Part shown: positions 1 to 64,000 of the stretch, piece after piece
Layout: every line of letters begins with the position of its first letter
Numbering within the stretch: position 1 is the first letter of the stretch
DNA from: Crocinitomicaceae bacterium
Lineage (GTDB): Bacteria > Bacteroidota > Bacteroidia > Flavobacteriales_G > Salibacteraceae
Reading direction: 5' to 3'
Length of the DNA stretch: 64,000 bases
Assembly: GCA_002713215.1 (NCBI GenBank)
Contig: PAVO01000007.1
Span: 308,443 to 372,442 of the forward strand
Position numbers and translations under genes: made by a program
Notes under the pieces: model-generated
What the model saw: only the letters and a program-made list of their open reading frames with translations
Database searches by the model: none
Told to the model about the DNA's origin: nothing

Positions 1-1880
1 ATGCAATTTTCAGGGCCATGCGGTACGCTGCTATAAATACGGTTTTGCGCTACCTTTGCATCTTTAACCAACTCACCGCCGTTCCAACAACCGCCAACCG
101 TACTAACTTCATCGGATCTCACGGTGTTGCCACCGACTAAGCAAACACCTGTAGCACGTTCTTCCCAACCTATTGGGTTTCGATTCACCAGAGCTGCTTG
201 AATACTGTCTTCCTTGTGGTACACCATCTTGCATTGGATTTGCTCCATTGAAGCGTCTTTTAGGAAGTTGCGTACCGATTGCTTGGATTGATCTTCTAGC
301 TGAGTCTCCGCTTCATCCATTTTTTCGGCCATCACGGATGGGGTGATTTTGTTGTAGTAGATGGTCATCAACAGGCGGGTATGACCTGCCAACAGCTTAG
401 ATATAACAGGCAGTGGCAGTTGTGTATCTATCGTATACGCAGTGATGAGTGAGACTCGCAAACTGTGCAGCGGAAATGGTGTTGCGCTCTTAGCGGATGT
501 TGACGTACCTTCTGGGTAATCCACAACTAGTTTTAAACGTTCGCCATTATCAAGGGTATCGCCTTGTTCTGCGAGTTTGTTTTCAAGTTCCAGCAAAAGT
601 TGATACCAGAAAGAATCTGTTGACTGGTATCGAATTGGTTTGTGTTTATCCTTTCCTTTTGCCGATGCGTCACGAAACAGAAAGGCAGTCTCACCCATGC
701 TTTCTAGCTGCTTATCCGATTTCTTCTTACGAGTGTGCTTTGCCAGCAATGTGGTACAGTCAGTTGGTGAGTCGATTGGATTATATTTTTCCTGCCAGTT
801 GCGCAATTTTTCCAGCCAATACAACACCTCCTCGTTTTGCCAAGGAATAATGTAGCCACGCTCTACCTCATCTTTATTCTGGTCAGCCGTCTTGTTGGTG
901 TTGATGTAAAGACCTGTTGAATGTTGACCTGTCATAGTGTCGTGAATGCGGCGGAAGATGCCTTTTCCGAATGGGCGCGTTTCACTGCCAAGTGCGAAGT
1001 CATGTTTGGTGTTAAGTAACCATTGACCTTGCTCATAGCGCCATGTGTCCGCCTCACCACTATCCAACATGCGCACCTGATAGGTACGTAGTGGCAAGTG
1101 CAACTTCATGAAAATAACCATCGCTCGAACAGGTGACCAGATTTGATGAAGAGTGATTTCCTTGTTGTTTTGCTTCACTTCTATGGTGCGCCACACGCAA
1201 TCAGGGTCGGATTTGTCAATCAGTTCAGGCTCGACCTCAAACCAGTCGCCACCACTTTGCCGCTGCGCCCATGTCCAGTGTTTGAAATGGCGGTAGTGGC
1301 ATGCAGGCAGTAAGGTTTCTTCATCTTTTAGGTCTGTCTCGATGACCGCTAGCTCTGCTTTATCAGGCAACGAGCAGAGAATTTGACGCAAGTCCTGAAT
1401 GTAGCGATACGGTAAAGGATTGCGCACAGTTTCTGTTGCGCTTCCTTGAATTTTGATTTTGCTAAGCGGGTTTTGAACCAATGGCACAAGGTTGCCATTG
1501 TCATCTTCTTCCGAGAACACCGTTTCGATAACGAAGTCGATGAAGTCATAGGGGTAATTCACTCCTGTTCGAACTTTTTCAGGACTGTTGGCAGTTTTTC
1601 TTATAGTTTTTTCTAGTTCCTCACTAGAGCATTTATGCCCATTGTAACCATTAAAAAACAACGACAGATCACCAATTGCATAAGGTGCGCATATAGCAAG
1701 ATAAGATTCGAAGAAACGGCTTAAAGCTAATTGTTTATGGTCAACCCCTACCTTTTGTTTGCTCATCCACTCTGAAACTAATTCTTGCCATTGTCTCCAC
1801 TCTACGCCAAGTGTTATGAGCATCCAAGAGAAGGTTAGATCCGATGATCGTCCATCATTTTTTTTGCGTATTCCCGCCAT
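1..1880 (-). CDS. gmtZ: GmtZ-like tyrosine recombinase, 3' end outside window
   Basis: My reading of the reverse strand is open from an ATG at 1880 to the window edge, so the C-terminus is missing. The ATG overlaps the stop of the upstream recombinase gene (TAATG), so the two are translationally coupled. Near the visible C-terminus is a tyrosine-recombinase catalytic region: an HSLR box (HxxR), then a GHT motif and a paired Tyr-Tyr about ten residues on, the expected nucleophile. Two large recombinases encoded back to back match the GmtY-GmtZ pair of gamma-mobile-trio elements, which carry defence and toxin cargo in Vibrio and relatives. The family name is from memory of the motifs; the recombinase assignment itself is firm. 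The third member (GmtX) would lie beyond the left edge. Confidence 0.7.
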   Translation of the reverse strand, partial: MAGIRKKNDGRSSDLTFSWMLITLGVEWRQWQELVSEWMSKQKVGVDHKQLALSRFFESYLAICAPYAIGDLSLFFNGYNGHKCSSEELEKTIRKTANSPEKVRTGVNYPYDFIDFVIETVFSEEDDNGNLVPLVQNPLSKIKIQGSATETVRNPLPYRYIQDLRQILCSLPDKAELAVIETDLKDEETLLPACHYRHFKHWTWAQRQSGGDWFEVEPELIDKSDPDCVWRTIEVKQNNKEITLHQIWSPVRAMVIFMKLHLPLRTYQVRMLDSGEADTWRYEQGQWLLNTKHDFALGSETRPFGKGIFRRIHDTMTGQHSTGLYINTNKTADQNKDEVERGYIIPWQNEEVLYWLEKLRNWQEKYNPIDSPTDCTTLLAKHTRKKKSDKQLESMGETAFLFRDASAKGKDKHKPIRYQSTDSFWYQLLLELENKLAEQGDTLDNGERLKLVVDYPEGTSTSAKSATPFPLHSLRVSLITAYTIDTQLPLPVISKLLAGHTRLLMTIYYNKITPSVMAEKMDEAETQLEDQSKQSVRNFLKDASMEQIQCKMVYHKEDSIQAALVNRNPIGWEERATGVCLVGGNTVRSDEVSTVGGCWNGGELVKDAKVAQNRIYSSVPHGPENC

Positions 1881-3337
1881 TACTTACCTCTCAATTTTGG
1901 ATGTTTACCTGTGAAGTAGCCCTGTGGGTCAATATCGTCAAAGCCGTGCTCGACCAGTTCTTTCCAGTCGAGTGCTTTAACTTTGGATTCAGGGTTTGCC
2001 AGTTGTAGTGTGGCTTTATTAAGTTCGTCAGAGATTTCTTGCTGCCCTTTTCCAGTATAGGGAACCTGAGAATCCAGCGATTTGTGGTGCATACAGCGAA
2101 GTATCACCAACGGATTCAGTCCTGCACGCTCTAATCGTCGGCCGTAACTATGTCGATGACCGTGAGGGTCTAGTCCTTCAGCTTTGTTTGGCTCTAAGCC
2201 AATGCGCCTTAGTCCTGCCGCATAGCTTTGATGAAAAGCGTTGAGCGTGTATGGGTTCCCAAAGGCGCTGTGATGGAATGAAACAAAAGCATACGGGTGG
2301 TGGCAATCAATGCTCGCTCGATACTTCTGGTAGTTCTTCCACAAAGACATGAATACCTTGCCATAGTCGGTTGGAAACCACTGAACCTGTATGTAGCTAT
2401 CTTTATTGTCAACGACTCTTCCTTTCCAGCCAACATGTGCTGTACCTTTCATGCGTATACGTGGTATACGAGCGTATTCTTCTTTTAAATAGGCTTCTCT
2501 GGTCTTTGTGCCTGAGCGACTGCGCCAACCGTCAGGTGCTTTGCCATCGACTTCTTTGTAAATTCGAACCACCGCTTTTTCGGGGTCATACGGGTCTTCA
2601 AATACGTCTGTCACCCAAAGTAATGCGGCTTCACTTTCACGTAACCCCCCACCGTGCATGAGCAGCAGGATTAACTTATCTCTGAGTGCCACACGCGGAT
2701 CTTTTGCGCCACCAATACCTTCCTTGAAGAAAGTCTCCCAATGTTTATCAGGAAAGGCGATAGCATCATCTTCTGTTTTGGTTAAGGGAGTGCGTCCTTT
2801 AATCGTGCGAGCTTTACGGATAGTTTTATTAACGGTTTTATCTTCGATATGACCAAGGAAGTCATTTTGATTTTTACGATACCAAGCGGCGTAGTTAAGG
2901 CGTTGCTCATGAGGCGTGGCGTCACGCAAAGGATTCATAGGCTCTGTATCTTGCTTGTTAGCCAGCCAATCTGTAAATGCCGTTAATCGATGAATATGCT
3001 TATTGACGTTTTCAGTTGAGCTTGGTACCCAATATAAACCAGAAGGGTCTAGGCCATCTTCACCAATGGTTCCTGTGTAAAGACGCTTAGCAAAGGTTTG
3101 GAATAGCATTTTAGGTTCTTCAAATAATCCTTTGTTGGCTTCCATGTAATCCAAGAGCAAAGAAGTGGCTTGTATAAAACCATTCATTAAAGCATTACTA
3201 GCACCATCAGCTTCCATCTTTAGCAAGTAATCGGTAACTGAAGCAACTTCACCTTGTTCGGTGATCAAGATGGGAAGCTGACTTTTAATGCCTGTATTGT
3301 CTTCTACGATGGTTGCCTTTACTTTAACCGATGACAA
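1880..3337 (-). CDS. gmtY: GmtY-like site-specific tyrosine recombinase
   Basis: About 485 residues. The tyrosine-recombinase residues are visible: an Arg in GGGLRESEAALLW, an HGHRHSYGRR box (HxxR), and MHHKSLDSQVPYTG carrying the final His and the Tyr nucleophile. I chose a TTG start because AAGGA sits seven bases upstream of it; the ATG 21 bases further up (3358) lies inside a direct repeat and has no ribosome site. The gene overlaps the next recombinase by one base, so both act together, as in gamma-mobile-trio elements where the pair is thought to mobilise the island. Start and family name are inference; the catalytic fold is well supported. Confidence 0.72.
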   Translation of the reverse strand: MSSVKVKATIVEDNTGIKSQLPILITEQGEVASVTDYLLKMEADGASNALMNGFIQATSLLLDYMEANKGLFEEPKMLFQTFAKRLYTGTIGEDGLDPSGLYWVPSSTENVNKHIHRLTAFTDWLANKQDTEPMNPLRDATPHEQRLNYAAWYRKNQNDFLGHIEDKTVNKTIRKARTIKGRTPLTKTEDDAIAFPDKHWETFFKEGIGGAKDPRVALRDKLILLLMHGGGLRESEAALLWVTDVFEDPYDPEKAVVRIYKEVDGKAPDGWRSRSGTKTREAYLKEEYARIPRIRMKGTAHVGWKGRVVDNKDSYIQVQWFPTDYGKVFMSLWKNYQKYRASIDCHHPYAFVSFHHSAFGNPYTLNAFHQSYAAGLRRIGLEPNKAEGLDPHGHRHSYGRRLERAGLNPLVILRCMHHKSLDSQVPYTGKGQQEISDELNKATLQLANPESKVKALDWKELVEHGFDDIDPQGYFTGKHPKLRGK

Positions 3338-3345
3338 GTTGCATT

Positions 3346-3441
3346 CCTTTATACACATTAAACATATAATACACTATATTTACAAAAGGCGTTATGTCAA
3401 ATAAAAAGGCAGATTTCTCTGCCTTTATACACATTATACAT
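3346..3441. repeat. 20-bp direct repeat beside gmtY
   Basis: CCTTTATACACATTAAACAT at 3346-3365 recurs as CCTTTATACACATTATACAT at 3422-3441, 19 of 20 identical and 76 bp apart. The first copy spans the upstream ATG of gmtY. Being AT-rich and next to recombinase genes, they could be recombinase or repressor binding sites. No function is shown. Confidence 0.6.
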
Positions 3442-3567
3442 AGTTTAAGATACTATATATAACAACATGTGCGGCTTTTTAATATTCGCACTATGATAAT
3501 TTATACTGGATCATCATTGGTCAATATGCTTTTATATTGGCCGTGACCAAATGAAATATCCCGAACA

Positions 3568-3870
3568 GTGCAAAAAATTACAGTTGTCGACAAAGAAACC
3601 TTTAGGCTTTGGTGCCATGAAATGAAGTTCACCACAAGGCAAGCTGCTGCCGTCTTGAGAATAAGCCGACCCCAGATATACAAATACATTAGCGAATCAG
3701 CTAACAATCAGGTCAATGACACCATTAAAATCATTTGCGAACTGATTAATAGATTAAGCGAAAAATCGCGAATATCATTCATTACGGAGTCGCTTGAACT
3801 CGACAATTGTGATGAGCAATGGCCCGCAAAGAAACCTATCGAAGCACCTCAAAATAAAAAGCTCGCATAA
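3568..3870 (+). CDS. Small helix-turn-helix protein
   Basis: 100 residues from a GTG codon, divergent from gmtY. Residues 22-42 (TTRQAAAVLRISRPQIYKYI) read as a helix-turn-helix in which an 'AAxxLxISRPQIY' turn precedes the recognition helix; the C-terminal third is polar and probably disordered. It may regulate the divergent recombinase operon through the direct repeats in the shared intergenic region. No clear Shine-Dalgarno is visible, so the start is uncertain. It ends in a strong hairpin terminator. No specific family recognised. Confidence 0.6.
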   Translation: MQKITVVDKETFRLWCHEMKFTTRQAAAVLRISRPQIYKYISESANNQVNDTIKIICELINRLSEKSRISFITESLELDNCDEQWPAKKPIEAPQNKKLA

Positions 3871-3879
3871 TGCGAGCTT
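3859..3879 (+). terminator. Hairpin at end of HTH gene
   Basis: AAGCTCGCAT and ATGCGAGCTT form a near-perfect hairpin spanning the HTH stop codon, followed by a short T-rich stretch. Confidence 0.65.
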
Positions 3880-3896
3880 CTTCGTTTAATCATCAA

Positions 3897-4385
3897 TTAA
3901 TGATCAGGGTTTCCATCAGATACGTAATTTTGTAGAAAGGCGCGATGTTGATCTGGCATCTTCTTAATCTCCACACCTGCCAAAAACTGGTCTCCAGACA
4001 AAGAAGAGTGCATTACCTTGGCCAAGGCGCGAAGCTCCCTTTTCTTCCCGTTTACATAAGTATCGATCAGTAAGTACGTTTCTTCGCCTACCGGGAACAT
4101 ACTGGGCGTTGTAATCAGGAAGCCAGACCGCGACACATTTAGCGTATTGCCGGCAAATGACTTTTTGTTGCTCCCATATAATCCTCTGAATCGCCACCTA
4201 GCAGGCCTACGGCTGTCACGTCGTCTATTTTGAGCAAACGGGTGAACTGGCATCTTTTTTTCTGATGCAGGCTGTGTCAGTTGATCTTCGTCGTTTGAAT
4301 CTAAAGAAATATCTTTCTTTAGATTTGTGGATAGGGGGATCTTCTCTATAATGCCCTCTTCCTGAGTAGCTAAATTGTCAGTCAC
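3897..4385 (-). CDS. PilZ-domain protein
   Basis: About 162 residues from a GTG with AAGGA eight bases upstream; a longer reading from 4451 lacks a ribosome site. The C-terminal two thirds is a PilZ domain: an RRRDSRRP element (the RxxxR that clamps c-di-GMP), then NVSRSGFLI in place of the usual D/NxSxxG, followed by the beta-barrel. The first ~60 residues are acidic and polar, probably disordered. PilZ proteins act as c-di-GMP receptors; no effector domain is fused, so it probably works through a partner. Divergent from glmM. Confidence 0.85.
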   Translation of the reverse strand: MTDNLATQEEGIIEKIPLSTNLKKDISLDSNDEDQLTQPASEKKMPVHPFAQNRRRDSRRPARWRFRGLYGSNKKSFAGNTLNVSRSGFLITTPSMFPVGEETYLLIDTYVNGKKRELRALAKVMHSSLSGDQFLAGVEIKKMPDQHRAFLQNYVSDGNPDH

Positions 4386-4500
4386 GACATACATCCTTGT
4401 CTTATTGTTATCATAATGGCAGGGGCCAAAAAACGAGATACATTGTCCCACTAAAGTATTTATTTGTCAATAAATCAGACCGATAAAGGGAACTAATTAT

Positions 4501-4516
4501 ACAACATATATGTTTT
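4501..4516. promoter_or_regulatory. Copy of recurrent AACAAC palindrome upstream of glmM
   Basis: ACAACATATATGTTTT lies about 70 bp upstream of the glmM start and is an imperfect member of the palindrome family seen in many intergenic regions here. A -10-like TTATTATAC follows about 35 bp downstream. Confidence 0.45.
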
Positions 4517-4584
4517 TAACCATGTTTCCCGAAAGTCCACTTTTTTGTTATTATACAGCCTTCGAAAACAAGGAGTGTCTCTCG

Positions 4585-5931
4585 ATGACAAAAAAAGGAT
4601 TTTTTGGGACTGATGGTGTACGAGGTCGTGTTGGCCAAGAGCCTATCACGCCAACAACATTATCACATCTCGGCTGGGCCGCTGGCATGGCTTTACAAAA
4701 ACAAGGCTCAACAACAGTGCTAATTGGAAAAGATACACGCTTATCTGGTTACATGGTTGAAACAGCATTACAAGCTGGCCTTATTGCAGCAGGTGTCGAT
4801 GTTCGCATGCTAGGACCCATGCCGACCCCCGGCATCTCGTATTTAACAGAAACGTTTCGTACTGAAGCTGGCGTCGTGATCAGCGCATCTCACAACCCAT
4901 ATCACGACAACGGCGTGAAATTCTTTGGCCCTGATGGGCAAAAAGCAGATGATGAGTTTCAAGCCTTAGTCGAGCACTATCTACTAAAAAACATTCAGTG
5001 CGTTGAACCAGATCAGATGGGGCGCGTGACGCGTGTAGAGGATGCAGCATCACGCTATATTGAATTCTGCAAATCACGATTCCCTCGACGATTCAGTTTA
5101 AAGGGTATGAAAATTGTCATCGACTGCGCTCACGGAGCGACATACCACATCGCCCCTTCGGTTTTCAAAGAGCTAGGTGCTGAACTTGTGGTTATCGGCG
5201 CTGAGCCTGACGGTAAGAACATTAATAACAAATACGGCGCCACCGCTCTTGATAATCTCCAACAGGCCGTTGTAGAGCATTCTGCTAACGTAGGTATAGC
5301 CTTTGATGGTGACGGCGACCGTGTTGTTATGGTTGATCATGTGGGTGAAATTGTTGATGGCGATGAATTAGTTTTCATTTTAGCCAGAGACGCGCTGAAA
5401 AATGGACGTTTGAATGGCGGCGTGGTCGGAACTCAAATGAGCAATCTCGGAATGGAAGTCGCTCTAAAGCATCTTGGTGTACCATTTGCCCGAGCGAAAG
5501 TCGGTGATCGATATGTGCTTGAAGAACTTAAAAAGCGCAACTGGAAAATTGGCGGTGAAAGTTCAGGGCATATTCTAAACCTGCATAACAGCCCAACTGG
5601 CGACGCAATCATTGCGGCTCTACAGGTTCTTACGGCCATGGTCCGCTGCGAGATGCCTCTTAACGATTTAAAATCAGGGATGAGCAAGTATCCCCAGGTT
5701 CTTCTCAACCTTAAAACTCCGCATAAAAATGAGCTATCTTCAAATGAGGAAATGCTAGATGAAATCGCCAACGTGGAAGCCATGTTCAACGGTAAAGGCC
5801 GCGTGTTGCTTCGTCCATCAGGTACCGAACCGCTACTTCGAATAATGGTCGAAGGTGAGGATGCTGATGCTGTACAGCGTGCTGCTGAGCGCCTGCTTAA
5901 TGTGGCAAAGGAAATTAGCGATAAAATGTAA
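4585..5931 (+). CDS. glmM: Phosphoglucosamine mutase GlmM
   Basis: 448 residues, normal for the family. GlmM converts glucosamine-6-phosphate to glucosamine-1-phosphate in the UDP-GlcNAc pathway. Visible motifs: N-terminal FGTDGVRG, the active-site serine loop VISASHNPYHDNG, the metal-binding DGDGDR, the sugar loop GGESSGH and the phosphate-binding RPSGTEP near the C-terminus. I start at the ATG at 4585, which has AAGGAG upstream and gives the standard N-terminus; an ATG 75 bases earlier adds unrelated residues. It stands alone instead of in the usual ftsH-folP-glmM cluster, which suggests a second, replicon-borne copy. A GlmU-like gene is 24 kb away in the same window. Confidence 0.95.
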   Translation: MTKKGFFGTDGVRGRVGQEPITPTTLSHLGWAAGMALQKQGSTTVLIGKDTRLSGYMVETALQAGLIAAGVDVRMLGPMPTPGISYLTETFRTEAGVVISASHNPYHDNGVKFFGPDGQKADDEFQALVEHYLLKNIQCVEPDQMGRVTRVEDAASRYIEFCKSRFPRRFSLKGMKIVIDCAHGATYHIAPSVFKELGAELVVIGAEPDGKNINNKYGATALDNLQQAVVEHSANVGIAFDGDGDRVVMVDHVGEIVDGDELVFILARDALKNGRLNGGVVGTQMSNLGMEVALKHLGVPFARAKVGDRYVLEELKKRNWKIGGESSGHILNLHNSPTGDAIIAALQVLTAMVRCEMPLNDLKSGMSKYPQVLLNLKTPHKNELSSNEEMLDEIANVEAMFNGKGRVLLRPSGTEPLLRIMVEGEDADAVQRAAERLLNVAKEISDKM

Positions 5932-5944
5932 CATCGAACATAGA

Positions 5945-5970
5945 AAGGAGAGCGTCATGCTCTCCTTTTT
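5945..5970 (+). terminator. Terminator after glmM
   Basis: AAGGAGAGC and GCTCTCCTT pair around a short loop and are followed by a T run. It lies between convergent genes, so it may serve both. Confidence 0.85.
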
Positions 5971-6001
5971 CATATATGAAAACTTTGCGTCAGTTCCTTG
6001 T

Positions 6002-7105
6002 CTAATGACTCACTTTAGGCTTTAACGGTGAGTTCTCAGGCCCTAGTTCGCGCTCCATCCCCACGCGTTGAGACATTATTTCATCTTGCAATTCAGTGAT
6101 CGACGGGTGCTTAAGGACAACATAATCACCAGTTTCATCCGGAGAAAGAAAAGCAACCGGAACAAGAGGCTTTTCATCATTGTTTCTGTCAATGTACGAA
6201 TTAGGCCTTTGATAAAACAACATCGTCCCTCGCATTGCATTACCATCTATATCAATGTTCATTATTTCACTGACAAGTTTTGCTGACGCTGGCGTGTTTG
6301 GCATATGCTTTTCAATATCACGACCAGGCACTGTTGTTCGAGTCTGCCAAACCAGCTTAGATGCAGCAGGCGCTAACAACTGACGATTCATAGTCTCTGA
6401 TACATGTCGATCGATGGCTTTATTTTTAGGTATTCCTTCCATTGTATCAACCATCACAGAGACCATCGCATCAACTATTTTGTGGTTCAACGAATCAGGA
6501 AAATAGTTCTGAGCATTTTTACGCACTAGATTAACATCTACTCCGTCCTGATAATCAGAGCTCATCTTTTTTTGCGCCATGTCAATGAATGACTCGGCTA
6601 TGCTGTCCACAGCAATCCCAGGCTCAATGTTATCAGGTGAGATATCATGAACAGTCAATCCAGGGGAAGCCATCGCAAACGCTTTTGCCTGCACTTCATC
6701 GGTAAACAAAAAAGCTCCCTTTTCTACTGCTTGCTCAGGAGTGCTATCGAACAAATGTTCAACCAAATCCCCTACCAGATAATAATTATTTGGTTCTGGT
6801 TCATCGTTCACGTCGCCATGTAACGCAAAAGATACTGACTCCCATACGTCATCGCGATCAACACCACCTTCATTTATCGCAAAGAGAATGATTTCTTCCA
6901 GATCAGATATATCTCTTGTGTAATCCTCATCATCTTCGTCAGTGAAAGTTTTGCGATGCAAAGCCGGCGGAACTTCTAACTCTACAACCCCGGGATAGTG
7001 CCTCCCGCTAAATCCGTTTGAAACGATGTCGTCTTCAACAACGACTTGGCAATCAAAATTTTCACCATTTTCAAGCGAAATGGTTAATGGCAAACGATGT
7101 GACAT
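6002..7105 (-). CDS. Unrecognised 367-residue protein
   Basis: Acidic soluble protein with no signal peptide or membrane segment and no motif I recognise. A very acidic stretch lies near residue 55 (FTDEDDEDYTRDISDLEE). The start ATG follows AAGGACAGGGAT, the same CAGGGA-type ribosome site used by several other unknown genes here (9.2, 12.2 and 19.5 kb), which hints at a shared origin. A TGTGATAAAAT-like extended -10 lies about 30 bp upstream of the start. Monocistronic, convergent with glmM. Confidence 0.8.
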   Translation of the reverse strand: MSHRLPLTISLENGENFDCQVVVEDDIVSNGFSGRHYPGVVELEVPPALHRKTFTDEDDEDYTRDISDLEEIILFAINEGGVDRDDVWESVSFALHGDVNDEPEPNNYYLVGDLVEHLFDSTPEQAVEKGAFLFTDEVQAKAFAMASPGLTVHDISPDNIEPGIAVDSIAESFIDMAQKKMSSDYQDGVDVNLVRKNAQNYFPDSLNHKIVDAMVSVMVDTMEGIPKNKAIDRHVSETMNRQLLAPAASKLVWQTRTTVPGRDIEKHMPNTPASAKLVSEIMNIDIDGNAMRGTMLFYQRPNSYIDRNNDEKPLVPVAFLSPDETGDYVVLKHPSITELQDEIMSQRVGMERELGPENSPLKPKVSH

Positions 7106-7205
7106 ATCCCTGTCCTTATTACTGCTACACCACTGATTTTATCACAATTCACCTGTTTCAATTGTATGAGGGGGCGAGAAGTAGTAATATTAGACAGATT
7201 TTATA

Positions 7206-7511
7206 ACACCCAAAGAACAGGGATGTGTTGACGGTGAATGCAAGCGTAGCCTAAAGGGACTTTAACGTAATCTTACATGATCTAAATCATGCTAATCACC
7301 ACTTCAATCATTCCCACTTAGTGTAATCATCTTATTTTCTACTATAATAAAACAATATTTATAAATAACATCGTGCGAAATTTCGCACATAAAAATAATC
7401 ATTTTTGTTGTTGAGTTGATGTTCCTACAATGGTAATATTAATACTCAAGCTACTGAATATTATTAAATAATAAATAAAAGCCGATTGAAAAAGGCATTT
7501 CTGCTATATCG
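7206..7511. other. Intergenic region with 16-bp perfect palindrome
   Basis: No convincing gene. It contains a perfect palindrome GTGCGAAATTTCGCAC at 7373-7388, AT-rich flanks with -10-like words (TACTATAATAA near 7350), and a half-site of the recurrent palindrome (TTTTTGTTGTTGA near 7405). It probably carries the promoter and operator of the following gene. Confidence 0.6.
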
Positions 7512-7526
7512 TTGAATGGAAAAATT

Positions 7527-8006
7527 ATGAACTCAAAAGCTACTTTAAGTTTAAAAACTGCAAGGCCGACCATGCGCAGCACCAGAAGCGCAGCAAGCAC
7601 CCCTGCAAGAAAAATAAGTGATAAGAAGCGACCTCAAACAGAACTAAAAGAGGCCCCTATGCTATTAGTTGACACATGGGTATGGATGACCACAAATAGA
7701 GAAAGCGCAGCTGTGCGCATTGAAGGTGAGCAACGACTCATTACTGTTTTTGGCTCTGTTGAAGCAGGTAAAAAAGCACTTGCAAGTTATAAGGCTTCAA
7801 AAGCGCTAACAAAAGAAATTGTGAGCAAGAGCAAAAAATCGGATGTCACCCCAGGTGCACCACCTGCTCCACTGATTAAAACATGGTTGGAAATGGTCTC
7901 TAGCCGAGATTCAGAAGAAATAAGAACAGCTGGTAAAGCCCGTTTAATTGGTGCTTTCGGCTCTCTGGACAAAGCTATCGCTTATATCGAGAAGATGCCC
8001 GACTAA
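7527..8006 (+). CDS. Basic protein with two internal repeats
   Basis: About 159 residues. A lysine/arginine-rich N-terminus (~45 residues) is followed by two copies of a ~45-residue unit: one starting PMLLVDTWVWMTTNRES and ending in ...LITVFGSVEAG, the other PLIKTWLEMVSSRDSEE and ...LIGAFGSLDKA. Each unit reads as two or three short helices with a conserved [LI]I[TG]xFGS turn. The basic tail suggests nucleic-acid binding. The family is not recognised. recX starts 24 bp downstream, so they may be co-transcribed. The palindrome upstream suggests dedicated regulation. Confidence 0.7.
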   Translation: MNSKATLSLKTARPTMRSTRSAASTPARKISDKKRPQTELKEAPMLLVDTWVWMTTNRESAAVRIEGEQRLITVFGSVEAGKKALASYKASKALTKEIVSKSKKSDVTPGAPPAPLIKTWLEMVSSRDSEEIRTAGKARLIGAFGSLDKAIAYIEKMPD

Positions 8007-8030
8007 CTTCAAAGGATTGAACATATTCAA

Positions 8031-8516
8031 ATGGAATTGAGCCAAGAAGAGAAGCAGCAGAGAGGTGAGAATTATGCACTTTATCTGCTGGGGCGACAGG
8101 ATTACACCAGATCCAAGCTCCGTGAAAAGATTTGCCAAAACCACCCTGATGCCGACCCTGACAAGATAATCAATCGACTCATCAATTTCGGTTACCTTAA
8201 CGACGAAAGCTTCGCAGAACGCTACGTCCAATCGCTTTTAAACCAGAAGATGGGTGTTCCCAAAATTAAGCAGAAAATGTACGCAAAAGGGTTTCCTCGC
8301 GAACTTATTGACAGCGTATCTTCAATGGAAAGTGTACAAGAGCATGATTTCAAATCTGACGCTCTTGCTTTGAAGCTTCGATTTTATGGTGCAGAGCCCA
8401 TCGTTGACCAAAAAATAAAACAGCGTGCAATCAACAAGCTACTTCGCAAAGGCTTTTCTTTTGATGTAGCAAGGTATGCCGTAGAAACGCTTGTTGAGGA
8501 AGACACTTTCTTTTAG
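8031..8516 (+). CDS. recX: RecX, RecA modulator
   Basis: 161 residues, typical size. RecX binds in the groove of RecA filaments and caps or destabilises them. Family features: YALYLLGRQDYTRSKLREKI near the N-terminus, LINFGYLNDESFAERYVQSLL, GVPKIKQKMYAKGFPRELI, and a third repeat RAINKLLRKGFSFDVARYAVETL, the three tandem helical repeats of the fold. Normally recX is adjacent to recA; here recA is 19 kb away on the other strand, so co-expression by read-through is impossible. Its 3' end overlaps rnhB tail-to-tail by 4 bp. Confidence 0.92.
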   Translation: MELSQEEKQQRGENYALYLLGRQDYTRSKLREKICQNHPDADPDKIINRLINFGYLNDESFAERYVQSLLNQKMGVPKIKQKMYAKGFPRELIDSVSSMESVQEHDFKSDALALKLRFYGAEPIVDQKIKQRAINKLLRKGFSFDVARYAVETLVEEDTFF

Positions 8517-9166
8517 AACAGTGATTTCTGTTCTGGCGCAGTTTTATCTTCCAGCGTTCCCATGATTTCTTTCACTGGTTTATATGTCATCCGGTATGTC
8601 TCATTTAGCCCATGCTCAAGTAACTTTTGCTTATGGAGCGGAGTGGGATACCCTTTATGCCTATTATAAGCCATATCAGGGTACTTCTCATGAAGCTCCA
8701 TCATATCTCTATCACGAGTCACTTTGGCAAGTATAGAGGCCGCAGAAACGGCAGGGACACGCCCATCACCTTTAATTACTGGAATTACTTCTGCACCAGG
8801 TATGTCTGGCGCATGATTCCCATCAACAAAAAGTCTTCTGCAACACTGGTTGCTCTGTAGGTAGCTTTGACTCATCCCATACAGGCTGGCTTTTAGTATG
8901 TTATGCTGATCGATGTACGAAGGCGGGACGCGCACTATCTTGTAATCGACTGCGCATTCGATTATGAGATCAAACAAGCGCTCTCTTTGCTTCTCCGTAA
9001 GCTTTTTAGAATCATCAAGTTCCGCCGGGTACTCTTTACCAAGCAGGACAGAGGCGACGACGACATCGCCATTTAGACACCCTCTCCCACATTCGTCAGA
9101 ACCATAATGCTGAACTTTCATCATAGATTCCAGCAATCCCTGCTCAGCAATTGAAATTGGTTTCAT
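8513..9166 (-). CDS. rnhB: Ribonuclease HII
   Basis: About 217 residues. RNase HII nicks RNA-DNA hybrids, including single ribonucleotides left in DNA. The signature YGSDECGRGCLNGDVVVASVLL carries the first two catalytic acids (usual GxDExGRGxLxGxV), followed by LDDSKKLTEKQRERLFDLI, VDGNHAPDIPG and the SIL-AKVTRDRDM segment with further acidic ligands. I prefer the ATG at 9166, seven bases after AGGGA, over the GTG two codons upstream. Monocistronic; a TGTTACAATTG -10-like word lies just upstream. Confidence 0.95.
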   Translation of the reverse strand: MKPISIAEQGLLESMMKVQHYGSDECGRGCLNGDVVVASVLLGKEYPAELDDSKKLTEKQRERLFDLIIECAVDYKIVRVPPSYIDQHNILKASLYGMSQSYLQSNQCCRRLFVDGNHAPDIPGAEVIPVIKGDGRVPAVSAASILAKVTRDRDMMELHEKYPDMAYNRHKGYPTPLHKQKLLEHGLNETYRMTYKPVKEIMGTLEDKTAPEQKSLF

Positions 9167-9283
9167 TAGCACATCCCTGTTTTTATTGGCTAACTCAATT
9201 GTAACATATCATTGAATTATATCACGGGGTTTGGTATCCTTGTTTTGCTGGCTAACTGCCAGAAAAAGCAAGGAAGCATAAAA

Positions 9284-9892
9284 ATGACAAGGAAAGCCTT
9301 GGATGACAAACATGTCATCTATAGCCCCACACGTGGATTCTGGGGTGACGAAGGGTGGTCGTGGTCTCTCCATAAAGCAGATACTTTTTCTCACGACACT
9401 CGATTAATTCTCGGTTTTAAACCCGATGTAAAAGCAAGACGAATCTTATTATCGCATTGTGAAATGATGGATAAATATGAGCTTGGTGTTCTGATCATGC
9501 AGTTGGCAGTATCTCGCCTACTCAAGAACGGTGTTCCACCAGCGCTAAAATCATTGCTCGCTGGAGCTTCCAGTAAGAGTGGTAAAATTTATATTAATGA
9601 CGGAAAAAGCATCACCGGACCTATGGAGCCGAGTGAAGCGCAAATGCAACTCGGGATCCGTTACTTTCAATATGACCCAACCGTAGAGGATGTCGTTGAG
9701 CTGGCAAACAAAATCTTACACGTAAATGTCGGCATGGATGAGTATGAAAATATTTATATCGTTAAGCCAGGTGGAGAAATGCCTTACGAAAAGGCGCCTG
9801 TCGTCCCTCCATTCAACCCAACATATAAATTGACGGAACATCACATTCAACGACGAAGAGAAGTTAAGCTGGCAAAGAAAACCAACCAATAG
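9284..9892 (+). CDS. Unrecognised 202-residue protein
   Basis: Soluble protein starting at an ATG with AAGGA upstream. It contains WGDEGWSWSLHKADTF near residue 20 and a basic C-terminus (HHIQRRREVKLAKK). No signal peptide, membrane segment or recognised domain. It is divergent from rnhB, with less than 120 bp between starts. A large hairpin lies about 100 bp downstream. Confidence 0.7.
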   Translation: MTRKALDDKHVIYSPTRGFWGDEGWSWSLHKADTFSHDTRLILGFKPDVKARRILLSHCEMMDKYELGVLIMQLAVSRLLKNGVPPALKSLLAGASSKSGKIYINDGKSITGPMEPSEAQMQLGIRYFQYDPTVEDVVELANKILHVNVGMDEYENIYIVKPGGEMPYEKAPVVPPFNPTYKLTEHHIQRRREVKLAKKTNQ

Positions 9893-9988
9893 AAAAAACG
9901 GCTTTGTGAAAAACGTTTAATTTATTAAAGGATGTTAGAGAATGAAACTGACAAGCGCACTTCATTCGCTTGGGTAAAATTAAAAAAG

Positions 9989-10015
9989 AGGCACTACAGT
10001 TAAACTGTAGTGCCT
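9989..10015 (-). terminator. Terminator for the leftward 10-kb gene
   Basis: AGGCACTACAGTT pairs perfectly with AACTGTAGTGCCT. On the reverse strand it is followed by CTTTTTTAATT, so it terminates leftward transcription. Confidence 0.88.
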
Positions 10016-10082
10016 ATCATATCGTGAATCCTGACGCCTAACTCATCAGCGCATTAAGCGAACATTAGGGCGACAGGGTCCA

Positions 10083-10607
10083 TTAAAGTGCTTCGTACTC
10101 TTCCATCGTGTCGAACTGAGCCTTCTGCGTAACTTCAACTTCATACACTGAGTAAGGCCTGCCATCCATCTCGTAACCATCATTAAGCTCCTTGCAGCTA
10201 TTTACTGCGTCTTCTGGCAATAAATGTAATGGAGAGAGCACTTTAGATAATTTCAATGATGAGTCGCCAATTCCACGCTTCGTCGCAACAACAAACGCCA
10301 CTTCACCAGAGTTTTCTGGAAAATCGCGTTTAAGCTTTCCAATCATCCCTTTGATGTCATTGGTATAGCCATCCAAGGCTATTTCTGGGAGAAGGGCTTC
10401 GCGTATTCCGACATACGTTTCAAGGCTCGCAATCGCCTTCGCAATGTCCGTATCTTTTATGTTGTTTGAAGCGAGCGTCCGCCTAACATCATGAAGCAAC
10501 CCTCTGGCTTTCTGCTGCAACTTGTTTCTAATTTGATTGTTTGATGCGTTGATTTTCTTACTCACCTCTTGGCGAAACATTGGGTTATGTCTCATTAACG
10601 GCTCCAT
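10083..10607 (-). CDS. Unrecognised 174-residue protein
   Basis: Start chosen at the ATG preceded by GGAGTGAGT; the reading frame stays open 18 codons further but without a ribosome site. Mostly helical, basic N-terminal half, acidic C-terminus (TMEEYEAL). No motif recognised. It follows the 505-residue gene on the same strand, separated by ~75 bp that carry AACAAC/GTTGTT repeats and a -10-like AATAAT, so it probably has its own promoter. Confidence 0.7.
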   Translation of the reverse strand: MEPLMRHNPMFRQEVSKKINASNNQIRNKLQQKARGLLHDVRRTLASNNIKDTDIAKAIASLETYVGIREALLPEIALDGYTNDIKGMIGKLKRDFPENSGEVAFVVATKRGIGDSSLKLSKVLSPLHLLPEDAVNSCKELNDGYEMDGRPYSVYEVEVTQKAQFDTMEEYEAL

Positions 10608-10681
10608 ACTCACTCCAACTCGTTGTTCTTGTATTGAGTGGGTGATTATTTCACACAACAACTAAAACATCAATATTGTTG

Positions 10682-12199
10682 TTAATGCATGCGAGGGGTA
10701 TAAGTTTGCTCTTGCGTTCGGTTATCTAATCCAGGTTGCACAACTGGAACATCGAGTTCATCATTTTTGGGAAAATACTTATCCCCTAATTCAACGAGGG
10801 ATGTGGTTACCCCGTCACGATGTTCCTTGCTTGGCTCATCGCCACTTAGCTTTTCTAATGTGCGTTCACTAAACACCTGGTTAATTTCGTGACAAACCAT
10901 GAATTGCTTTACTGGGTCACGCTCAGTTGCGTTAAGCATAGCACTCATTTTTCGCCATGCGTCTCGCAACACATCCAACGTATCGTTGTCAGTGATGCCG
11001 GCTTTAGAAATGCGTGCGCCAATGTCGTCTTTCAGTGAACCTGTCTTTGCATGTAAATAGGGTAAGTAGGTGTTTTTTGCTTGCGCCAGTCGATTGTTCA
11101 AGTCATCAACATTATTTTCATTCCAGCTTGAAATATCCTTACCTGAGAACAGTCTACTCCAAGTTATTTTCACCCAGGTGTTACTATCACTAGATGACGT
11201 TGCATTCGTTAAGGCCTGATACAAATTTGTCATCTGTTCGCGAGCGCTGATCAATGCAATTAATTTTAACGAAGATGACATCGTATCTTCTCGCTTGTTC
11301 TCAACTTGCGGAGGGCGTTTTTCACCAACACGAGCAAGCATCCCCTTGATGTTTTTTATATGCTCTGATGCTGGAACTCTACTTTTCGGAACACCCAATG
11401 GCTCATGCTTGTAGGTCAAAGACATTAGCGCTTTGATCATATTCTGTTCATCCCCACCAACACCGAGTGTATAAGCAGCCGATAATACAGATTTCACTGA
11501 TGAATCAAGCTGCCCCACGCCGCCGGACCCTACGCCAACCCCAGGCACCAGATTTCTACTACCACATAGCTCATGAAAATCTTTAATAAATCGTTTTTCG
11601 CAATATGCTGTTTCGTTGATAAAGTATCTGGCTGCCATTACCAGATCAGATGGGTCATCCAACACTTCGGACACACCGTCTTCACTGATTGAAATTTGGC
11701 TTTCATTGGACTTAAATTCACTTCTGCCGTGATTTTCCATCCAATAGATGGGAGTGCGCTGAATTTCCAGAAGATGTTCTGAAATCGCCTTAGGATTGTT
11801 ACCAGAACGTTTTAACGCACCGGCAATTACTTCATCCAGCGGCTTTAATTCCAAATAAGTTATTTTAGAATCAATCAGTGCTGATGCGAGACGCTTTTCT
11901 ATAGCGACATCTGACGGTCCTTTACTAAGTTCATCCCTCAACACAGTAGCCATTTTACGAAAATCTTTAATTTTCCCTGCACCATCTAAAGAAAACTTTT
12001 TGCTTGGGACATCTTCAATTTTGAATGGGAATAGATCCTCAACTTGCCACCAGCCCAAAGAGTCGACCTTATGCCACTTACCTTCTTCACTGGTTTTTAC
12101 AGCGGGAATTGTATCAGACAGGAAATAGAACGCACCGCCAGCATGTTTGGCCATCGCCTCGGCAATATCTAATTTTTGCTCTTCAGTAATGTTAAGCAT
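10682..12199 (-). CDS. Unrecognised 505-residue protein
   Basis: Large soluble protein, mainly helical, without signal peptide or membrane segment. A glycine-rich turn (GVGVGSGGVGQ) lies near the middle. ATG preceded by ACAGGGATTGTC. The upstream region has a TGTGATAATAT extended -10 and a perfect AACAAC/GTTGTT palindrome. It belongs to a run of long, leftward genes from 10 to 20 kb with similar composition and ribosome sites, which may encode one multi-protein assembly. No function can be assigned. Confidence 0.75.
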   Translation of the reverse strand: MLNITEEQKLDIAEAMAKHAGGAFYFLSDTIPAVKTSEEGKWHKVDSLGWWQVEDLFPFKIEDVPSKKFSLDGAGKIKDFRKMATVLRDELSKGPSDVAIEKRLASALIDSKITYLELKPLDEVIAGALKRSGNNPKAISEHLLEIQRTPIYWMENHGRSEFKSNESQISISEDGVSEVLDDPSDLVMAARYFINETAYCEKRFIKDFHELCGSRNLVPGVGVGSGGVGQLDSSVKSVLSAAYTLGVGGDEQNMIKALMSLTYKHEPLGVPKSRVPASEHIKNIKGMLARVGEKRPPQVENKREDTMSSSLKLIALISAREQMTNLYQALTNATSSSDSNTWVKITWSRLFSGKDISSWNENNVDDLNNRLAQAKNTYLPYLHAKTGSLKDDIGARISKAGITDNDTLDVLRDAWRKMSAMLNATERDPVKQFMVCHEINQVFSERTLEKLSGDEPSKEHRDGVTTSLVELGDKYFPKNDELDVPVVQPGLDNRTQEQTYTPRMH

Positions 12200-12271
12200 G
12201 ACAATCCCTGTCTCATATTCAAATCCATTGAAATGATATTATCACAGGGAAAGCAACTTAACGATAAATTC

Positions 12272-12289
12272 AACAACTAATAAGTTGTT
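12272..12289. promoter_or_regulatory. Perfect AACAAC palindrome upstream of 505-residue gene
   Basis: AACAACTAATAAGTTGTT has seven paired bases per arm. A TGTGATAAT extended -10 follows about 28 bp downstream on the reverse strand. Best-conserved example of the recurrent operator-like motif. Confidence 0.65.
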
Positions 12290-12292
12290 TAT

Positions 12293-13027
12293 TTAATTAA
12301 AAAGAGATTTTATTACGTTGAGTAATTTCAATGCTGGAGATGTTTTGCATGGGTAAGGTTTTGCGTCATTTGTCTGCGCAAAAGAACGCTGATTCCTTTC
12401 AATCTTTGCTTCTTGCCTAAGGTTAAACCTAACCTTATCTCGCTCTGAACGCGATTGTGGAGCCGGCTCACTGACATCTCCCTCGAACAATGGCTCAAAC
12501 CAGGCTAATTCGTCCAGTCGTTCTCTAACTTGTTCTGGAGAAAGCTTAGCAAAATCATCAACAATATCCTGCCCCCAAAGGCCATCTGCCCCCCCTCTCC
12601 TGACATGCAGGTGATCAACTAGGGCTTGCTTATCGTGACAATAAACCAGCTTGCCATCCGGAAGGCGCTCGGCCGACCCAAATAGTCTAACCGACAGTCT
12701 CTCTTCTCTACGAAGCAGTTTTCTCATTGGCTCATCATAAGAGAGCCATTTGGGCACATACGTCCCCTGTTTGATCGCAAATAAACGTTCTGTTAATTCT
12801 TCATTATTTAGATCGTCAAAATCCTCAATCAAATCTTGCACATCAGTGCCTTCTGTCGTGATCTCATAAAAACTCAGCAACACAGAAAGTGCTGCCGATT
12901 CGGATTCTCTTATGTGACTAACCATAGCCACATCATCCTCGCACGCATGGACTTCGGGCAGACCATCGGTAACAAACCTGTTAAGATCCGCACCAGTCAG
13001 TGCAGCCTCTTTCATACCGTCTGTCAT
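12293..13027 (-). CDS. Unrecognised 244-residue acidic protein
   Basis: Starts at an ATG with GGAG upstream. N-terminal half strongly acidic (VQDLIEDFDDLNNEELTER), C-terminal ~50 residues basic (SRSERDKVRFNLRQEAKIER). No domain recognised. A TGTTACAAT-like promoter word is found ~40 bp upstream. About 90 bp separate it from the next leftward gene. Confidence 0.72.
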   Translation of the reverse strand: MTDGMKEAALTGADLNRFVTDGLPEVHACEDDVAMVSHIRESESAALSVLLSFYEITTEGTDVQDLIEDFDDLNNEELTERLFAIKQGTYVPKWLSYDEPMRKLLRREERLSVRLFGSAERLPDGKLVYCHDKQALVDHLHVRRGGADGLWGQDIVDDFAKLSPEQVRERLDELAWFEPLFEGDVSEPAPQSRSERDKVRFNLRQEAKIERNQRSFAQTNDAKPYPCKTSPALKLLNVIKSLFN

Positions 13028-13103
13028 AGAACTCCATTCTTTAATGTTTACAAATTAACGCTCATTGTAACACACTAAAAAATCGAATAAAACAAAGTAT
13101 TTA

Positions 13104-14513
13104 TCAAACCTTTCTGCCAAATATACTTCTTCGGTCATTTCTGTCCATGTCTGGCTCAAATGCTTTGTCGTTGATTAGCGCTTGCGCAGTAGACTGTTTC
13201 AAGTCATGAATTTTATCCTTTGCGACACTCTCTGGTGCAGGTGCACTTTCGAGATCTTCCGCATCAATCCCAATGGCCATTAGATGGGCTTTCTGTAGAT
13301 GCTTTGGTGCCTGCTTTATTTCACGATATTCTTTCACCACGTTATCAAAAGCTCGGCTTTCAAGCTTATTAAACAAGGCCTCTGTAAACAGCTGTTGAGC
13401 ACTCTGCGGTACTCTACCACCCGTCCAAGGAGTCATTGAACGATACAGGTTTGTCGCTATGTGATTAACCATAAATTCATGGTTAGGGTGAGGGTAAAAA
13501 AGTGTTGTCCCGCCCAGCGGCTTTGCTATCTTTTTAAGGCGAAGGAACATATCTGTTTTCCCCATACCAATTAAGCGAGCAACATCATTTTTTAATCCGC
13601 CGGCAAACGATACCGTCTGCTGAACAGCGCTGCCAGGCCCATACTTTCCATCCAGCTTGCTAAACTTATCCAGCTCAGCCCATAAGATCTCGGCGTCATT
13701 CTGACTAAAATTGCCCTCAGAAGCTTTCACGGCAGCGGAAGCGACAACTGCGCTCAAGTGATAGTGAAAGTTAAACTCTTGCATCTGGGCTGTGACGGTC
13801 TCCCTAACCCCTTCAACAAGGCTATACCAGTCACTTTTTGCTGCTTTGAAGTTATCGATCTTTGATAAGAAAAAAGGTGCATCATCACCCATCGACTGGC
13901 GTACTGTTTCGGTAAACTTTACCAAACTATCTTTATTCGGCTGCAACAAACTAAGAAGCTCATCACTTTTCTCAAACAGGTGCTTGAAGTTCGCATCACG
14001 AAACGCAGGATCTTTAAGCATGCGATTTGAAAACTCAGTATCACTGCTTCCGAGAATTGCGCATAGGTGCACGATGTTTATTGCATTGGCGTCAAACGCC
14101 TCGTATTTATGCGTATCTGGAGGAAGATGCTTTCTTAACGAATCCTGCATTTTCGCGACAGTAGAATATGCCTTCTGAAAGTAAACGTTCTTTGACAATG
14201 TTGTTGAAAATTTCACGTACTCAGTCGGAGTTACATCATTATTAATACCTTGCTTCTTGATCTGGTTCGTCTCATAAAGCGCATCTCCAGTCGCAAATTT
14301 CAACGCCCCATATAGTGCAGCGCCTCCGGCTACAGCGTACCAATTAACACTATCCTGCATCGTCAGTGCAAGGCCTTTTGAGAAGCTTGCATTAACTACG
14401 CCCGAAAGGCTAAGACCAAGCCCCATCGCTTTACCGGCCCATTTTGCAGCAAAGAGCTTTTCCTGTTGCTTCTGCTTCTCAAGCATCGCTCCTGTTGGCG
14501 AATTAATTGGCAT
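13104..14513 (-). CDS. Unrecognised 469-residue protein with hydrophobic N-terminal segments
   Basis: ATG preceded by AAGGAGTGACATC. Two glycine/alanine-rich hydrophobic stretches (about residues 28-50 and 58-75, including AVAGGAALYGALKFATG) could be membrane segments or a hairpin anchor; the rest is soluble and helical. It starts 18 bp after the stop of the 399-residue gene on the same strand, so the two are almost certainly one operon. No family recognised. The context of an ATPase and large partner proteins would fit a membrane-associated machine, which is inference only. Confidence 0.72.
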   Translation of the reverse strand: MPINSPTGAMLEKQKQQEKLFAAKWAGKAMGLGLSLSGVVNASFSKGLALTMQDSVNWYAVAGGAALYGALKFATGDALYETNQIKKQGINNDVTPTEYVKFSTTLSKNVYFQKAYSTVAKMQDSLRKHLPPDTHKYEAFDANAINIVHLCAILGSSDTEFSNRMLKDPAFRDANFKHLFEKSDELLSLLQPNKDSLVKFTETVRQSMGDDAPFFLSKIDNFKAAKSDWYSLVEGVRETVTAQMQEFNFHYHLSAVVASAAVKASEGNFSQNDAEILWAELDKFSKLDGKYGPGSAVQQTVSFAGGLKNDVARLIGMGKTDMFLRLKKIAKPLGGTTLFYPHPNHEFMVNHIATNLYRSMTPWTGGRVPQSAQQLFTEALFNKLESRAFDNVVKEYREIKQAPKHLQKAHLMAIGIDAEDLESAPAPESVAKDKIHDLKQSTAQALINDKAFEPDMDRNDRRSIFGRKV

Positions 14514-14531
14514 GATGTCACTCCTTATTGA

Positions 14532-15731
14532 TTAGCGCATGCTGCTGGGTGTAAGTCGAGGTGCAGATAGCGCGAGATCCATATCTTCCCTGTCCTCATG
14601 CTTCTTGGGTTTTTCAAGAACAAGCTGCAATTGCTGATCACGCATTCTAACTATGCGATTTACAGCATCCTGAATTTCGGACGGTGAGGTATGCCCGTTC
14701 ACCATGCTATCAACTGATTCCTTCAGTGAATTCATTTGATGCGGCGTTAAATCGACACCATTGTCTTGAAGCTGCTTTTTCAATGCGGCGAAAATCATTT
14801 CGGCATCCTGCCCTTGCTCAGACATCTCAGCACCATTTTTGACAATTCGCTTCAGCGCTGGCGCATCCATGATGCTTTGTCCCATTTGCTGTGATGCTTG
14901 GGCCATCAAATCGGGTGTATGATGTTCGAGAGTTGTGAAAAGTGCTTTGGCTGACTGCAAAGACATATCACCATAATCACCATCGGTTAGTGATAGCACA
15001 CTACCGTCAGTCATATGCATCAGGTTGGTGAGAACTTGGGAGAAGGCCATTTGGGCTTCTTTGGGACCCGTTCCTTTAGGTAGAACAATATCTGACACAA
15101 CCAAGCCTGTTAACCCTGACTTGAGTTGTTGCTGGTATTCTGGCGACATGCCAGGCGCATGCATCGGTAAGTCTTCAAGCCTAAACGCCGTGAGTGGAAC
15201 GGAAATGTTTTTTGACGAACCGTTTTCATCTTTAAAAACAACATCTACGGACAATTTAATTGGAGTTACGCTAGATGTATCAAAATCAGCCAGAGGCTTG
15301 TTCACTCCAGTTTTACCGATCATACCAAGAGAAAGCGTATCTCCGTTCATTGCAAGGTCAGGAACCCATCCTCTGCGTCCTAAAGATTCCACTCTTTTTG
15401 CGGCATCATCGAATGACTGGGCAATTTTCCCTACATCAACATTCCCGCTAGCCAAATTAGCTTTCAATTCAGATTTTAGTTGATCGATACCGTAAGTCAC
15501 ATCCGGACTGCTGATATATCGTCCGAGCGCCACGGCCACCTTATCAACCAGTGCCACCGATTTTTGTGATGCTTCTATTGAGATTGAATCTCCAAGTACA
15601 CCACTTAAGTTCGGCAAAGACACACCTAAGCGTTCTTCAAAAATTGCGCCTAACCCTGCCAACTCTCTTTTACTCTGAGTTAAGACTCTTTGGGCAGAAT
15701 CCAATTTATCGTCACGGCTTAAATCTTCCAT
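14532..15731 (-). CDS. Unrecognised 399-residue protein
   Basis: First gene of a two-gene leftward operon with the 469-residue gene. Predicted soluble: an N-terminal helical part, a beta-containing centre (SVDVVFKDENGSSKNISVPLTAFRL within residues ~155-190) and a helical C-terminus with a basic KKHEDRED tail. A GTGATACAATC extended -10 lies ~40 bp upstream. Divergent from the ATPase gene, with which it shares a 160-bp control region. Confidence 0.74.
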   Translation of the reverse strand: MEDLSRDDKLDSAQRVLTQSKRELAGLGAIFEERLGVSLPNLSGVLGDSISIEASQKSVALVDKVAVALGRYISSPDVTYGIDQLKSELKANLASGNVDVGKIAQSFDDAAKRVESLGRRGWVPDLAMNGDTLSLGMIGKTGVNKPLADFDTSSVTPIKLSVDVVFKDENGSSKNISVPLTAFRLEDLPMHAPGMSPEYQQQLKSGLTGLVVSDIVLPKGTGPKEAQMAFSQVLTNLMHMTDGSVLSLTDGDYGDMSLQSAKALFTTLEHHTPDLMAQASQQMGQSIMDAPALKRIVKNGAEMSEQGQDAEMIFAALKKQLQDNGVDLTPHQMNSLKESVDSMVNGHTSPSEIQDAVNRIVRMRDQQLQLVLEKPKKHEDREDMDLALSAPRLTPSSMR

Positions 15732-15763
15732 AATAAACTACATTTCCATTGTTGCATTACAAT

Positions 15764-15774
15764 GATTGTATCAC
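15764..15774 (-). promoter_or_regulatory. Extended -10 promoter of 14.5-15.7 kb operon
   Basis: On the reverse strand CGTGATACAAT (15774-15764) precedes the 399-residue gene. The same word recurs before many genes in the window. No good -35 is visible, as expected for extended -10 promoters. Confidence 0.55.
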
Positions 15775-15894
15775 GCATTTGGCAACTGAAAATTGTGGCC
15801 GGCAACAAACTCGAACACGTCGAAACGCCTATTTTACGTTATAATCCATGTATCCAAGGAATGGAAACCTTCTTAGTAAAGGAAAGTATTAGAT

Positions 15895-17217
15895 ATGGAA
15901 ATCAACTGGGGTCAATGGGTGATGTCAGATACCCAAAAGGCCAGCGTTGGTACCGACCGCATGAATGTTGTCTGGAAAGAACAAGACATTATAAATGGAC
16001 ACATTCTACTTGCTGGTGGTTCGGGTGCTGGTAAAACCTTCAATATTAGAAAAATCGTACGTGCAATGGTTCAATCTGCGAGCCAATCCATACGTGTGCA
16101 CGTTTTTGATGTTCACGACGACATTGATATTGAGGGGTGTTCTGAAGTCTTTTTTAGCGAGTCATCGCAGTTTGGCCTCAACCCTCTGAAAGTAGATCCT
16201 AACCCTCACACGGGGGGCGTTCGCAAAGCGATTCAGAATTTCATCTCCACTATCAACAAAACTTCACGTCAGCTGGGTGACAGGCAGGAGGCTGTTCTGC
16301 GAGCATTACTAACCGATCTCTATGCCGCGAATGGTTTTTATGCTGACCGCCCAGATACGTGGGTTCTTAATGATGGTGTTGAACGAAAATATCCAAAGAA
16401 ATTCCCAACCGTCGAAGACTTGTATCGTTTATCTTCATACAAATACAAGGCCATGTTCGTCGGTGGTAACAATAAAACCGCAGCAAAGCTCGACAAGGTA
16501 AACAAACATGCAATTAAAATGCAGCGGATGGCCAGGGAAGAAACAAATATTGAAAACAATGAAAAGTTCGATCAGCTAAAAGAAGATGCCATTCATGCGT
16601 ACACCGACTACGTCACTGCGATTAAGAGCGGGCGAGAGCTTGACGAACTTCTTAAATTTGATTCTAAGACCACCTTAAAAAGTGTTCTCGACAGAATAGA
16701 CAACCTTAAAAGCAGCGGTATCTTCAGGAACATTGAACCAGACTTCTCTGAATACAACCCTGTTTGGCGCTACCGCCTTAAGGCACTGAGCTCTGACGAG
16801 AAGAAAATGTTCGTGTATTTCCGCCTCAAAGAACTCTATGACAACGCAATTAAGCGTGGGCCTCAGGAAAATATCGTCGAAGTTATTGTTATCGATGAGG
16901 CGTCGATGTTTATGGACCAAGATCCAGATAACATTATATCAATCATGGCTAATGAGATCCGTAAATTTGGCACTGCACTTGTGTGTGCATCACAAGCATT
17001 TACCCACTTTAGCTTGGACTTCATGGGGAGCACGGCTACCAAAATTATACTCGGTATAGATGAACTTCATTGGGAAAAGACAAGCAGGCAGCTTCAACTC
17101 GATAAGAAATGGCTTGAATGGATCATCCCGCAACGAACTGCTCTCATTCAAATGAAACGGCGAGTTGGCCCCAGCGACCCAACAGCCAAAGTGAAATGGT
17201 TTGCCACCAAGTTTTAA
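15895..17217 (+). CDS. HerA/VirB4-like P-loop ATPase
   Basis: 440 residues. Walker A GGSGAGKTF near residue 43; Walker B VEVIVIDEASMFM near residue 320 with the acidic pair; then GTALVCASQAFTHF, a sensor-like segment, and an arginine-rich C-terminus. The order and spacing match the HerA-FtsK superfamily (VirB4/TraD/HerA), ring ATPases that drive DNA or protein through pores in conjugation, secretion or DNA processing. No transmembrane segment, so it is cytosolic like HerA or VirB4. Start supported by AAGGA. It is the only recognisable enzyme within the 10-20 kb block and points to a transport or DNA-handling machine there. Confidence 0.82.
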   Translation: MEINWGQWVMSDTQKASVGTDRMNVVWKEQDIINGHILLAGGSGAGKTFNIRKIVRAMVQSASQSIRVHVFDVHDDIDIEGCSEVFFSESSQFGLNPLKVDPNPHTGGVRKAIQNFISTINKTSRQLGDRQEAVLRALLTDLYAANGFYADRPDTWVLNDGVERKYPKKFPTVEDLYRLSSYKYKAMFVGGNNKTAAKLDKVNKHAIKMQRMAREETNIENNEKFDQLKEDAIHAYTDYVTAIKSGRELDELLKFDSKTTLKSVLDRIDNLKSSGIFRNIEPDFSEYNPVWRYRLKALSSDEKKMFVYFRLKELYDNAIKRGPQENIVEVIVIDEASMFMDQDPDNIISIMANEIRKFGTALVCASQAFTHFSLDFMGSTATKIILGIDELHWEKTSRQLQLDKKWLEWIIPQRTALIQMKRRVGPSDPTAKVKWFATKF

Positions 17218-17244
17218 AAAAAGAGACGGTTAAACCGTCTCTTT
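17217..17244 (+). terminator. Bidirectional terminator between ATPase and 750-residue gene
   Basis: AAAAAGAGACGGTT pairs with AACCGTCTCTTTT. A and T runs on both sides allow termination from either direction between the convergent genes. Confidence 0.88.
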
Positions 17245-17257
17245 TCAATTGGATACA

Positions 17258-19510
17258 TTAGTGCTTTATCGATGGTCTCATCGTGTCATCTGGAACTTCT
17301 TCGCTTGGGAAAAAGTCACCGACAGCTTTAATGTCAGGCTCTTCATAGGCTTTAGGCTTAGACGATTCTGTCGTACCAATCAACTGCTCCTTATCCCATA
17401 TCATAGAAAGAGAGCCCGTATTCTCTTCCACTGGCTTATCCAACATCGCGGATACCATTTCGGGGTCGGATATCAACTCAAGCGCCTTGTCTACACCCTT
17501 CTCCAATTCAGATGCAGGTAATGCTTTGTCATCTGGGAAAATAGCGTTCCAGTGGTGTGCCAAGGCGTTATCTTGCTCTGGAGACGGCGCATTTTCCTTC
17601 CACTGATTCAAGACGTCGCTACGCTTCGTCAGTAACTCGGCATATTTCAATAGAGGTTCAGTATCACCACCAGATAAAGATTTGGCGATAGGTAACAACC
17701 CTTCACGGATCCCATTTCTTGCAGATTCAAGTCGTGGTAGCTCTGCTAAGGGGTGAATTGTCCCGTTGCTCCCCAAGACCGGCATCATATTTTCAAGCAA
17801 TGCACCTTGGCACATTGACATCGCCTCTGACAGCTTAGGGTCGTCTGCATTAACAGTCTGAAATGCTTCAAGGATCTTCGTGATATCCTTATTAACCTCA
17901 GTAGACATTTCATGGCGCTCAACACTTTGCTCATACCAGGCCTGAGACTTTCTAAAGTTTCGGCTCTGATTCAATCCATGAAATTCTATTTGGGCGTAAT
18001 TTAACTTTTCTTCAGGGGTAGCACCTTCCATCGAATCAATCACTTCTCGCCATCTCTTTTCTACCCAATCCATAACATCAGGCAGTTCGACTTCATCCCC
18101 ACGGAAACATTTATCGATCAACTCCCCCTTAAATGCCTCTAACGCTTTAGAAGCGACACCTTCATCTAATTCAGGACTGTTCTTCGAAATCTCAGGGGGC
18201 AGCGCTTCTTTTTGCTCCGCAACGACATCAACATTATCCTTAGTTTTGGGCTCTACCAACTCTGGAACTTTTACCGCTTCAGGCTCTTGTGCTGGTTTCT
18301 GCTGTGGTACAGGAACAGGTTTTATTTTGTATGGCGCTTTAACAAGCATTGAGAACTGCTCTATGCCATTGAGCATAGATTCGTATGGTTGAGTGACAAA
18401 AGGGCTACCTAGAAGCCTAGAACTCTCTCTTAGCGCGTCTACGGCGATATACAAGCTCACTTCGCTATTATAAGCAGTGTCCTTGAAAAGAGATTCCACC
18501 TTTGACGTGACAACTTCTGCTTCACTTGGCGATATGTGTTGCTGAGATGCAAGCCGCATGGCCAGCTGCGAAACAAAAACGCCTTTCCTCAATCTCAGTT
18601 TGTCCTCCAAAGCCGTCTCGAACGCCTGACTATAACCTCGACCAGAGTCATCAACATATCGGAGTCCAGACAGAAAGGCATTGGCACCATCCATATTTCC
18701 CGCCTTCACATTATGGAAAACGGATACCAAACCATTTCTAATTGAAGGGGACATGAATTCCTGTGGCAAGGTTGGCTCACCATTGAGTGCGACAGACAAA
18801 TTCCTTTGTATGCAGGTTCGATGAAACTTCATTATCAAACCAATAGGCTGGGTTGCCTCGTTTGCAAGTTTCAAGGCGTAATCACGGATCTTGTCAGGCT
18901 CATTGAAAATGGATTCCGCTCCAGATTGAGTAAGCTTTGCTTCATCAACAGCCGCTCTTGTTGGTGAATGAGATGTTTTTAATCTCACGCCAATTGCGTC
19001 AAGATCTTCAAGTAATCCATGGATAATGTCGGATTGAGCCTGTTTGTGATATCGAGTTTGATTAAGAATGTCGAGCAGCTTCTCATGTCTCGGTTGTGCC
19101 AAGATGAAGGCCAGTGCGGTCGCCGTATTGGGTTCAAAATCCATCTGAATGCCATTCGCCTCCAACGCTTTGGCCAGGTGCAAAGAGTAACTGGCCACGT
19201 TAGCATCATTAATAGATTCTGCTGCCGCCGCTGTGAAAATGCTTGCGACTTTTGATTTTAGGGTAACTTGTTCAATGGCACCGAGTTTGGTGTATGAGGG
19301 GTCAAGAGAGGTGATATCGATACCCACTCTTTCGGCAAGAGAATAGACATCCACATTCCCTTTTACATCAAAAGACTGTTGCCCGGGGAAGGTAACGCGA
19401 AGATTCGCTCCATCTTGCGACACACCAATTTTAGCTTGTTTCATTTTCGCTAAAATCATCACAAGCTCTTCTCTCTGAGCTCCTGTCAGTCGAGCTTTCC
19501 ATTCTGCCAT
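17258..19510 (-). CDS. Unrecognised 750-residue protein with proline-rich linker
   Basis: Longest unknown gene in the window. Two mostly helical halves are joined near residues 400-440 by a flexible stretch rich in Pro, Glu and Lys (PVPVPQQKPAQEPEAVKVPE). No signal peptide, membrane segment or catalytic motif seen. ATG preceded by CAGGGACTGTATC; a TGATGATACAATC extended -10 lies just upstream. Convergent with the ATPase gene. Together with the 505-, 469- and 399-residue proteins it may form a structural complex, which is inference from proximity and style only. Confidence 0.75.
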   Translation of the reverse strand: MAEWKARLTGAQREELVMILAKMKQAKIGVSQDGANLRVTFPGQQSFDVKGNVDVYSLAERVGIDITSLDPSYTKLGAIEQVTLKSKVASIFTAAAAESINDANVASYSLHLAKALEANGIQMDFEPNTATALAFILAQPRHEKLLDILNQTRYHKQAQSDIIHGLLEDLDAIGVRLKTSHSPTRAAVDEAKLTQSGAESIFNEPDKIRDYALKLANEATQPIGLIMKFHRTCIQRNLSVALNGEPTLPQEFMSPSIRNGLVSVFHNVKAGNMDGANAFLSGLRYVDDSGRGYSQAFETALEDKLRLRKGVFVSQLAMRLASQQHISPSEAEVVTSKVESLFKDTAYNSEVSLYIAVDALRESSRLLGSPFVTQPYESMLNGIEQFSMLVKAPYKIKPVPVPQQKPAQEPEAVKVPELVEPKTKDNVDVVAEQKEALPPEISKNSPELDEGVASKALEAFKGELIDKCFRGDEVELPDVMDWVEKRWREVIDSMEGATPEEKLNYAQIEFHGLNQSRNFRKSQAWYEQSVERHEMSTEVNKDITKILEAFQTVNADDPKLSEAMSMCQGALLENMMPVLGSNGTIHPLAELPRLESARNGIREGLLPIAKSLSGGDTEPLLKYAELLTKRSDVLNQWKENAPSPEQDNALAHHWNAIFPDDKALPASELEKGVDKALELISDPEMVSAMLDKPVEENTGSLSMIWDKEQLIGTTESSKPKAYEEPDIKAVGDFFPSEEVPDDTMRPSIKH

Positions 19511-19574
19511 GATACAGTCCCTGTATAATTAAATCCTTTATACAGAGATTGTATCATCATTGGTCAGACTCAAT

Positions 19575-20180
19575 TTACGCCGCTGGTTTATTTTCTGTAA
19601 GAGGGGTGATCTTTACCTCTACCCCATGCTCAGAAAGAGTTTCAGCGATTTTTTTGCACGCATAGTCTGGACTCGAAAATTTCATCAGATCATTTCTGGC
19701 CGACACGATATTGTCAGACATACCTTTTGATGACCATGAACACACTTCCAAGAGTTCAACTCTTTCTAGTAAGAGTGGTTGGTGGTCGGCTTTAACTTTG
19801 TGCCAAAGGCCCGTTTCCATTTCTTGGAATGACTGCATACCAAAAGGAAGGGATTCGTTTGTTCGCTGAACAGGGATAACGGACACTGTGGTGATCATAC
19901 GAACCTCTAAGGAACTATCAGGTGAAACAGAAAATTCTTTAACTGCTTCTTCGCCGTGTTCTTCGTCCATGCATGTTAAAAAACCATAGAAGTCGTTGTA
20001 ACAGCTGCCGCTTTTTAATACTTTTCCACCATGAAGGTACTCAACCTGAGTTTCACTGTCTAGCAACCATTCACACTCTACTTCAAGCTCAACGTTTACA
20101 CATTCCATTTGAATGTTCATTGGCTTAATAAGTGACAAGTTGCTTTTCCCCACAACAGGAGATCTTGAGTTAATTGTCAT
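19575..20180 (-). CDS. Unrecognised 201-residue protein
   Basis: Start at the ATG after GAGGACTTT; the frame is open nine codons further without a ribosome site. Mixed alpha/beta composition, several cysteines, no recognised family. It follows the tandem IHF-like gene on the same strand, separated by a strong hairpin. Confidence 0.68.
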   Translation of the reverse strand: MTINSRSPVVGKSNLSLIKPMNIQMECVNVELEVECEWLLDSETQVEYLHGGKVLKSGSCYNDFYGFLTCMDEEHGEEAVKEFSVSPDSSLEVRMITTVSVIPVQRTNESLPFGMQSFQEMETGLWHKVKADHQPLLLERVELLEVCSWSSKGMSDNIVSARNDLMKFSSPDYACKKIAETLSEHGVEVKITPLTENKPAA

Positions 20181-20198
20181 AAAGTCCTCAAAATAAAT

Positions 20199-20217
20199 TG
20201 GCGCCAAATTGGCGCCA
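20199..20217 (-). terminator. Hairpin downstream of tandem IHF gene
   Basis: TGGCGCCA and its complement form a GC-rich hairpin followed on the reverse strand by ATTTATTTT. Likely terminator for the IHF-like gene, possibly leaky into the next gene. Confidence 0.7.
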
Positions 20218-20238
20218 TGATTACCGACTAGCTAAAGC

Positions 20239-20823
20239 TTAATTAAGCTCTCCCAACAACTCTCGTGAAGGGCGGAAACTTATTTTGACACGCTCTTCTG
20301 AGCGAGTCTTTTCGCCTGTTCTCGGATTTCGAACTTCACCGGCTTCCCGCACTACAGGATAGAAAACGCCAAAACCACGAAACTCAATTCGGTGTTTTTT
20401 ATCAAGCACACGCTGAATAAAGCGATGGAACACGTCATAGATCGCTTCAATATTTAGTTTGCTAAAATCAGACAGTGCGACACGCAAGCGCGCCAGCATA
20501 TCTTGGCGTTTCAGGTAAGGTTTGTCTTTGAGAGGGATCTTGCGAAGTGAGACTGTGCGACGAGCGCTTATTTCATACGCTTCACCCGTTTTCGGATTAC
20601 GACCCGGGCGAGCGCTTTTGTCCAAAATGACCAAATGGCCAATACGGCTTAGGATCAGCGGATTGCCTTCGATTAATGCTTGTTGGTAAGTTGAAATCAC
20701 CGACTTCGCGACTTCAGAAGCTTCCGACATTGTAGCAACACCAGTCTTTCCTTGGTTGTCGACTAGTGATTCTGCAAATTTCTCGCGGGTAAGTGTGGTT
20801 AAAGCTTGAGCATCTAAACCCAT
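20239..20823 (-). CDS. Tandem IHF/HU-like DNA-binding protein (two fused domains)
   Basis: 194 residues, about twice the length of HU or IHF (~90-100). Each half has the family layout of helical body followed by beta-arm. Domain 1 (about residues 12-100) has GRNPKTGEAYEISARRTVSLRK; domain 2 (about 108-194) has EFRGFGVFYPVVREAGEVRNPRTGEKTRSEERVKISFRPS. Each retains the RNPxTG element whose proline intercalates into DNA. HU and IHF act as dimers that sharply bend DNA, so this chain looks like a single-chain dimer. Start supported by AAGGAGAGATTAA. It probably serves as a nucleoid or architectural factor for the replicon. Confidence 0.88.
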   Translation of the reverse strand: MGLDAQALTTLTREKFAESLVDNQGKTGVATMSEASEVAKSVISTYQQALIEGNPLILSRIGHLVILDKSARPGRNPKTGEAYEISARRTVSLRKIPLKDKPYLKRQDMLARLRVALSDFSKLNIEAIYDVFHRFIQRVLDKKHRIEFRGFGVFYPVVREAGEVRNPRTGEKTRSEERVKISFRPSRELLGELN

Positions 20824-20966
20824 TTAATCTCTCCTTGATTAAGTCATGCCAAAACGCATGATGTCCTTTTTTGATAAAGCGAACTCTAAATCAGCGTTCG
20901 CTAAACCATTGTTAATTTAGCATATTACAAACAATAAAGTCATTAAAAAATTATCAAAATGATAAT

Positions 20967-21698
20967 TTATTTCGCCAATACGCTCCAATCAATTGGCGAA
21001 CGCCCGAGATCCTTTAAGTTTCTGTTGATACGACTGAAGCATCGTGAACCCATAAAGGCACAAAAAGACCCATCTTTCGACGCTTTCCTCGCCCCCAAAG
21101 GACTTGGGTGGGATGTCTTTATAATGCGATGCCTTTCTTCATCAATGAGTTCTGTCATTTTATGACTGTCGCCGCCCATACTTAAAAATACAAACGATGG
21201 AGCTTGTTCATTGCACACTTCCAGAACCGCCTGAGTAAACTGGGCCCACTCGGATTTAACGTGTGATTTTGAAACACCAGCATCCAGCGTCAATACGACG
21301 TTCCACAGTAATACCCCTTGACGCGCCCATTCCGTCAAGTCACCCGAGTCTGGAATTGGGTAACCGAGATCATCTTGTAGCTCCCGGTACATATTTTTCA
21401 ATGAACGTTGTACTGGAATACCAGGTAGCGTTGATAGTGCCAGCCCCATAGCTGCCGGCACAACATTACCATTAATGACATGATCTTTCGGATAAGGATC
21501 TTGCGCAACCCAAAGGCTTTTCAGGGCAGTCAACGGCGTTTCTTTTAAGGCGGCAAGACGACGCCCTCTCATCGGGTAAACAGGAACTTCTGCTTCCCGA
21601 TTGGCAAGATATTCATCAATTCGAACAAGCCTATCTTTTTGCCCTGATAAGGCCGCAAACCAATCTGGGGCTTGCTCCAACTCTTCAATAAGTTTCAT
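20967..21698 (-). CDS. ung: Uracil-DNA glycosylase, family 1
   Basis: 243 residues, typical size. It removes uracil from DNA to start base-excision repair. Motifs: VAQDPYP (usual GQDPYH, water-activating Asp kept, His replaced by Pro), the partially preserved GVLLWN (usual GVLLLN), and the C-terminal HPSPLG (usual HPSPLS) with the catalytic His. AAGGATTTAG precedes the start. The two changed signature residues mark it as divergent but probably active. A TGTGATATATT extended -10 and an AACAAC/GTTGTT palindrome lie upstream. Confidence 0.9.
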   Translation of the reverse strand: MKLIEELEQAPDWFAALSGQKDRLVRIDEYLANREAEVPVYPMRGRRLAALKETPLTALKSLWVAQDPYPKDHVINGNVVPAAMGLALSTLPGIPVQRSLKNMYRELQDDLGYPIPDSGDLTEWARQGVLLWNVVLTLDAGVSKSHVKSEWAQFTQAVLEVCNEQAPSFVFLSMGGDSHKMTELIDEERHRIIKTSHPSPLGARKASKDGSFCAFMGSRCFSRINRNLKDLGRSPIDWSVLAK

Positions 21699-21752
21699 CT
21701 AAATCCTTGTAAACATAGATTTCTATTCGCGTTTAATATATCACAGTTAACC

Positions 21753-21770
21753 AACAACACTAAAGTTGTT
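21753..21770. promoter_or_regulatory. AACAAC palindrome upstream of ung
   Basis: AACAACACTAAAGTTGTT, six paired bases per arm, lies about 10 bp upstream of the TGTGATATATT promoter word of ung, read on the reverse strand. Confidence 0.6.
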
Positions 21771-21933
21771 TATTTTCTTTCATCGCCAACGAGTTGCCTT
21801 TTTCTTGATTACTGGTATGATCACTGATTCAAAGTCGTCGTACACCACGATGAGAGCGTTTACAAAGGAACGTATCCGACGCTCGCCTTTGGTTAATTAG
21901 TATAAATGGACTTAACGGTTAACTGTATCAGCT

Positions 21934-23181
21934 ATGAAAGCCTTCTTGAACGGAGTTCGCATCTCCGATAAAGACTATGCGTATTGTCAAAAAGTAAGAG
22001 AAAACATCAACACACGTTTCTATGCGTGGCTTGCCAGCACGAGCGCGGAAACAATAGGTAACATCGAACAACAAGATGAGCTTTTCGGCGCCAATACAAA
22101 CGAATTAAAAGACATCGCGCTTTCGGCCTCTGAGCGAAAAGAGAATCAACGCCTGCTTCTTGCTGTGGAAGTTGAAGGTGCACTTGCCCGTGAACAGAAA
22201 AAACAAGCTGAAGTTGAAATTATCAACAAGGCAAGTCGCATCCTCACGAAACGCGTTTACGAACACATGACCAAGGCGTTATCAAACACCCAGCACCTTT
22301 ACGTAAATGTATTGCGGTTACCAAAACATATGGATGACTTGCTGGATACTTTACTCACGCCAAACTCCAGCTATAAACAATTGGCGAGTGTTATTAGTAG
22401 CAACCACGGACTGGGTGAAAAACTTATCGAAATGGTTGCCAATAAACAATTCTGCCGACAAATTGGTCGAGAGCCTCGCAAGATTCAAGACGTTCAAACG
22501 GCAGTTGGATATGTTGGAATGGAAGGGTTGAGGCTCATACTACCTATCATTCTAATTAAATCGCGGATCCGGTTCCGATGTGAACACTTTCCATTGCTAG
22601 CAACCAAGCTTTGGCAACACGCCCTTTTGACGTCGAATGGTTCTCGATATCTGGTCAAAGAAGATGGCACAGAGAACACGCCAGAGCTTAATAACCTACT
22701 CGCTGGCGTACTCCGATTCTTGGGTCCCATTGCGGTTTATCAACAATTCTCACAGAGCTTTGAAGAGAGCCGAACACAGTTGCTGAGTGAACTTCGGGAA
22801 CGGAATAATCGACCCCTTTACAACGCAATGCTCCAGGCCAACACAAACCCGTCCATCATGACGAAGCTCATGCTTGAACAAGCAGATAAAGCGACACTTG
22901 CCTTGTTGGGAGAGTTTAAGTCTGAGCGATTCAAAGGCGTGAAGAATCGTCTCGTTGATGCTTTAACGAAATCATCTCCGAATGAGCATGACAAGTGGAG
23001 CATGTCTCTTCAGCAAGCAGAAATTTTTAGTCAGTATGAATTGTTAACCAAGAGCAAATGCTTCCCTAACGAAAAGCTTTCAAAGGCATTCATGTTTAGC
23101 TGCTATATCTCTGAAGAAAAGCGCGATGAAATGGGACGACGAAACCTCAGACAGCTTAACCTAAGAGAGTATATAGGTTAA
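21934..23181 (+). CDS. HDOD-domain protein
   Basis: 415 residues. Residues ~105-270 read as an HDOD domain: LLTPNSSYKQLASVISSNHGLGEKL, then a conserved VGYVGMEGLRLILPIILIKS helix and WQHALLTSNGSRYLV, where classical HD residues are missing, as is normal for HDOD. Such proteins take part in signalling (chemotaxis, c-di-GMP, motility control) by protein contacts, not catalysis. The N-terminal ~100 residues are helical and charged. PilZ and CheV genes in the same window fit a small signalling set. No clear Shine-Dalgarno for the chosen ATG. Confidence 0.75.
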   Translation: MKAFLNGVRISDKDYAYCQKVRENINTRFYAWLASTSAETIGNIEQQDELFGANTNELKDIALSASERKENQRLLLAVEVEGALAREQKKQAEVEIINKASRILTKRVYEHMTKALSNTQHLYVNVLRLPKHMDDLLDTLLTPNSSYKQLASVISSNHGLGEKLIEMVANKQFCRQIGREPRKIQDVQTAVGYVGMEGLRLILPIILIKSRIRFRCEHFPLLATKLWQHALLTSNGSRYLVKEDGTENTPELNNLLAGVLRFLGPIAVYQQFSQSFEESRTQLLSELRERNNRPLYNAMLQANTNPSIMTKLMLEQADKATLALLGEFKSERFKGVKNRLVDALTKSSPNEHDKWSMSLQQAEIFSQYELLTKSKCFPNEKLSKAFMFSCYISEEKRDEMGRRNLRQLNLREYIG

Positions 23182-23242
23182 TATTTGTCTTTAGTTTGGT
23201 TTTAATATAGTATAATTCCGACTTTATTCGGAGTTTCATACT

Positions 23243-23599
23243 ATGCGTTATCGTGATTTTGTTAAGGATATTTACGCCGCTTCTCTCGCAAAGCAGCGGC
23301 TTTACCCAACATTGAAGGCATTCAATGAACACTATGATTTGAACTTTGGCCCATACGATTGGTTTAAATCGCTTTCCGGAAAGAGTTTAGATCAAACGTT
23401 GACGATGGATGTAGTTTGCACCAACGTAATTTCATTTGGCCGAGCGCCAGAGATAGTTCCTGACATGCTCAAAGATCTCGCCAACACATACGGACTAATA
23501 CCAGATGAACAACTAATGTCACTGTCTGGGGATGCATGGCTTGTTCTATTTCAGGCCTGCGATTATGGCACTCAGAGAGCTAACGTGAAGCGAGCCTAG
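23243..23599 (+). CDS. Unrecognised 118-residue protein
   Basis: Small soluble protein with CGGAG upstream of its ATG and a TAGTATAAT -10-like sequence ~30 bp earlier. No motif recognised. Its last four bases overlap the end of the convergent acyl carrier protein gene. Confidence 0.7.
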   Translation: MRYRDFVKDIYAASLAKQRLYPTLKAFNEHYDLNFGPYDWFKSLSGKSLDQTLTMDVVCTNVISFGRAPEIVPDMLKDLANTYGLIPDEQLMSLSGDAWLVLFQACDYGTQRANVKRA

Positions 23600-23898
23600 C
23601 TCGCTTTTGCACACAGCGCCATCCGTCTCTGTTCAACAAATGGAAGGAGGATGTTGACCGTCGTGTCAATGCTAACACATTCACCGACTTGATCATCTGG
23701 CACAAACACCCCTAGCGCCTCTTCGATAAAGACCATCATCTCAACCATATCGAGTGAGTCTGCACCTAGATCTTCCATGAAAAGGGCATCTGTTTTCACA
23801 TCCGCCAAAGGGATATCAAACTTATCCGACACTATCTTTACCATTGCCATTTTAAACTGTTCTTTGTCGCCAACCATAGCGACTTTATGCTCTTCCAT
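23596..23898 (-). CDS. Acyl carrier protein
   Basis: About 100 residues from the ATG with AAGGA six bases upstream. The DLGADSLDMVEMM motif holds the serine that receives 4'-phosphopantetheine; the surrounding DxFxEDLGADSLD helix II is canonical, while the N- and C-terminal regions are longer than in housekeeping AcpP (~78 residues). It carries acyl chains as thioesters. No ketosynthase or acyltransferase is nearby, so the pathway it serves is unknown; an unusual lipid, a modified protein or interference with host acyl supply are possibilities. Confidence 0.9.
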   Translation of the reverse strand: MEEHKVAMVGDKEQFKMAMVKIVSDKFDIPLADVKTDALFMEDLGADSLDMVEMMVFIEEALGVFVPDDQVGECVSIDTTVNILLPFVEQRRMALCAKAS

Positions 23899-24077
23899 GA
23901 GAATTCCTTGTTTGCTTACAGCTTCCTTTAATATATCTCGTTTTAGCAAGTTGGGGATCCGTAGGCCTTGAATTTATTGCGTTTGCTCACTTCTCACTCA
24001 TGTAGCACTCATCATCAAACTGGGAGGCTTCTTATCTGTTACAATCACCTATTAAATTAATAGTGCTAGGATGGCCA

Positions 24078-24785
24078 ATGACAGGAATCATACTCGACAG
24101 CGACTATCGTGATTACTACGATAGCGCCTTAAATGCTATTGACCTACCAGCTGAATTGACACTATCTCGGCGCCGAGATAGCAGGCTAGATCGAGCATCA
24201 AGATTTGAATTCCTGACAAAAATGGGGCTAAAAACCCCTCTTTACGGCAAAGTAAAGGAGCTCATTCCAGAGTTACTTACGCGGGACCAGATATTGACTG
24301 ATTGTCCAGGGTTAGAAGATGTTTTTGAGGTGGTTGTCTATTTCCCGGGGGAAGATGAAAACAAGGTTCGAGTCACCTACAGAGAGGCCATAAAACAATA
24401 CCCTGAACACTTTGCCGCAGAATACATTCCCACCTCCCCTGCTGGCTTTGGAGTGTGCTGGGAATACGTCTGCATAGGGATGCGCCCTTTTTGGCTTCAG
24501 CATGCAAGTACAGATAACTGGCAGGCAAATAAAGGGACAACTCGGGTTCGGCTTTCTGTGGTAGAAAAACAACGACCCATGTTCGAAGAGACTATGCTGG
24601 TTGATTGTGTGTTCTCAACCAAATTCATCGTACTTAGAAATAGAATGGTGGCCATCAACTACCATACATCACCAATACTTAAGGGGACGCCCGTTCAGAA
24701 TGTGATGGGTTCTGGAGAGGCCGCCGAAAGTATTTATGAATGGTACCGATTAAATCACCTGAAGCTTGGAGTCAGTGCTGCTTGA
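24078..24785 (+). CDS. Unrecognised 235-residue protein
   Basis: ATG at 24078 has AGGA eight bases upstream and is preferred over the in-frame GTG at 24063. Soluble alpha/beta composition, no recognised motif. A TGTTACAATC promoter-like word lies ~35 bp upstream. Its 3' end overlaps the end of the convergent membrane-anchored protein gene by 36 bp. Confidence 0.7.
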   Translation: MTGIILDSDYRDYYDSALNAIDLPAELTLSRRRDSRLDRASRFEFLTKMGLKTPLYGKVKELIPELLTRDQILTDCPGLEDVFEVVVYFPGEDENKVRVTYREAIKQYPEHFAAEYIPTSPAGFGVCWEYVCIGMRPFWLQHASTDNWQANKGTTRVRLSVVEKQRPMFEETMLVDCVFSTKFIVLRNRMVAINYHTSPILKGTPVQNVMGSGEAAESIYEWYRLNHLKLGVSAA

Positions 24786-25112
24786 TAACGGCGTTTCATT
24801 CAGGTTCTTTACTGTGCGTTGGTAACCCACTGTTGTATCGATTCTAATGAACATCTCATCATCTCGAACCACCCACTGTATTGATGGAATAGCAATGGGA
24901 AGAGTTTCACCTTTCGATAAAGTTGGAAACTCATACCTAACCCGAGGGGAGCCATCTTTCGGTGAGTATGGCATTTCCATCGAGAACGCCACAACCTGAT
25001 CGGCTTTAATTTCTGGAACTACCAACGTAATTGTGGTGTTTCTTGCTGCGAAGTATTGCATCAGTGAAAGTGAAAAAACAACACTGGCAATGACCCATAG
25101 GATTCTACTCAT
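24750..25112 (-). CDS. Membrane-anchored periplasmic protein
   Basis: About 120 residues from the ATG after GGAAAATTT. Residues 4-22 (ILWVIASVVFSLSLMQYFA) form one hydrophobic segment that acts as a signal anchor; the rest is beta-rich and predicted periplasmic. No family recognised. Upstream, the AACATC/TTGTTGTT palindrome adjoins a TATAGT -10-like word, suggesting regulation through that site. Confidence 0.68.
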   Translation of the reverse strand: MSRILWVIASVVFSLSLMQYFAARNTTITLVVPEIKADQVVAFSMEMPYSPKDGSPRVRYEFPTLSKGETLPIAIPSIQWVVRDDEMFIRIDTTVGYQRTVKNLNETPLSSSTDSKLQVI

Positions 25113-25202
25113 AAATTTTCCATTTTGTTGCCTTATGGTCTTCGTGACCGTAAAACAGGGCAATCCATTACCATGCTTAAAAATAGCTTACAAATACTAT
25201 AT

Positions 25203-25220
25203 AACATCATATTTGTTGTT
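25203..25220. promoter_or_regulatory. AACAAC-type palindrome upstream of the periplasmic protein
   Basis: AACATCATATTTGTTGTT. On the reverse strand a TATAGT -10-like word directly follows, so a bound protein would cover the promoter. Confidence 0.55.
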
Positions 25221-25268
25221 GTCAATGCTATTGCAATTCAGCGACTTAATTAAAGGTACTATCTGCGC

Positions 25269-25820
25269 TTAGGAACCTGAATCTTTGTTGCACAAATTAT
25301 AAAATCGACTTTTTAAACCAAACTCACCATCTTTTATTGGTTTTAGATAATCACCAACGAGCAAATGTCCTCGTTCTTTTCGTGTGAAAACTTTACCAAG
25401 CGCCTTGCCTTTACTTAGCACACCAATTTTCGCTACAGGGTCTTGCGTGTTTGCAAAATGCTCTGCATAAACACCTTTGGCATCAAAGACTCTGAATCCA
25501 GCTGCAAAACTATAAAATTCAATTCTATGCATTTCATTTTGGCCAATCATTCCTGTTAGCATCCCTAACGCTCTCGCGCACAAGATCCCCCCTTGCGAAT
25601 ACCCAAATACTCTAACTTTGTCGTGCGAAGATAGTTTTTCTTTCAACAGATTCGCGCAAATTATTGACGCTTCAGAAGGGAGTGTTCCCACTCTGTCTCG
25701 CGCGCATTCAAGCAAATCGTAAACGACCCCGTTAGTTGGATTGTGAATGAGGTCAACTGGCTGACGGATCATGGAAGAAATGAAATTTCTCTGATACTTC
25801 GCCATTGCCATCGTAGTCAA
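25269..25820 (-). CDS. Alpha/beta-hydrolase domain, probably 3' part of a frameshifted gene
   Basis: 183 residues from a TTG. The nucleophile elbow FGYSQGGILCARALG (GxSxG) is clear and resembles lipase or cutinase-like hydrolases. The expected first strand (NIFVNGIL) lies upstream of the TTG in the same frame without any normal start codon, and that extended frame overlaps the end of the 69-residue gene upstream. The likeliest explanation is one gene split by a one-base change at a run of five A residues near 25873-25877. If so, this is a pseudogene fragment or is expressed by frameshifting. Confidence 0.65.
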   Translation of the reverse strand: MTTMAMAKYQRNFISSMIRQPVDLIHNPTNGVVYDLLECARDRVGTLPSEASIICANLLKEKLSSHDKVRVFGYSQGGILCARALGMLTGMIGQNEMHRIEFYSFAAGFRVFDAKGVYAEHFANTQDPVAKIGVLSKGKALGKVFTRKERGHLLVGDYLKPIKDGEFGLKSRFYNLCNKDSGS

Positions 25821-25851
25821 TATTCCATTTACAAAAATATTTGGCGAGTCT

Positions 25852-26061
25852 TCACCAGGTTGAACCGTAGGCTTTTTCGGAATTCACAGGCACCTTGAAG
25901 GCAGCTAACTTCCACGACAACAACTCTGATATTGAATAGTGCTTTGGGTTTAGCTCACTGTCATGGGATAGCGCGGTGTCAGGATGGACCATCCCTTCAA
26001 ACGAAAAGCCATGATCGTCAAGATAAGATAACTCTTGCTTGATCTCTTCCAGTGAAATCAT
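25852..26061 (-). CDS. N-terminal part of the split hydrolase gene, or a 69-residue protein
   Basis: Starts at an ATG with GGAGGTGTAG upstream, a strong ribosome site, and a TGTGATACAAT promoter word ~30 bp before it. The protein is short (SLEEIKQELSYLDDHGFSFEG near the N-terminus) and ends in a frame that lies one base off the following hydrolase domain. The hydrolase has no ribosome site of its own, so I read this as the first exon-like piece of the same gene. Confidence 0.6.
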   Translation of the reverse strand: MISLEEIKQELSYLDDHGFSFEGMVHPDTALSHDSELNPKHYSISELLSWKLAAFKVPVNSEKAYGSTW

Positions 26062-26083
26062 AACTTCTACACCTCCATGTGAT

Positions 26084-26094
26084 TGAATTTATTG
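26084..26094 (-). promoter_or_regulatory. Extended -10 promoter of the split hydrolase gene
   Basis: TGTGATACAAT on the reverse strand (26103-26090 region), about 35 bp upstream of the ATG. It is a match to the recurrent promoter word. Confidence 0.5.
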
Positions 26095-26264
26095 TATCAC
26101 AGCGGGTGTTATCCGGAATTTTCAGATGCTATGTATCAACCTAGAGACGACATGCTCACCATATGTTCGGTAAGCATAACGTCTGTCTCTGGTATGGGAT
26201 ATTGAGGATAGGTGACACTGACACGTACCTGCGCAATACAAGGCATGTAAGCAGGTTGCCGTTC

Positions 26265-26690
26265 CTAGTAACCTGAGGCGTCTACGGCCTCGTTTGGGGC
26301 GGTTTCTTGGGTTAATTCGATTAATGACTGATACTCTGAAGCGAAGCCATCAGAGAGCCTCTCAGAGAGCTTCTGACCGCTCTCGTGCTTAATTAGATAA
26401 GCAAGATGGCCATCTCTATCAGTGTTAAGCCAAATTACCCAGCCATTGAGGCAGATATTATCTGTTGTTTTGTTTATAACTGGGTTACTTTGCCGTCTGA
26501 ACTTTTCGTTGATTGTACGAGTTGATAAACGAGCTCCTATCTCGCCGGCATCAGCTCCAAGATCATTGTCACTGTTAATAGCCGAACTCAAATCGTCATG
26601 TTTTACATCCATGCTTAAAACATCATCATGCTCACACAAACGTATAGTCCATGCGCCTAGTCTAACTACATCATGACATTTACCAGCCAT
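26265..26690 (-). CDS. Unrecognised 141-residue protein
   Basis: ATG with AAGGGG six bases upstream. Acidic, soluble, no recognised motif. It follows a small membrane protein gene on the same strand with a 20-bp gap, so both probably belong to the recA transcription unit. Confidence 0.68.
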   Translation of the reverse strand: MAGKCHDVVRLGAWTIRLCEHDDVLSMDVKHDDLSSAINSDNDLGADAGEIGARLSTRTINEKFRRQSNPVINKTTDNICLNGWVIWLNTDRDGHLAYLIKHESGQKLSERLSDGFASEYQSLIELTQETAPNEAVDASGY

Positions 26691-26712
26691 CAATTACCCC
26701 TTAGCGACTCGA

Positions 26713-27123
26713 TTAAATCATAGCGATAAACACTATCCCAATTAAAGCAAGGTAGGTGATTGCGACCGTTGGCCTAAGCGCTGAGCGCAGATATTCACCC
26801 AGGACGTCGTTCAATCCACCTCTCGATTTGCTGCATTCGACATTAAACTGAAACGCAGTGGCGTCAGTGGCGTCGCCAGCAATAGCAGATTCAATCTTTT
26901 CCAGTCGTTCGAAAATACGAAACTGAAACGTTTTATAAACGGACTCCGTCATCCAAAAAGCCAATATCAACAACATGCAGATTGACCCATCAGCTGAGAC
27001 TGCCAATGCAGCGGCAACGATAACGAGCGAAACAAGTTTTATACCAAGCGCTTTATGCTCATATTGGTCTGCGGAGGGCTGTAGAATACTCCACTCCAAT
27101 TCAAGGTTGCGTTTGTTTTCCAT
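26713..27123 (-). CDS. Small membrane protein, downstream of recA
   Basis: About 136 residues from the ATG after GAGGTAAGA. Hydrophobic segments near residues 29-45, 47-64 and 114-135 (AITYLALIGIVFIAMI at the C-terminus), separated by a charged loop. No family recognised. It starts ~50 bp after the recA stop on the same strand, the position recX occupies in most bacteria. Confidence 0.7.
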   Translation of the reverse strand: MENKRNLELEWSILQPSADQYEHKALGIKLVSLVIVAAALAVSADGSICMLLILAFWMTESVYKTFQFRIFERLEKIESAIAGDATDATAFQFNVECSKSRGGLNDVLGEYLRSALRPTVAITYLALIGIVFIAMI

Positions 27124-27175
27124 TCTTACCTCAAGCAGCAAAGGGACCGAATAGGCCCCTTCTGAGAGTTATCGA

Positions 27176-28195
27176 CTAGCCAGCCTCTTGGTCTTCATCA
27201 ATTAGATTTTTTGGCAGCATCTTGTCGCGAATAAGACCTTCAATCTCATTGGCGATTTCAGGGTTTTCTTTCAAGAACTTGGAAGAGTTGCCCTTGCCCT
27301 GCCCAAGTTTTGAGCCATTGTAAGAGAACCAGGCACCCGCTTTATCAACAATTCCGTTCTTAACACCCAGATCAATAATTTCACCCATTCGGTTGAAGCC
27401 TTCACCGTAGAGGATTTGAAATTCTGCCTGCTTGAAAGGGGGAGCGATCTTGTTCTTCACCACTTTGACACGGGTTTCATTGCCCACGACTTCATCACCT
27501 TCTTTGACTGAGCCGATGCGTCGGATATCAAGACGAACTGATGCATAGAACTTCAGAGCATTACCACCAGTAGTAGTTTCAGGTGACCCAAACATCACAC
27601 CAATCTTCATACGAATTTGGTTAATGAAAATGCATAGTGTGTTTGAACGTTTGATGTTGCCGGTTAGCTTGCGCATCGCCTGTGAAAGCATACGAGCCTG
27701 TAAACCCATGTGCGAATCCCCCATCTCACCTTCAATTTCAGCTTTAGGGGTGAGAGCGGCAACAGAATCCACGACAACAACATCGACTGCGCCAGAGCGA
27801 ACTAGCATGTCGGTGATTTCAAGGGCTTGTTCACCGGTATCTGGTTGTGAAACCAACAGACTATCAACATTAACACCCAGTTTTTCGGCATACACTGGAT
27901 CTAGAGCATGTTCAGCATCTACGAAAGCACAGGTTTTACCGTCTCGTTGAGCTTGAGCAATAGCTTCTAGCGTAAGTGTCGTCTTACCTGATGATTCAGG
28001 GCCGTAGATTTCAACGATACGCCCCATTGGAAGACCGCCGGCACCAAGCGCAATATCAATAGAAAGTGACCCCGTAGAGACGGTCTCTACATTCATGGTT
28101 TTGTTGTCACCCAACTTCATGATCGAGCCTTTGCCGAACTGGCGCTCAATCTGAGACATTGCGGCATCCAGTGCCTTGTTTTTATTTGCATCCAT
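27176..28195 (-). CDS. recA: RecA recombinase
   Basis: 339 residues, normal length. RecA forms ATP-dependent filaments on single-stranded DNA for strand exchange and SOS induction. Walker [11 protein letters not shown], Walker [11 protein letters not shown], the MAW-type L1 segment, [32 protein letters not shown] (L2 region), and the DNA-contacting C-terminal domain are all present. Start supported by AAGGTAAGC. The promoter region shows no CTGT-N8-ACAG LexA box, so SOS control is not evident. A second recA beside the host's would let the replicon repair or recombine independently. Confidence 0.96.
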
Positions 28196-28407
28196 ACGTT
28201 TGCTTACCTTTATGGTTGGTTTTGAATAGTTTTAAAATATTATCATGGCGATAATAATTAGTCCACATATTTAGCGTTTTTTGCTTTGTTATATTACATT
28301 TAACAGTCAATCACTTACGCCAAATACATGAGAAATGATTATATCATGACAACAACACAAATGGTGTGTTAATATCGATAATAAGACAACTTTTTCAAGG
28401 AAGGAAA

Positions 28408-29223
28408 ATGAACCCGTATACATGGATGAGAGGCCATGTCCGCTCTGGGCAAGGTATTATTGCACCGCTTTACGATCCCACATCCCACGATACACATATG
28501 TCGATAATTCGGCGTAAAGTAGTCATGCACCCTAACTTCACACTTGAGAATGTTGTTGCTGCATTGCTACCTGAAGATGTCCTCGATGAAACCATTTCAG
28601 ATCAGGTTGACGGGGAGTTGGTTACGCAGCCGCTGACAAAGTATCTTTATTACAGAAAAGGGGTCGTCCCCATCATTATGCCCGGCCGTCGTTCTGCTAT
28701 TAGTTTTTCTGGAATGTTAGAGGAAGCTGGTTACCAGGGAGTATTCGCGGTTACCATACCTATGGTAATCCACAGAATAGAAGACGTTAACGCCGAACTT
28801 AACAAAGCAATGAAGCGTGTTCGTCTTGCTGATACAACCGGCATTTCTCCAGCGTTATACATTGATATCCGTGTACCCAATCAAGATTCCAAAGAGGCGA
28901 CAGAGCGATTGTTAAGCGAAAAACTTGAAGCTATCTTAGATCAACTTGGCGATTCTCGTATCACGATCATGGTGACCTACCCTGTTAGAGCTGGCCAGTT
29001 CGACAACATTTATCATCATCCCAACACGCTCAGGTTGGTGGGGTTAGAAATAGGTAAACCAGTGCGCGAACACACGATACGATCCAATGACGGGATGACG
29101 CCCTGCATCCCTTCAATCTTTCACGAAAACCTGATTAGCTATGGGCAAGAAATCGGTTTCTCCAATCAACTGAATGTCAACATCGACAAGTTAAAATCAT
29201 TAACTGGTTTTACTGGAGCCTAG
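28408..29223 (+). CDS. Unrecognised 271-residue protein
   Basis: ATG preceded by AAGGAAGGAAA; the frame is open further upstream but without a ribosome site. Soluble alpha/beta protein with no motif I can name. Divergent from recA with ~210 bp between. The upstream region holds an imperfect AACAAC palindrome (28351-28370). It ends in a strong terminator shared with glmU. Confidence 0.7.
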   Translation: MNPYTWMRGHVRSGQGIIAPLYDPTSHDTHMSIIRRKVVMHPNFTLENVVAALLPEDVLDETISDQVDGELVTQPLTKYLYYRKGVVPIIMPGRRSAISFSGMLEEAGYQGVFAVTIPMVIHRIEDVNAELNKAMKRVRLADTTGISPALYIDIRVPNQDSKEATERLLSEKLEAILDQLGDSRITIMVTYPVRAGQFDNIYHHPNTLRLVGLEIGKPVREHTIRSNDGMTPCIPSIFHENLISYGQEIGFSNQLNVNIDKLKSLTGFTGA

Positions 29224-29241
29224 CTAGATCTGTTAAATACT

Positions 29242-29267
29242 AAAAACCCCGGCATACCGGGGTTTAT
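29242..29267 (+). terminator. Bidirectional terminator between unknown gene and glmU
   Basis: AAAACCCCGG pairs with CCGGGGTTTA; both strands have a T-rich tail. Confidence 0.85.
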
Positions 29268-29271
29268 TTAG

Positions 29272-30288
29272 TTAAGATGGCAATCTGTCGCCTTTATTTA
29301 TTCTCGCAAAGGCCCCCACGATTGTTGTTCGCCCTATTGTTGAATCTTTAATCAAAGTGTAAGGGTGGATCGTCGTGCCATCTTCAATAACACAATTTGT
29401 TAGGATAGAACCAGGGCCAACTTTTACATTGTCACCAAGGACAACATTTCCTTCAAAGATAACGTTTATGTCTACTTCACAGTTCCGACCGAATGTAAGC
29501 TCACCTCGGATGTCAACACGGGTTGGATCAACAACGGCCAGACCATTCATCATTGCTGACATGATTTTTCGCTCTTGATAAGCAGCTTCCAGTTCAGCCA
29601 TTTGAACACGATCATTGGCACCGGCGACCTCATCTTCATCCTCGGTAATATAGCAAGCTACCTTGCCATCGCGAGCAGCCATTTCAACAATATCAGTCAG
29701 GTAATACTCTTTTTGTGCATTGTCATTATTTAATGCAGAAACCCACTCAGTCAGCTTACTTCCAGATACAAGCATGATCCCGGTATTTACTTCATCAATA
29801 ATTTTTTGCTGTTCATTGGCATCCTTCTGTTCCACGATACCAACAACATTACCGTTATCATTTCGAATAATGCGACCATAACCATTTGGGTCATCCAAAC
29901 ACACCGAAAGAAGCGCCAGGTCAGCATCTTTTTTTGCTGCCACTAAACCATTAATGGTTTCTGGAGTAATCAAAGGGACGTCCCCATAGAGGATTAGTAC
30001 ATCATCCCCACTCACAGGATGGCTCTCTATAGCTGCTCGAACAGCATCACCGGTCCCCTTAGGTGTTTCTTGCTCTGAGTAAATCACGTCTTCGTATGCA
30101 GCTTTTTTTACGGCGATACCAACTTGGCTATAAACAACATTGATGTCTTCAGCATCCATAGGAAATGTCGCTTTCAGTGCATCAATAACGTGGCGCAGCA
30201 TTGGTTTTCCACCAATTTTAAGCAGGGGTTTAGGGGTGTCAGACTTCATGCGCGAACCTTGGCCGGCCGCGAGAATAATTGATTTCAT
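29272..30288 (-). CDS. glmU: GlmU-type GlcNAc-1-phosphate uridyltransferase lacking the acetyltransferase half
   Basis: 338 residues against ~456 for GlmU. The nucleotidyltransferase domain is complete: LAAGQGSRMKSDTPKPLLKIGG (UTP loop), then PKGTGDAV, YGDVPL and VNTGIM. The left-handed beta-helix starts (GELTFGRNCEVDINVIFEGNVVLG) but stops at FARINKGDRLPS, before the region that carries the catalytic His, Tyr, Asn and Lys of the acetyltransferase. The stop is followed within 5 bp by a terminator and no remnant is visible, so the truncation seems fixed. Expected activity: UTP + GlcNAc-1-P to UDP-GlcNAc only; acetylation would depend on the host enzyme. Confidence 0.92.
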   Translation of the reverse strand: MKSIILAAGQGSRMKSDTPKPLLKIGGKPMLRHVIDALKATFPMDAEDINVVYSQVGIAVKKAAYEDVIYSEQETPKGTGDAVRAAIESHPVSGDDVLILYGDVPLITPETINGLVAAKKDADLALLSVCLDDPNGYGRIIRNDNGNVVGIVEQKDANEQQKIIDEVNTGIMLVSGSKLTEWVSALNNDNAQKEYYLTDIVEMAARDGKVACYITEDEDEVAGANDRVQMAELEAAYQERKIMSAMMNGLAVVDPTRVDIRGELTFGRNCEVDINVIFEGNVVLGDNVKVGPGSILTNCVIEDGTTIHPYTLIKDSTIGRTTIVGAFARINKGDRLPS

Positions 30289-30511
30289 TTACAACAGTCC
30301 TTTGTTGATTTGGTTTCGTCCTTGAGAGCCGTGAGTATCCACGGCATAAAATTATCATATCACAGCCTAATCGGAATCATCAATTGAATACACCATTCTT
30401 ATTTGGGTGATTGCATTTGTACTTGAATTTAGGTAACATTCTCCACGTTAAGGAAAACTCTTTTCGCCGTAGCACTATATATCATACGGCACTACACAAG
30501 GATGCGTAGGG

Positions 30512-32188
30512 ATGATCGAAAGCCTTTCTGTCAATAATTTTGCCATTGTCCATAAACTGGATGTTGAGTGGTTCTCAGGTTTAAGCACTATTACAGGTGA
30601 AACTGGTGCTGGTAAATCTATAGCCATTGATGCCATATCTTTCGCTCTTGGTGCAAGAGGGGATGTTTCCGCCATCCGGGCAGGTAGCGAACAGACAGAC
30701 GTTCGAATTGCCTTCAATATCGAAGACAATAAGAATGCGCAGGCTTTGCTTGAAGATTTCTCAATGTCAGATGATGGGCAATGCATCGTTGCGCGAAGAA
30801 TGACCAAAAATGGTCGTTCGAAAGTCTACATCAATGGCATGTTGGCAACCTTAACCCAGGTTAAGACATTGGGCGAAACGCTCCTGTCCGTGCATAGTCA
30901 ACACGCTCACCAGTTGCTCCTTAAACCAGATCATCAACGCAACATGCTTGATGGATACGCAGAGAACAAATCCCTCCTTTCCAATGTAGCTGAGCTTTGT
31001 AACTCAATCAAATCTCTACAGACTGAAAAAGCCCGACTCTTGGCAGCCAAAGATGACAATGACGCTAGACGTCAGTTACTTGAATATCAAGTTGTTGAGT
31101 TGGACGAGTTTGCGCTTGAGAGTGGCGAATTTGAGAAAATCGAACAGGAACATCGCGTCTTAAGTAACGCTGAAGCATTGACTAATAACAGCTATCAAAT
31201 TCTGCAAATGATAAGCGAAAATGATGAAGGCGCGGCCGCTTGTGACCTGATCCAAAATGCTTCCCGGATGCTGTCAGACATGGCCCTCAAAGATGCTCGG
31301 CTTCAAGATGTTGCCAGCGTCTTTGAAGAAGTTAACATGCAGCTTTCTGAGGCTTCTAGTGATTTAAGAAGCTATGCAGATAATATCGACATGGATCCAC
31401 AGCGCTTAAGCGAATTAGATGAACGAATGGCCAAAGCAATGGAGTTGGCTAGAAAACACAACACCACGCCAGATGAACTACCTGAGATTCATTACAACTT
31501 AGCTCAAGAGCTAGCTGGTATGACGAACAGCGCAGAAGCATTGGATGATGTTGAAACGCAGATAATCCAACAGATGACAGCGTATGATTCAGCATGTGCA
31601 GAATTATCAGAGAAGCGAAAAGCGTCGGCTAAAAAATTATCTGTTAAAATAGAGGAAAGCATTCGTGAGCTCGCCATGGAAAAGGCGTCGTTTACGATTG
31701 AGGTCGGATCCGAAGATGTCCTTTCGCCATACGGTAAGGATAAAGTTTCGTTTCTGTTGTGTAGCAATCCGGGTCAGTCTTTGGCGCCAATCTCTAAAGT
31801 CGCCTCAGGTGGTGAGTTATCTCGGATAAGCTTGGCAATCCAAGTTATTATCGCCTCATCAACTACGGTACCAACGCTCATTTTTGATGAAGTTGATGTC
31901 GGAATAAGTGGTGGTACGGCTGCGGTTGTTGGTAAGTTGCTAAAACGCCTTGGTAAAAAAACTCAGGGGATAAGCATTACACATTTACCTCAAGTCGCAA
32001 GTTTTGGTAACAACCATTACTGCGTCAACAAGGTGACTGACAACACTGAAACAGTCACATCAATGAAGTTGTTGGAAGAAGATGAACGCATACAGGAACT
32101 CGCTCGACTTCTCGGTGGAGAAAAGGTTGACGCAAGTTCAATTGAAAATGCCAAGTCTTTGTTGCAGGGAGCAAAGAATGAGCGGTAA
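30512..32188 (+). CDS. recN: RecN, SMC-like DNA repair ATPase
   Basis: 558 residues, usual length. RecN tethers DNA ends during double-strand break repair. Walker A ITGETGAGKSIAIDAI at residues ~29-44, coiled-coil arms in the middle (~150-380), and a C-terminal head with ABC signature VASGGELSRISLAIQ, Walker B PTLIFDEVDVGISGG and the ITHLPQVA switch. AAGGATGCGTAGGG precedes the ATG. Host recN is usually under tight LexA control; no LexA box is visible here. The next gene overlaps its end by 11 bp. Confidence 0.96.
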   Translation: MIESLSVNNFAIVHKLDVEWFSGLSTITGETGAGKSIAIDAISFALGARGDVSAIRAGSEQTDVRIAFNIEDNKNAQALLEDFSMSDDGQCIVARRMTKNGRSKVYINGMLATLTQVKTLGETLLSVHSQHAHQLLLKPDHQRNMLDGYAENKSLLSNVAELCNSIKSLQTEKARLLAAKDDNDARRQLLEYQVVELDEFALESGEFEKIEQEHRVLSNAEALTNNSYQILQMISENDEGAAACDLIQNASRMLSDMALKDARLQDVASVFEEVNMQLSEASSDLRSYADNIDMDPQRLSELDERMAKAMELARKHNTTPDELPEIHYNLAQELAGMTNSAEALDDVETQIIQQMTAYDSACAELSEKRKASAKKLSVKIEESIRELAMEKASFTIEVGSEDVLSPYGKDKVSFLLCSNPGQSLAPISKVASGGELSRISLAIQVIIASSTTVPTLIFDEVDVGISGGTAAVVGKLLKRLGKKTQGISITHLPQVASFGNNHYCVNKVTDNTETVTSMKLLEEDERIQELARLLGGEKVDASSIENAKSLLQGAKNER

Positions 32189-32963
32189 CGCAATTATTAC
32201 CGCCGTTGTCATTCTGATGTTGGGTATAATAGGGATGCTCTATTATGCCAGGGTCATGGAAGACCGGCGAATAGCCAGAGCGGAGCGTGTCAACCGACAC
32301 ACCCGGGTCGTAAATCATATTGATAAGTTGGTGGAAAGGCTTAGTCGCGTTCCGCCAACTAGTTCGTTATACCGGATACTTTATAGTCGACAGATATCAT
32401 CGCTAGAAGCTATCGCCAGAGATGCACCTAATAACTCACTGGTAAAAACTACACTACCGTTGGTCAGAGAAAAACTATCGTCGGTCGATGAAATTGATTT
32501 GGCTAATGATGTAGGCATGGAAAGGCCATTCTCAATACCGACCAATGAGGCTGAAGCAAACGATCTTGCAAAAATCATATACAGCGCGCAAAAATTTATT
32601 GAGCGAGAAGAAAAGATAGCAGATGCCACGTCCATAGATGTTCGCAAAGAAAAAGAACGGCTATCCGTTATGATGATTCAATTAAAATGCGAATTACTAT
32701 ACAGCAAAGCAGCAATGTCATCGGCTCAAAATAGCCTTGGAAATGCGCGACTCTATTTAGAAAAAGCTCGTGACATCATGGTCGATAGCGGCAGTCAAAA
32801 CCCCATTGTTCTGGCGCTACAAGAAAAAGTAGATGCACTGTTAGAACAAACAAGGGCCAAGCTTCTCAATCTGCAAGAGGAACGATTAAAGTTACCTGAA
32901 GATCAAGTTGCGGCTGACGGTCTTGATCGAATGATGTCTGGCGACAAATCTCACTGGGTGTAA
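32178..32963 (+). CDS. Membrane-anchored coiled-coil protein, coupled to recN
   Basis: About 261 residues. Start at the ATG after GGGAGCAAAGA, inside the end of recN (11-bp overlap), so translation is coupled. Residues ~4-24 (NAIITAVVILMLGIIGMLYYA) form an N-terminal anchor; the rest is charged and helical, probably coiled coil, facing the periplasm or cytosol (not determinable). No family recognised. The linkage to recN may be coincidental or may signal membrane-associated repair. Confidence 0.7.
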   Translation: MSGNAIITAVVILMLGIIGMLYYARVMEDRRIARAERVNRHTRVVNHIDKLVERLSRVPPTSSLYRILYSRQISSLEAIARDAPNNSLVKTTLPLVREKLSSVDEIDLANDVGMERPFSIPTNEAEANDLAKIIYSAQKFIEREEKIADATSIDVRKEKERLSVMMIQLKCELLYSKAAMSSAQNSLGNARLYLEKARDIMVDSGSQNPIVLALQEKVDALLEQTRAKLLNLQEERLKLPEDQVAADGLDRMMSGDKSHWV

Positions 32964-32983
32964 CGAGTCACCTAGCGTAAAAA

Positions 32984-32992
32984 TGATACAAT
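32984..32992 (+). promoter_or_regulatory. Extended -10 promoter of 33-kb gene
   Basis: TGATACAAT, 40 bp upstream of the ATG at 33032; a rightward copy of the recurrent promoter word. Confidence 0.55.
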
Positions 32993-33031
32993 CACAATAT
33001 TAGTGATGTTTATTTACGGAAGGGATTCGTC

Positions 33032-34495
33032 ATGGATGACCAAAATGCAGCAGTTGTTGCAGAATTAAAAGCTTTATGGGAACGGCTCGGTAAGCGGTAC
33101 GCTATCGAGCAACCCCAAATGCTGAGTGTTGCTTTATCTAATGGAAGTGAACGGCTCCCCAAAGCTCTACCTATCAGTAAAGTCCTATCAGATTGCACTG
33201 ACATTTTAAAATCGCTAATCAAACAAGGAGAGGAAGGCACCCTCAAATACTCTGCCCTTCCCTTACATGCTCCTGCGCTACCCAAAACGTTCAGCATCCA
33301 TGAGCTTGCCAATATACTTAAAGATCGGGAACTAAGAACTAAAAACATCTTAAAGCATGGTGTAGCACCTTACATCTACTCCAATTCTACTCGAATCAGC
33401 TTTATGGCAGAGGACTCTAAAGGCCGCCTCCATGAGTTCTTCTCTCTGATGGGACAATCCGTCTCGAACAAAGTGAATTTCATGTTGAAAGGCGATACCG
33501 ATCCACTCGCTTTTGATGATGGTAAAACAGCCATTGCTAACGCAGTAAAAGTAGAATCAGCAAGCATCTATTCACCTTATGGTGACAAGATGAAAGAAAA
33601 AATGCTTAACGTACTCAATAAAGGGGTTGTCGTCACGCATGGCAATTACCTATTTGAACACGCCAAGAAAGCCTTTTTCGCGAGACCAGATGACATCACG
33701 ATGGTTAAGCTTGATGGACACCCGTTTGAGAAAGGTAAAATTCCGCTCCCGACAGGAAACAACCCTTCGATAGTCGCACAGCTAAACAAAATCGAACCAT
33801 CACTGATTCCTTACATCATTAACGCGACTAAAAAAGGGCCTACATACCGAACATTGCAGAAGAATATCACGGAAGGACTAAAGGCCAGTACCCCTAGCGA
33901 ACAGGCAAGCGCCATTATCGCTGCCGTCAAAAAGCAATCCAAAGGTGATATCGATATGTCTCACCGAGCGAAGGATTGGACTGCGCTGTTGAGTAAAGAG
34001 TGGGATACCCCGACTAAGGCTAATGCAATCAACCGAGAAATAATGCACTACAAGCACGGGTTTGACGTTAATGCTGATGATCCCCCCAAGCCAAAAAAAT
34101 CTCGTACCAACAAAAAAGACTCACCAACAAAAAAGCAGACAATCGTTCAAGAGAAAGGGACTGTCGAACCTAAAAGTCAAGTCATCAACCCACCAGCCTC
34201 AACATCAAAGGTAAACATTGATGCTGCACTCTCTGCGTTTTATCAACACCGAGAGTCTTCCTCACCAGGGCGTCTGAGCGTTCAAGTTCTGGCAGCAATG
34301 AGCCCGGACGCTTTAATTCCAATGTCCGCAGATGAGATTCGAGATTTCACAAACTCTGTTGAATCTATCCAGAAACAACCTATCGGTGCTGAAGACGGTA
34401 TTCGGTGGTTGGCGAAAACAATTGAGCACAAATTGCCTAATGTAGAAAAACCACAGCAAGAAGAACATTCCAACTCTTATCGAAGAACACGATAA
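33032..34495 (+). CDS. Unrecognised 487-residue protein
   Basis: ATG with GGAAGGGATTCGTC upstream. Large soluble protein; a Lys/Pro/Thr-rich linker (PPKPKKSRTNKKDSPTKKQT) separates a long N-terminal region (~350 residues) from a short helical C-terminus. In layout it resembles the 750-residue protein at 17-19 kb. No domain recognised. Confidence 0.72.
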   Translation: MDDQNAAVVAELKALWERLGKRYAIEQPQMLSVALSNGSERLPKALPISKVLSDCTDILKSLIKQGEEGTLKYSALPLHAPALPKTFSIHELANILKDRELRTKNILKHGVAPYIYSNSTRISFMAEDSKGRLHEFFSLMGQSVSNKVNFMLKGDTDPLAFDDGKTAIANAVKVESASIYSPYGDKMKEKMLNVLNKGVVVTHGNYLFEHAKKAFFARPDDITMVKLDGHPFEKGKIPLPTGNNPSIVAQLNKIEPSLIPYIINATKKGPTYRTLQKNITEGLKASTPSEQASAIIAAVKKQSKGDIDMSHRAKDWTALLSKEWDTPTKANAINREIMHYKHGFDVNADDPPKPKKSRTNKKDSPTKKQTIVQEKGTVEPKSQVINPPASTSKVNIDAALSAFYQHRESSSPGRLSVQVLAAMSPDALIPMSADEIRDFTNSVESIQKQPIGAEDGIRWLAKTIEHKLPNVEKPQQEEHSNSYRRTR

Positions 34496-34507
34496 GGAAA
34501 GTAATTT

Positions 34508-34540
34508 AACGCCGTTTTTGTTGTTGAACAATGCGGCGTT
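34508..34540 (+). terminator. Hairpin after 487-residue gene
   Basis: AACGCCG and CGGCGTT pair around a 19-base loop rich in GTT, followed by TATTCC. Moderate terminator. Confidence 0.65.
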
Positions 34541-34640
34541 TATTCCTATATACTCAATGACTTTGTTTGACTATAATATCAATGGCTGGTAGGATATCTA
34601 GCTGAATCACGGATGATTATTTGTTTCAAACGGAGTTGAA

Positions 34641-35531
34641 ATGTCCACCAATAACCAGACAAGTCTTGCTGGTAGCAATTCATTTGGCATGCTGACCTTC
34701 ACGGTCAACAACAGACCTTTTGGTATCAACGTTTTTAAGTTGCGTGAAATTGTCAATATCGGCAAAGTCACTGACATCCCAGGTAAGCACCCTCATATCT
34801 CAGGACTCATTGTCGTTCGAAATGAATCTATGCCTCTTATCGACTTAGGGAAGGCCCTAAGGCAACCCGCCCAATCTGGAAGAATGGCATTAATCACCGA
34901 ATGCAATGGCACTGTGCAGGCTCTGCAAGTAGATAGCGTTGAGCAAATACACTATGTCGACTGGGCGGATGTGAAGAAACCAAACACTGGAACTAACCTA
35001 CTTACCGCTGCCGTCACAATTGAAAACCGTATTATTGGCATTCTTGATATTGAAAATATTCTATCTTCAATTTATGGCGACAGTGATATTGAGTCTGAAG
35101 CCGTGAAATCTGAAGCTGGAATTGGCCACCGAGTGATGATCGTCGATGATAGTGGCGTTGCACGCAATCAGGTTGTTCGCTGCACAGCGCCATTAGGATT
35201 TGAAATTGACCAATTCAAGAATGGCCAAGAGGCGTTGATGCACTTGGAGTCACTAGTTGAGCAAGGGGTATCACCAAACGAACAATACGCGCTGATCATT
35301 TCGGACATAGAAATGCCGGCGATGGATGGTTACACCCTCACCTCAAAAATCAAACAAAACCCTCAGATGCAGGAAACGAAGGTGCTCCTTCATTCTTCCC
35401 TATCAGGGGCTTTCAATCAAAGCATGGTATCCAATGTTGGGGCCGACGCATTCATTAGCAAGTTTGATACGAAAACCATCCAAAAACAAATTTTAATGCT
35501 GACAGGACAGTCAGAAAAGCAAGCAGCTTAA
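34641..35531 (+). CDS. cheV: CheV-type chemotaxis coupling protein
   Basis: 296 residues: a CheW domain (about 12-150; FTVNNRPFGINVFKLREIV... SGLIVVRNESMPLIDL) fused to a receiver domain (about 165-290). The receiver has the acidic pair in VMIVDDSG and the phospho-acceptor Asp in ALIISDIEMPAMDGY. CheV couples receptors to CheA and is tuned by phosphorylation. It lies 21 bp upstream of parE in an apparent cheV-parE-parC operon, an unusual arrangement. CGGAG precedes the start. No other chemotaxis gene is in view. Confidence 0.92.
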   Translation: MSTNNQTSLAGSNSFGMLTFTVNNRPFGINVFKLREIVNIGKVTDIPGKHPHISGLIVVRNESMPLIDLGKALRQPAQSGRMALITECNGTVQALQVDSVEQIHYVDWADVKKPNTGTNLLTAAVTIENRIIGILDIENILSSIYGDSDIESEAVKSEAGIGHRVMIVDDSGVARNQVVRCTAPLGFEIDQFKNGQEALMHLESLVEQGVSPNEQYALIISDIEMPAMDGYTLTSKIKQNPQMQETKVLLHSSLSGAFNQSMVSNVGADAFISKFDTKTIQKQILMLTGQSEKQAA

Positions 35532-35552
35532 TATTCGTAGGAGAAGAAAACA

Positions 35553-37454
35553 ATGAGCAAAGACTACGACAGTTCCGCCATTCAGGTGTTGAAAGGATTA
35601 GACCCTGTTCAACGCCGACCTGGCATGTACACCGACACTGCAAATCCTAACCATATCACGCAAGAAATCGTTGATAACAGCGTAGATGAAGCAATGGCTG
35701 GCCATTGTAGTGTTATTTCAGTCACTCTCACAAAAGATGGATACGTACGCGTTGAAGATGATGGGCGTGGTATGCCCGTTGACATTCACCCAACCGAAGG
35801 TAAGTCAGGCGTTGAAGTCATCATGGAAACCCTACACGGCGGGGGCAAATTCGGTGATGGTAACTATGAGTTTTCAGGTGGCTTACACGGTGTTGGTGCG
35901 TCAGTAACCAATGCGCTTTCAGAGCATTTGATTGTTGAAATTAAACGCGATGGTAAACGCCACCAAATCGAATACCGAGATGGGAACAAGGCGAGCGGTG
36001 CACTTCAAGCATTGCCCGGCCGCATTAATAAATCTGACACTGGTACTTCTGTATCATTCAAGCCGAACGCCAAGTATTTCGATTCGCCTAAAATCGCAAT
36101 CAGTCCTCTGATCAAACTGCTTCGCATAAAGGCGATTCTTCACGCGGGTTTAACTATCGTTTTTGAAAACGAAAACACAGGTGAAACAGAGACCTTCTTA
36201 TACGAAACTGGCTTGACTGACTACATGAAAGAAGAAGCCAAAGATGGCGACGTGGTCGGCGACATTTTCTTTGCTAGTGAGCGCACTTGCCAAGAACGCC
36301 AAATGAATGTGAACTATGCCTGCTACTTCTCAGAAGGGTCAAGTCGTGTTCAGCAAGCTTTCGTGAACCTTATCCCTACAGCGCAAGGCGGCACGCACGT
36401 TAATGCATTGCGACAAGGTATCTTCGAGGGGATTCGTGAGTATGCCGAAATTCACAACCTAATACCTCGCAATCTAAAAATCAGTCCAGATGACATCTGG
36501 AAGAATACGAATTTTATCATCAGCCTTAAGATGAAAGAACCTAATTTCGCGGGACAAACCAAAGAGCGCCTGTCATCACGCGAATGCGCCCCTTTCATTA
36601 ACGGCACAGTAAAAGATGCAATGTCACTTTTCCTAAGTGAACATTCAGAAGCTGCTGAAGCCCTGCTTACATTGGTTCTGTCGAATGCTAACGCACGATT
36701 GAAAGCCAATAAGAAAATCGAACGTAAGCAGCTGGGCAAAGTCTTGGCTATGCCAGGTAAATTGACTGACTGCGAAACCGACAATCGCGAGGAAGGCGAA
36801 TTGTTCGTTGTTGAAGGTGACTCTGCTGGTGGTTCTGCAAAGCAAGCACGTAACAAGCAGACTCAGGCCATCATGCCATTGCGAGGAAAGATCCTAAACT
36901 GCTGGGAAAAGGACGAGAGCGAGATCATGCGCTCCGAGGAAATTAAAAACATTGCCACAGCAATCGGTGTGGATCCTAACAGCAGTGACTTAAGCGGTTT
37001 ACGATACGGTAAAATCTGCATATTGGCGGATGCGGATTCTGACGGACTGCATATCGCAACACTATTTGCAGCTCTATTCGTCCGCCATTTCCCAGAAGTC
37101 ATTCGAAACGGAAATGTATATGTGGCGATGCCTCCACTCTACCGAATTGATGTTGGCAAAAAGGTCTTTTACGCGCTTGATGACGATGAAAAAGAAAAAA
37201 CACTCGCCAAGATCCGTGCAGAAAAATTGCGCGGAGAAGTGAACGTACAGCGCTTTAAAGGTTTGGGTGAGATGAACCCGTCTCAACTTAAAGAAACAAC
37301 AATGGACCCGATGACCCGACGCCTTGTGAAACTCCAGTTCGACAATGAAGGCGAAGCGATGGAAACGTTCGACATGCTTCTTCGAAAGAAGCGCTCCAAA
37401 GACCGCAAAGCGTGGCTTGAAAGTGATGGCGATCGATTAGAACTAGAGGTGTAA
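35553..37454 (+). CDS. parE: DNA topoisomerase IV subunit B
   Basis: 633 residues, matching ParE (~630) and too short for GyrB (~800). ATPase domain: EIVDNSVDEAMAGH, the DDGRGMPVDIH ATP-lid region and the GGLHGVGASVTNALS loop; Toprim domain: FVVEGDSAGGSAKQARN and LADADSDGLHI. With ParC it decatenates replicated DNA. AGGAG upstream of the ATG; 9 bp separate it from parC. A replicon-specific decatenase would suit a very large circular molecule. Confidence 0.96.
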   Translation: MSKDYDSSAIQVLKGLDPVQRRPGMYTDTANPNHITQEIVDNSVDEAMAGHCSVISVTLTKDGYVRVEDDGRGMPVDIHPTEGKSGVEVIMETLHGGGKFGDGNYEFSGGLHGVGASVTNALSEHLIVEIKRDGKRHQIEYRDGNKASGALQALPGRINKSDTGTSVSFKPNAKYFDSPKIAISPLIKLLRIKAILHAGLTIVFENENTGETETFLYETGLTDYMKEEAKDGDVVGDIFFASERTCQERQMNVNYACYFSEGSSRVQQAFVNLIPTAQGGTHVNALRQGIFEGIREYAEIHNLIPRNLKISPDDIWKNTNFIISLKMKEPNFAGQTKERLSSRECAPFINGTVKDAMSLFLSEHSEAAEALLTLVLSNANARLKANKKIERKQLGKVLAMPGKLTDCETDNREEGELFVVEGDSAGGSAKQARNKQTQAIMPLRGKILNCWEKDESEIMRSEEIKNIATAIGVDPNSSDLSGLRYGKICILADADSDGLHIATLFAALFVRHFPEVIRNGNVYVAMPPLYRIDVGKKVFYALDDDEKEKTLAKIRAEKLRGEVNVQRFKGLGEMNPSQLKETTMDPMTRRLVKLQFDNEGEAMETFDMLLRKKRSKDRKAWLESDGDRLELEV

Positions 37455-37463
37455 GGATACCCC

Positions 37464-39707
37464 ATGAACTCAATGACTGTAGATACACAAGAAACATTAG
37501 CAATCGACGCCTTTGCGAAAGATAGCTATCTGAATTATTCCATGTACGTAATTATGGATCGCTCTTTGCCACATATCGGTGACGGCTTCAAACCCGTTCA
37601 TCGCCGCTTGGTTTATGCAATGAGCCAACTTCGTCTTGATGCTAACGCCAAATACAAGAAATCCGCTCGCACTGTTGGTGATACGTTGGGTAAATACCAT
37701 CCACACGGCGATTCTGCGTGCTACGAGGCTATGGTGTTAATGGCTCAGCCATTTGCCACTCGAAGCCCTCTGGTAGATGGACAAGGCAACTGGGGCTCTC
37801 AAGATGATCCTAAGTCTTTTGCCGCGATGCGTTATACCGAAGCTAAATTAACGAAATATGCTGCAACCCTTCTTGATGAAATTAATCAAGATACCGTTGA
37901 ATGGAAGCCAAACTTCGATGGCACAATGAAAGAACCTGAAGTGCTTCCCGCTCAATTGCCAAACATTCTTATCAACGGTTCGACGGGTATCGCCGTTGGT
38001 ATGGCAACAGACATTCCACCTCATAACATCAATGAAGTGACTGAAGCTTGTATTTTGATGCTGCAAAAGCCTAAAACGGGCATTTCGGAAATTATGGAGA
38101 TCATCCAAGGTCCGGATTATCCAACTGGTGGTGAAGTCATCAATTCGCGTGAAGAAATCATTGCGGCCTACTCTAAGGGCGAAGGTAAGGTCACGCAACG
38201 TGCGTCCTATGAAGTAGACGGTGACACGGTCATCATTACCTCTCTTCCTTACCAGGTTGGCGGAACGAAAGTGCTAACTGAAATTGCGGACTTAGTCGAC
38301 AAGAAGAAGTTTAACTTGATCACCCGTATTCGTGATGACTCTGATGAGAATCGTCCAGTTCGAATCATCTTGACGCTTAAATCAAGTAAAACGGATGCAG
38401 ACGCGGTGATGAATCACTTGTTTGCGAACACAAGCCTTGAAGCTTCTCACAAAATCAACTTGAACATGATCGGCTTGAATGGGAAACCAGAAGTAAAGAA
38501 TATCGAAACGATTGTTCGTGAGTGGTGCCAGTTCCGTCAACAAGTGTTTGAGCGCAAGAAGCGATTCCGCCTGAATGCGGTTGAAACGAGACTACACATC
38601 GTTGATGGCTTACTGATAGCCTATCTAAACCTTGATGAAGTTATTCGTATCATCCGAGAAGAAGACGAGCCAAAAGCTGTGCTCATGAGTCGCTTTGAAT
38701 TAACGGATGCGCAAGCAACGGCAATTTTAGATTTACGCCTTCGCCAGTTAAGCAAACTCCAAGAGCATGAGCTTCGTGCCGAGCAAGATAAGTTATCTAA
38801 AGAACGTGATGAGCTTATCTCGCTATTGGCCGATGACAAGAAGATCCGCCGTGCCATTGTAGCTGAGCTGAAAGTTGCTTTAAAAGCGCACAGTGATGAA
38901 CGTCGAACTTTGCTTATCGAGAAAAAGCCGGCAGCACAAGTTGCAGCTGATATTGCTTTAACACCAGCAAGTGACATAACAGTGATCCTTTCTGACAAGC
39001 GCTGGTGGCGCACAACGAAGGGGCATGATGTCGATACCAGTAAGTTAACCTTTAAACACGGTGACAAGCTTCACAGCACGCTAGAAACCCGTTCAAATAT
39101 GCCGGTGGTATTCATGTCAACATCAGGGCGTTTCTTCTCTGTAATTGGTGATGAAATGCCAAATGGAAAATCAGTAGGTGAACCAGCTTCTGCTCGATTC
39201 TCACTTGAGAACGGCGACAATTTAGAAACCATGCTGACATATCGTGCAGAAGATAAGCTACTGCTTACCACGGCCAAAGGTAACGCTTTCTTTGTGCCAG
39301 GTGGCGACCTGAACACCCGGGCTAAAAAAGGGAAGGAAGTGCTTAAACTCACTGATGGTGATCATGCTTTACCTCCAATGTATTTAGAGGATAAGACGCA
39401 TGTCATTGCGCTAACTCAAGCCGGTCGAATCATCGTTGTCGATGCGAATGAAATAAATGTATCGAGCAAAAGCCAAGGTGTGCGCTTGATTGATATTAAG
39501 AGTCAAGACTTTGATGCAAACGAAGATTCTCTGGTACAGGTGCTGCCGATCACATTGGAAGATACTGTTGAGGTTATGGTGGGTAAACGCAAGTTTAACA
39601 TTACACCTGATAAGCTGACTTATTACGTCGCAAAACGAGCTCGACGAGGGCTATTCTTCGAAAATCGTGGCTCAGGTAACGCTGGTATCACAATGAACGT
39701 GAAATAA
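37464..39707 (+). CDS. parC: DNA topoisomerase IV subunit A
   Basis: 747 residues, typical ParC. The quinolone-region motif [22 protein letters not shown] and the catalytic Tyr in [11 protein letters not shown] are intact; a beta-pinwheel C-terminal domain follows residue ~490. Forms A2B2 with the adjacent ParE. AAGGA eight bases upstream of the ATG. Followed by a strong terminator, which closes the cheV-parE-parC operon. Confidence 0.96.
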
Positions 39708-39711
39708 ACAC

Positions 39712-39736
39712 AAGGCGGCATTTGCCGCCTTTCTTT
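39712..39736 (+). terminator. Terminator after parC
   Basis: AAGGCGGCA and TGCCGCCTT pair, followed by TCTTTTG. Confidence 0.9.
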
Positions 39737-39753
39737 TGTTTGAAGGAGAACCA

Positions 39754-40221
39754 ATGATTTTCGAACATCCATCTGGACCATTATCCACACTTTACTGGCT
39801 AGCCAACAACCACATATGGTTTTGGTTAGCCTCTGTGGGGATCTTCAGTTTGTTAGTAGGGAGTTTTCTGAATGTCGTAATTTATCGATTGCCCATTATT
39901 CTGGATCCAGTAAAAAAGAAAGCGGCTGGCACCCCGTTTAACTTGTCGAAACCTGCATCACATTGCCCTAAATGCAAAAACAAGATAAAGCCTTGGCAAA
40001 ACATACCCCTATTTAGTTGGTTGGTATTGGGTGGTAAATGTTTCAACTGCAAGCTCCCCATTCCATGGCGGTACCCATTAGTTGAACTGTCGACAGGTGC
40101 TGGTTCAGTGATAATTGCTTGGCTTTGTGGTTTCACATGGTTGGCGGTTATCGGAATAATGGGGTACTGGTTATTATTAGTTGCTTTACTAATTATCTAC
40201 GATACGAAAAGTCTGGAGTGA
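39754..40221 (+). CDS. Truncated prepilin peptidase (PilD-like, N-terminal part)
   Basis: 155 residues against ~290 for PilD. Present: the first membrane segment (ASVGIFSLLVGSFLNVVIYRLP), and the cytosolic four-cysteine domain (CPKCKNKIKPWQNIPLFSW ... CFNCKLPIPWRYPLVE) linked to N-methylation, followed by two further membrane segments. The frame stops just at the position of the first catalytic Asp (IIYDTKSLE), so the protease half is gone and no remnant was found downstream. AAGGAG precedes the ATG. It may be a methylation-only domain protein or a decaying gene. Confidence 0.8.
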   Translation: MIFEHPSGPLSTLYWLANNHIWFWLASVGIFSLLVGSFLNVVIYRLPIILDPVKKKAAGTPFNLSKPASHCPKCKNKIKPWQNIPLFSWLVLGGKCFNCKLPIPWRYPLVELSTGAGSVIIAWLCGFTWLAVIGIMGYWLLLVALLIIYDTKSLE

Positions 40222-40322
40222 AAGAACCAATATGCGCACCAAAGGCTAATTACACTCCTAAAATGGAGAGAGGTAGCTTACAGATTGTACTTGCACAATC
40301 TATTGGCAATCTTGCGATAAAG

Positions 40323-41876
40323 CTACCTGAACGCAGGCCCCAGTGAATAGCTGGGGCTTTCTACTTTATGATTCAATTCTAAAGCCGGCTTACTTAACAC
40401 ATTCTCCACGGTCACAACAGGCTGCGCCTTCATCACTTCCATCCGATGTTCATTATCACCGGCCCTATACTCAGCAATGTTCACTCCCGCATTAGCGAGT
40501 AATTGCTTCGTTTTGTCACTAATGCTATCTGGTACAACCGCCACATCAAATTCATTGAGCGATACTGAACGTTGCATTTTGACCTCAAAGTACCCTGTCG
40601 GTGCTTGTTCCAGCTCAACTAAAAACTTGTCGAACTGCTCAAAGTATTCTTTAGGAATATCATCAACTCTGACGTAGGGTTTAAGTCCATCCGCATTTCT
40701 TGTCTTCGCATACTCGGTCAGATGATTGTAAGCAACGGAATTCGTCATTGCAGCATCGGAAGATTTGGGCATGTAGTCTTTCATTAGGTTGGCAAACTTG
40801 GCAAACTTTTCATTGAGCGCTTCGCCTACGGGGTCAAAGTCTTTATCGCTAACTAGGCGACCTTTTTCTGTAGCAACATCTTCCCAGCTGTTGAACTGGC
40901 CAGCCATAAGCGAACGCAATGTGCCGGCACCGTAGAAAAAGTCCTCCTGACCACGAATATCACCTTTAAGATAATTAGTCAGGTTATCGAGTGTGTAAGG
41001 AACCCGAGTCTCTTCTCCATGGTCATTGTATACTGGGAAATAGGCATCCCCTACAGCGGGGCTTAACATGTCCTCCAGCCACGCAGAAACATCTTCTTTA
41101 GGCAGAGCTTCCACTAAGGCGTCCCTCAAAGCATAGGTATCTATTGAAGGAGGCTGTCGGCCCTCTTTGGCTCTTTCTATGAGCATGTAGGCTAGTATGT
41201 CGTTAATTGTGTATTCATCACCATTTTTATCAAACCAGTCCCGCAGGATTCTCGCCTTGGCATTTTTAGTGTTACCAGATGAACGTTCCGCGTAATCATC
41301 AACAAGTTTCATTGCCGCAGCATTTAATTTTCCGAACGATTCAGTACCAGGCTCTCTTGCGTCGTCAGGTAGATTGGCAATGGCATCAAAAACGTCATCT
41401 GAACCGTTGAGAAAAGGTATAGGATGTAAGGCCTCATCATAAGGAATCTCAAAAGCAATCCCCTTTGAACTCGCATAAACGGCCAACAGAGCCTCTTCCC
41501 TAACGAGCCCGGACACAGTGAAATTCATCCCCTTAGAAAGAGACTCACTTCCGGATAGTTCCCCAGGTAATGGTAATTCTGACAGCCCAATATCAGCGAG
41601 TGCTTGCTTAACTCTATCACCAATCTCAATCAGTTTGATGCGATCTACGTGGTATTTGGGGAGTGGCGTTCTGGGAGAATAAACGTCTGAGTGAAAGATA
41701 GATTCAGTTTTTGGTGAAATCTTATCCGCGTCCATAAGAAGCGTAATGTCACCAAATTCATGATAAGGATTTTGATTATCAATGATAGCTAAGGACGGGC
41801 ATGCCATGCCTCCCATCAGATCTATGGTTTCCAATTTGGCAGCATTCAAGTTGTGCGCAACGACTAAATCAGACAT
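40323..41876 (-). CDS. Unrecognised 517-residue protein
   Basis: Start at the ATG after GGAGGAATCG; the frame continues upstream through the promoter. Soluble, mixed composition, no signal peptide or membrane segment, no recognised domain. A perfect TGTGATACAAT extended -10 lies ~25 bp upstream. Similar in size, promoter and style to the 10-20 kb unknown proteins. Confidence 0.74.
   Translation of the reverse strand: MSDLVVAHNLNAAKLETIDLMGGMACPSLAIIDNQNPYHEFGDITLLMDADKISPKTESIFHSDVYSPRTPLPKYHVDRIKLIEIGDRVKQALADIGLSELPLPGELSGSESLSKGMNFTVSGLVREEALLAVYASSKGIAFEIPYDEALHPIPFLNGSDDVFDAIANLPDDAREPGTESFGKLNAAAMKLVDDYAERSSGNTKNAKARILRDWFDKNGDEYTINDILAYMLIERAKEGRQPPSIDTYALRDALVEALPKEDVSAWLEDMLSPAVGDAYFPVYNDHGEETRVPYTLDNLTNYLKGDIRGQEDFFYGAGTLRSLMAGQFNSWEDVATEKGRLVSDKDFDPVGEALNEKFAKFANLMKDYMPKSSDAAMTNSVAYNHLTEYAKTRNADGLKPYVRVDDIPKEYFEQFDKFLVELEQAPTGYFEVKMQRSVSLNEFDVAVVPDSISDKTKQLLANAGVNIAEYRAGDNEHRMEVMKAQPVVTVENVLSKPALELNHKVESPSYSLGPAFR
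40337..40357 (+). terminator. Terminator after the pilD-like gene
   Basis: GCCCCAG pairs with CTGGGGC and is followed by TTTCT on the + strand. It lies within the last codons of the convergent gene. Confidence 0.7.
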
Positions 41877-41899
41877 CGATTCCTCCAGATATTTCATTG

Positions 41900-41910
41900 A
41901 TTGTATCACA
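41900..41910 (-). promoter_or_regulatory. Extended -10 promoter of 517-residue gene
   Basis: TGTGATACAAT on the reverse strand; best match to the recurrent word, ~25 bp from the start codon. Confidence 0.6.
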
Positions 41911-42007
41911 GCGATGGCGACGAAATTGTGGACTCATCGAAACTTTATTTACTTGGTTATATTAAATGACATATAATCCCTAATCAGCATTCAAACACAA
42001 CCATTAA

Positions 42008-42025
42008 AACAACATATTTGTAGTT
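42008..42025. promoter_or_regulatory. AACAAC palindrome between 517-residue gene and subtilase
   Basis: AACAACATATTTGTAGTT. A TGATATGAT extended -10 for the subtilase follows ~27 bp downstream. Confidence 0.6.
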
Positions 42026-42099
42026 TTTATTGATTAATCAAATGCATCTTGATATGATTAATGAAACTAACGAATGCACCGATACTACGGAGTAATATA

Positions 42100-43872
42100 A
42101 TGATTAATAAAGCAAACCTTCTGGCAGGATTTTTATTTTTAGGCGTTTCTACGTCTTCTCTTGCTGAAGAATTACGCGTTATTGTCAGTTATGACAATGA
42201 TGTCGTCGTAAGCTCAGCATCTGCCAAATCAACAACGTCTGCCGTGTCGCTAGGTAAAACAAGCGACCGGGTTTGCCTCAACACGATTGATGGTGCTCGC
42301 GAAATTTGCGTTCCAAGACCATCTGGAGCCGCTCAAAAAAACATTCGTGTACTCTCTAATAGCGTATCAAGCGCATCGGAACCAAAACCAGTTCAATTTC
42401 AAGCGTTCAACGTTGACGCTGATAGCTTTGAACAGGTTAAAGAAACGCTTGAGTCTACTGGCTGGTACGCGACAGTAGAAAAAGACATCATCGTTCACAC
42501 TAACGGGTACACAAACGATCCTTGGTTAACCAGCCAATACTATCTGGATGATCCGGAAACTAGCACTCGTGATTCTAAAGGCGCACACAATTTCTTTTCT
42601 GTGCTTTCGGTTGAACAAATTGAACAGCAAGAGCCAATTGGTGTTGGGATCATCGACAGTGGATTCTATGACATCGGCGAAGAAATGGTATTTCATGGCG
42701 GCGCAACATTCGCAAACTCTGGACCTGTCGAGCGTGGTAATGACTACCTACTTGATGTTGGAGAAAGTTGTACGAGCCATGGACTTGGTGTAGCAGGTGT
42801 TGTTGGCGCTACAGCAAACAATGGCATTGCATACACAGGCGCTGGTGGCAATGTAAAAGTGTACGCTGCGGTTGCACTAGACTGTGGTACAGGTGGTTTG
42901 TATGCCGCTGCTGAAAGTATTCGCTGGTTTGCTGGTGAATCTTTCATTGAAGATGGCATTTCTGATTTCCAAGGTGACGTTAAAGTTCTAAATCTTTCAC
43001 TGGGTGCCGGTGCGTACGAAGGTGAAGGTCTGCGCTGCCCTAGCTATATGCAATCTGCAATCGATTTCGCTCGCAGCAAAGGTATCGCAATTGTGGTTTC
43101 CGCTGGTAACGATGGAAATGACGTTGGAATGCATACGCCATCTAACTGTGACGGTGTAATTGTTGCCGGAGCAAATGGACGTGAAGGCTACAGAAGTAGC
43201 TTCAGTAACCACGGTGAGGAAGTTGACATTTCTGCTGGTGGTGAAATGGTTGCTGCGCTTAGCCCTGACATCACGCGTGAAGTCGGCTATGACGGGACCA
43301 GCTACTCTGCTCCTTTCGTAACATCAGCCTTGGCTCACGCGTACAGACTAAAACCTGATATGACACCTTCACAAGCTGAACTTATCCTTAAATTGTCAGC
43401 GCGTGAATTCACAGACCCAACTTGTGAATACTTAGGTTGTGGAACTGGGATCTTGGACGTAAAACGGATGCTAGAAGTTGCAGCGACGCTTGACTCTGAA
43501 GATAGCAACCGCATTTCATGGGCGCTGAATGATGAAAGTGAATGTGATCAACAGTGGTACGTAGATAGCTTCGGCAAGAAGAGCAAAATGTGCAGCATGC
43601 TTAAAGTGACATTTTTAAACAACCCTTCTGTAGAAGGTGTTAAATACCGCATGTACTCTTCTGACTGGAAAAACCCGGATGCACCAGAAGAGCTAGTAAT
43701 TGAGACCACTGAGAACACTGTGCTATTCAGCAAAGACGACATTGATGTAGGCCTTTATGATTACAGTGTTGTGCTATGTACTGACGAAGCATGTTCTTCA
43801 GAATCAATCCGTTTCGAACTAGAAACCAAAGATGCTTTTATTACTGATCAACCAGCTGTCTGCCAGGATTAA
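42100..43872 (+). CDS. Secreted subtilisin-like serine protease (S8)
   Basis: About 590 residues from the ATG with CGGAG upstream. Signal peptide MINKANLLAGFLFLGVSTSS with cleavage after SLA. A propeptide-like region (~30-140) precedes the catalytic domain with Asp in GVGIIDSGFYD, His in CTSHGLGVAGVVGA and Ser in YDGTSYSAPFVTSALAHA. The last ~140 residues form a Cys-containing, beta-rich domain. Secreted endopeptidase; target unknown. Strong terminator downstream. Good prospect for a virulence or competition factor, which is inference. Confidence 0.93.
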   Translation: MINKANLLAGFLFLGVSTSSLAEELRVIVSYDNDVVVSSASAKSTTSAVSLGKTSDRVCLNTIDGAREICVPRPSGAAQKNIRVLSNSVSSASEPKPVQFQAFNVDADSFEQVKETLESTGWYATVEKDIIVHTNGYTNDPWLTSQYYLDDPETSTRDSKGAHNFFSVLSVEQIEQQEPIGVGIIDSGFYDIGEEMVFHGGATFANSGPVERGNDYLLDVGESCTSHGLGVAGVVGATANNGIAYTGAGGNVKVYAAVALDCGTGGLYAAAESIRWFAGESFIEDGISDFQGDVKVLNLSLGAGAYEGEGLRCPSYMQSAIDFARSKGIAIVVSAGNDGNDVGMHTPSNCDGVIVAGANGREGYRSSFSNHGEEVDISAGGEMVAALSPDITREVGYDGTSYSAPFVTSALAHAYRLKPDMTPSQAELILKLSAREFTDPTCEYLGCGTGILDVKRMLEVAATLDSEDSNRISWALNDESECDQQWYVDSFGKKSKMCSMLKVTFLNNPSVEGVKYRMYSSDWKNPDAPEELVIETTENTVLFSKDDIDVGLYDYSVVLCTDEACSSESIRFELETKDAFITDQPAVCQD

Positions 43873-43888
43873 TATTCAACAAAACAAG

Positions 43889-43916
43889 AAAACCCGCTAT
43901 CGAAGCGGGTTTTTTA
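43889..43916. terminator. Bidirectional terminator between subtilase and left tRNA array
   Basis: AAACCCGCT pairs with AGCGGGTTT; T-rich on both strands. Rightward it ends the protease transcript; leftward it is the first clear stop after the tRNA array. Confidence 0.88.
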
Positions 43917-44090
43917 TTGTTTGTTTCACACCCAACCGCAGCAGAGTGAATCGAGATATTTCATTAAAGGGGAATATTGACGCGTCACGCTCAATTGCGC
44001 TGGGTACTTTGCATTTAGGTATGCGTTGCTATTTACGTCGCTATATTTGGAAAAAATTAGAAAATCAATACGTGAGGGATATATAGAATG

Positions 44091-44177
44091 TGGTAGCCGC
44101 CCCGGGACTCGAACCCGGATGATCATTGCGATCGGGAGATTTTAAATCTCCTGTGTATACCATTCCACCAGACGGCC
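44091..44177 (-). tRNA. tRNA-Leu(UAA)
   Basis: Class II body with long variable arm; anticodon loop TTTAAAA; CCA encoded. Last gene of the left array. Confidence 0.93.
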
Positions 44178-44188
44178 GAAGTAATTTT

Positions 44189-44264
44189 TGGAGCGACTAG
44201 CGGGGGTCGAACCCGCGACCTCGACGTTGGCAACGTCGCGCTCTACCAGCTGAGCTATAGTCGC
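44189..44264 (-). tRNA. tRNA-Gly(GCC)
   Basis: Complete cloverleaf, loop TTGCCAA, CCA encoded. Confidence 0.95.
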
Positions 44265-44290
44265 ATTTAATTGGTACATCCTACTGAAAG

Positions 44291-44368
44291 TGGCGCACGT
44301 GAAAGGATTCGAACCTTTGACCTCCGGTTTCGTAGACCAGCGCTCTATCCAACTGAGCTACACATGCG
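44291..44368 (-). tRNA. tRNA-Arg(ACG)
   Basis: Loop CTACGAA; A34 would be inosine, reading CGU/CGC/CGA. CCA encoded. Confidence 0.93.
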
Positions 44369-44377
44369 AAATAAAAT

Positions 44378-44453
44378 TGGAGCGACCAGCGGGGGTTGAA
44401 CCCACGACCTCAACGTTGGCAACGTCGCGCTCTACCAGCTGAGCTATGGCCGC
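44378..44453 (-). tRNA. tRNA-Gly(GCC), second copy
   Basis: Near-duplicate of the 44189 gene with a few changes in the stems; CCA encoded. Confidence 0.93.
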
Positions 44454-44458
44454 AAAAA

Positions 44459-44626
44459 CTATAAGCAAGAAAGCCGTTGTCTGATCTCCGTCTTTGCTTT
44501 CATTCGTGCTGAAGTCTTATTTGGTTGGGCTATATCTTCCCACCAGCCAGCGATGTTCTTTCCATGATCTTTTACTCGGTGCTTTCCACCAGGTAAAACG
44601 ATTTTCTTTCTTCCCATAGGCTGCAT
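44459..44626 (-). CDS. Small basic protein inside the tRNA array
   Basis: 55 residues, starting at an ATG with AAGGAG seven bases upstream, a strong ribosome site rare within tRNA operons. Sequence is basic with a GWWED centre (KNIAGWWEDIAQP). It lies between tRNA-Ser(CGA) and tRNA-Gly(GCC) on the same strand and so is co-transcribed with tRNAs. Function unknown. Confidence 0.65.
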   Translation of the reverse strand: MQPMGRKKIVLPGGKHRVKDHGKNIAGWWEDIAQPNKTSARMKAKTEIRQRLSCL

Positions 44627-44647
44627 AATCTGCTCCTTGATTGAATT

Positions 44648-44741
44648 TGGCGAAGAGGGAGGGATTTGAACCCCCGGAGCGACCAAGGTCGCCCAGTGAC
44701 TTTCGAGGACACCGCAATAAACCAGACTCTGCCACCTCTCC
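44648..44741 (-). tRNA. tRNA-Ser(CGA)
   Basis: Class II; loop CTCGAAA. The anticodon stem has one T-T mismatch, so it may be weakened. CCA encoded. Confidence 0.82.
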
Positions 44742-44757
44742 AGAACACCACTATAAT

Positions 44758-44775
44758 AACATCATATTTGATGTT
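44758..44775. promoter_or_regulatory. Palindrome between tRNA genes
   Basis: AACATCATATTTGATGTT, a fully symmetrical variant of the recurrent AACAAC motif, between two tRNA-Ser genes. Confidence 0.5.
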
Positions 44776-44782
44776 AGATAAT

Positions 44783-44876
44783 TGGCGGAGACGAAGGGAT
44801 TTGAACCCTTGGAAGGCTTTGACACCTTCTACGCCTTAGCAGGGCGCTGCAATCAACCAGACTCTGCCACGTCTCC
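44783..44876 (-). tRNA. tRNA-Ser(GCU)
   Basis: Class II; loop CTGCTAA; CCA encoded. Confidence 0.93.
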
Positions 44877-44900
44877 ATAAACCATAATGAATGTTAAATT

Positions 44901-44985
<85 letters not shown>

Positions 44986-45009
44986 ATCATAAAACACCCA
45001 TTTTTTAAT

Positions 45010-45102
45010 TGGCGGTGAGCCAGAGATTCGAACTCTGGGAGGACCGACAAAAGCCCTCGACGGTTTTCAAAACCGCTGCCTTAACCACTCAGCCAGCTCA
45101 CC
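45010..45102 (-). tRNA. tRNA-Ser(UGA)
   Basis: Class II; loop TTTGAAA; CCA encoded. Confidence 0.94.
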
Positions 45103-45145
45103 AATTCACTTAGCAAAAAACACTATATAAGTGCGCTTTGGTAAG

Positions 45146-45237
45146 TGGAGGAAGTGGTGGGATTTGAACCCACGGAAGGCCGCAAAACCTCCTACGCCTT
45201 AGCAGGGCGCTGCCTTCATCCACTCGGCCACACTTCC
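45146..45237 (-). tRNA. tRNA-Ser(GCU), second copy
   Basis: Class II; loop CTGCTAA; CCA encoded. Diverged from the 44783 copy. Confidence 0.92.
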
Positions 45238-45255
45238 ATTAATCACTACATCATT

Positions 45256-45274
45256 GGGCGATAGCGCCCTTTTT
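45256..45274 (+). terminator. Rightward terminator inside the leftward tRNA array
   Basis: GGGCG-ATAG-CGCCC followed by TTTTTG on the + strand; the reverse strand lacks a T run. It would stop antisense transcription. Confidence 0.6.
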
Positions 45275-45277
45275 GTT

Positions 45278-45364
45278 TGGTACGAAAGGAGAGACTTGAA
45301 CTCTCACGGGTATTACCCCACCGGAACCTAAATCCGGCGCGTCTACCAATTTCGCCACTCTCGC
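45278..45364 (-). tRNA. tRNA-Leu(UAG), second copy
   Basis: Class II; loop TTTAGGT; CCA encoded. Confidence 0.94.
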
Positions 45365-45426
45365 ATTTAACTTTCCCACTTGCTGTTTCATGAGCTTTCC
45401 GCTTGCGTTCCAGCCTATGAATTAAT

Positions 45427-45512
45427 TGGCGGAAGATAACTGAATCGAACAGTCACGCATCTCTGCGCGGCACGAGTTTCAAACCCGCTTTGCAACCTCA
45501 GCGCTATCTTCC
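45427..45512 (-). tRNA. Atypical class II tRNA, anticodon UGA
   Basis: Long variable arm, loop TTTGAAA. The acceptor can extend to 8 bp (GGAAGATA with TATCTTCC) with a 4-bp T stem, as in tRNA-Sec or serine-type allo-tRNAs; the D stem is short. Most simply an odd tRNA-Ser(UGA). Confidence 0.7.
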
Positions 45513-45518
45513 ATAAGG

Positions 45519-45608
45519 TGGCGGAAAAGATCGGATTCGAACCGATGGACGCATTACTGCGCCTACACGCTTCCAACGTGCTGCCTTCGACCGCTCGGCC
45601 ACTTTTCC
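45519..45608 (-). tRNA. tRNA-Ser(GGA)
   Basis: Class II; loop TTGGAAG; CCA encoded. Confidence 0.94.
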
Positions 45609-45625
45609 GGTATTCTCAATGTGCA

Positions 45626-45706
45626 TGGGGGTGACCGACGGGTTTTTTGAACCCACGTAGTCTCGACTCACAATCGAGGACATAACCACTCTGTCATGCT
45701 CACCCC
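45626..45706 (-). tRNA. tRNA-His(GUG)
   Basis: Loop TTGTGAG; C73 opposite an extra 5' G fits the His identity. The T loop is A-rich (TTCAAAAAA) and the T stem imperfect, so it may be degenerating. Confidence 0.8.
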
Positions 45707-45721
45707 TTTAAATACGGGATT

Positions 45722-45808
45722 TGGTGCGGATGGTGGGAGTCGAACCCACACGGGCGTTTCGCCCACAGCGCTCTCAACACTGCATGTCTACCATTCCATC
45801 ACATCCGC
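45722..45808 (-). tRNA. tRNA-Leu(GAG)
   Basis: Class II; loop TTGAGAG; CCA encoded. Confidence 0.93.
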
Positions 45809-45817
45809 GTCGTAAGT

Positions 45818-45896
45818 TGGCACGCCCGGAGGGACTCGAACCCATCAATCGTCCCGTTAGAAGCGGGATGCCTTAATCCAATTTGGCCACGAGCGC
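45818..45896 (-). tRNA. tRNA-Arg(UCU)
   Basis: Loop CTTCTAA; acceptor has several G-T pairs; CCA encoded. Confidence 0.9.
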
Positions 45897-45909
45897 ACAG
45901 TAAAATGTT

Positions 45910-45986
45910 TGGCACGCCAGGAAGGGCTCGAACCTTCAACCTTCGGATCCGAAGTCCGACGCTCTATCCAATTGAGCTACTAGCGC
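45910..45986 (-). tRNA. tRNA-Arg(UCG)
   Basis: Loop CTTCGGA; CCA encoded. A UCG anticodon for Arg is uncommon in enterics or vibrios. Confidence 0.9.
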
Positions 45987-46000
45987 ACTAATTGTTGATA

Positions 46001-46076
46001 TGGTGCCGGCAAAAGGACTTGAACCCTCAACCTTCTGATTACAAAACAGCTGCTCTACCAATTGAGCTACGCCGGC
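46001..46076 (-). tRNA. tRNA-Thr(UGU)
   Basis: Loop TTTGTAA; CCA encoded. Confidence 0.93.
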
Positions 46077-46127
46077 ATTAAATTGTTTTATTTCAATGTT
46101 AGCTATCAACGTGCTAAACAAAGAAAA

Positions 46128-46212
46128 TGGTACCCAAGGCCGGACTTGAACCGGCACGCCTATTGGGACTGAGATCTGAACTCAGCATGTCTTCCAATTC
46201 CATCACTTGGGT
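46128..46212 (-). tRNA. tRNA-Leu(CAG)
   Basis: Class II; loop TTCAGAT; CCA encoded. First tRNA of the left operon, 40 bp after the second leader terminator. Confidence 0.94.
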
Positions 46213-46252
46213 AGTGTTTGGATGTACCAATTTGTTAAAGAACGATGGGCAT

Positions 46253-46280
46253 AAAAAAACCCGGGTTTGACCCCAGGTTT
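46253..46280 (-). terminator. Second leader terminator, left tRNA operon
   Basis: Reverse strand: AACCTGGG pairs with CCCGGGTT, then seven T. It lies between leader ORF B and the first tRNA, the position of an attenuator. Confidence 0.9.
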
Positions 46281-46300
46281 CTTACATCGTATTGATGTCA

Positions 46301-46329
46301 GTATCCCGAAGGTCTCGCCTTCGGAATAC
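46301..46329 (-). ncRNA. Leader hairpin after ORF B
   Basis: A 12-bp stem (GTATTCCGAAGG with CCTTCGGGATAC) starting 12 nt after the ORF B stop. A small CATC-GATG hairpin (46285-46297) follows before the terminator. Confidence 0.8.
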
Positions 46330-46341
46330 GAAAGCGAATGG

Positions 46342-46458
46342 TTAACTTGTTAGTGACAGAGATGTGCCTAATGACAGGCGTAATGAGCCACCACGTCTGC
46401 TACTATGGCGTAGCAACGAGCTTGTTAAGCTATGTGATGTGCGATTACGTTGTGTCAT
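46342..46458 (-). CDS. Leader peptide B of left tRNA operon
   Basis: 38 codons (42 if the in-frame ATG at 46470 is used). 35 of 38 residues are Leu, Ser, Arg, Gly, His or Thr, exactly the amino acids of the 18 tRNAs that follow. Codons are varied (TTA, TTG, CTA, CTG; TCA, TCG, TCT, AGC, AGT; CGT, CGC, AGA; GGT, GGC; CAT; ACA), so nearly every isoacceptor of the array is sampled. The ribosome site is weak (GAATGAG-like). Stop, stable hairpin and terminator follow in order. Read as a sensing leader; a stable peptide product is not expected. Confidence 0.72.
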   Translation of the reverse strand: MTQRNRTSHSLTSSLLRHSSRRGGSLRLSLGTSLSLTS

Positions 46459-46494
46459 TTTCATTCTCATTCTGTAAATCAAATCGTTAAAAAC

Positions 46495-46526
46495 AAAAAA
46501 CCCCGAAAGTTTTCACTTCCGAGGTT
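46495..46526 (-). terminator. First leader terminator, left tRNA operon
   Basis: Reverse strand: AACCTCGGAAG pairs with CTTTCGGGGTT, then a T run. Its 5' arm can instead pair with the 3' arm of the preceding hairpin. Confidence 0.9.
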
Positions 46527-46548
46527 CTTATGCAACTTTATCGTTGCT

Positions 46549-46568
46549 CCGGAAGCCATAGCTTCCGG
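46549..46568 (-). ncRNA. Leader hairpin after ORF A
   Basis: CCGGAAGC pairs with GCTTCCGG, 11 nt after the ORF A stop. The distal arm GCTTCCGGAG is also complementary, with one bulge, to the terminator arm CCTCGGAAG, giving a possible antiterminator. Confidence 0.78.
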
Positions 46569-46579
46569 ATAGATGGAAA

Positions 46580-46657
46580 CTATGCAGCGACTACACGTAG
46601 GCCTGAGCGCGAAAGGCCCAAACTTCTACTCGTTAAATGTGTGGTCGAATGTAACAT
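46580..46657 (-). CDS. Leader peptide A of left tRNA operon
   Basis: 25 codons from an ATG with GGAG nine bases upstream. 20 of 25 residues are Leu, Ser, Arg, Gly, His or Thr; exceptions are the initiator Met and a final Val-Val-Ala-Ala. Codons include TTA, TTG, CTT, CTA, TCG, TCA, AGT, AGA, CGC, CGT, GGC, CAT, ACA, ACC, ACG. It lies ~60 bp after a strong promoter and is followed by a hairpin and a terminator, the layout of an amino-acid-operon leader. Confidence 0.75.
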   Translation of the reverse strand: MLHSTTHLTSRSLGLSRSGLRVVAA

Positions 46658-46714
46658 TGTTTCTATCTCCAAAATGGTTTGATGCAAACGTCTTGTTTGC
46701 GTTAAGTGATGAGA

Positions 46715-46743
46715 AGTATATACAGCATTATTTTTTCTTGCAA
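46715..46743 (-). promoter_or_regulatory. Promoter of left tRNA operon
   Basis: Reverse strand TTGCAA, 17-bp spacer, TATACT. Drives leader ORF A and everything to 44091; divergent from rnr. Confidence 0.82.
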
Positions 46744-46834
46744 GCTTTTTTATTAAAAAGATTGAAAAATATCAACGCAAACATTGTTGGCAATTGTTTT
46801 TAAACAATTTTATTTTAAAAATAAAATTTAAAAA

Positions 46835-46853
46835 CACAACATATAAGATGTTC
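46835..46853. promoter_or_regulatory. AACAAC-type palindrome upstream of rnr
   Basis: CACAACATATAAGATGTTCG, an imperfect copy of the recurrent motif, between the tRNA promoter and rnr. Confidence 0.45.
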
Positions 46854-46990
46854 GCTGGTAATTTTTTGTTCGATATAGTTACATAAAAAAATACTTGTGA
46901 TACCATGACGCGGATCAAGAAATAACAAATTTTACTAATAATGACAATCGATTTAAGGACTAAATCGAGCAAAGCATAAGGAAATGCCTC

Positions 46991-49144
46991 ATGACAAATG
47001 GCACTACAATCGAAAAGCCGGTTGCCTCACCAGAGCACCTGCTAAATCTTATCCGGGCAAAAGAACGCCCTCTATCTCTAACTGATTTCAGTAAACAACT
47101 TGAAGTATTTGGCCCAGAAAAAACAGATGAACTGCGCCGAGCATTAAAGAAGCTATGTGAAGAAGGTAAACTGCTTCGCGATCAATATCACAACTATCAC
47201 TTGATGACAGATGCCTTTAAGGTCACGGGAACATTAACTGTGATCCGAAACGGCAATGCCTTCTTGTCTGTGCATGGTGAAGACAAAGATTGGTTTATTC
47301 CAAAGAAGGAAGTAATTAAAGCCGCTGCAATTCATGGCGACAGTGTCGTTGCGGATATCGCATTTCGTGACGAAGATCGCACAATCGGGAAAATCATTTC
47401 ACTAAACGGTGAAAGAAAGCCGCTGGTTGCGAAAGTATACAAAATCGATGACGGGATAATAGCCACTCCCTTGGATAAAAAGGCTTCAATCAACATCCAC
47501 ATCCCAGATGCAGACGCCTCATCGGTAAGCAACGGTGATTTGGCTCTTATTGACGCTTACGATGTGAACATTCTGAATGGTTCAGGAAAAGGACGTATAC
47601 GCACCGTTATTGGTGACATTCATTCAAAGGGTGTTGAAAGGAAGGTCGCTTGTCACAATCACGATATCCCCACAGCGTTCCCTGAAGGGCTCAATGATGC
47701 CGCGAAAGAAATTGTCCAAGGATTTAGCATGAAAGGTCGCAAAGACCTTACGAATCTGCCCTTTGTAACCATTGATGGTGATTTCAAACGTGTGGATGAT
47801 TCCGCAGACTTGGATGACGCTGTTTATGCTACACAAACTCAGAGTGGCTATCGACTTCTTGTGGCCATCGCAGACGTGTCATCTTTCATTCCTCACGACT
47901 CGGAACTGGATAAGGAAGCTCGATCACGAACGCGCTCCGTGTATTTCCCAGGTGAGACGTACACGATGATCCCTCGCCTATTATCGAATAGCGTTTGCTC
48001 TTTGCACGAAGGAAAACTGAGAGCCGTGTTCGTGTGTGATATAAAAATCCGAACAAATGGTGAGATTGAAGACTACGACTTCTATGAAGCCGGCATTCGC
48101 TCTGCCAAACGCCTTTCCTATCGGATGGCTCAGGAAGCGCTGGACAATAAAGGGCTCACTGATGGCATAACACTTGAAACACCCGTTATGGACAATTTGC
48201 GCTGCTTGCAACGCATCAAGAGTGCCCAAGCGAAAGCCGCTGAGCAGCGAGGTGTTGTCGAATTTGATCGAAAAGACCGCATTTTATCGTTAAACGAAGC
48301 CGGCAAGATTCAAAGAGTATTTTTTGCAGAGAAGTACGAAACCCATGACATGATCATGCACGCCATGTCTTTGGCCAATATATGCGCAGCCAAGTTCATG
48401 GTCGATAATGATCAGCATGGCTTGCACCGTGTTCATGATGGTTTGTCTCAAGATGAGAAGCTCGCAATCAAACAAGACATGGTTAAAGCTGGTGTTGTAT
48501 CTGCCGATGACTTCATTGATGATATCGCCCAGATTATCGAAGACATCGAAGATCCTGAACTTCGTCAACGTTTCACTTTGCAACTCAGAGGCTTCTCTAA
48601 GCCAGCCAGATACGCAAGTAGAGCCATAGGGCACGAAGGACTTAAACTCCGCCACTACACCCACTTTACGTCCCCTATCCGACGCTACACTGACTTAATT
48701 GTTCACCGCTGCATCAAGGCTATCTTGCAACGCAAAGGACGTACTGTGAATGGGGCGGGCGTTTACTCAATTGGTGAGCTGGATCAGATTGCTGAAACTA
48801 TCAACACAACGGATAGACGAGCATTTCTGGCGGTTCGTGATGCTGAAGACATGTTGATTGCATACTACTATCGTGGAAAAGAAAACACCCCATTCAACGC
48901 CACGATCACAGGAACAAAACGCTTCGGAACATTCCTTAAGATTGACGAAACCCAGGCGAACGTACTGTTTCCTTCGGATCTATATCCAGAATTCCTTGGA
49001 GACAGCTACGAATTCGTTGATGATGGGTTGCCAGTTAAAGGCGGAAATGGGCTTTCGTTGTCGGTCGGGGATACCGTTACCGTGCTTCTTGAAGACGCTG
49101 ACCCATGGACAGGAAAACTCTGCGGCGTCGTATCAGAAGAATAA
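46991..49144 (+). CDS. rnr: Ribonuclease R
   Basis: 717 residues; E. coli RNase R is ~813, so tails are shorter. Order: winged-helix start (~20-80), cold-shock domains, RNB catalytic domain with the Asp cluster in VDDSADLDDAVYA and the FTSPIRRYTDLIVHR motif, then S1 (~640-717). It is a processive 3'-5' exonuclease able to unwind structure, and acts on rRNA, tRNA and mRNA. AAGGAAATGCCTC precedes the ATG. Its position divergent from the tRNA operon suggests a role in processing or quality control of those transcripts, which is inference. Confidence 0.95.
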   Translation: MTNGTTIEKPVASPEHLLNLIRAKERPLSLTDFSKQLEVFGPEKTDELRRALKKLCEEGKLLRDQYHNYHLMTDAFKVTGTLTVIRNGNAFLSVHGEDKDWFIPKKEVIKAAAIHGDSVVADIAFRDEDRTIGKIISLNGERKPLVAKVYKIDDGIIATPLDKKASINIHIPDADASSVSNGDLALIDAYDVNILNGSGKGRIRTVIGDIHSKGVERKVACHNHDIPTAFPEGLNDAAKEIVQGFSMKGRKDLTNLPFVTIDGDFKRVDDSADLDDAVYATQTQSGYRLLVAIADVSSFIPHDSELDKEARSRTRSVYFPGETYTMIPRLLSNSVCSLHEGKLRAVFVCDIKIRTNGEIEDYDFYEAGIRSAKRLSYRMAQEALDNKGLTDGITLETPVMDNLRCLQRIKSAQAKAAEQRGVVEFDRKDRILSLNEAGKIQRVFFAEKYETHDMIMHAMSLANICAAKFMVDNDQHGLHRVHDGLSQDEKLAIKQDMVKAGVVSADDFIDDIAQIIEDIEDPELRQRFTLQLRGFSKPARYASRAIGHEGLKLRHYTHFTSPIRRYTDLIVHRCIKAILQRKGRTVNGAGVYSIGELDQIAETINTTDRRAFLAVRDAEDMLIAYYYRGKENTPFNATITGTKRFGTFLKIDETQANVLFPSDLYPEFLGDSYEFVDDGLPVKGGNGLSLSVGDTVTVLLEDADPWTGKLCGVVSEE

Positions 49145-49170
49145 AGATAGCTGATGCAACCAACACTTAA

Positions 49171-49192
49171 AACACAACATTTTTGTTGTGTT
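49171..49192. promoter_or_regulatory. Longest AACAAC-type palindrome, between rnr and ligA
   Basis: A 9-bp perfect inverted repeat (AACACAACA with TGTTGTGTT, 4-base centre). It is followed by T residues, so it may double as a weak rnr terminator, and its right arm overlaps the -35 position of the TGGTACTAT promoter of ligA. Confidence 0.65.
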
Positions 49193-49229
49193 TTTTGTTT
49201 TGTAATGGTACTATTTCTACATCAATTAA

Positions 49230-51281
<2,052 letters not shown>

Positions 51282-51287
51282 TCTTAC

Positions 51288-51309
51288 AAAGGCCTGCCCT
51301 GTCAGGCCT
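51288..51309 (+). terminator. Terminator after ligA
   Basis: AAGGCCTG pairs with CAGGCCTT, followed by CACTTTT. Confidence 0.8.
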
Positions 51310-51330
51310 TCACTTTTAATTGGAGAAACA

Positions 51331-51951
51331 ATGCGCGATCGTTTTTACCTTGCATGCACTCGTGACAATGTGGGGTCTAATATGGCTTTCCATGGCAAAG
51401 GTTATGTTACCGATTTGGACAAAGCTAAGGTTTACACTCGAAAAGAGGCTCAGCAGGCTTGGGATGGCGCTCGCAACATTGACCAACCTATTTCCGCTGA
51501 TCATGTAGACGCCCTCGCTGTTTATAAGGTGGACTGCCAACACATCCCTTATGAATCAACTTGGGATGATAGCGATGATTATGTCGCATATATTTATGGC
51601 GCTTGGGACGGCAATGACGTGTATTGGAATGCCAGCTCTAGGACGACTGATTTCAGCCAGGCATTGCGAATGTCCAAAAAAGAGGCTCTCTTACTAACTG
51701 AGCGTTGGGTTGTAATTCCCTTCTCGGTGGCTGAGGCCGCCAAACGAAGAACATTCGACCATCGTCACTTTAACCCAAGAGTTATGGTTCAAGGCGCGGG
51801 GCTTAAAGTTCCCGACCACATCAAAAAATGTCGCCGTCGCAGAGTTTCTAATCGGGTTCGAATGAACTGCCCTGATTGTGGACGGATAAACTGGCAACTC
51901 AACCCTTACGAATTCGAAAGTTGCAGCAGTAAATTATGTGAAAGACATTAA
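51331..51951 (+). CDS. Unrecognised 206-residue protein with C-terminal zinc-ribbon-like cysteines
   Basis: ATG after TTGGAG. The C-terminus has four cysteines (CPDCGRINWQLNPYEFESC ... C) preceded by a basic KKCRRRRVSNRVR patch, which looks like a small zinc ribbon with nucleic-acid affinity. The N-terminal 150 residues are alpha/beta with many Asp and Trp. No family recognised. Confidence 0.72.
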   Translation: MRDRFYLACTRDNVGSNMAFHGKGYVTDLDKAKVYTRKEAQQAWDGARNIDQPISADHVDALAVYKVDCQHIPYESTWDDSDDYVAYIYGAWDGNDVYWNASSRTTDFSQALRMSKKEALLLTERWVVIPFSVAEAAKRRTFDHRHFNPRVMVQGAGLKVPDHIKKCRRRRVSNRVRMNCPDCGRINWQLNPYEFESCSSKLCERH

Positions 51952-52042
51952 ATTATCAACTAATTTGTTGTAAAGGGTGTACATTAAGTGCCCATTTTTG
52001 GTATCATTCCGTTGACTAATGATTTCAATGGATTGAACCAAT

Positions 52043-52810
52043 ATGTTACGGAAAACAGCCCTTTACAGCCTTCTTTTCGCTGCATCTTACTCGTATGCAG
52101 AGCCTGTAATATACACAGGCAATCATCAAAAGAGCGAATTATTTTCAGCCAGCTTACAAGTTGACGAGTCAATGCCTTATGGCAATAAACGCGGGAGCGA
52201 TATGTTCCTCCAAGAAGGAACCGATGGTCGTGTCGTCTCAAAAAACATAGAGTTCGACAACGTTAAATACAAAAGACACTATGATTACAGTTTTGATGAT
52301 GTATTTAGCTGGTCACTCACTCGTAACGGCAACGAAACGGAGTTCCGTATTGGCAAGTACAAACTCAAAAACACATCACTCGAAGGTGAATGGAACGCCC
52401 TTTCCTTCTCCCTTATTAATAGCTTTTATTTGTTTGATGATGCATTGATAACGCTAAACATCGACACGTGGAATAACAGCTTACTTAGCACGCCATTAAG
52501 CTACTCTCTAGGGTTAGGTTACGCAGGTGATTTTATACTTGCTGACGACAATAAAGATGCCATTACAAATGTTGAAGGCACTATCGCATTTGATGCCGAC
52601 CTCAGTTGGTGGTCCAAATTCTTCAACGACTCGCCAGGCGAATCTCTATCTTCCACATGGACAGCCTATAACTTATACGGGTTTGATGATGTTGATGAAG
52701 TCGATGTACCAGATACTGGTGATGATATTAAAGAAGTGAACAGCCCATTGGCCTTTATTGCTACATGTGGTCTGGCACTGATGCTTGTAGGAAGAATAAA
52801 GCGCTCTTAA
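52043..52810 (+). CDS. Exported protein with C-terminal sorting signal
   Basis: 255 residues. Signal peptide MLRKTALYSLLFAASYSYA, beta-rich mature part, then a C-terminal tripartite tail: VPDTGDD motif, hydrophobic SPLAFIATCGLALMLVG, basic RIKRS. This is the layout of PEP-CTERM or GlyGly-CTERM substrates, which are anchored then processed on the way to the surface. Which sortase-like enzyme would act is unknown; none is in the window. Promoter TGGTATCATTCC upstream, together with an AACAAC-type half-site pair. Confidence 0.72.
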   Translation: MLRKTALYSLLFAASYSYAEPVIYTGNHQKSELFSASLQVDESMPYGNKRGSDMFLQEGTDGRVVSKNIEFDNVKYKRHYDYSFDDVFSWSLTRNGNETEFRIGKYKLKNTSLEGEWNALSFSLINSFYLFDDALITLNIDTWNNSLLSTPLSYSLGLGYAGDFILADDNKDAITNVEGTIAFDADLSWWSKFFNDSPGESLSSTWTAYNLYGFDDVDEVDVPDTGDDIKEVNSPLAFIATCGLALMLVGRIKRS

Positions 52811-52826
52811 TGGAGCGCTTCAACCA

Positions 52827-53717
52827 TCACTTTGTGTTTGATTCTGACATGTTATCGCAAGGTGCAAATACGTGGGGAATTTCAAGCTTTCTTGAATTCC
52901 ACTTGTGCCAGCTTGGGATTTCTCTACCTATGAACGCTTCAAAATCCGTTATATCTTTGCGCATCATGCTATAAAGAAGCGCCTTGTATTCAAGGGGTAG
53001 TTTCTTTCTGATCGGGATCCATTTGGCCAAACGCCAGGACCAGCTCTGTTTCTCCAGCCATTCAATAATTCGTAGCGCGATGGTACTTTTCTTTAACCTA
53101 ACTTTAGCGTCTGAAATATTTTTAGGTGAAAGCTCTAACTCAGGAAGCTTATCTGGATCAAGACCAAGGAAATTGACAACATCTCTCATTGCGGCCGACT
53201 GATCACTTAAGAACTCTTCAAAGACCAGAACCTTAACCTGCTCAGCAGGAAATAGTTTCAGATAGGGTTCCAGTTGTCGAACGTATTGGCTTCGCTGAAT
53301 AAAGTCATCTTCAGCAGATACGTTCTTTACCGGATCATCACCCAGTATGTAACCCTTTCTCAATCTGTGATTAAAGTGCGACTCTACGCGAGAAACTGGA
53401 TCTCGAACAATAAAAAGTATCTTCATATCCGGATTATAATTGAACAGCCTTTCAGCCGTCTTCGGGTACTCATCTACAAAACTATAGCTCGTGCTCGCTT
53501 CACCATACATCGACTTGTTTAAATCGAAGTCGAAAAGGTTGTGATATGCATCAAACCCAGAACTTTTATCGAACAACTTAGAAAAGAAATCAGGCTCCTT
53601 TTCTTTGCAAAAACCAATGTCCGGGTGTGAAAGCAGGTGTTCAGCTAAATTTGTTGTTCCACACTTTTGCGCACCGATGACACAAAAGTTCACTTTGTTA
53701 GACGCATCCATGCGCAA
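52827..53717 (-). CDS. PAPS-dependent sulfotransferase
   Basis: 296 residues. Transfers sulfate from PAPS to an acceptor, probably a glycan. 5'-phosphosulfate loop VIGAQKCGTTNLAEHLLSHP near residue 11 and the 3'-phosphate element IVRDPVSRVESHFNHRLRKG near residue 105 are canonical. Two adjacent start ATGs (53717 and 53711) follow AAGGA. Downstream of a small membrane protein by 7 bp, so one operon. It could modify a cell-surface polysaccharide, in keeping with the sugar-nucleotide genes nearby, which is inference. Confidence 0.88.
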   Translation of the reverse strand: MRMDASNKVNFCVIGAQKCGTTNLAEHLLSHPDIGFCKEKEPDFFSKLFDKSSGFDAYHNLFDFDLNKSMYGEASTSYSFVDEYPKTAERLFNYNPDMKILFIVRDPVSRVESHFNHRLRKGYILGDDPVKNVSAEDDFIQRSQYVRQLEPYLKLFPAEQVKVLVFEEFLSDQSAAMRDVVNFLGLDPDKLPELELSPKNISDAKVRLKKSTIALRIIEWLEKQSWSWRLAKWIPIRKKLPLEYKALLYSMMRKDITDFEAFIGREIPSWHKWNSRKLEIPHVFAPCDNMSESNTK

Positions 53718-53724
53718 ATTGTCC

Positions 53725-54150
53725 TTATTTATGTTTTAACGCATTAACCCCATCAGCGATCGGCTTAAGATGCGACATTTGTTCTTTGTAGTGATCCTTA
53801 TGTGTAAGGCGATAGAGCAGCCTGTATGCGTCGTACTGGACAGAGGCATCAAGCGTATATGCCGTGAATATTGAGCTCACATGGGCTTCAATTGATGTTT
53901 CTCGAAGGATTTGAGTGTAGTTGGGGTCGTCTGGTGAAATGTGATTTTCGTGAATATCCAGGATATCATTTGCAAGGTCGAAACGAAGCTCGTTGACCGC
54001 TTGCTTGATGCCGCTAGAGGTAGGCATCATGTCCAAATCCTCGTCATTAGGAAAGAGGCTTAGAGTAACCATGGCAACTAGCAGCATTAAAAAATAGATA
54101 AGAGCGATCTTTCTCGCTTCTTTGTTATATCGTGGTTGGCCATAATCCAT
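53725..54150 (-). CDS. Small membrane-anchored protein, operon with sulfotransferase
   Basis: 141 residues; one membrane segment at about 16-33 (ALIYFLMLLVAMVTLSLF), then a helical soluble domain. AAGGA upstream of the ATG. No family recognised. Confidence 0.7.
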   Translation of the reverse strand: MDYGQPRYNKEARKIALIYFLMLLVAMVTLSLFPNDEDLDMMPTSSGIKQAVNELRFDLANDILDIHENHISPDDPNYTQILRETSIEAHVSSIFTAYTLDASVQYDAYRLLYRLTHKDHYKEQMSHLKPIADGVNALKHK

Positions 54151-54241
54151 TAGGCATTCCTTACGTCCATGTAATAAGGCCTTTATCCTAACATAAAATG
54201 GCTCAACTATTTATTTGTTGTTCAATATATCTTCGTGAAAT

Positions 54242-54973
54242 TTACGCCTTCATGTTACTAAAACCCGAGCGATGAGCAAGCCACTGGCATTGTTCCTGAT
54301 CAATGCCGTGTATTAGCATTAATGTCGCAGCAAGAGCCTCTCTCTCAGAGAGTGACGAGACGAAGTGAATAACCTCTTTCACTGCGTCATTTTGTCTTGA
54401 AAAATACTCTTCAGCTCCGTTCACTAGCTTTATTAGCTTTGATACTTCTTCAGTATAGTCAGACGGATGAAGCTCAGGTATCGCCATTCTCATGGCGCTA
54501 TCAATATTCTGAACATCGTCGGCGTGACCTTTGGCGTAACCAAAAACAGTCACCATATCGTTATAGAGATTACTCGAACGCCCCATTTCACGTAACGCAA
54601 CATCAACAACGTGCCGTGTAAACCCAGGTTTTTTCGTGTACTTATCAAAAAGAGACGCCAACAACTTCCCCTTACCTTCGGTCTCTTGACGTTTAAATTC
54701 ATCTTCCCAGGTTTGCTGAATAACAGAGTTATCCCAGTGATATATGTCTCGTCTCAATGCAAGTAGCAGGGTATGCAAAGGAATCGCAACATGGTTTTCC
54801 CCTAGCGCATTAGGATTCGGTCTCTCGTTGTAAATTGGGCGAGCTTGAATACCCACACTTGAAAAAAGAGTGATAACCCCATCTCCGCTTGGCATTTGGC
54901 TTGTTTCAATCCTCTTCAACTCCGAGGTTTCAGAGGCATCTGTAATGACATAAACGCTGTGTTCTATACCCAT
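54242..54973 (-). CDS. Unrecognised 243-residue protein
   Basis: Start at the ATG after GGAGAGTGAT (54973); another ATG four codons earlier lacks a ribosome site. Soluble, helical, no motif recognised. Separated by ~90 bp from the sulfotransferase operon, with an AACAAC-type half-site pair between them. Confidence 0.7.
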   Translation of the reverse strand: MGIEHSVYVITDASETSELKRIETSQMPSGDGVITLFSSVGIQARPIYNERPNPNALGENHVAIPLHTLLLALRRDIYHWDNSVIQQTWEDEFKRQETEGKGKLLASLFDKYTKKPGFTRHVVDVALREMGRSSNLYNDMVTVFGYAKGHADDVQNIDSAMRMAIPELHPSDYTEEVSKLIKLVNGAEEYFSRQNDAVKEVIHFVSSLSEREALAATLMLIHGIDQEQCQWLAHRSGFSNMKA

Positions 54974-55096
54974 ATCACTCTCCATTAAATATTACAAATA
55001 TCGTACCATCAAACAAGATAAATATAAACATTTTTGTTGTTATTTAGGTTAAGCAAATGATAGCATGTATCCATACCAAATAGATAAGGAATCTAT

Positions 55097-56866
55097 ATGA
55101 CATCCATTTTTATTGTTTCCGCGATACTCTTTGCAGCCTTTGTTTCAGGCACTTTGTATTCATATAGCGGTTTTAAGTCATTACTGAAGCGACCACTTAC
55201 AATTGCATTGCCATTCTATGCAATAAGCTTTTTGGGCGCATATTTGCTCTTGATCCCATTGCATATCAAATCACCAGTATTGTGGGGTACCGTGCTACTC
55301 TATTTCTCTGCCGGCTTCGGATTGTTCTCCCTAAGCAGACTTACAGATATCTTTGGCATGTATGGAAATTCAAATCTATCATTGCGCGAGAAAAAAGGGG
55401 TGCTAACTGCCTCTTTGGCTTGGTCAGTGTTCATTGTTTTGAGTTCACCGTTATCAGCCTTAATTGATGATGAACCTTATAAAAACGCCATAACTATAGA
55501 AAACCAAGAGGTGTTTGATCCTAAATCAGTTTTACTTGATGGCGATCAAGCTCGATTTGTCGACCAAGATCTTGCAATTAAAGGTGTTAAGGAATTGATC
55601 GGTGAGGAACTTGGTCTCGGCTCACGTTTTGAATTTGACGATGCTACAATTCAACAAGTCGGTGACAAACTGAATTGGGTTGCACCACTGAAACACCAAG
55701 GCCTTATTAAATGGTGGAACAATAAAACCACTCCAGGATACGCCTACATTAGCGTCAATGACTATGACAGTAGCGATTTAATTCTTAATGAAAGTGTCGA
55801 AATAAATTATGGACATAGCGGATTTTTCTTCTCCAAAGATGTAAGGCGACATGTTTATACAAATGGTTACAGCCGTGAAATTCTTTCAGGTAAACCTCGA
55901 TTTGAAATCACGAATGATGGAACTGGTTACTGGGTGTTTACATCCTACGAAAAGGGAAGTTTCTTGTCTATTAACCAACCTAATGGTGTTGTAACTGTCG
56001 ATGCGAAGACAGGGCATATAGAAAAATACGGCTTATATGACGCGCCTAAATGGATTGACACAATCTACACTGATGTTGTTACTGAAAACCTCATTTCTTA
56101 TACGTTTGGCTATGTCAAAGGCGCTATCAATGCGTGGTTCGTCGGTGAAGATGTGATCACTGCATCAAAGGGTACTTATATGGTTTACACCAAATCAGGT
56201 GAAGCTAAATGGTATACTGGTATGCAATCAAGCGGCGCACAAGAAGGCACGATGGGTTTCGTCTTGTCCGACACACGTACTGGCGTTGCCACTCTTTACA
56301 GAAAAGCTGGTATTACCGAAATGGTAGCAAAGGATGTTGCCGAAGGCTTGGTTCAAGATCTTGGGTATTCTTCGAGCGCACCTATTCCTCATAATGTAAA
56401 CGGGATCAACACGTTTGTTTCAATACTGAAAGACGCTTCTGGCAACAAGCAAGGTGTCGCCCTTGTTCGTTATACAAACCGAAATGTTGCCGGATGGGGC
56501 AAGTCTCTTCAAGAAGCTGAGCGCCGCTACATGACTGCAATGGCTCAACAGCAAGATGCTTCATCTGATGTCGTTGGAGGTGATGAGTTATATACAATCA
56601 CTGCTGACGTGTTCCGTGTCACGCACCTAGATGACACTTCTTACATTATGTTAAGCAATTTAGCCTACAGTGATAACATGTTCTCAGTGGCTCACGCAAA
56701 AGATATGAAGGTCATCATGACCAAGCCAGGTGACAAGGTTACCATCAAGGTTGTCAACTTGGACGTATCTGTGGTGCCTGTTGTTGGTTTCAACAATGAT
56801 TCAATAGAGAGTCGAACATCTCAAGTGCCAAGTAACTACAGCTCAGACTACTCAACGCCACACTAA
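55097..56866 (+). CDS. Multi-pass membrane protein with large soluble domain
   Basis: 589 residues. About four hydrophobic segments in the first ~130 residues (such as SIFIVSAILFAAFVSGTLYS and LAWSVFIVLSSPLSALI), then ~450 residues of beta-rich soluble sequence with repeated aromatic/acidic patches (NDGTGYWVFTSYEKGSFLSI), probably periplasmic. No domain recognised. Its 3' end is followed by a hairpin and a DedA-like gene remnant. Confidence 0.74.
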   Translation: MTSIFIVSAILFAAFVSGTLYSYSGFKSLLKRPLTIALPFYAISFLGAYLLLIPLHIKSPVLWGTVLLYFSAGFGLFSLSRLTDIFGMYGNSNLSLREKKGVLTASLAWSVFIVLSSPLSALIDDEPYKNAITIENQEVFDPKSVLLDGDQARFVDQDLAIKGVKELIGEELGLGSRFEFDDATIQQVGDKLNWVAPLKHQGLIKWWNNKTTPGYAYISVNDYDSSDLILNESVEINYGHSGFFFSKDVRRHVYTNGYSREILSGKPRFEITNDGTGYWVFTSYEKGSFLSINQPNGVVTVDAKTGHIEKYGLYDAPKWIDTIYTDVVTENLISYTFGYVKGAINAWFVGEDVITASKGTYMVYTKSGEAKWYTGMQSSGAQEGTMGFVLSDTRTGVATLYRKAGITEMVAKDVAEGLVQDLGYSSSAPIPHNVNGINTFVSILKDASGNKQGVALVRYTNRNVAGWGKSLQEAERRYMTAMAQQQDASSDVVGGDELYTITADVFRVTHLDDTSYIMLSNLAYSDNMFSVAHAKDMKVIMTKPGDKVTIKVVNLDVSVVPVVGFNNDSIESRTSQVPSNYSSDYSTPH

Positions 56867-56875
56867 TCTTTATTA

Positions 56876-56897
56876 CCCGCCAATGGAATTGGCGGGA
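56876..56897 (+). terminator. Hairpin after the membrane protein
   Basis: CCCGCCAAT pairs with ATTGGCGGG, followed by ATTCTT. Confidence 0.7.
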
Positions 56898-56911
56898 TTC
56901 TTCCAAATGGA

Positions 56912-57076
56912 ATGCTTGCTTCAGCAATCGGTCGCGGAGCGAGATTCTATCTTGTTGCGGGTATACTCTATGCTGGTGGTGAAAAGATGGAAAAAACAAT
57001 TAAGCGCTATATCGATATCTTTGGCTGGGCAGTGATCGCCGCCATTGCTGTATTGATTGGATATCAACAGGTCTAA
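56912..57076 (+). pseudogene. C-terminal fragment of a DedA/YqaA-like membrane protein
   Basis: 54 residues from the first ATG. ASAIGRGARFYLVAGILYAG followed by EKMEKTIKRYIDIFGW and a membrane segment (AVIAAIAVLIGY) matches the C-terminus of DedA/VTT-type proteins, where an 'IGRGxRF' helix precedes the last segment. The N-terminal ~100 residues are absent and no ribosome site is seen, so a gene remnant. Confidence 0.65.
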
Positions 57077-57121
57077 TTTAACTACAGTGGACAATGAGCG
57101 GCCAAATCCTTAGCTGCTCAT

Positions 57122-57487
57122 TTACAGTGGCTTGGCGTTGTTCGGGTAATCGTTGTGCGTATCATCGAACTTGTATTGAGCGCGCAACCAAAAGTCATAA
57201 GGCATACCCGTGGCGACGGCTAACTTTTTAGCAAATGCCATAGTCACATTCACCTTCTCTTTCAGGAAGTTGTAAAAATGCTTCTCTGAAATGTCCAAAT
57301 GTTCAATGACAGCCTTATTGTCCAACCCCTTCGCCTTAGCTTTAGGCAAAAAGAGTTCTTCGAAGTAGCGAGCAGGGTGAAGCCCTTCTTTTCTGTCCGG
57401 AACACTGACAAAACCTTCGCTATTATAATCATCTATTGAAGCGCGGCCTTCCACCAGCGCATCAATGTCTAATCTTTGATTTTTCAT
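57122..57487 (-). CDS. HigA-type antitoxin / XRE regulator
   Basis: 121 residues. XRE helix-turn-helix at about 62-108 (GLDNKAVIEHLDISEKHFYNFLKEK VNVTMAFAKKLAVATG), ending in MPYDFWLRAQYKFD, typical of HigA. AAAGAGGATGCGTT precedes the ATG. 15 bp downstream of the 127-residue gene, with which it forms an operon. It probably binds the ACTTACC-N5-GGTAAGT operator upstream to autoregulate. Confidence 0.8.
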   Translation of the reverse strand: MKNQRLDIDALVEGRASIDDYNSEGFVSVPDRKEGLHPARYFEELFLPKAKAKGLDNKAVIEHLDISEKHFYNFLKEKVNVTMAFAKKLAVATGMPYDFWLRAQYKFDDTHNDYPNNAKPL

Positions 57488-57502
57488 AACGCATCCTCTT
57501 TA

Positions 57503-57886
57503 TTAGTAGTGACGCTCAAAATCGACGTTTACATGGTAAATACCATTAGCCTTAATATCGAGACCGTTAGTTATTTTGGTCTGAATGCGTGCGGCTTTCA
57601 CGGTAGAACCATCAATGGTTTCAAAGGTAAGTGCGCCTATTGTTTCCACTCCGTTAATCGTTACGTTGCAGAAAAACGAGGTCGCATTCTTAATTGGTGT
57701 CTGGCTGATCTGTTCTACAGCCGGAATGCTCAATAATTCCTCCAGGGTTTCCACTTCATGCAGGGCCATTAGAACAGTGTAAATATGCACACTATCACTT
57801 TCGCCGATCGCATAGATTGCTTTTGTCTCATCAACCTCAGTCAACGCAGCCTCAAGCCCCTTATGTACAGTATGAATTATTGGCAT
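57503..57886 (-). CDS. Unrecognised partner of the HigA-like gene
   Basis: 127 residues, alpha/beta. No HigB (RelE-like) residues recognised, so toxin status is unproven. Gene order (partner first, HTH second, short gap, operator upstream) is typical of toxin-antitoxin loci. Confidence 0.6.
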   Translation of the reverse strand: MPIIHTVHKGLEAALTEVDETKAIYAIGESDSVHIYTVLMALHEVETLEELLSIPAVEQISQTPIKNATSFFCNVTINGVETIGALTFETIDGSTVKAARIQTKITNGLDIKANGIYHVNVDFERHY

Positions 57887-57907
57887 TTATTGTTTTCAAC
57901 TTCTTAA

Positions 57908-57926
57908 ACTTACCTGTGTGGTAAGT
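57908..57926. promoter_or_regulatory. Operator of the HigA-like operon
   Basis: ACTTACC-TGTGT-GGTAAGT, a perfect 7-bp inverted repeat ~25 bp upstream of the first gene; a further GGTAAGT half-site lies at 57942-57948. Confidence 0.7.
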
Positions 57927-57985
57927 CTAACAAACCTCTGAGGTAAGTCAAATTGTTTAGGTTGAATCTTAATCAGGTATTGGAG

Positions 57986-58066
57986 TGGTGCCCCCCGGGG
58001 GAATTGAACCCTGACCATCTCGACGGTTATGAGCCGTGCGCTTTGAAACCACTAAGCTAGAGGGGC
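57986..58066 (-). tRNA. tRNA with anticodon CAU (Ile2 or elongator Met)
   Basis: Loop CTCATAA, A73. The body resembles tRNA-Ile2, in which lysidine would read AUA. AUA codons occur in both right-hand leaders, in favour of Ile. CCA encoded. Confidence 0.85.
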
Positions 58067-58069
58067 GTT

Positions 58070-58145
58070 TGGAGCAGCATGCCGGGGTCGAACCGACGAC
58101 ATCGACTTGGAAGGACGAGGTTTTACCAATTGAAACTAATGCTGC
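58070..58145 (-). tRNA. tRNA-Gly(UCC)
   Basis: Loop CTTCCAA; one T-T mismatch in the anticodon stem. CCA encoded. Glycine anticodon differs from the GCC type of the left array. Confidence 0.85.
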
Positions 58146-58167
58146 TTTGAATGAATAGAATTTGCTT

Positions 58168-59015
58168 CGGTTGAGATTACACCTAAGCATGGTTGTCTTT
58201 TGCTGGGCGTACGTTCCGCTTGCGACGAAACTTACCCGCTTATCCACATGCACCAAGCATGTAACAACCATCCCCGCCTTTTTATAGAGGTGGCACTTCC
58301 TCTGACGCTAGTAGGATTTCGACACTTTTGCATACCGTCAACCATGCTCTGGCTATAAATCGGGGCTACCCGAACCGTGCTGCTACTTTTATCGACCACG
58401 TCTGACCTTGCGAGTCTTCAGTGGACCTCATTCAACCTAAGTTGTGAGGCATTAGGAGACTTTCCCTACTTCGCCGACACCCACTTTTGCATTTTATTTG
58501 GCTTGCGGAGCCGGGATTGAACCAGCGACCTTCAGTTCCTCATACTGACGCTCTACGACTGAGCTATCTGCAAAAACTCACCAAGACGCGGGGTGTCAGG
58601 TCATACATGCCCTTTTGAAGCACATAATGGACCACGCCTTGCATTAACACGTTCACAGCGCCAACCGTTACTTGTGTCTCGATATCTTGAGCTTGTGCCC
58701 AGCGACACTAACCCTTGATACCGTGTGAAACGCCGTCTTCGCTAAAATCCGACTAAATCACGACGACCTTTGACCCGACTTTATTCCAGATTGCACGTCT
58801 ATTCATGGTTGCACCCATGAAAGATTTCATTCCAGCGTTGCCCAAATGAAACCTTATCGACTCCGGCGTTCCAGCCCTCCAGCGATCAAGAATCACTGGC
58901 CACCGACAGGTGGGTCTCGTCTGCATAGTAACTCCCTCGAAAGGAAGCGGGCGGTTGTGAGAACCATCCCTTCCACTCGGTTACCCGAATGTCCTCGGCT
59001 ATGCCCAAAAATCGT
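58168..59015 (-). ncRNA. GOLLD-like large structured RNA, copy 1
   Basis: About 848 nt aligning along its whole length with copy 2 (59140-59981), both carrying a tRNA-like domain at the same internal position. Stems covary between copies: CATTCG-GGTAAC-CGAGTG here against CATCTA-GGTAAC-TAGATG (GTAA loop kept), and ACATGC-TTGGT-GCATGT against ACGCACC-TGG-GGTGCGT. No conserved protein frame. Length, internal tRNA, tetraloops and tRNA-array setting fit GOLLD, a large RNA known from phages and lake or marine bacteria. The class name is from memory. Confidence 0.72.
58499..58573 (-). tRNA. tRNA-like domain inside structured RNA copy 1
   Basis: Cloverleaf with acceptor TTGCAGA/TCCGCAA (one A-C mismatch). 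Anticodon position reads GAG (Leu) on a class I body, unlike any real tRNA-Leu; the same acceptor is used in copy 2. Possibly structural only. Confidence 0.55.
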
Positions 59016-59033
59016 AATGCCTAAGCACACTGT

Positions 59034-59105
59034 TGTGACAACAGGGTTCGAACCTGTGACCTACCCCGTATGAAGGGGTCGCTCTACCAACTGAGCTATG
59101 TCACA
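59034..59105 (-). tRNA. tRNA-Met(CAU)
   Basis: Acceptor TGTGACA/TGTCACA perfect, loop TTCATAC, A73. CCA not encoded. Lies between the two structured RNA copies. Confidence 0.82.
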
Positions 59106-59139
59106 ACACTATGCTCAAAACATTGAGATAGTGCGTTCA

Positions 59140-59981
59140 GGTTGAGATTACACCTTCACTTGGTTGTCTTTCGTTGGGCGTACACTGCGCTTGCGACGCG
59201 TTTACCCGCTTATCCACGCACCCCAGGTGCGTAACAACCATCCCCGCCTAGTTTAAAGAGGTGGCATTACCTCTGTCGCGTAATGGGATTTCGACGCTTT
59301 TGCATACTGCCGACCTTGCGAGCCGTTAATCGGGGCTAACCGAAACATGCAGCTACTTACATCAACCAGTTCCAACCTTGCGAGTCTTCACTGAACCTTA
59401 TTCAGCCTAAGCTGTAAGGCGTTAGGGGACTTCCCCCATTACACCGGCACCCACTTTTGCATTTTAGTTGCGGAGCAGGAATTGAACCTGCGGCCAATTG
59501 ATTAAAAGTCAATCGCTCTACCAGCTGAGCTATCTGCAAACTCACCAAGATGTGGGGTACCGGTCCCTACATGCTCTTTTGAAGCACATAATAAAACACA
59601 CCTTGCAATTAACATTTTCACAGCGCTAACCGTTACTTATGTCTCGATACTTTGATCATGTGCCTTTCAACACTAACCCATAGCACCGTGCGAACTGCCC
59701 TTTTCGCTAGAATCGGACTAATCTCGCAAAGATCTTTGGCCTAACTGTCTTCCAGTATGCACTCCTATCAACGATTGCAGCCGTTGAAACCACCACCCCA
59801 GTGTTACCCAGGCTTTAGTTTTCGGAACTGGCGTACCAGCCTTCCGGCAATCAGGAACTGCCGGCCACCTCACGGTGGGCCTCATCTGCATAGAAACTCC
59901 CCCGAAAGGAAGCGGGAGGTTGTGAGAAACCATTCCCTTCCATCTAGTTACCTAGATGTCTTCGGCTATGCCCGTAAAACT
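59140..59981 (-). ncRNA. GOLLD-like large structured RNA, copy 2
   Basis: About 842 nt, homologous to copy 1 along its length with compensatory changes in stems (59941-59958 and 59216-59232). The 3' part (59140-59460) is the better conserved, the 5' part more variable, and a tRNA-like domain lies between, as described for GOLLD. The intervening spacer holds tRNA-Met. Confidence 0.72.
59468..59539 (-). tRNA. tRNA-Lys(UUU)-like domain inside structured RNA copy 2
   Basis: Loop CTTTTAA on the same TTGCAGA/TCCGCAA acceptor as copy 1. No CCA encoded. May be a functional embedded tRNA-Lys or a structural domain. Confidence 0.6.
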
Positions 59982-60158
59982 GTTGCACTTCTACAATTCG
60001 GACGAAGGTGGCGGAGTCGAACCGCGTCCCGCCGTCGCCACCAGATTCTGTGCATATCCTCTGGCTTAAACAACGGATTACCCTTACCACCACTTACTTG
60101 GCCCTGAGCCTGATGCACCAGGTGACAAGGTTGCAAAGGGCACCCTCGATAAAACTAT

Positions 60159-60234
60159 TGGTGGAGCCTGCCGGCATCGAACCGGCGACCTTCGAAATGC
60201 CATTCCGACGCTCTCCCATCTGAGCTAAGGCCCC
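60159..60234 (-). tRNA. tRNA-Ala(GGC)
   Basis: Loop ATGGCAT; CCA encoded. Confidence 0.9.
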
Positions 60235-60235
60235 A

Positions 60236-60427
60236 TGGCTGTCACAAGAGGACTCGAACCTCTAACCGCACATTCAAATTCGCTTCAGCTTTTGTGCAGC
60301 TCTACCGCCTAATCAGTACACACCATTCGTACACTTAACACTTTTAGTTCCAGTCAAATATCACAACCTGCCCGGGCTCTCACCGCGCTGCTTGTTAGCA
60401 ATAGCTTCAGCGAATGTTACTGTGACA
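60236..60427 (-). ncRNA. Interrupted tRNA-like element, 192 nt
   Basis: 5' TGTCACA pairs with 3' TGTGACA (followed by G73 and CCA), and the T arm AGAGG-TTCGAGT-CCTCT is normal, but about 115 nt separate the acceptor from the T arm. An internal pairing ATTCGC/GCGAAT plus AGCT/AGCT joins the halves. A normal D arm and anticodon arm are not found; a 20-nt loop closes a GCACA/TGTGC stem. Could be a tRNA with an insert or a tmRNA-like fold without a recognisable tag. Confidence 0.45.
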
Positions 60428-60500
60428 CCATCATGGTGTTATTACGTGCGTTCTCTGTCTGGTTCACCCTTTCGTTTGAGCATTATGTGACAACAAACAC

Positions 60501-60576
60501 TGGTGGAGATAGGCGGGCTCGAACCGCCGACCGGATACTTGCAAAGCATCTGCTCTCCCAACTGAGCTATATCCCC
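60501..60576 (-). tRNA. tRNA-Ala(UGC)
   Basis: Loop TTTGCAA; CCA encoded. Confidence 0.94.
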
Positions 60577-60700
60577 GAAATTTCTGGTGCAGGGCAAAGT
60601 CATCAACTTACTGTGAGTGCGATCCCCAGTGATATCCACACTATCGATATAGCCGAACAGAAATCACCTTTGACACCCTATCCCTGCATTGAAAACACAT

Positions 60701-60777
60701 TGGCTGGGGGAGAAGGATTCGAACCTTCGATCACGGAGTCAGAGTCCGTAGCCTTAACCTGACTTGGCTATCCCCCA
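60701..60777 (-). tRNA. tRNA-Gln(CUG)
   Basis: U1-A72, G73, loop CTCTGAC; CCA encoded. Confidence 0.92.
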
Positions 60778-60811
60778 CCGATGTATTCTCAGTGTTGCTT
60801 GTAGAATAAAG

Positions 60812-60883
60812 CGAACGACGACTGGGAGTTCAACCCATGACTTCAGGAGACCTGACGTGTTGTCGTTACACCATACGCCGCTC
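60812..60883 (-). pseudogene. Degenerate tRNA remnant
   Basis: Acceptor-like GAGCGGC/GTCGTTC, a GTGT-ACAC D arm and a T-loop-like TTGAACT remain, but no 7-nt anticodon loop and no CCA. Reads as a decayed tRNA. Confidence 0.5.
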
Positions 60884-60898
60884 ATTCATTCTTAAAAT

Positions 60899-60975
60899 TG
60901 GCGGAGCTGACCGGGATCGAACCGGCGACCTCTTGCGTGACAGGCAAGCATTCTAACCGTCTGAACTACAGCTCC
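60899..60975 (-). tRNA. tRNA-Asp(GUC)
   Basis: Loop CTGTCAC; CCA encoded. Confidence 0.95.
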
Positions 60976-60982
60976 AAATTGT

Positions 60983-61059
60983 TGGCGGGAATGACCGGGA
61001 TCGAACCGGCGACCTCCTGCGTGACAGACAGGCATTCTAACCATCTGAACTACATCCCC
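60983..61059 (-). tRNA. tRNA-Asp(GUC), second copy
   Basis: Same loop, diverged acceptor (GGGGATG/CATTCCC); CCA encoded. Confidence 0.94.
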
Positions 61060-61137
61060 ACAGTGTAAACCTTTGCCCAATTGCTGAGCCCTGACAGCGT
61101 CACCTGACAGGTTGTGATCCGAGAATACGAACTCACA

Positions 61138-61320
61138 CTAACTCTGAAGCTCATTACTCAATAATTTATCGAGCTTCCATGGAAGACTAGGGCTTCCCTC
61201 GTCTCTGGCGACATTGTGCGATTGCCAGGCCATCATTAATTCCAACTCTATCGCTTGAATAATTCCACGTAACAGCAGAAGTTCTTCGCGACTGTTTGTT
61301 TCACCCTCACGCTCTCGCAT
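61138..61320 (-). CDS. Small protein within the tRNA array, start uncertain
   Basis: 60 residues from the ATG at 61320, with no ribosome site there. The frame stays open upstream for ~30 more codons with plausible protein sequence (VVYVVVKRGIAFEFK) but no usual start. A perfect AGGAGG six bases before an ATG at 61391 opens a different frame that ends after seven codons. Possibly a frameshifted gene. Helical C-terminal half. Confidence 0.45.
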   Translation of the reverse strand: MREREGETNSREELLLLRGIIQAIELELMMAWQSHNVARDEGSPSLPWKLDKLLSNELQS

Positions 61321-61422
61321 GGTTAAGTGAATCGTTTTTCCAGCGTTTTCAGTTTTAAACTCGAACGCTATTCCACGTTTAACGACGACATAAACAACCT
61401 CCTGTTCGTCAGTCCATACAAT

Positions 61423-61500
61423 TGGAAGGGGCAGAAGGATTTGAACCTTCGCATACGGGAGTCAAAGTCCCGGGCCTTAACCTGACTTGGCTATACCCCT
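61423..61500 (-). tRNA. tRNA-Gln(UUG)
   Basis: Loop CTTTGAC; A1-U72; U at 73 is unusual for Gln. CCA encoded. Confidence 0.88.
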
Positions 61501-61507
61501 ATCAACT

Positions 61508-61583
61508 TGGCGGATCGTGCTGGTCTCGAACCAGCGACCTCGACATTAACAGTGTCTCGCTCTACCAACTGAGCTAACGATCC
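61508..61583 (-). tRNA. tRNA-Asn(GUU)
   Basis: Class I; loop CTGTTAA; G73; CCA encoded. Confidence 0.93.
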
Positions 61584-61693
61584 AAATTCTGAAGCCAAAT
61601 TTCTCGCCTACTCACTGTGCAGCTCCATACACAGACCCGTAGGAAACAAAGTTAAACATTGCGCAATGCTCACTTTCCGGGCGACGTTTACGG

Positions 61694-61785
61694 TGGCGGA
61701 CAAAGTTGGATTTGAACCAACGGTGGGGCTTTCGCCTCGGCAGGTTAACAGCCTGCTGCCTTCGACCATACTCGGCCATCTGTCC
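61694..61785 (-). tRNA. Class II serine-type tRNA with anticodon GUU
   Basis: Stem GCAGG/CCTGC closes loop CTGTTAA, so the anticodon is GUU (Asn codons), but the body is class II with a long variable arm, G73 and a GGCCGAG D arm like tRNA-Ser. A normal tRNA-Asn lies next to it. Confidence 0.75.
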
Positions 61786-61794
61786 ATAATTCCG

Positions 61795-61932
61795 CTATGC
61801 TGCCTGTGGCAGCTCCTGTGTGCCAAAAAACACATCCATCGTTGGGTGACCTACCGCCAAGGCGATGTCGTTCAATGCTTCTTCTATCTTGTCCAGATAG
61901 TGCATTACCAATCGGTATTTTTCTGCGTCCAT
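61795..61932 (-). CDS. 45-residue protein within the tRNA array
   Basis: ATG preceded by GGAGAGTGTC. Helical, with KYRLVMHYLDKIEEALNDI as the probable core; ends in ELPQAA. Located between tRNA-Val and the class II GUU tRNA. Function unknown. Confidence 0.6.
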   Translation of the reverse strand: MDAEKYRLVMHYLDKIEEALNDIALAVGHPTMDVFFGTQELPQAA

Positions 61933-61949
61933 GACACTCTCCAAATTGT

Positions 61950-62026
61950 TGGTACTGGCTATTGGAATCGAACCAATGACATCCGCTGTGTAAGAACGGC
62001 GCTCTACCAATCTGAGCTAAGCCAGC
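61950..62026 (-). tRNA. tRNA-Val(UAC)
   Basis: Loop CTTACAC; CCA encoded. Confidence 0.92.
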
Positions 62027-62037
62027 ACTGTTTAAAG

Positions 62038-62115
62038 TGGTCGGGAATGAAGGATTTGAACCTTCGACCTCTTGGTCCCAAACCAAGCGCTGCTACCAAA
62101 CTGAGCTAATTCCCG
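62038..62115 (-). tRNA. tRNA-Pro(UGG)
   Basis: Loop TTTGGGA; CCA encoded. Confidence 0.94.
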
Positions 62116-62116
62116 T

Positions 62117-62193
62117 TGGTCGGTGATGAAGGATTTGAACCTTCGACTTTTCGGCCCCAAACCGAACACTCTACCAGACTGAGCTAATCACCG
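62117..62193 (-). tRNA. tRNA-Pro(UGG), second copy
   Basis: Loop TTTGGGG; two bases from its neighbour; CCA encoded. Confidence 0.94.
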
Positions 62194-62202
62194 ATTTAAA
62201 CC

Positions 62203-62368
62203 TGTATTCGACATGACGCCTTAAGAGTTCATGCTGCTTAGGCGCCAACCTATTTGGCGAGAGACCCAGTTCTCGCATCCCCAGGGGCCTCACTATCATC
62301 GCGAGGCATTTTCCCCGGCGCATGTTCTTGGCTCGGGATCTATCACTCAAGCGTCATGCGAATACAGA
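62203..62368 (-). ncRNA. Structured RNA closed by a long stem, between Pro and Glu tRNAs
   Basis: CTGTATTCGCATGACGC at one end pairs with GCGTCATG-T-CGAATACAG at the other (17 pairs, one bulge), closing ~130 nt that hold further hairpins (GCCTC/GAGGC; GCGAGA/TCTCGC). No convincing ORF. Unrecognised; could be a spacer RNA or new structured RNA. Confidence 0.6.
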
Positions 62369-62404
62369 CTTTCAAATTCTCCAACCTAAGTTGGTTGCGG
62401 GTGC

Positions 62405-62480
62405 TGGTACTGCCAGCGGGACTCGAACCCGCGTTGCCGACGTGAAAGGCCGGTGTCCTAACCAACTAGACGATGGCAGC
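62405..62480 (-). tRNA. tRNA-Glu(UUC)
   Basis: Loop CTTTCAC; CCA encoded. Confidence 0.94.
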
Positions 62481-62519
62481 ACTGATGTTATCTTCGCGTT
62501 TAAATGCGCCCATTATTCT

Positions 62520-62596
62520 TGGTACCGCCAGCGGGGTTCGAACCCGCATTCCAAGGGTGAAACCAAGGCGTCCTAGTCCAATTAGACGATGGCGGT
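62520..62596 (-). tRNA. tRNA-Glu(UUC)-like with broken anticodon stem
   Basis: Acceptor ACCGCCA/TGGCGGT and T arm are perfect and TTC sits in the anticodon position, but the two strands of the anticodon stem are both CCTTG-like and cannot pair. CCA encoded. Probably defective. Confidence 0.65.
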
Positions 62597-62641
62597 ATAT
62601 AAGTTTTCTCATTCAACAAAACAACTTAAATATTGTTGTTT

Positions 62642-62719
62642 TGGTCGAGGCGGGGGGATTCGAACCCCCGACCAATTGGTTAAAAGCCAACTGCTCTAAA
62701 ACCGCTGAGCTACGCCCCG
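62642..62719 (-). tRNA. tRNA-Lys(UUU)
   Basis: Loop CTTTTAA; CCA encoded. Confidence 0.94.
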
Positions 62720-62743
62720 AACACATTGTTTTCCCACTGTTTG

Positions 62744-62819
62744 TGGTGGGTGCAGAGGGTTTCGAACCCCCGACCAGATAGTTAAAAGCTACCTGCTCTA
62801 CCAACTGAGCTATGCACCC
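62744..62819 (-). tRNA. tRNA-Lys(UUU), second copy
   Basis: Loop CTTTTAA; acceptor GGGTGCA/TGCACCC; CCA encoded. Confidence 0.94.
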
Positions 62820-62884
62820 TCTCGACACTTCCAGACTTTTGTCTGAGGCGACTTTCAGGCCGCCTTTGGGTCACGTATTACGTG

Positions 62885-62968
62885 TTACTTACCCAAGTTC
62901 GTCTTTCGTGCCACTGTGTGGTAGAAGACATGTCGAGAACGATGTGCTCGTCTTAAATTGCGTCGCAT
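62885..62968 (-). CDS. 27-residue basic peptide within the tRNA array
   Basis: ATG with AAGGAG six bases upstream, an excellent ribosome site. Seven of 27 residues are Arg and four His; it starts MRRNLRRAHRSRH. It lies between tRNA-Ile(GAU) and tRNA-Lys and is followed by two small hairpins without T runs. May be another regulatory short ORF or a real micropeptide. Confidence 0.6.
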   Translation of the reverse strand: MRRNLRRAHRSRHVFYHTVARKTNLGK

Positions 62969-62991
62969 AACTGCTCCTTTCGCATTCAATT

Positions 62992-63067
62992 TGGTACAGC
63001 TGACTGGCATCGAACCAGTGACCTCTCCCTTATCAGGGGAGCGCTCTGCCAACTGAGCTACAGCTGT
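62992..63067 (-). tRNA. tRNA-Ile(GAU)
   Basis: Loop CTGATAA; CCA encoded. First tRNA of the right operon, 22 bp after the second leader terminator. Confidence 0.95.
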
Positions 63068-63089
63068 ATTATTCTTTTCTTGGGGCAAT

Positions 63090-63123
63090 AAAAAACCCCG
63101 GGTTCCTAGTGGCTCCCGGGGTT
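63090..63123 (-). terminator. Second leader terminator, right tRNA operon
   Basis: Reverse strand: AACCCCGGG pairs with CCCGGGGTT, then TTTTAT. Sits between leader 2 and the first tRNA. Confidence 0.92.
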
Positions 63124-63144
63124 CGGATGATAATATCCTGTTTC

Positions 63145-63168
63145 CGGAGGCCGTTTGATAAGCCTCCG
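63145..63168 (-). ncRNA. Leader hairpin after right ORF 2
   Basis: CGGAGGC pairs with GCCTCCG, 13 nt after the ORF 2 stop. A small GGAT-ATCC hairpin (63125-63138) follows before the terminator, as in the left operon. Confidence 0.78.
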
Positions 63169-63181
63169 TATGTAGGTAGAC

Positions 63182-63295
63182 TTATCTGGTCAAAGGCTCT
63201 TGTTGATCGTGTTTCTTAGGCACAATATTCCCCTCGACGCTTGGCATTATTGCCGCATCATTTGGTTTTATTGTGTTAAGAATGACAGTGTTCAT
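63182..63295 (-). CDS. Leader peptide 2 of right tRNA operon
   Basis: 37 codons from an ATG with AAGG ~8 bases upstream. 29 of 37 residues are Ile, Met, Gly, Lys, Ala, Gln, Asp, Asn, Val, Pro or Glu, the amino acids of the tRNAs that follow. Contains AUA twice and GGG, codons served by the CAU and UCC tRNAs of this operon. Stop, hairpin and terminator follow. Confidence 0.7.
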   Translation of the reverse strand: MNTVILNTIKPNDAAIMPSVEGNIVPKKHDQQEPLTR

Positions 63296-63354
63296 TTCTT
63301 TAGCCTTGTGTTAAATTCAGTTTAAAAATCGTTCAAAGTTTGTTTTTTGCACGC

Positions 63355-63384
63355 AAAAAAGCCGGCGGTTTTACCCTCCGGCTT
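63355..63384 (-). terminator. First leader terminator, right tRNA operon
   Basis: Reverse strand: AAGCCGGAGG pairs with CCGCCGGCTT, then T run. Its 5' arm CGGAGG is complementary to CCTCCG at 63406-63411 upstream, a possible antiterminator. Confidence 0.92.
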
Positions 63385-63411
63385 ATGCAATTTTACTTGC
63401 TCTGTCGGAGG

Positions 63412-63439
63412 ACCAGCCCCCAACAAATTGGAAACTGGT
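63412..63439 (-). ncRNA. Leader hairpin after right ORF 1
   Basis: ACCAG pairs with CTGGT, with an inner CCAA/TTGG stem, starting at the ORF 1 stop codon. Confidence 0.72.
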
Positions 63440-63561
63440 TAAACTGTAGTTGCTTTACCCATGATCGGATCAGCATTGTCTTGTGCAACACTTTGCACAG
63501 ATACAGGTTGTGCAATCCCTTCGGGTTGCTTAGCAATTTGTATCTCGACGTTGCGTTTCAT
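63439..63561 (-). CDS. Leader peptide 1 of right tRNA operon
   Basis: 40 codons. 35 of 40 residues belong to Ile, Met, Gly, Lys, Ala, Gln, Asp, Asn, Val, Pro, Glu; no Leu or His and only two Ser and one Arg, the reverse of the left leaders. Codons include AUA, GGG, all three of CCC/CCT/CCG, GAA/GAG and GAC/GAT. GAGAG precedes the ATG by seven bases. About 65 nt downstream of a strong promoter. Confidence 0.75.
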   Translation of the reverse strand: MKRNVEIQIAKQPEGIAQPVSVQSVAQDNADPIMGKATTV

Positions 63562-63632
63562 AGCGGTACTCTCAGTTAATTCGCTCAATGCGATTTCAAT
63601 AAATATGTTGATTGCTCAACGTTATGTAGCCC

Positions 63633-63660
63633 ATTATACATAAGAAAAAACGACCTGCAA
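63633..63660 (-). promoter_or_regulatory. Promoter of right tRNA operon
   Basis: Reverse strand TTGCAG, 16-bp spacer, consensus TATAAT, then GGGCT. The GC-rich discriminator is typical of stable-RNA promoters under stringent control. Confidence 0.85.
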
Positions 63661-63731
63661 GTCTTTTTTTAAACTTTTTTCAAAAAACTTCATCAAAACA
63701 AGGATTTTCGACCGACATTTACAACTTATAA

Positions 63732-63750
63732 AACAACTAAACCGTTGTAT
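63732..63750. promoter_or_regulatory. AACAAC-type palindrome upstream of right tRNA operon
   Basis: AACAACTAAACCGTTGTAT, about 100 bp upstream of the promoter. Confidence 0.4.
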
Positions 63751-63807
63751 AATAAGGCTTTCAAGCTGTTCTTCATATTAAATAAATTTTATCAATTAAA
63801 CCGTAAA

Positions 63808-63855
63808 ACCCCTACATTCATGTAGGGGATGTAAGGTATTACCGCAAAGCGGTAA
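63808..63855 (-). mobile_element. IS200/IS605 right-end hairpins
   Basis: Two hairpins: CCCCTACATTCATGTAGGGG near 63808-63828 and TTACCGCAAAGCGGTAA near 63839-63855. IS200/IS605 elements have subterminal hairpins and no terminal inverted repeats; the second may be the tnpA terminator. Confidence 0.65.
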
Positions 63856-63857
63856 CG

Positions 63858-64000
63858 TTACGATGGTCTATTCTGTTGCTCAATGTATTTTGTGAGCACA
63901 CCCAAAGAAGCACCGCCACAAGAACCCGCAAAATAGCTAGGCGACCAAAGAGCACCATTCCATAGATAACGGTGTATCACTGGATATTCTTTTCTCATTA
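63858..64000 (-). CDS. tnpA: IS200/IS605 family transposase TnpA, C-terminal part
   Basis: Reverse frame ending in TAA at 63858 and open to the window edge. The visible part has YPVIHRYLWNGALWSPSYFAG ... TKYIEQQ, matching the end of IS200-type Y1 transposases (IS1004-like): the Trp-Gly/Asn-x-LWSxSYF strand followed by the YIExQ helix. The HUH motif and catalytic Tyr lie mostly outside the window, so activity cannot be judged. Confidence 0.88.
   Translation of the reverse strand, partial: MRKEYPVIHRYLWNGALWSPSYFAGSCGGASLGVLTKYIEQQNRPS

What the first reader, a model, noticed from the sequence alone, without database searches (positions are those of the whole stretch)
46212..46743. Left tRNA operon starts with two leader ORFs built from the amino acids of its own tRNAs
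Seen: promoter (TTGCAA-17-TATACT), ORF A (25 codons), hairpin, terminator, ORF B (38 codons), hairpin, terminator, then 18 tRNAs for Leu, Ser, Arg, Gly, His and Thr only. Those six amino acids make 20/25 and 35/38 residues of the two peptides, and the codons sample nearly every isoacceptor present. Known: amino-acid operons (trp, his, leu) use leaders rich in the regulated amino acid with 1:2/2:3/3:4 hairpins. Inference: leader translation senses supply or charging of the encoded tRNAs and decides terminator read-through, a feedback loop for tRNA genes. I know of no described equivalent.
Basis: partly seen in the sequence, partly recalled or inferred. Interest (0 to 1): 0.95.

Follow-up and report, generated by a model that had tools for sequence, protein, structure and literature searches.

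The report
tRNA operons that sense tRNA shortage
On this likely megaplasmid and on several known ones, clusters of tRNA genes begin with one or two tiny reading frames rich in the amino acids that the cluster's own tRNAs carry, followed by RNA hairpins predicted to let transcription through when a ribosome stalls on the tiny frame, so the plasmid would likely make more tRNA when a tRNA runs short.

Summary
ORFs A and B (20/24 and 35/37 residues after Met) use the amino acids of their own array (Leu, Ser, Arg, Gly, His, Thr). The window's second tRNA array also starts with two leaders (C 34/39, D 30/36) made of its own set. None of the four contains Phe, Tyr, Trp or Cys; a third array in the same genome (contig C9, composition like C7) carries Trp, Tyr, Phe and Cys tRNAs only, behind a leader MFQRVCFNCYWYWFTS. 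Pseudomonas and Vibrio megaplasmids repeat the design. With nine leader/array families, the true pairing is the best of 362,880 permutations.

The window's four modules each carry five alternating pairing regions (1:2 and 3:4 against 2:3 and 4:5, the terminator). Region 1 lies at or just after the stop codon. Folding predicts that a ribosome stalled 5 or more codons before the stop leaves the terminator disarmed, while one at the stop arms it. Matching residues avoid the last four codons (38/84, against 80/84 for codons -5 to -8), as this predicts.

Best reading: ribosome-mediated attenuation of tRNA operons, read-through on shortage of any encoded tRNA. No expression data exist here. Ten full-text searches listed no description. 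New variant of a known kind.

The parts
46715..46743 (-). candidate promoter of the left tRNA operon (TTGCAA-17-TATACT)
   Evidence: such sites not above chance frequency
46580..46657 (-). leader ORF A, MLHSTTHLTSRSLGLSRSGLRVVAA
46575..46584 (-). module A region 1 (CATAGTTTCC, includes the UAG stop); pairs with region 2 at 46557-46566
46548..46569 (-). module A hairpin 2:3
46532..46547 (-). module A small hairpin, tip of the proposed antiterminator
46494..46526 (-). module A terminator (4:5); region 4 = 46516-46523 pairs with region 3 = 46547-46555
46342..46458 (-). leader ORF B, MTQRNRTSHSLTSSLLRHSSRRGGSLRLSLGTSLSLTS
46301..46336 (-). module B region 1 (46329-46336) and hairpin 2:3 (46301-46329)
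46285..46297 (-). module B small hairpin
46253..46280 (-). module B terminator
46227..46243 (-). boxA-like GTTCTTTAACAAATTGG between terminator B and the first tRNA (boxA consensus recalled)
   Evidence: sequence
44091..46212 (-). left tRNA array: 16 by ARAGORN (Leu, Ser, Arg, Gly, Thr) plus His and Ser by eye
63633..63660 (-). candidate promoter of the right operon (TTGCAG-16-TATAAT)
   Evidence: read from the sequence; not scanned against chance
63439..63561 (-). leader ORF C, MKRNVEIQIAKQPEGIAQPVSVQSVAQDNADPIMGKATTV
63401..63438 (-). module C region 1 (63428-63438) and hairpin 2:3 (63401-63427)
63355..63384 (-). module C terminator; small hairpin at 63387-63400 before it
63182..63295 (-). 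leader ORF D, MNTVILNTIKPNDAAIMPSVEGNIVPKKHDQQEPLTR
63145..63186 (-). module D region 1 (63178-63186, overlaps the stop codon) and hairpin 2:3 (63145-63168)
63090..63123 (-). module D terminator; small hairpin at 63125-63138 before it
57986..63067 (-). right tRNA array, 21 by ARAGORN (Ile, Lys, Glu, Pro, Val, Asn, Gln, Asp, Ala, Met, Gly, Leu and one with anticodon tca) with two GOLLD RNAs inside

Best explanation
The four leader modules in the window are predicted to be ribosome-mediated transcription attenuators that would control the tRNA genes behind them: a ribosome that finishes the leader likely sits on the stop codon, masks region 1, lets hairpin 2:3 and then the terminator form, and stops transcription, whereas a ribosome held up for lack of any one of the encoded tRNAs would leave region 1 free, so that 1:2 and the antiterminator 3:4 would form and the tRNA genes would be transcribed. 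Shown directly: the ORFs, their amino acid match to the array behind them, the alternating complementary regions, the terminator sequences, and the same layout on other megaplasmids. Predicted: the folding states as a function of ribosome position. Inferred: that the leaders are translated, that stalling follows tRNA shortage (low tRNA or low charging), that each leader acts as an OR over its amino acids, and that tandem leaders tighten the off state. Proposed function: a demand-driven supply of tRNAs, one regulated operon per amino acid group, together covering all 20 amino acids on this element.
For: Composition: nine leader/array families, true pairing 1 of 362,880 permutations, own leader best for its array 9 of 9; rule-chosen ORFs in eight families 1 of 40,320. 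F/Y/W/C absent from A-D and from the tRNAs called in both window arrays; third array on contig C9 with leader MFQRVCFNCYWYWFTS: ARAGORN W,Y,F,C,C,F,Y, and two further Rfam matches with Trp and Phe anticodons by eye; 0 of 3,625 sORFs as rich in F/Y/W/C. C9 has C7's tetranucleotide profile (0.068; C7's own windows mean 0.066; 25 kb of other contigs 0.255). R-rich leaders of the P. silesiensis Glu/Asp array predicted Arg tRNAs beyond the fetched end; two are there. Structure: over 10 modules against shuffled arms, 1:2 Fisher p 3.6e-7 and 3:4 p 8.3e-10. Ribosome-position folding: terminator arm sequestered 0.59/0.71/0.66/0.57 with a stall at codon -6 and 0.00/0.01/0.00/0.21 at the stop for A/B/C/D; 0, 0, 2, 0 of 100 shuffles do as well; 19 of 21 modules go the same way. 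Position: in-set residues 38/84 in codons -1 to -4, 80/84 in -5 to -8, 77/84 in -9 to -12; the predicted switch lies between codon -5 and the stop in A-D. One double-sided change each in 1:2 and 3:4 among four homologous modules (28 of 500 shuffles reach the total). Reading frame kept in four diverged Pseudomonas leaders, 20-25 of 24-27 residues in set.
Against: No expression, ribosome or term-seq data. Four modules show no switch in the equilibrium model: sil_SMP -0.09 and Vp_LSY1 -0.07, Vp_LSY2 0.73/0.73 at 25 C, C9 0.78/0.75. In full transcripts the folded minimum keeps the terminator in all four window modules, so the model needs co-transcriptional timing. Module C's 1:2 is not significant in the automatic test (p 0.36; the routine took another hairpin), though it is the strongest by-hand duplex (-16.4). 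Untranslated leaders are predicted on in the window. In-set fractions are modest for the Arg/Asp/Glu leader (0.48), the Pro/Gln/Trp leader (0.29) and C9 (0.60). Codon-level matching is weak: C 27/34 decodable, 27.8 expected; D 23/30, 23.8 expected. 7 of 27 arrays of at least five tRNAs lack a rule-found module (one of them, L058, has two). SDs of B and C are weak.
Confidence: 0.8

Rival explanations
1. A narrower form of the best explanation: the attenuators work as described but the natural signal is amino acid starvation (charging), as in amino acid operons, and the tRNA genes are raised as part of a starvation answer rather than to replace missing tRNA. (Overlaps with the best explanation, so the odds do not add up to one.)
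For: A stalled ribosome cannot tell an uncharged from an absent tRNA; the layout is that of amino acid attenuators.
Against: More uncharged tRNA would not cure starvation (reasoning); leaders mix up to 13 unrelated amino acids, and the first genes behind the window's leaders are tRNAs, 40 and 22 nt after the last terminator.
Confidence: 0.3
2. Opposite sign: translation of the leader to the end favours read-through, so tRNAs are made when supply is good.
For: The sign rests on folding predictions only; four modules show no switch.
Against: 19 of 21 modules sequester the terminator arm more with the ribosome upstream than at the stop; in-set residues avoid the last four codons, which fits a stall that must leave region 1 free.
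Confidence: 0.1
3. The peptides act in trans, or as a sink for the encoded tRNAs, and the hairpins are ordinary processing structures or constitutive terminators.
For: A leader peptide with a trans role is known (peTrpL; start of the abstract of PMC7298713 seen).
Against: Peptide sequences diverge while amino acid set and 1:2/3:4 complementarity stay; in both window arrays the whole ORF-hairpin-terminator unit is repeated.
Confidence: 0.05
4. Chance or composition bias: short ORFs near terminators look rich in a few amino acids.
For: Leaders are short and some sets are large (12-13 amino acids); 16 and 40 of 2,856 sORFs reach C's and D's fractions.
Against: Permutation 1 of 362,880; 2 and 0 of 2,856 sORFs match A and B; no rule-found leader in 8 tRNA clusters of 6 phages or 8 clusters on five other plasmid records.
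Confidence: 0.01

Closest known systems
Ribosome-mediated transcription attenuators of amino acid operons (trp, his, leu, thr, ilv; the multi-amino-acid ilv and thr leaders are nearest; all recalled)
   Same: Short leader ORF rich in control codons, mutually exclusive hairpins, intrinsic terminator before the operon.
   Different: Controls tRNA genes; leader spells 3 to 13 amino acids matched to the tRNAs behind it; region 1 is at or after the stop codon instead of within the control codons; untranslated leader predicted on in the window; modules in tandem in several arrays.
T-box leaders (recalled)
   Same: Sense tRNA state and decide between terminator and antiterminator.
   Different: T-boxes need no leader ORF; the window matches no T-box or amino acid leader family in Rfam at gathering score.
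tRNA-rich megaplasmids and chromids (pMPPla107, pBASL58, pAMCP48-600, pMP7017)
   Same: Carry many tRNAs; passages read on pMPPla107 (PMC4105467), pAMCP48-600 (PMC5217437) and pMP7017 (PMC10832533) count or discuss them.
   Different: Searching these main texts for 'leader' (PMC5217437: 'leader peptide') and 'attenuat' gave no occurrence.

Membership tests
Ribosome-mediated transcription attenuator | Short ORF with ribosome binding site ahead of the operon | tested here: met
   A has GGAG; B, C and D have weaker SDs
Ribosome-mediated transcription attenuator | Leader rich in codons for the amino acids linked to the operon's product | tested here: met
   at amino acid level, weak at codon level
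Ribosome-mediated transcription attenuator | Mutually exclusive hairpins linking ORF end to terminator | tested here: met
   in silico only:
Ribosome-mediated transcription attenuator | Intrinsic terminator between leader and first gene | tested here: met
   predicted:
Ribosome-mediated transcription attenuator | Ribosome stalling changes read-through | not testable with these tools
   needs an experiment
Amino acid operon attenuator (trp/his type) | Controls amino acid biosynthesis genes | tested here: not met
   tRNA genes follow the leaders
Amino acid operon attenuator (trp/his type) | Untranslated leader terminates (recalled) | tested here: not met
   predicted only: terminator arm sequestered without ribosome 0.57-0.70 in A-D; other modules 0.12-0.84
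Rfam leader and T-box families | Match at gathering score | tested here: not met
   window scan listed only tRNA and GOLLD

The most novel reading that the evidence does not exclude
Megaplasmids carry a complete demand-driven tRNA homeostat: all 20 amino acids are divided among a few tRNA operons, and each operon is switched on by ribosomes that fail to finish a short peptide written in the amino acids of that operon's own tRNAs. It would be the first known feedback control in which tRNA genes are regulated by translation of codons that those tRNAs read, and it would let the plasmid answer tRNA loss of any cause, including tRNA-cutting toxins and defences.
Probability: 0.7. Interest if true: 0.96.

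Novelty: new variant of a known kind. Interest (0 to 1): 0.93.

Why it matters
How cells match tRNA supply to codon demand, one species at a time, is a long-standing question; tRNA genes are usually discussed as growth-rate controlled (recalled). Here the sequence itself names the sensed tRNAs, so the idea can be tested codon by codon with a reporter. It also gives tRNA-rich megaplasmids a reason to carry tRNAs that the chromosome already has, and a way to find new cases: search upstream of tRNA arrays for a peptide that spells the array.

Tried and rejected
Phage origin of the contig: gyrA/gyrB-like genes, ligA, RNase R and tRNAs first suggested a jumbo phage. One terminase family (PF03237) and PHROG 9 (function not given by the call) had no match in the genome; other capsid and terminase families were not tried. 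TraG is 55% identical over 99% to Alteromonas pAMCP48-600, so megaplasmid is the better reading; the contig's ends do not overlap. Viral contig scans with RNase R and with an AsnB-like protein found no relative. GOLLD as a route to relatives: 1 of 35 family genomes, the window's own. TraG in 60 relative genomes: only the own genome. SD:region 1 pairing as a further state is weak (Fisher p 0.028) and not claimed. Codon-level matching beyond amino acid level is weak. Arrays without a leader by the rule: L023 (5 tRNAs), L048, L051 (11 tRNAs), L058, L060, L065, L070; clusters under five tRNAs in L025, L046, L047, L049, L054, L061, L066 also gave none. Rows dropped before counts: Methylibium L059 (leader found by rule, but its array holds all 20 amino acids) and Alteromonas L050 (8/38 in set for a Gln-Ile pair, array extent unclear) from the composition tests; Vv_NKE, Methylibium and Vp_LSY2 from the 21-module folding count. 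Vp_PQW and Vp_LSY2 were first found by eye; PQW is also found by the ATG/GTG rule, LSY2 is not. The position profile uses 21 modules, homologues included, without C9.

The C9 leader was found by looking upstream of that cluster after the missing amino acids had been noted (note); four overlapping ORF starts were listed and I took the ATG one, so its discovery is not a formal test. In one search the P. silesiensis set was taken as E,D,R before the Arg tRNAs were seen; one search used E,D.

Full report
What is there. On the minus strand, upstream of the left tRNA array (44091-46212), two short ORFs lie in series: A at 46657-46580 and B at 46458-46342. Each is followed, 10 and 12 nt after its stop, by a strong hairpin, then a small hairpin and an intrinsic-type terminator. 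ARAGORN finds 16 tRNAs in the array; a His and a further Ser tRNA are visible by eye. After Met, 20 of 24 and 35 of 37 residues belong to L,S,R,G,H,T.

The second array has it too. The right array (57986-63067, 21 tRNAs by ARAGORN, two GOLLD RNAs inside) starts with ORF C (63561-63439) and ORF D (63295-63182), each again followed, 11 and 13 nt after the stop, by hairpin, small hairpin and terminator. 34 of 39 and 30 of 36 residues belong to its set I,K,E,P,V,N,Q,D,A,M,L,G. Among 2,856 sORFs of contig C7, 2, 0, 16 and 40 reach the fractions of A, B, C and D.

The missing four amino acids. None of the 136 residues of A-D after Met is Phe, Tyr, Trp or Cys, and no such tRNA is called in either array. 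A genome-wide tRNA search pointed to contig C9, where ARAGORN calls Trp-Tyr-Phe-Cys-Cys-Phe-Tyr behind the leader MFQRVCFNCYWYWFTS, with hairpins and terminator. Two further Rfam matches there, one cut off by the contig end, have Trp and Phe anticodons by eye. 9 of 15 leader residues are in set and 0 of 3,625 sORFs are as rich in F/Y/W/C. C9 is 0.068 from C7 in tetranucleotide distance (C7's own 34-kb windows: mean 0.066, maximum 0.108) and 0.255 from 25 kb of other contigs; 10 of 29 C9 ORFs match (E 1e-5) the 96 kb of pAMCP48-600 examined, most of them in the 20 kb beside that plasmid's own Cys-Trp-Phe-Tyr array. So C7 and C9 are likely one megaplasmid whose three arrays together cover 20 amino acids.

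The same layout elsewhere. A distant DNA search with the left leader against plasmids gave two weak hits; one (E 0.5) covered only terminator A and lay in pBASL58 (Pseudomonas sp. Leaf58, 904 kb), before a tRNA array Arg-Asp-Glu-Glu-Asp-Glu-Arg with leader MNTFAQERFAERRDDRDDRTCAFV. Following that lead: pBASL58 array S,S,M,S,P,P,L,S,T, leader MNMPSMPSSLTMTLPSPMA; array Y,I,A,W,N,K,N,F,T,C,K,V,Q,H..., leader MNAHHFNQQITKQAKNYFAGWCVSVR. Homologous trios occur in pMPPla107, Pseudomonas sp. FeN3W and P. silesiensis pPL1. Vibrio megaplasmids have other sets: leader MFITTFTTVKIEKCDAMFNAIAADICCAKKMNVDNKIEITT (40 of 40 in set), leaders MLHSYLHLSYLSLYN (13 of 14) and MSYLSHLHYSLSYSLLST (16 of 17) before a Leu/Ser/Tyr/His array, and a leader with a QQPWQQ core (6 of 21 in set) before a Pro/Gln/Trp array.

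Statistics of the match. With one representative per family, eight leader sets against eight arrays: true pairing 1 of 40,320. With ORFs chosen by rule only (ATG or GTG, SD, terminator 12-110 nt after the stop, last four residues left out): 1 of 40,320, both pooled and best-candidate. With C9 added: 1 of 362,880, and own leader best for its array 9 of 9; own fractions 0.90, 0.85, 0.48, 0.89, 0.92, 1.00, 0.94, 0.29, 0.60. A rule-found candidate exists for 20 of 27 arrays of at least five tRNAs. Comparison sets: 0 of 8 tRNA clusters in 6 phages; 0 of 8 clusters on five other plasmid records, four Gram-positive and one labelled P. fluorescens with only 191 nt upstream (ATG rule); and in 17 of the 19 non-C7 host loci, 19 clusters, mostly single tRNAs and some with little upstream sequence, gave one ORF, seen in two overlapping loci, with 0 of 17 residues in set. 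P. silesiensis leaders rich in Arg stood before an array that seemed to lack Arg; fetching more DNA showed two tRNA-Arg genes.

Architecture. Region 1 (around or just after the stop codon) is complementary to region 2, the 5' arm or loop of the strong hairpin; region 3, its 3' arm, is complementary to region 4, the 5' arm of the terminator. In the window each 1:2 self-duplex beats the cross-module duplexes of its row and column; for 3:4 this is not so (A's region 3 pairs better with D's region 4, for example). Against shuffled arms, over 10 modules of eight families, 1:2 gives Fisher p 3.6e-7 and 3:4 p 8.3e-10; for A, B, C, D the single values are 0.002, 0.020, 0.359, 0.012 (1:2) and 0.022, 0.007, 0.027, 0.020 (3:4). 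Two of the 24 modules gave no result (Vp_LSY2 no terminator by the routine, Methylibium no hairpin). In four homologous Ser/Met/Pro modules 1:2 plus 3:4 keeps 98.4% of cells paired with two double-sided changes (28 of 500 shuffles reach that); the 2:3 plus 4:5 state 95.3% with one (123 of 500).

Ribosome position. Folding the nascent RNA up to the terminator's 5' arm, with the ribosome covering 13 nt from the A site (footprint recalled), gives for A, B, C, D a sequestered terminator arm of 0.59, 0.71, 0.66, 0.57 with a stall at codon -6 and 0.00, 0.01, 0.00, 0.21 at the stop; 0, 0, 2 and 0 of 100 shuffles do as well. Over 21 modules the mean difference is +0.30 (shuffles +0.03), 19 positive, Fisher p 2.8e-7, homologues not being independent. 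In A-D the change falls between codon -5 and the stop. Independently, in-set residues make up 38/84 of codons -1 to -4, 80/84 of -5 to -8, 77/84 of -9 to -12, 67/82 of -13 to -16 and 83/120 of -17 to -24 (21 modules): matching codons lie where a stall would leave region 1 free. Modules without a switch in this model: sil_SMP, Vp_LSY1, Vp_LSY2 (25 C), C9.

Mechanism and limits. The best reading is attenuation with 'leader not finished' as the on signal, sensing any of the encoded tRNAs. That the leaders are translated is inferred. In full transcripts of the window modules the folded minimum keeps the terminator, so timing matters. Untranslated leaders are predicted on in the window's modules, unlike trp (recalled). 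Whether lack of tRNA or lack of charging is the natural signal is open; lack of tRNA makes more sense for a tRNA gene. Codon-level matching is only modest: 17 of 18 left-array tRNAs have a readable codon, but C and D show no codon preference beyond expectation.

Literature. Ten full-text searches of an open-access library (listed rows and starts of abstracts seen, several lists capped at 10-20 rows of up to 640 papers) listed no paper on leader peptides or attenuators of tRNA operons. In PMC10832533, PMC4105467, PMC8628078 and PMC5217437 I read passages only: they report plasmid tRNAs, and 'leader' (in PMC5217437 'leader peptide') and 'attenuat' do not occur in the main texts held. Most subscription papers and preprints are not in that library.

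Noticed in passing
window 62520-62596 (-): tRNA called SeC (tca) has a 77-nt body that resembles the neighbouring tRNA-Glu by eye; not a normal tRNA-Sec, possibly a UGA-reading tRNA.
   Followed up: no
window 58168-58640 and 59139-59604 (-): Two GOLLD RNAs inside the right tRNA array, each overlapping a tRNA (Leu-gag 58499-58573, Lys-ttt 59467-59539).
   Followed up: partly
window 46227-46243 (-); L059, about 55 nt before the first tRNA: boxA-like CTTTAACAA between the leader terminator and the tRNAs, in the window and in Methylibium, which may mark Nus-type antitermination of the array.
   Followed up: no
contig C7: Carries gyrA- and gyrB-like genes, ligA, RNase R (a second RNB gene lies on C18) and a RecN-like protein. 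In pAMCP48-600 a ligA (50% identical) and an RNase R-like ORF (27%) lie about 3-7 kb from a Gln-Ile tRNA pair with a leader-like ORF.
   Followed up: partly
G000 contig C9, 32656-34115 (L114): Third tRNA array (Trp, Tyr, Phe, Cys), cut off by the contig end, with its own leader at C9:32210-32260.
   Followed up: yes
L063, L068 (Vibrio): Repeating Pro-Gln-Trp tRNA triplets (PQWPQWPQWPQ and PQWPQWPQ by ARAGORN) suggest copy number change by recombination.
   Followed up: no
window 60230-60460 and 59990-60080 (-): Stretches in the right array that by eye resemble interrupted or unusual tRNA or structured RNA genes not called by ARAGORN.
   Followed up: no
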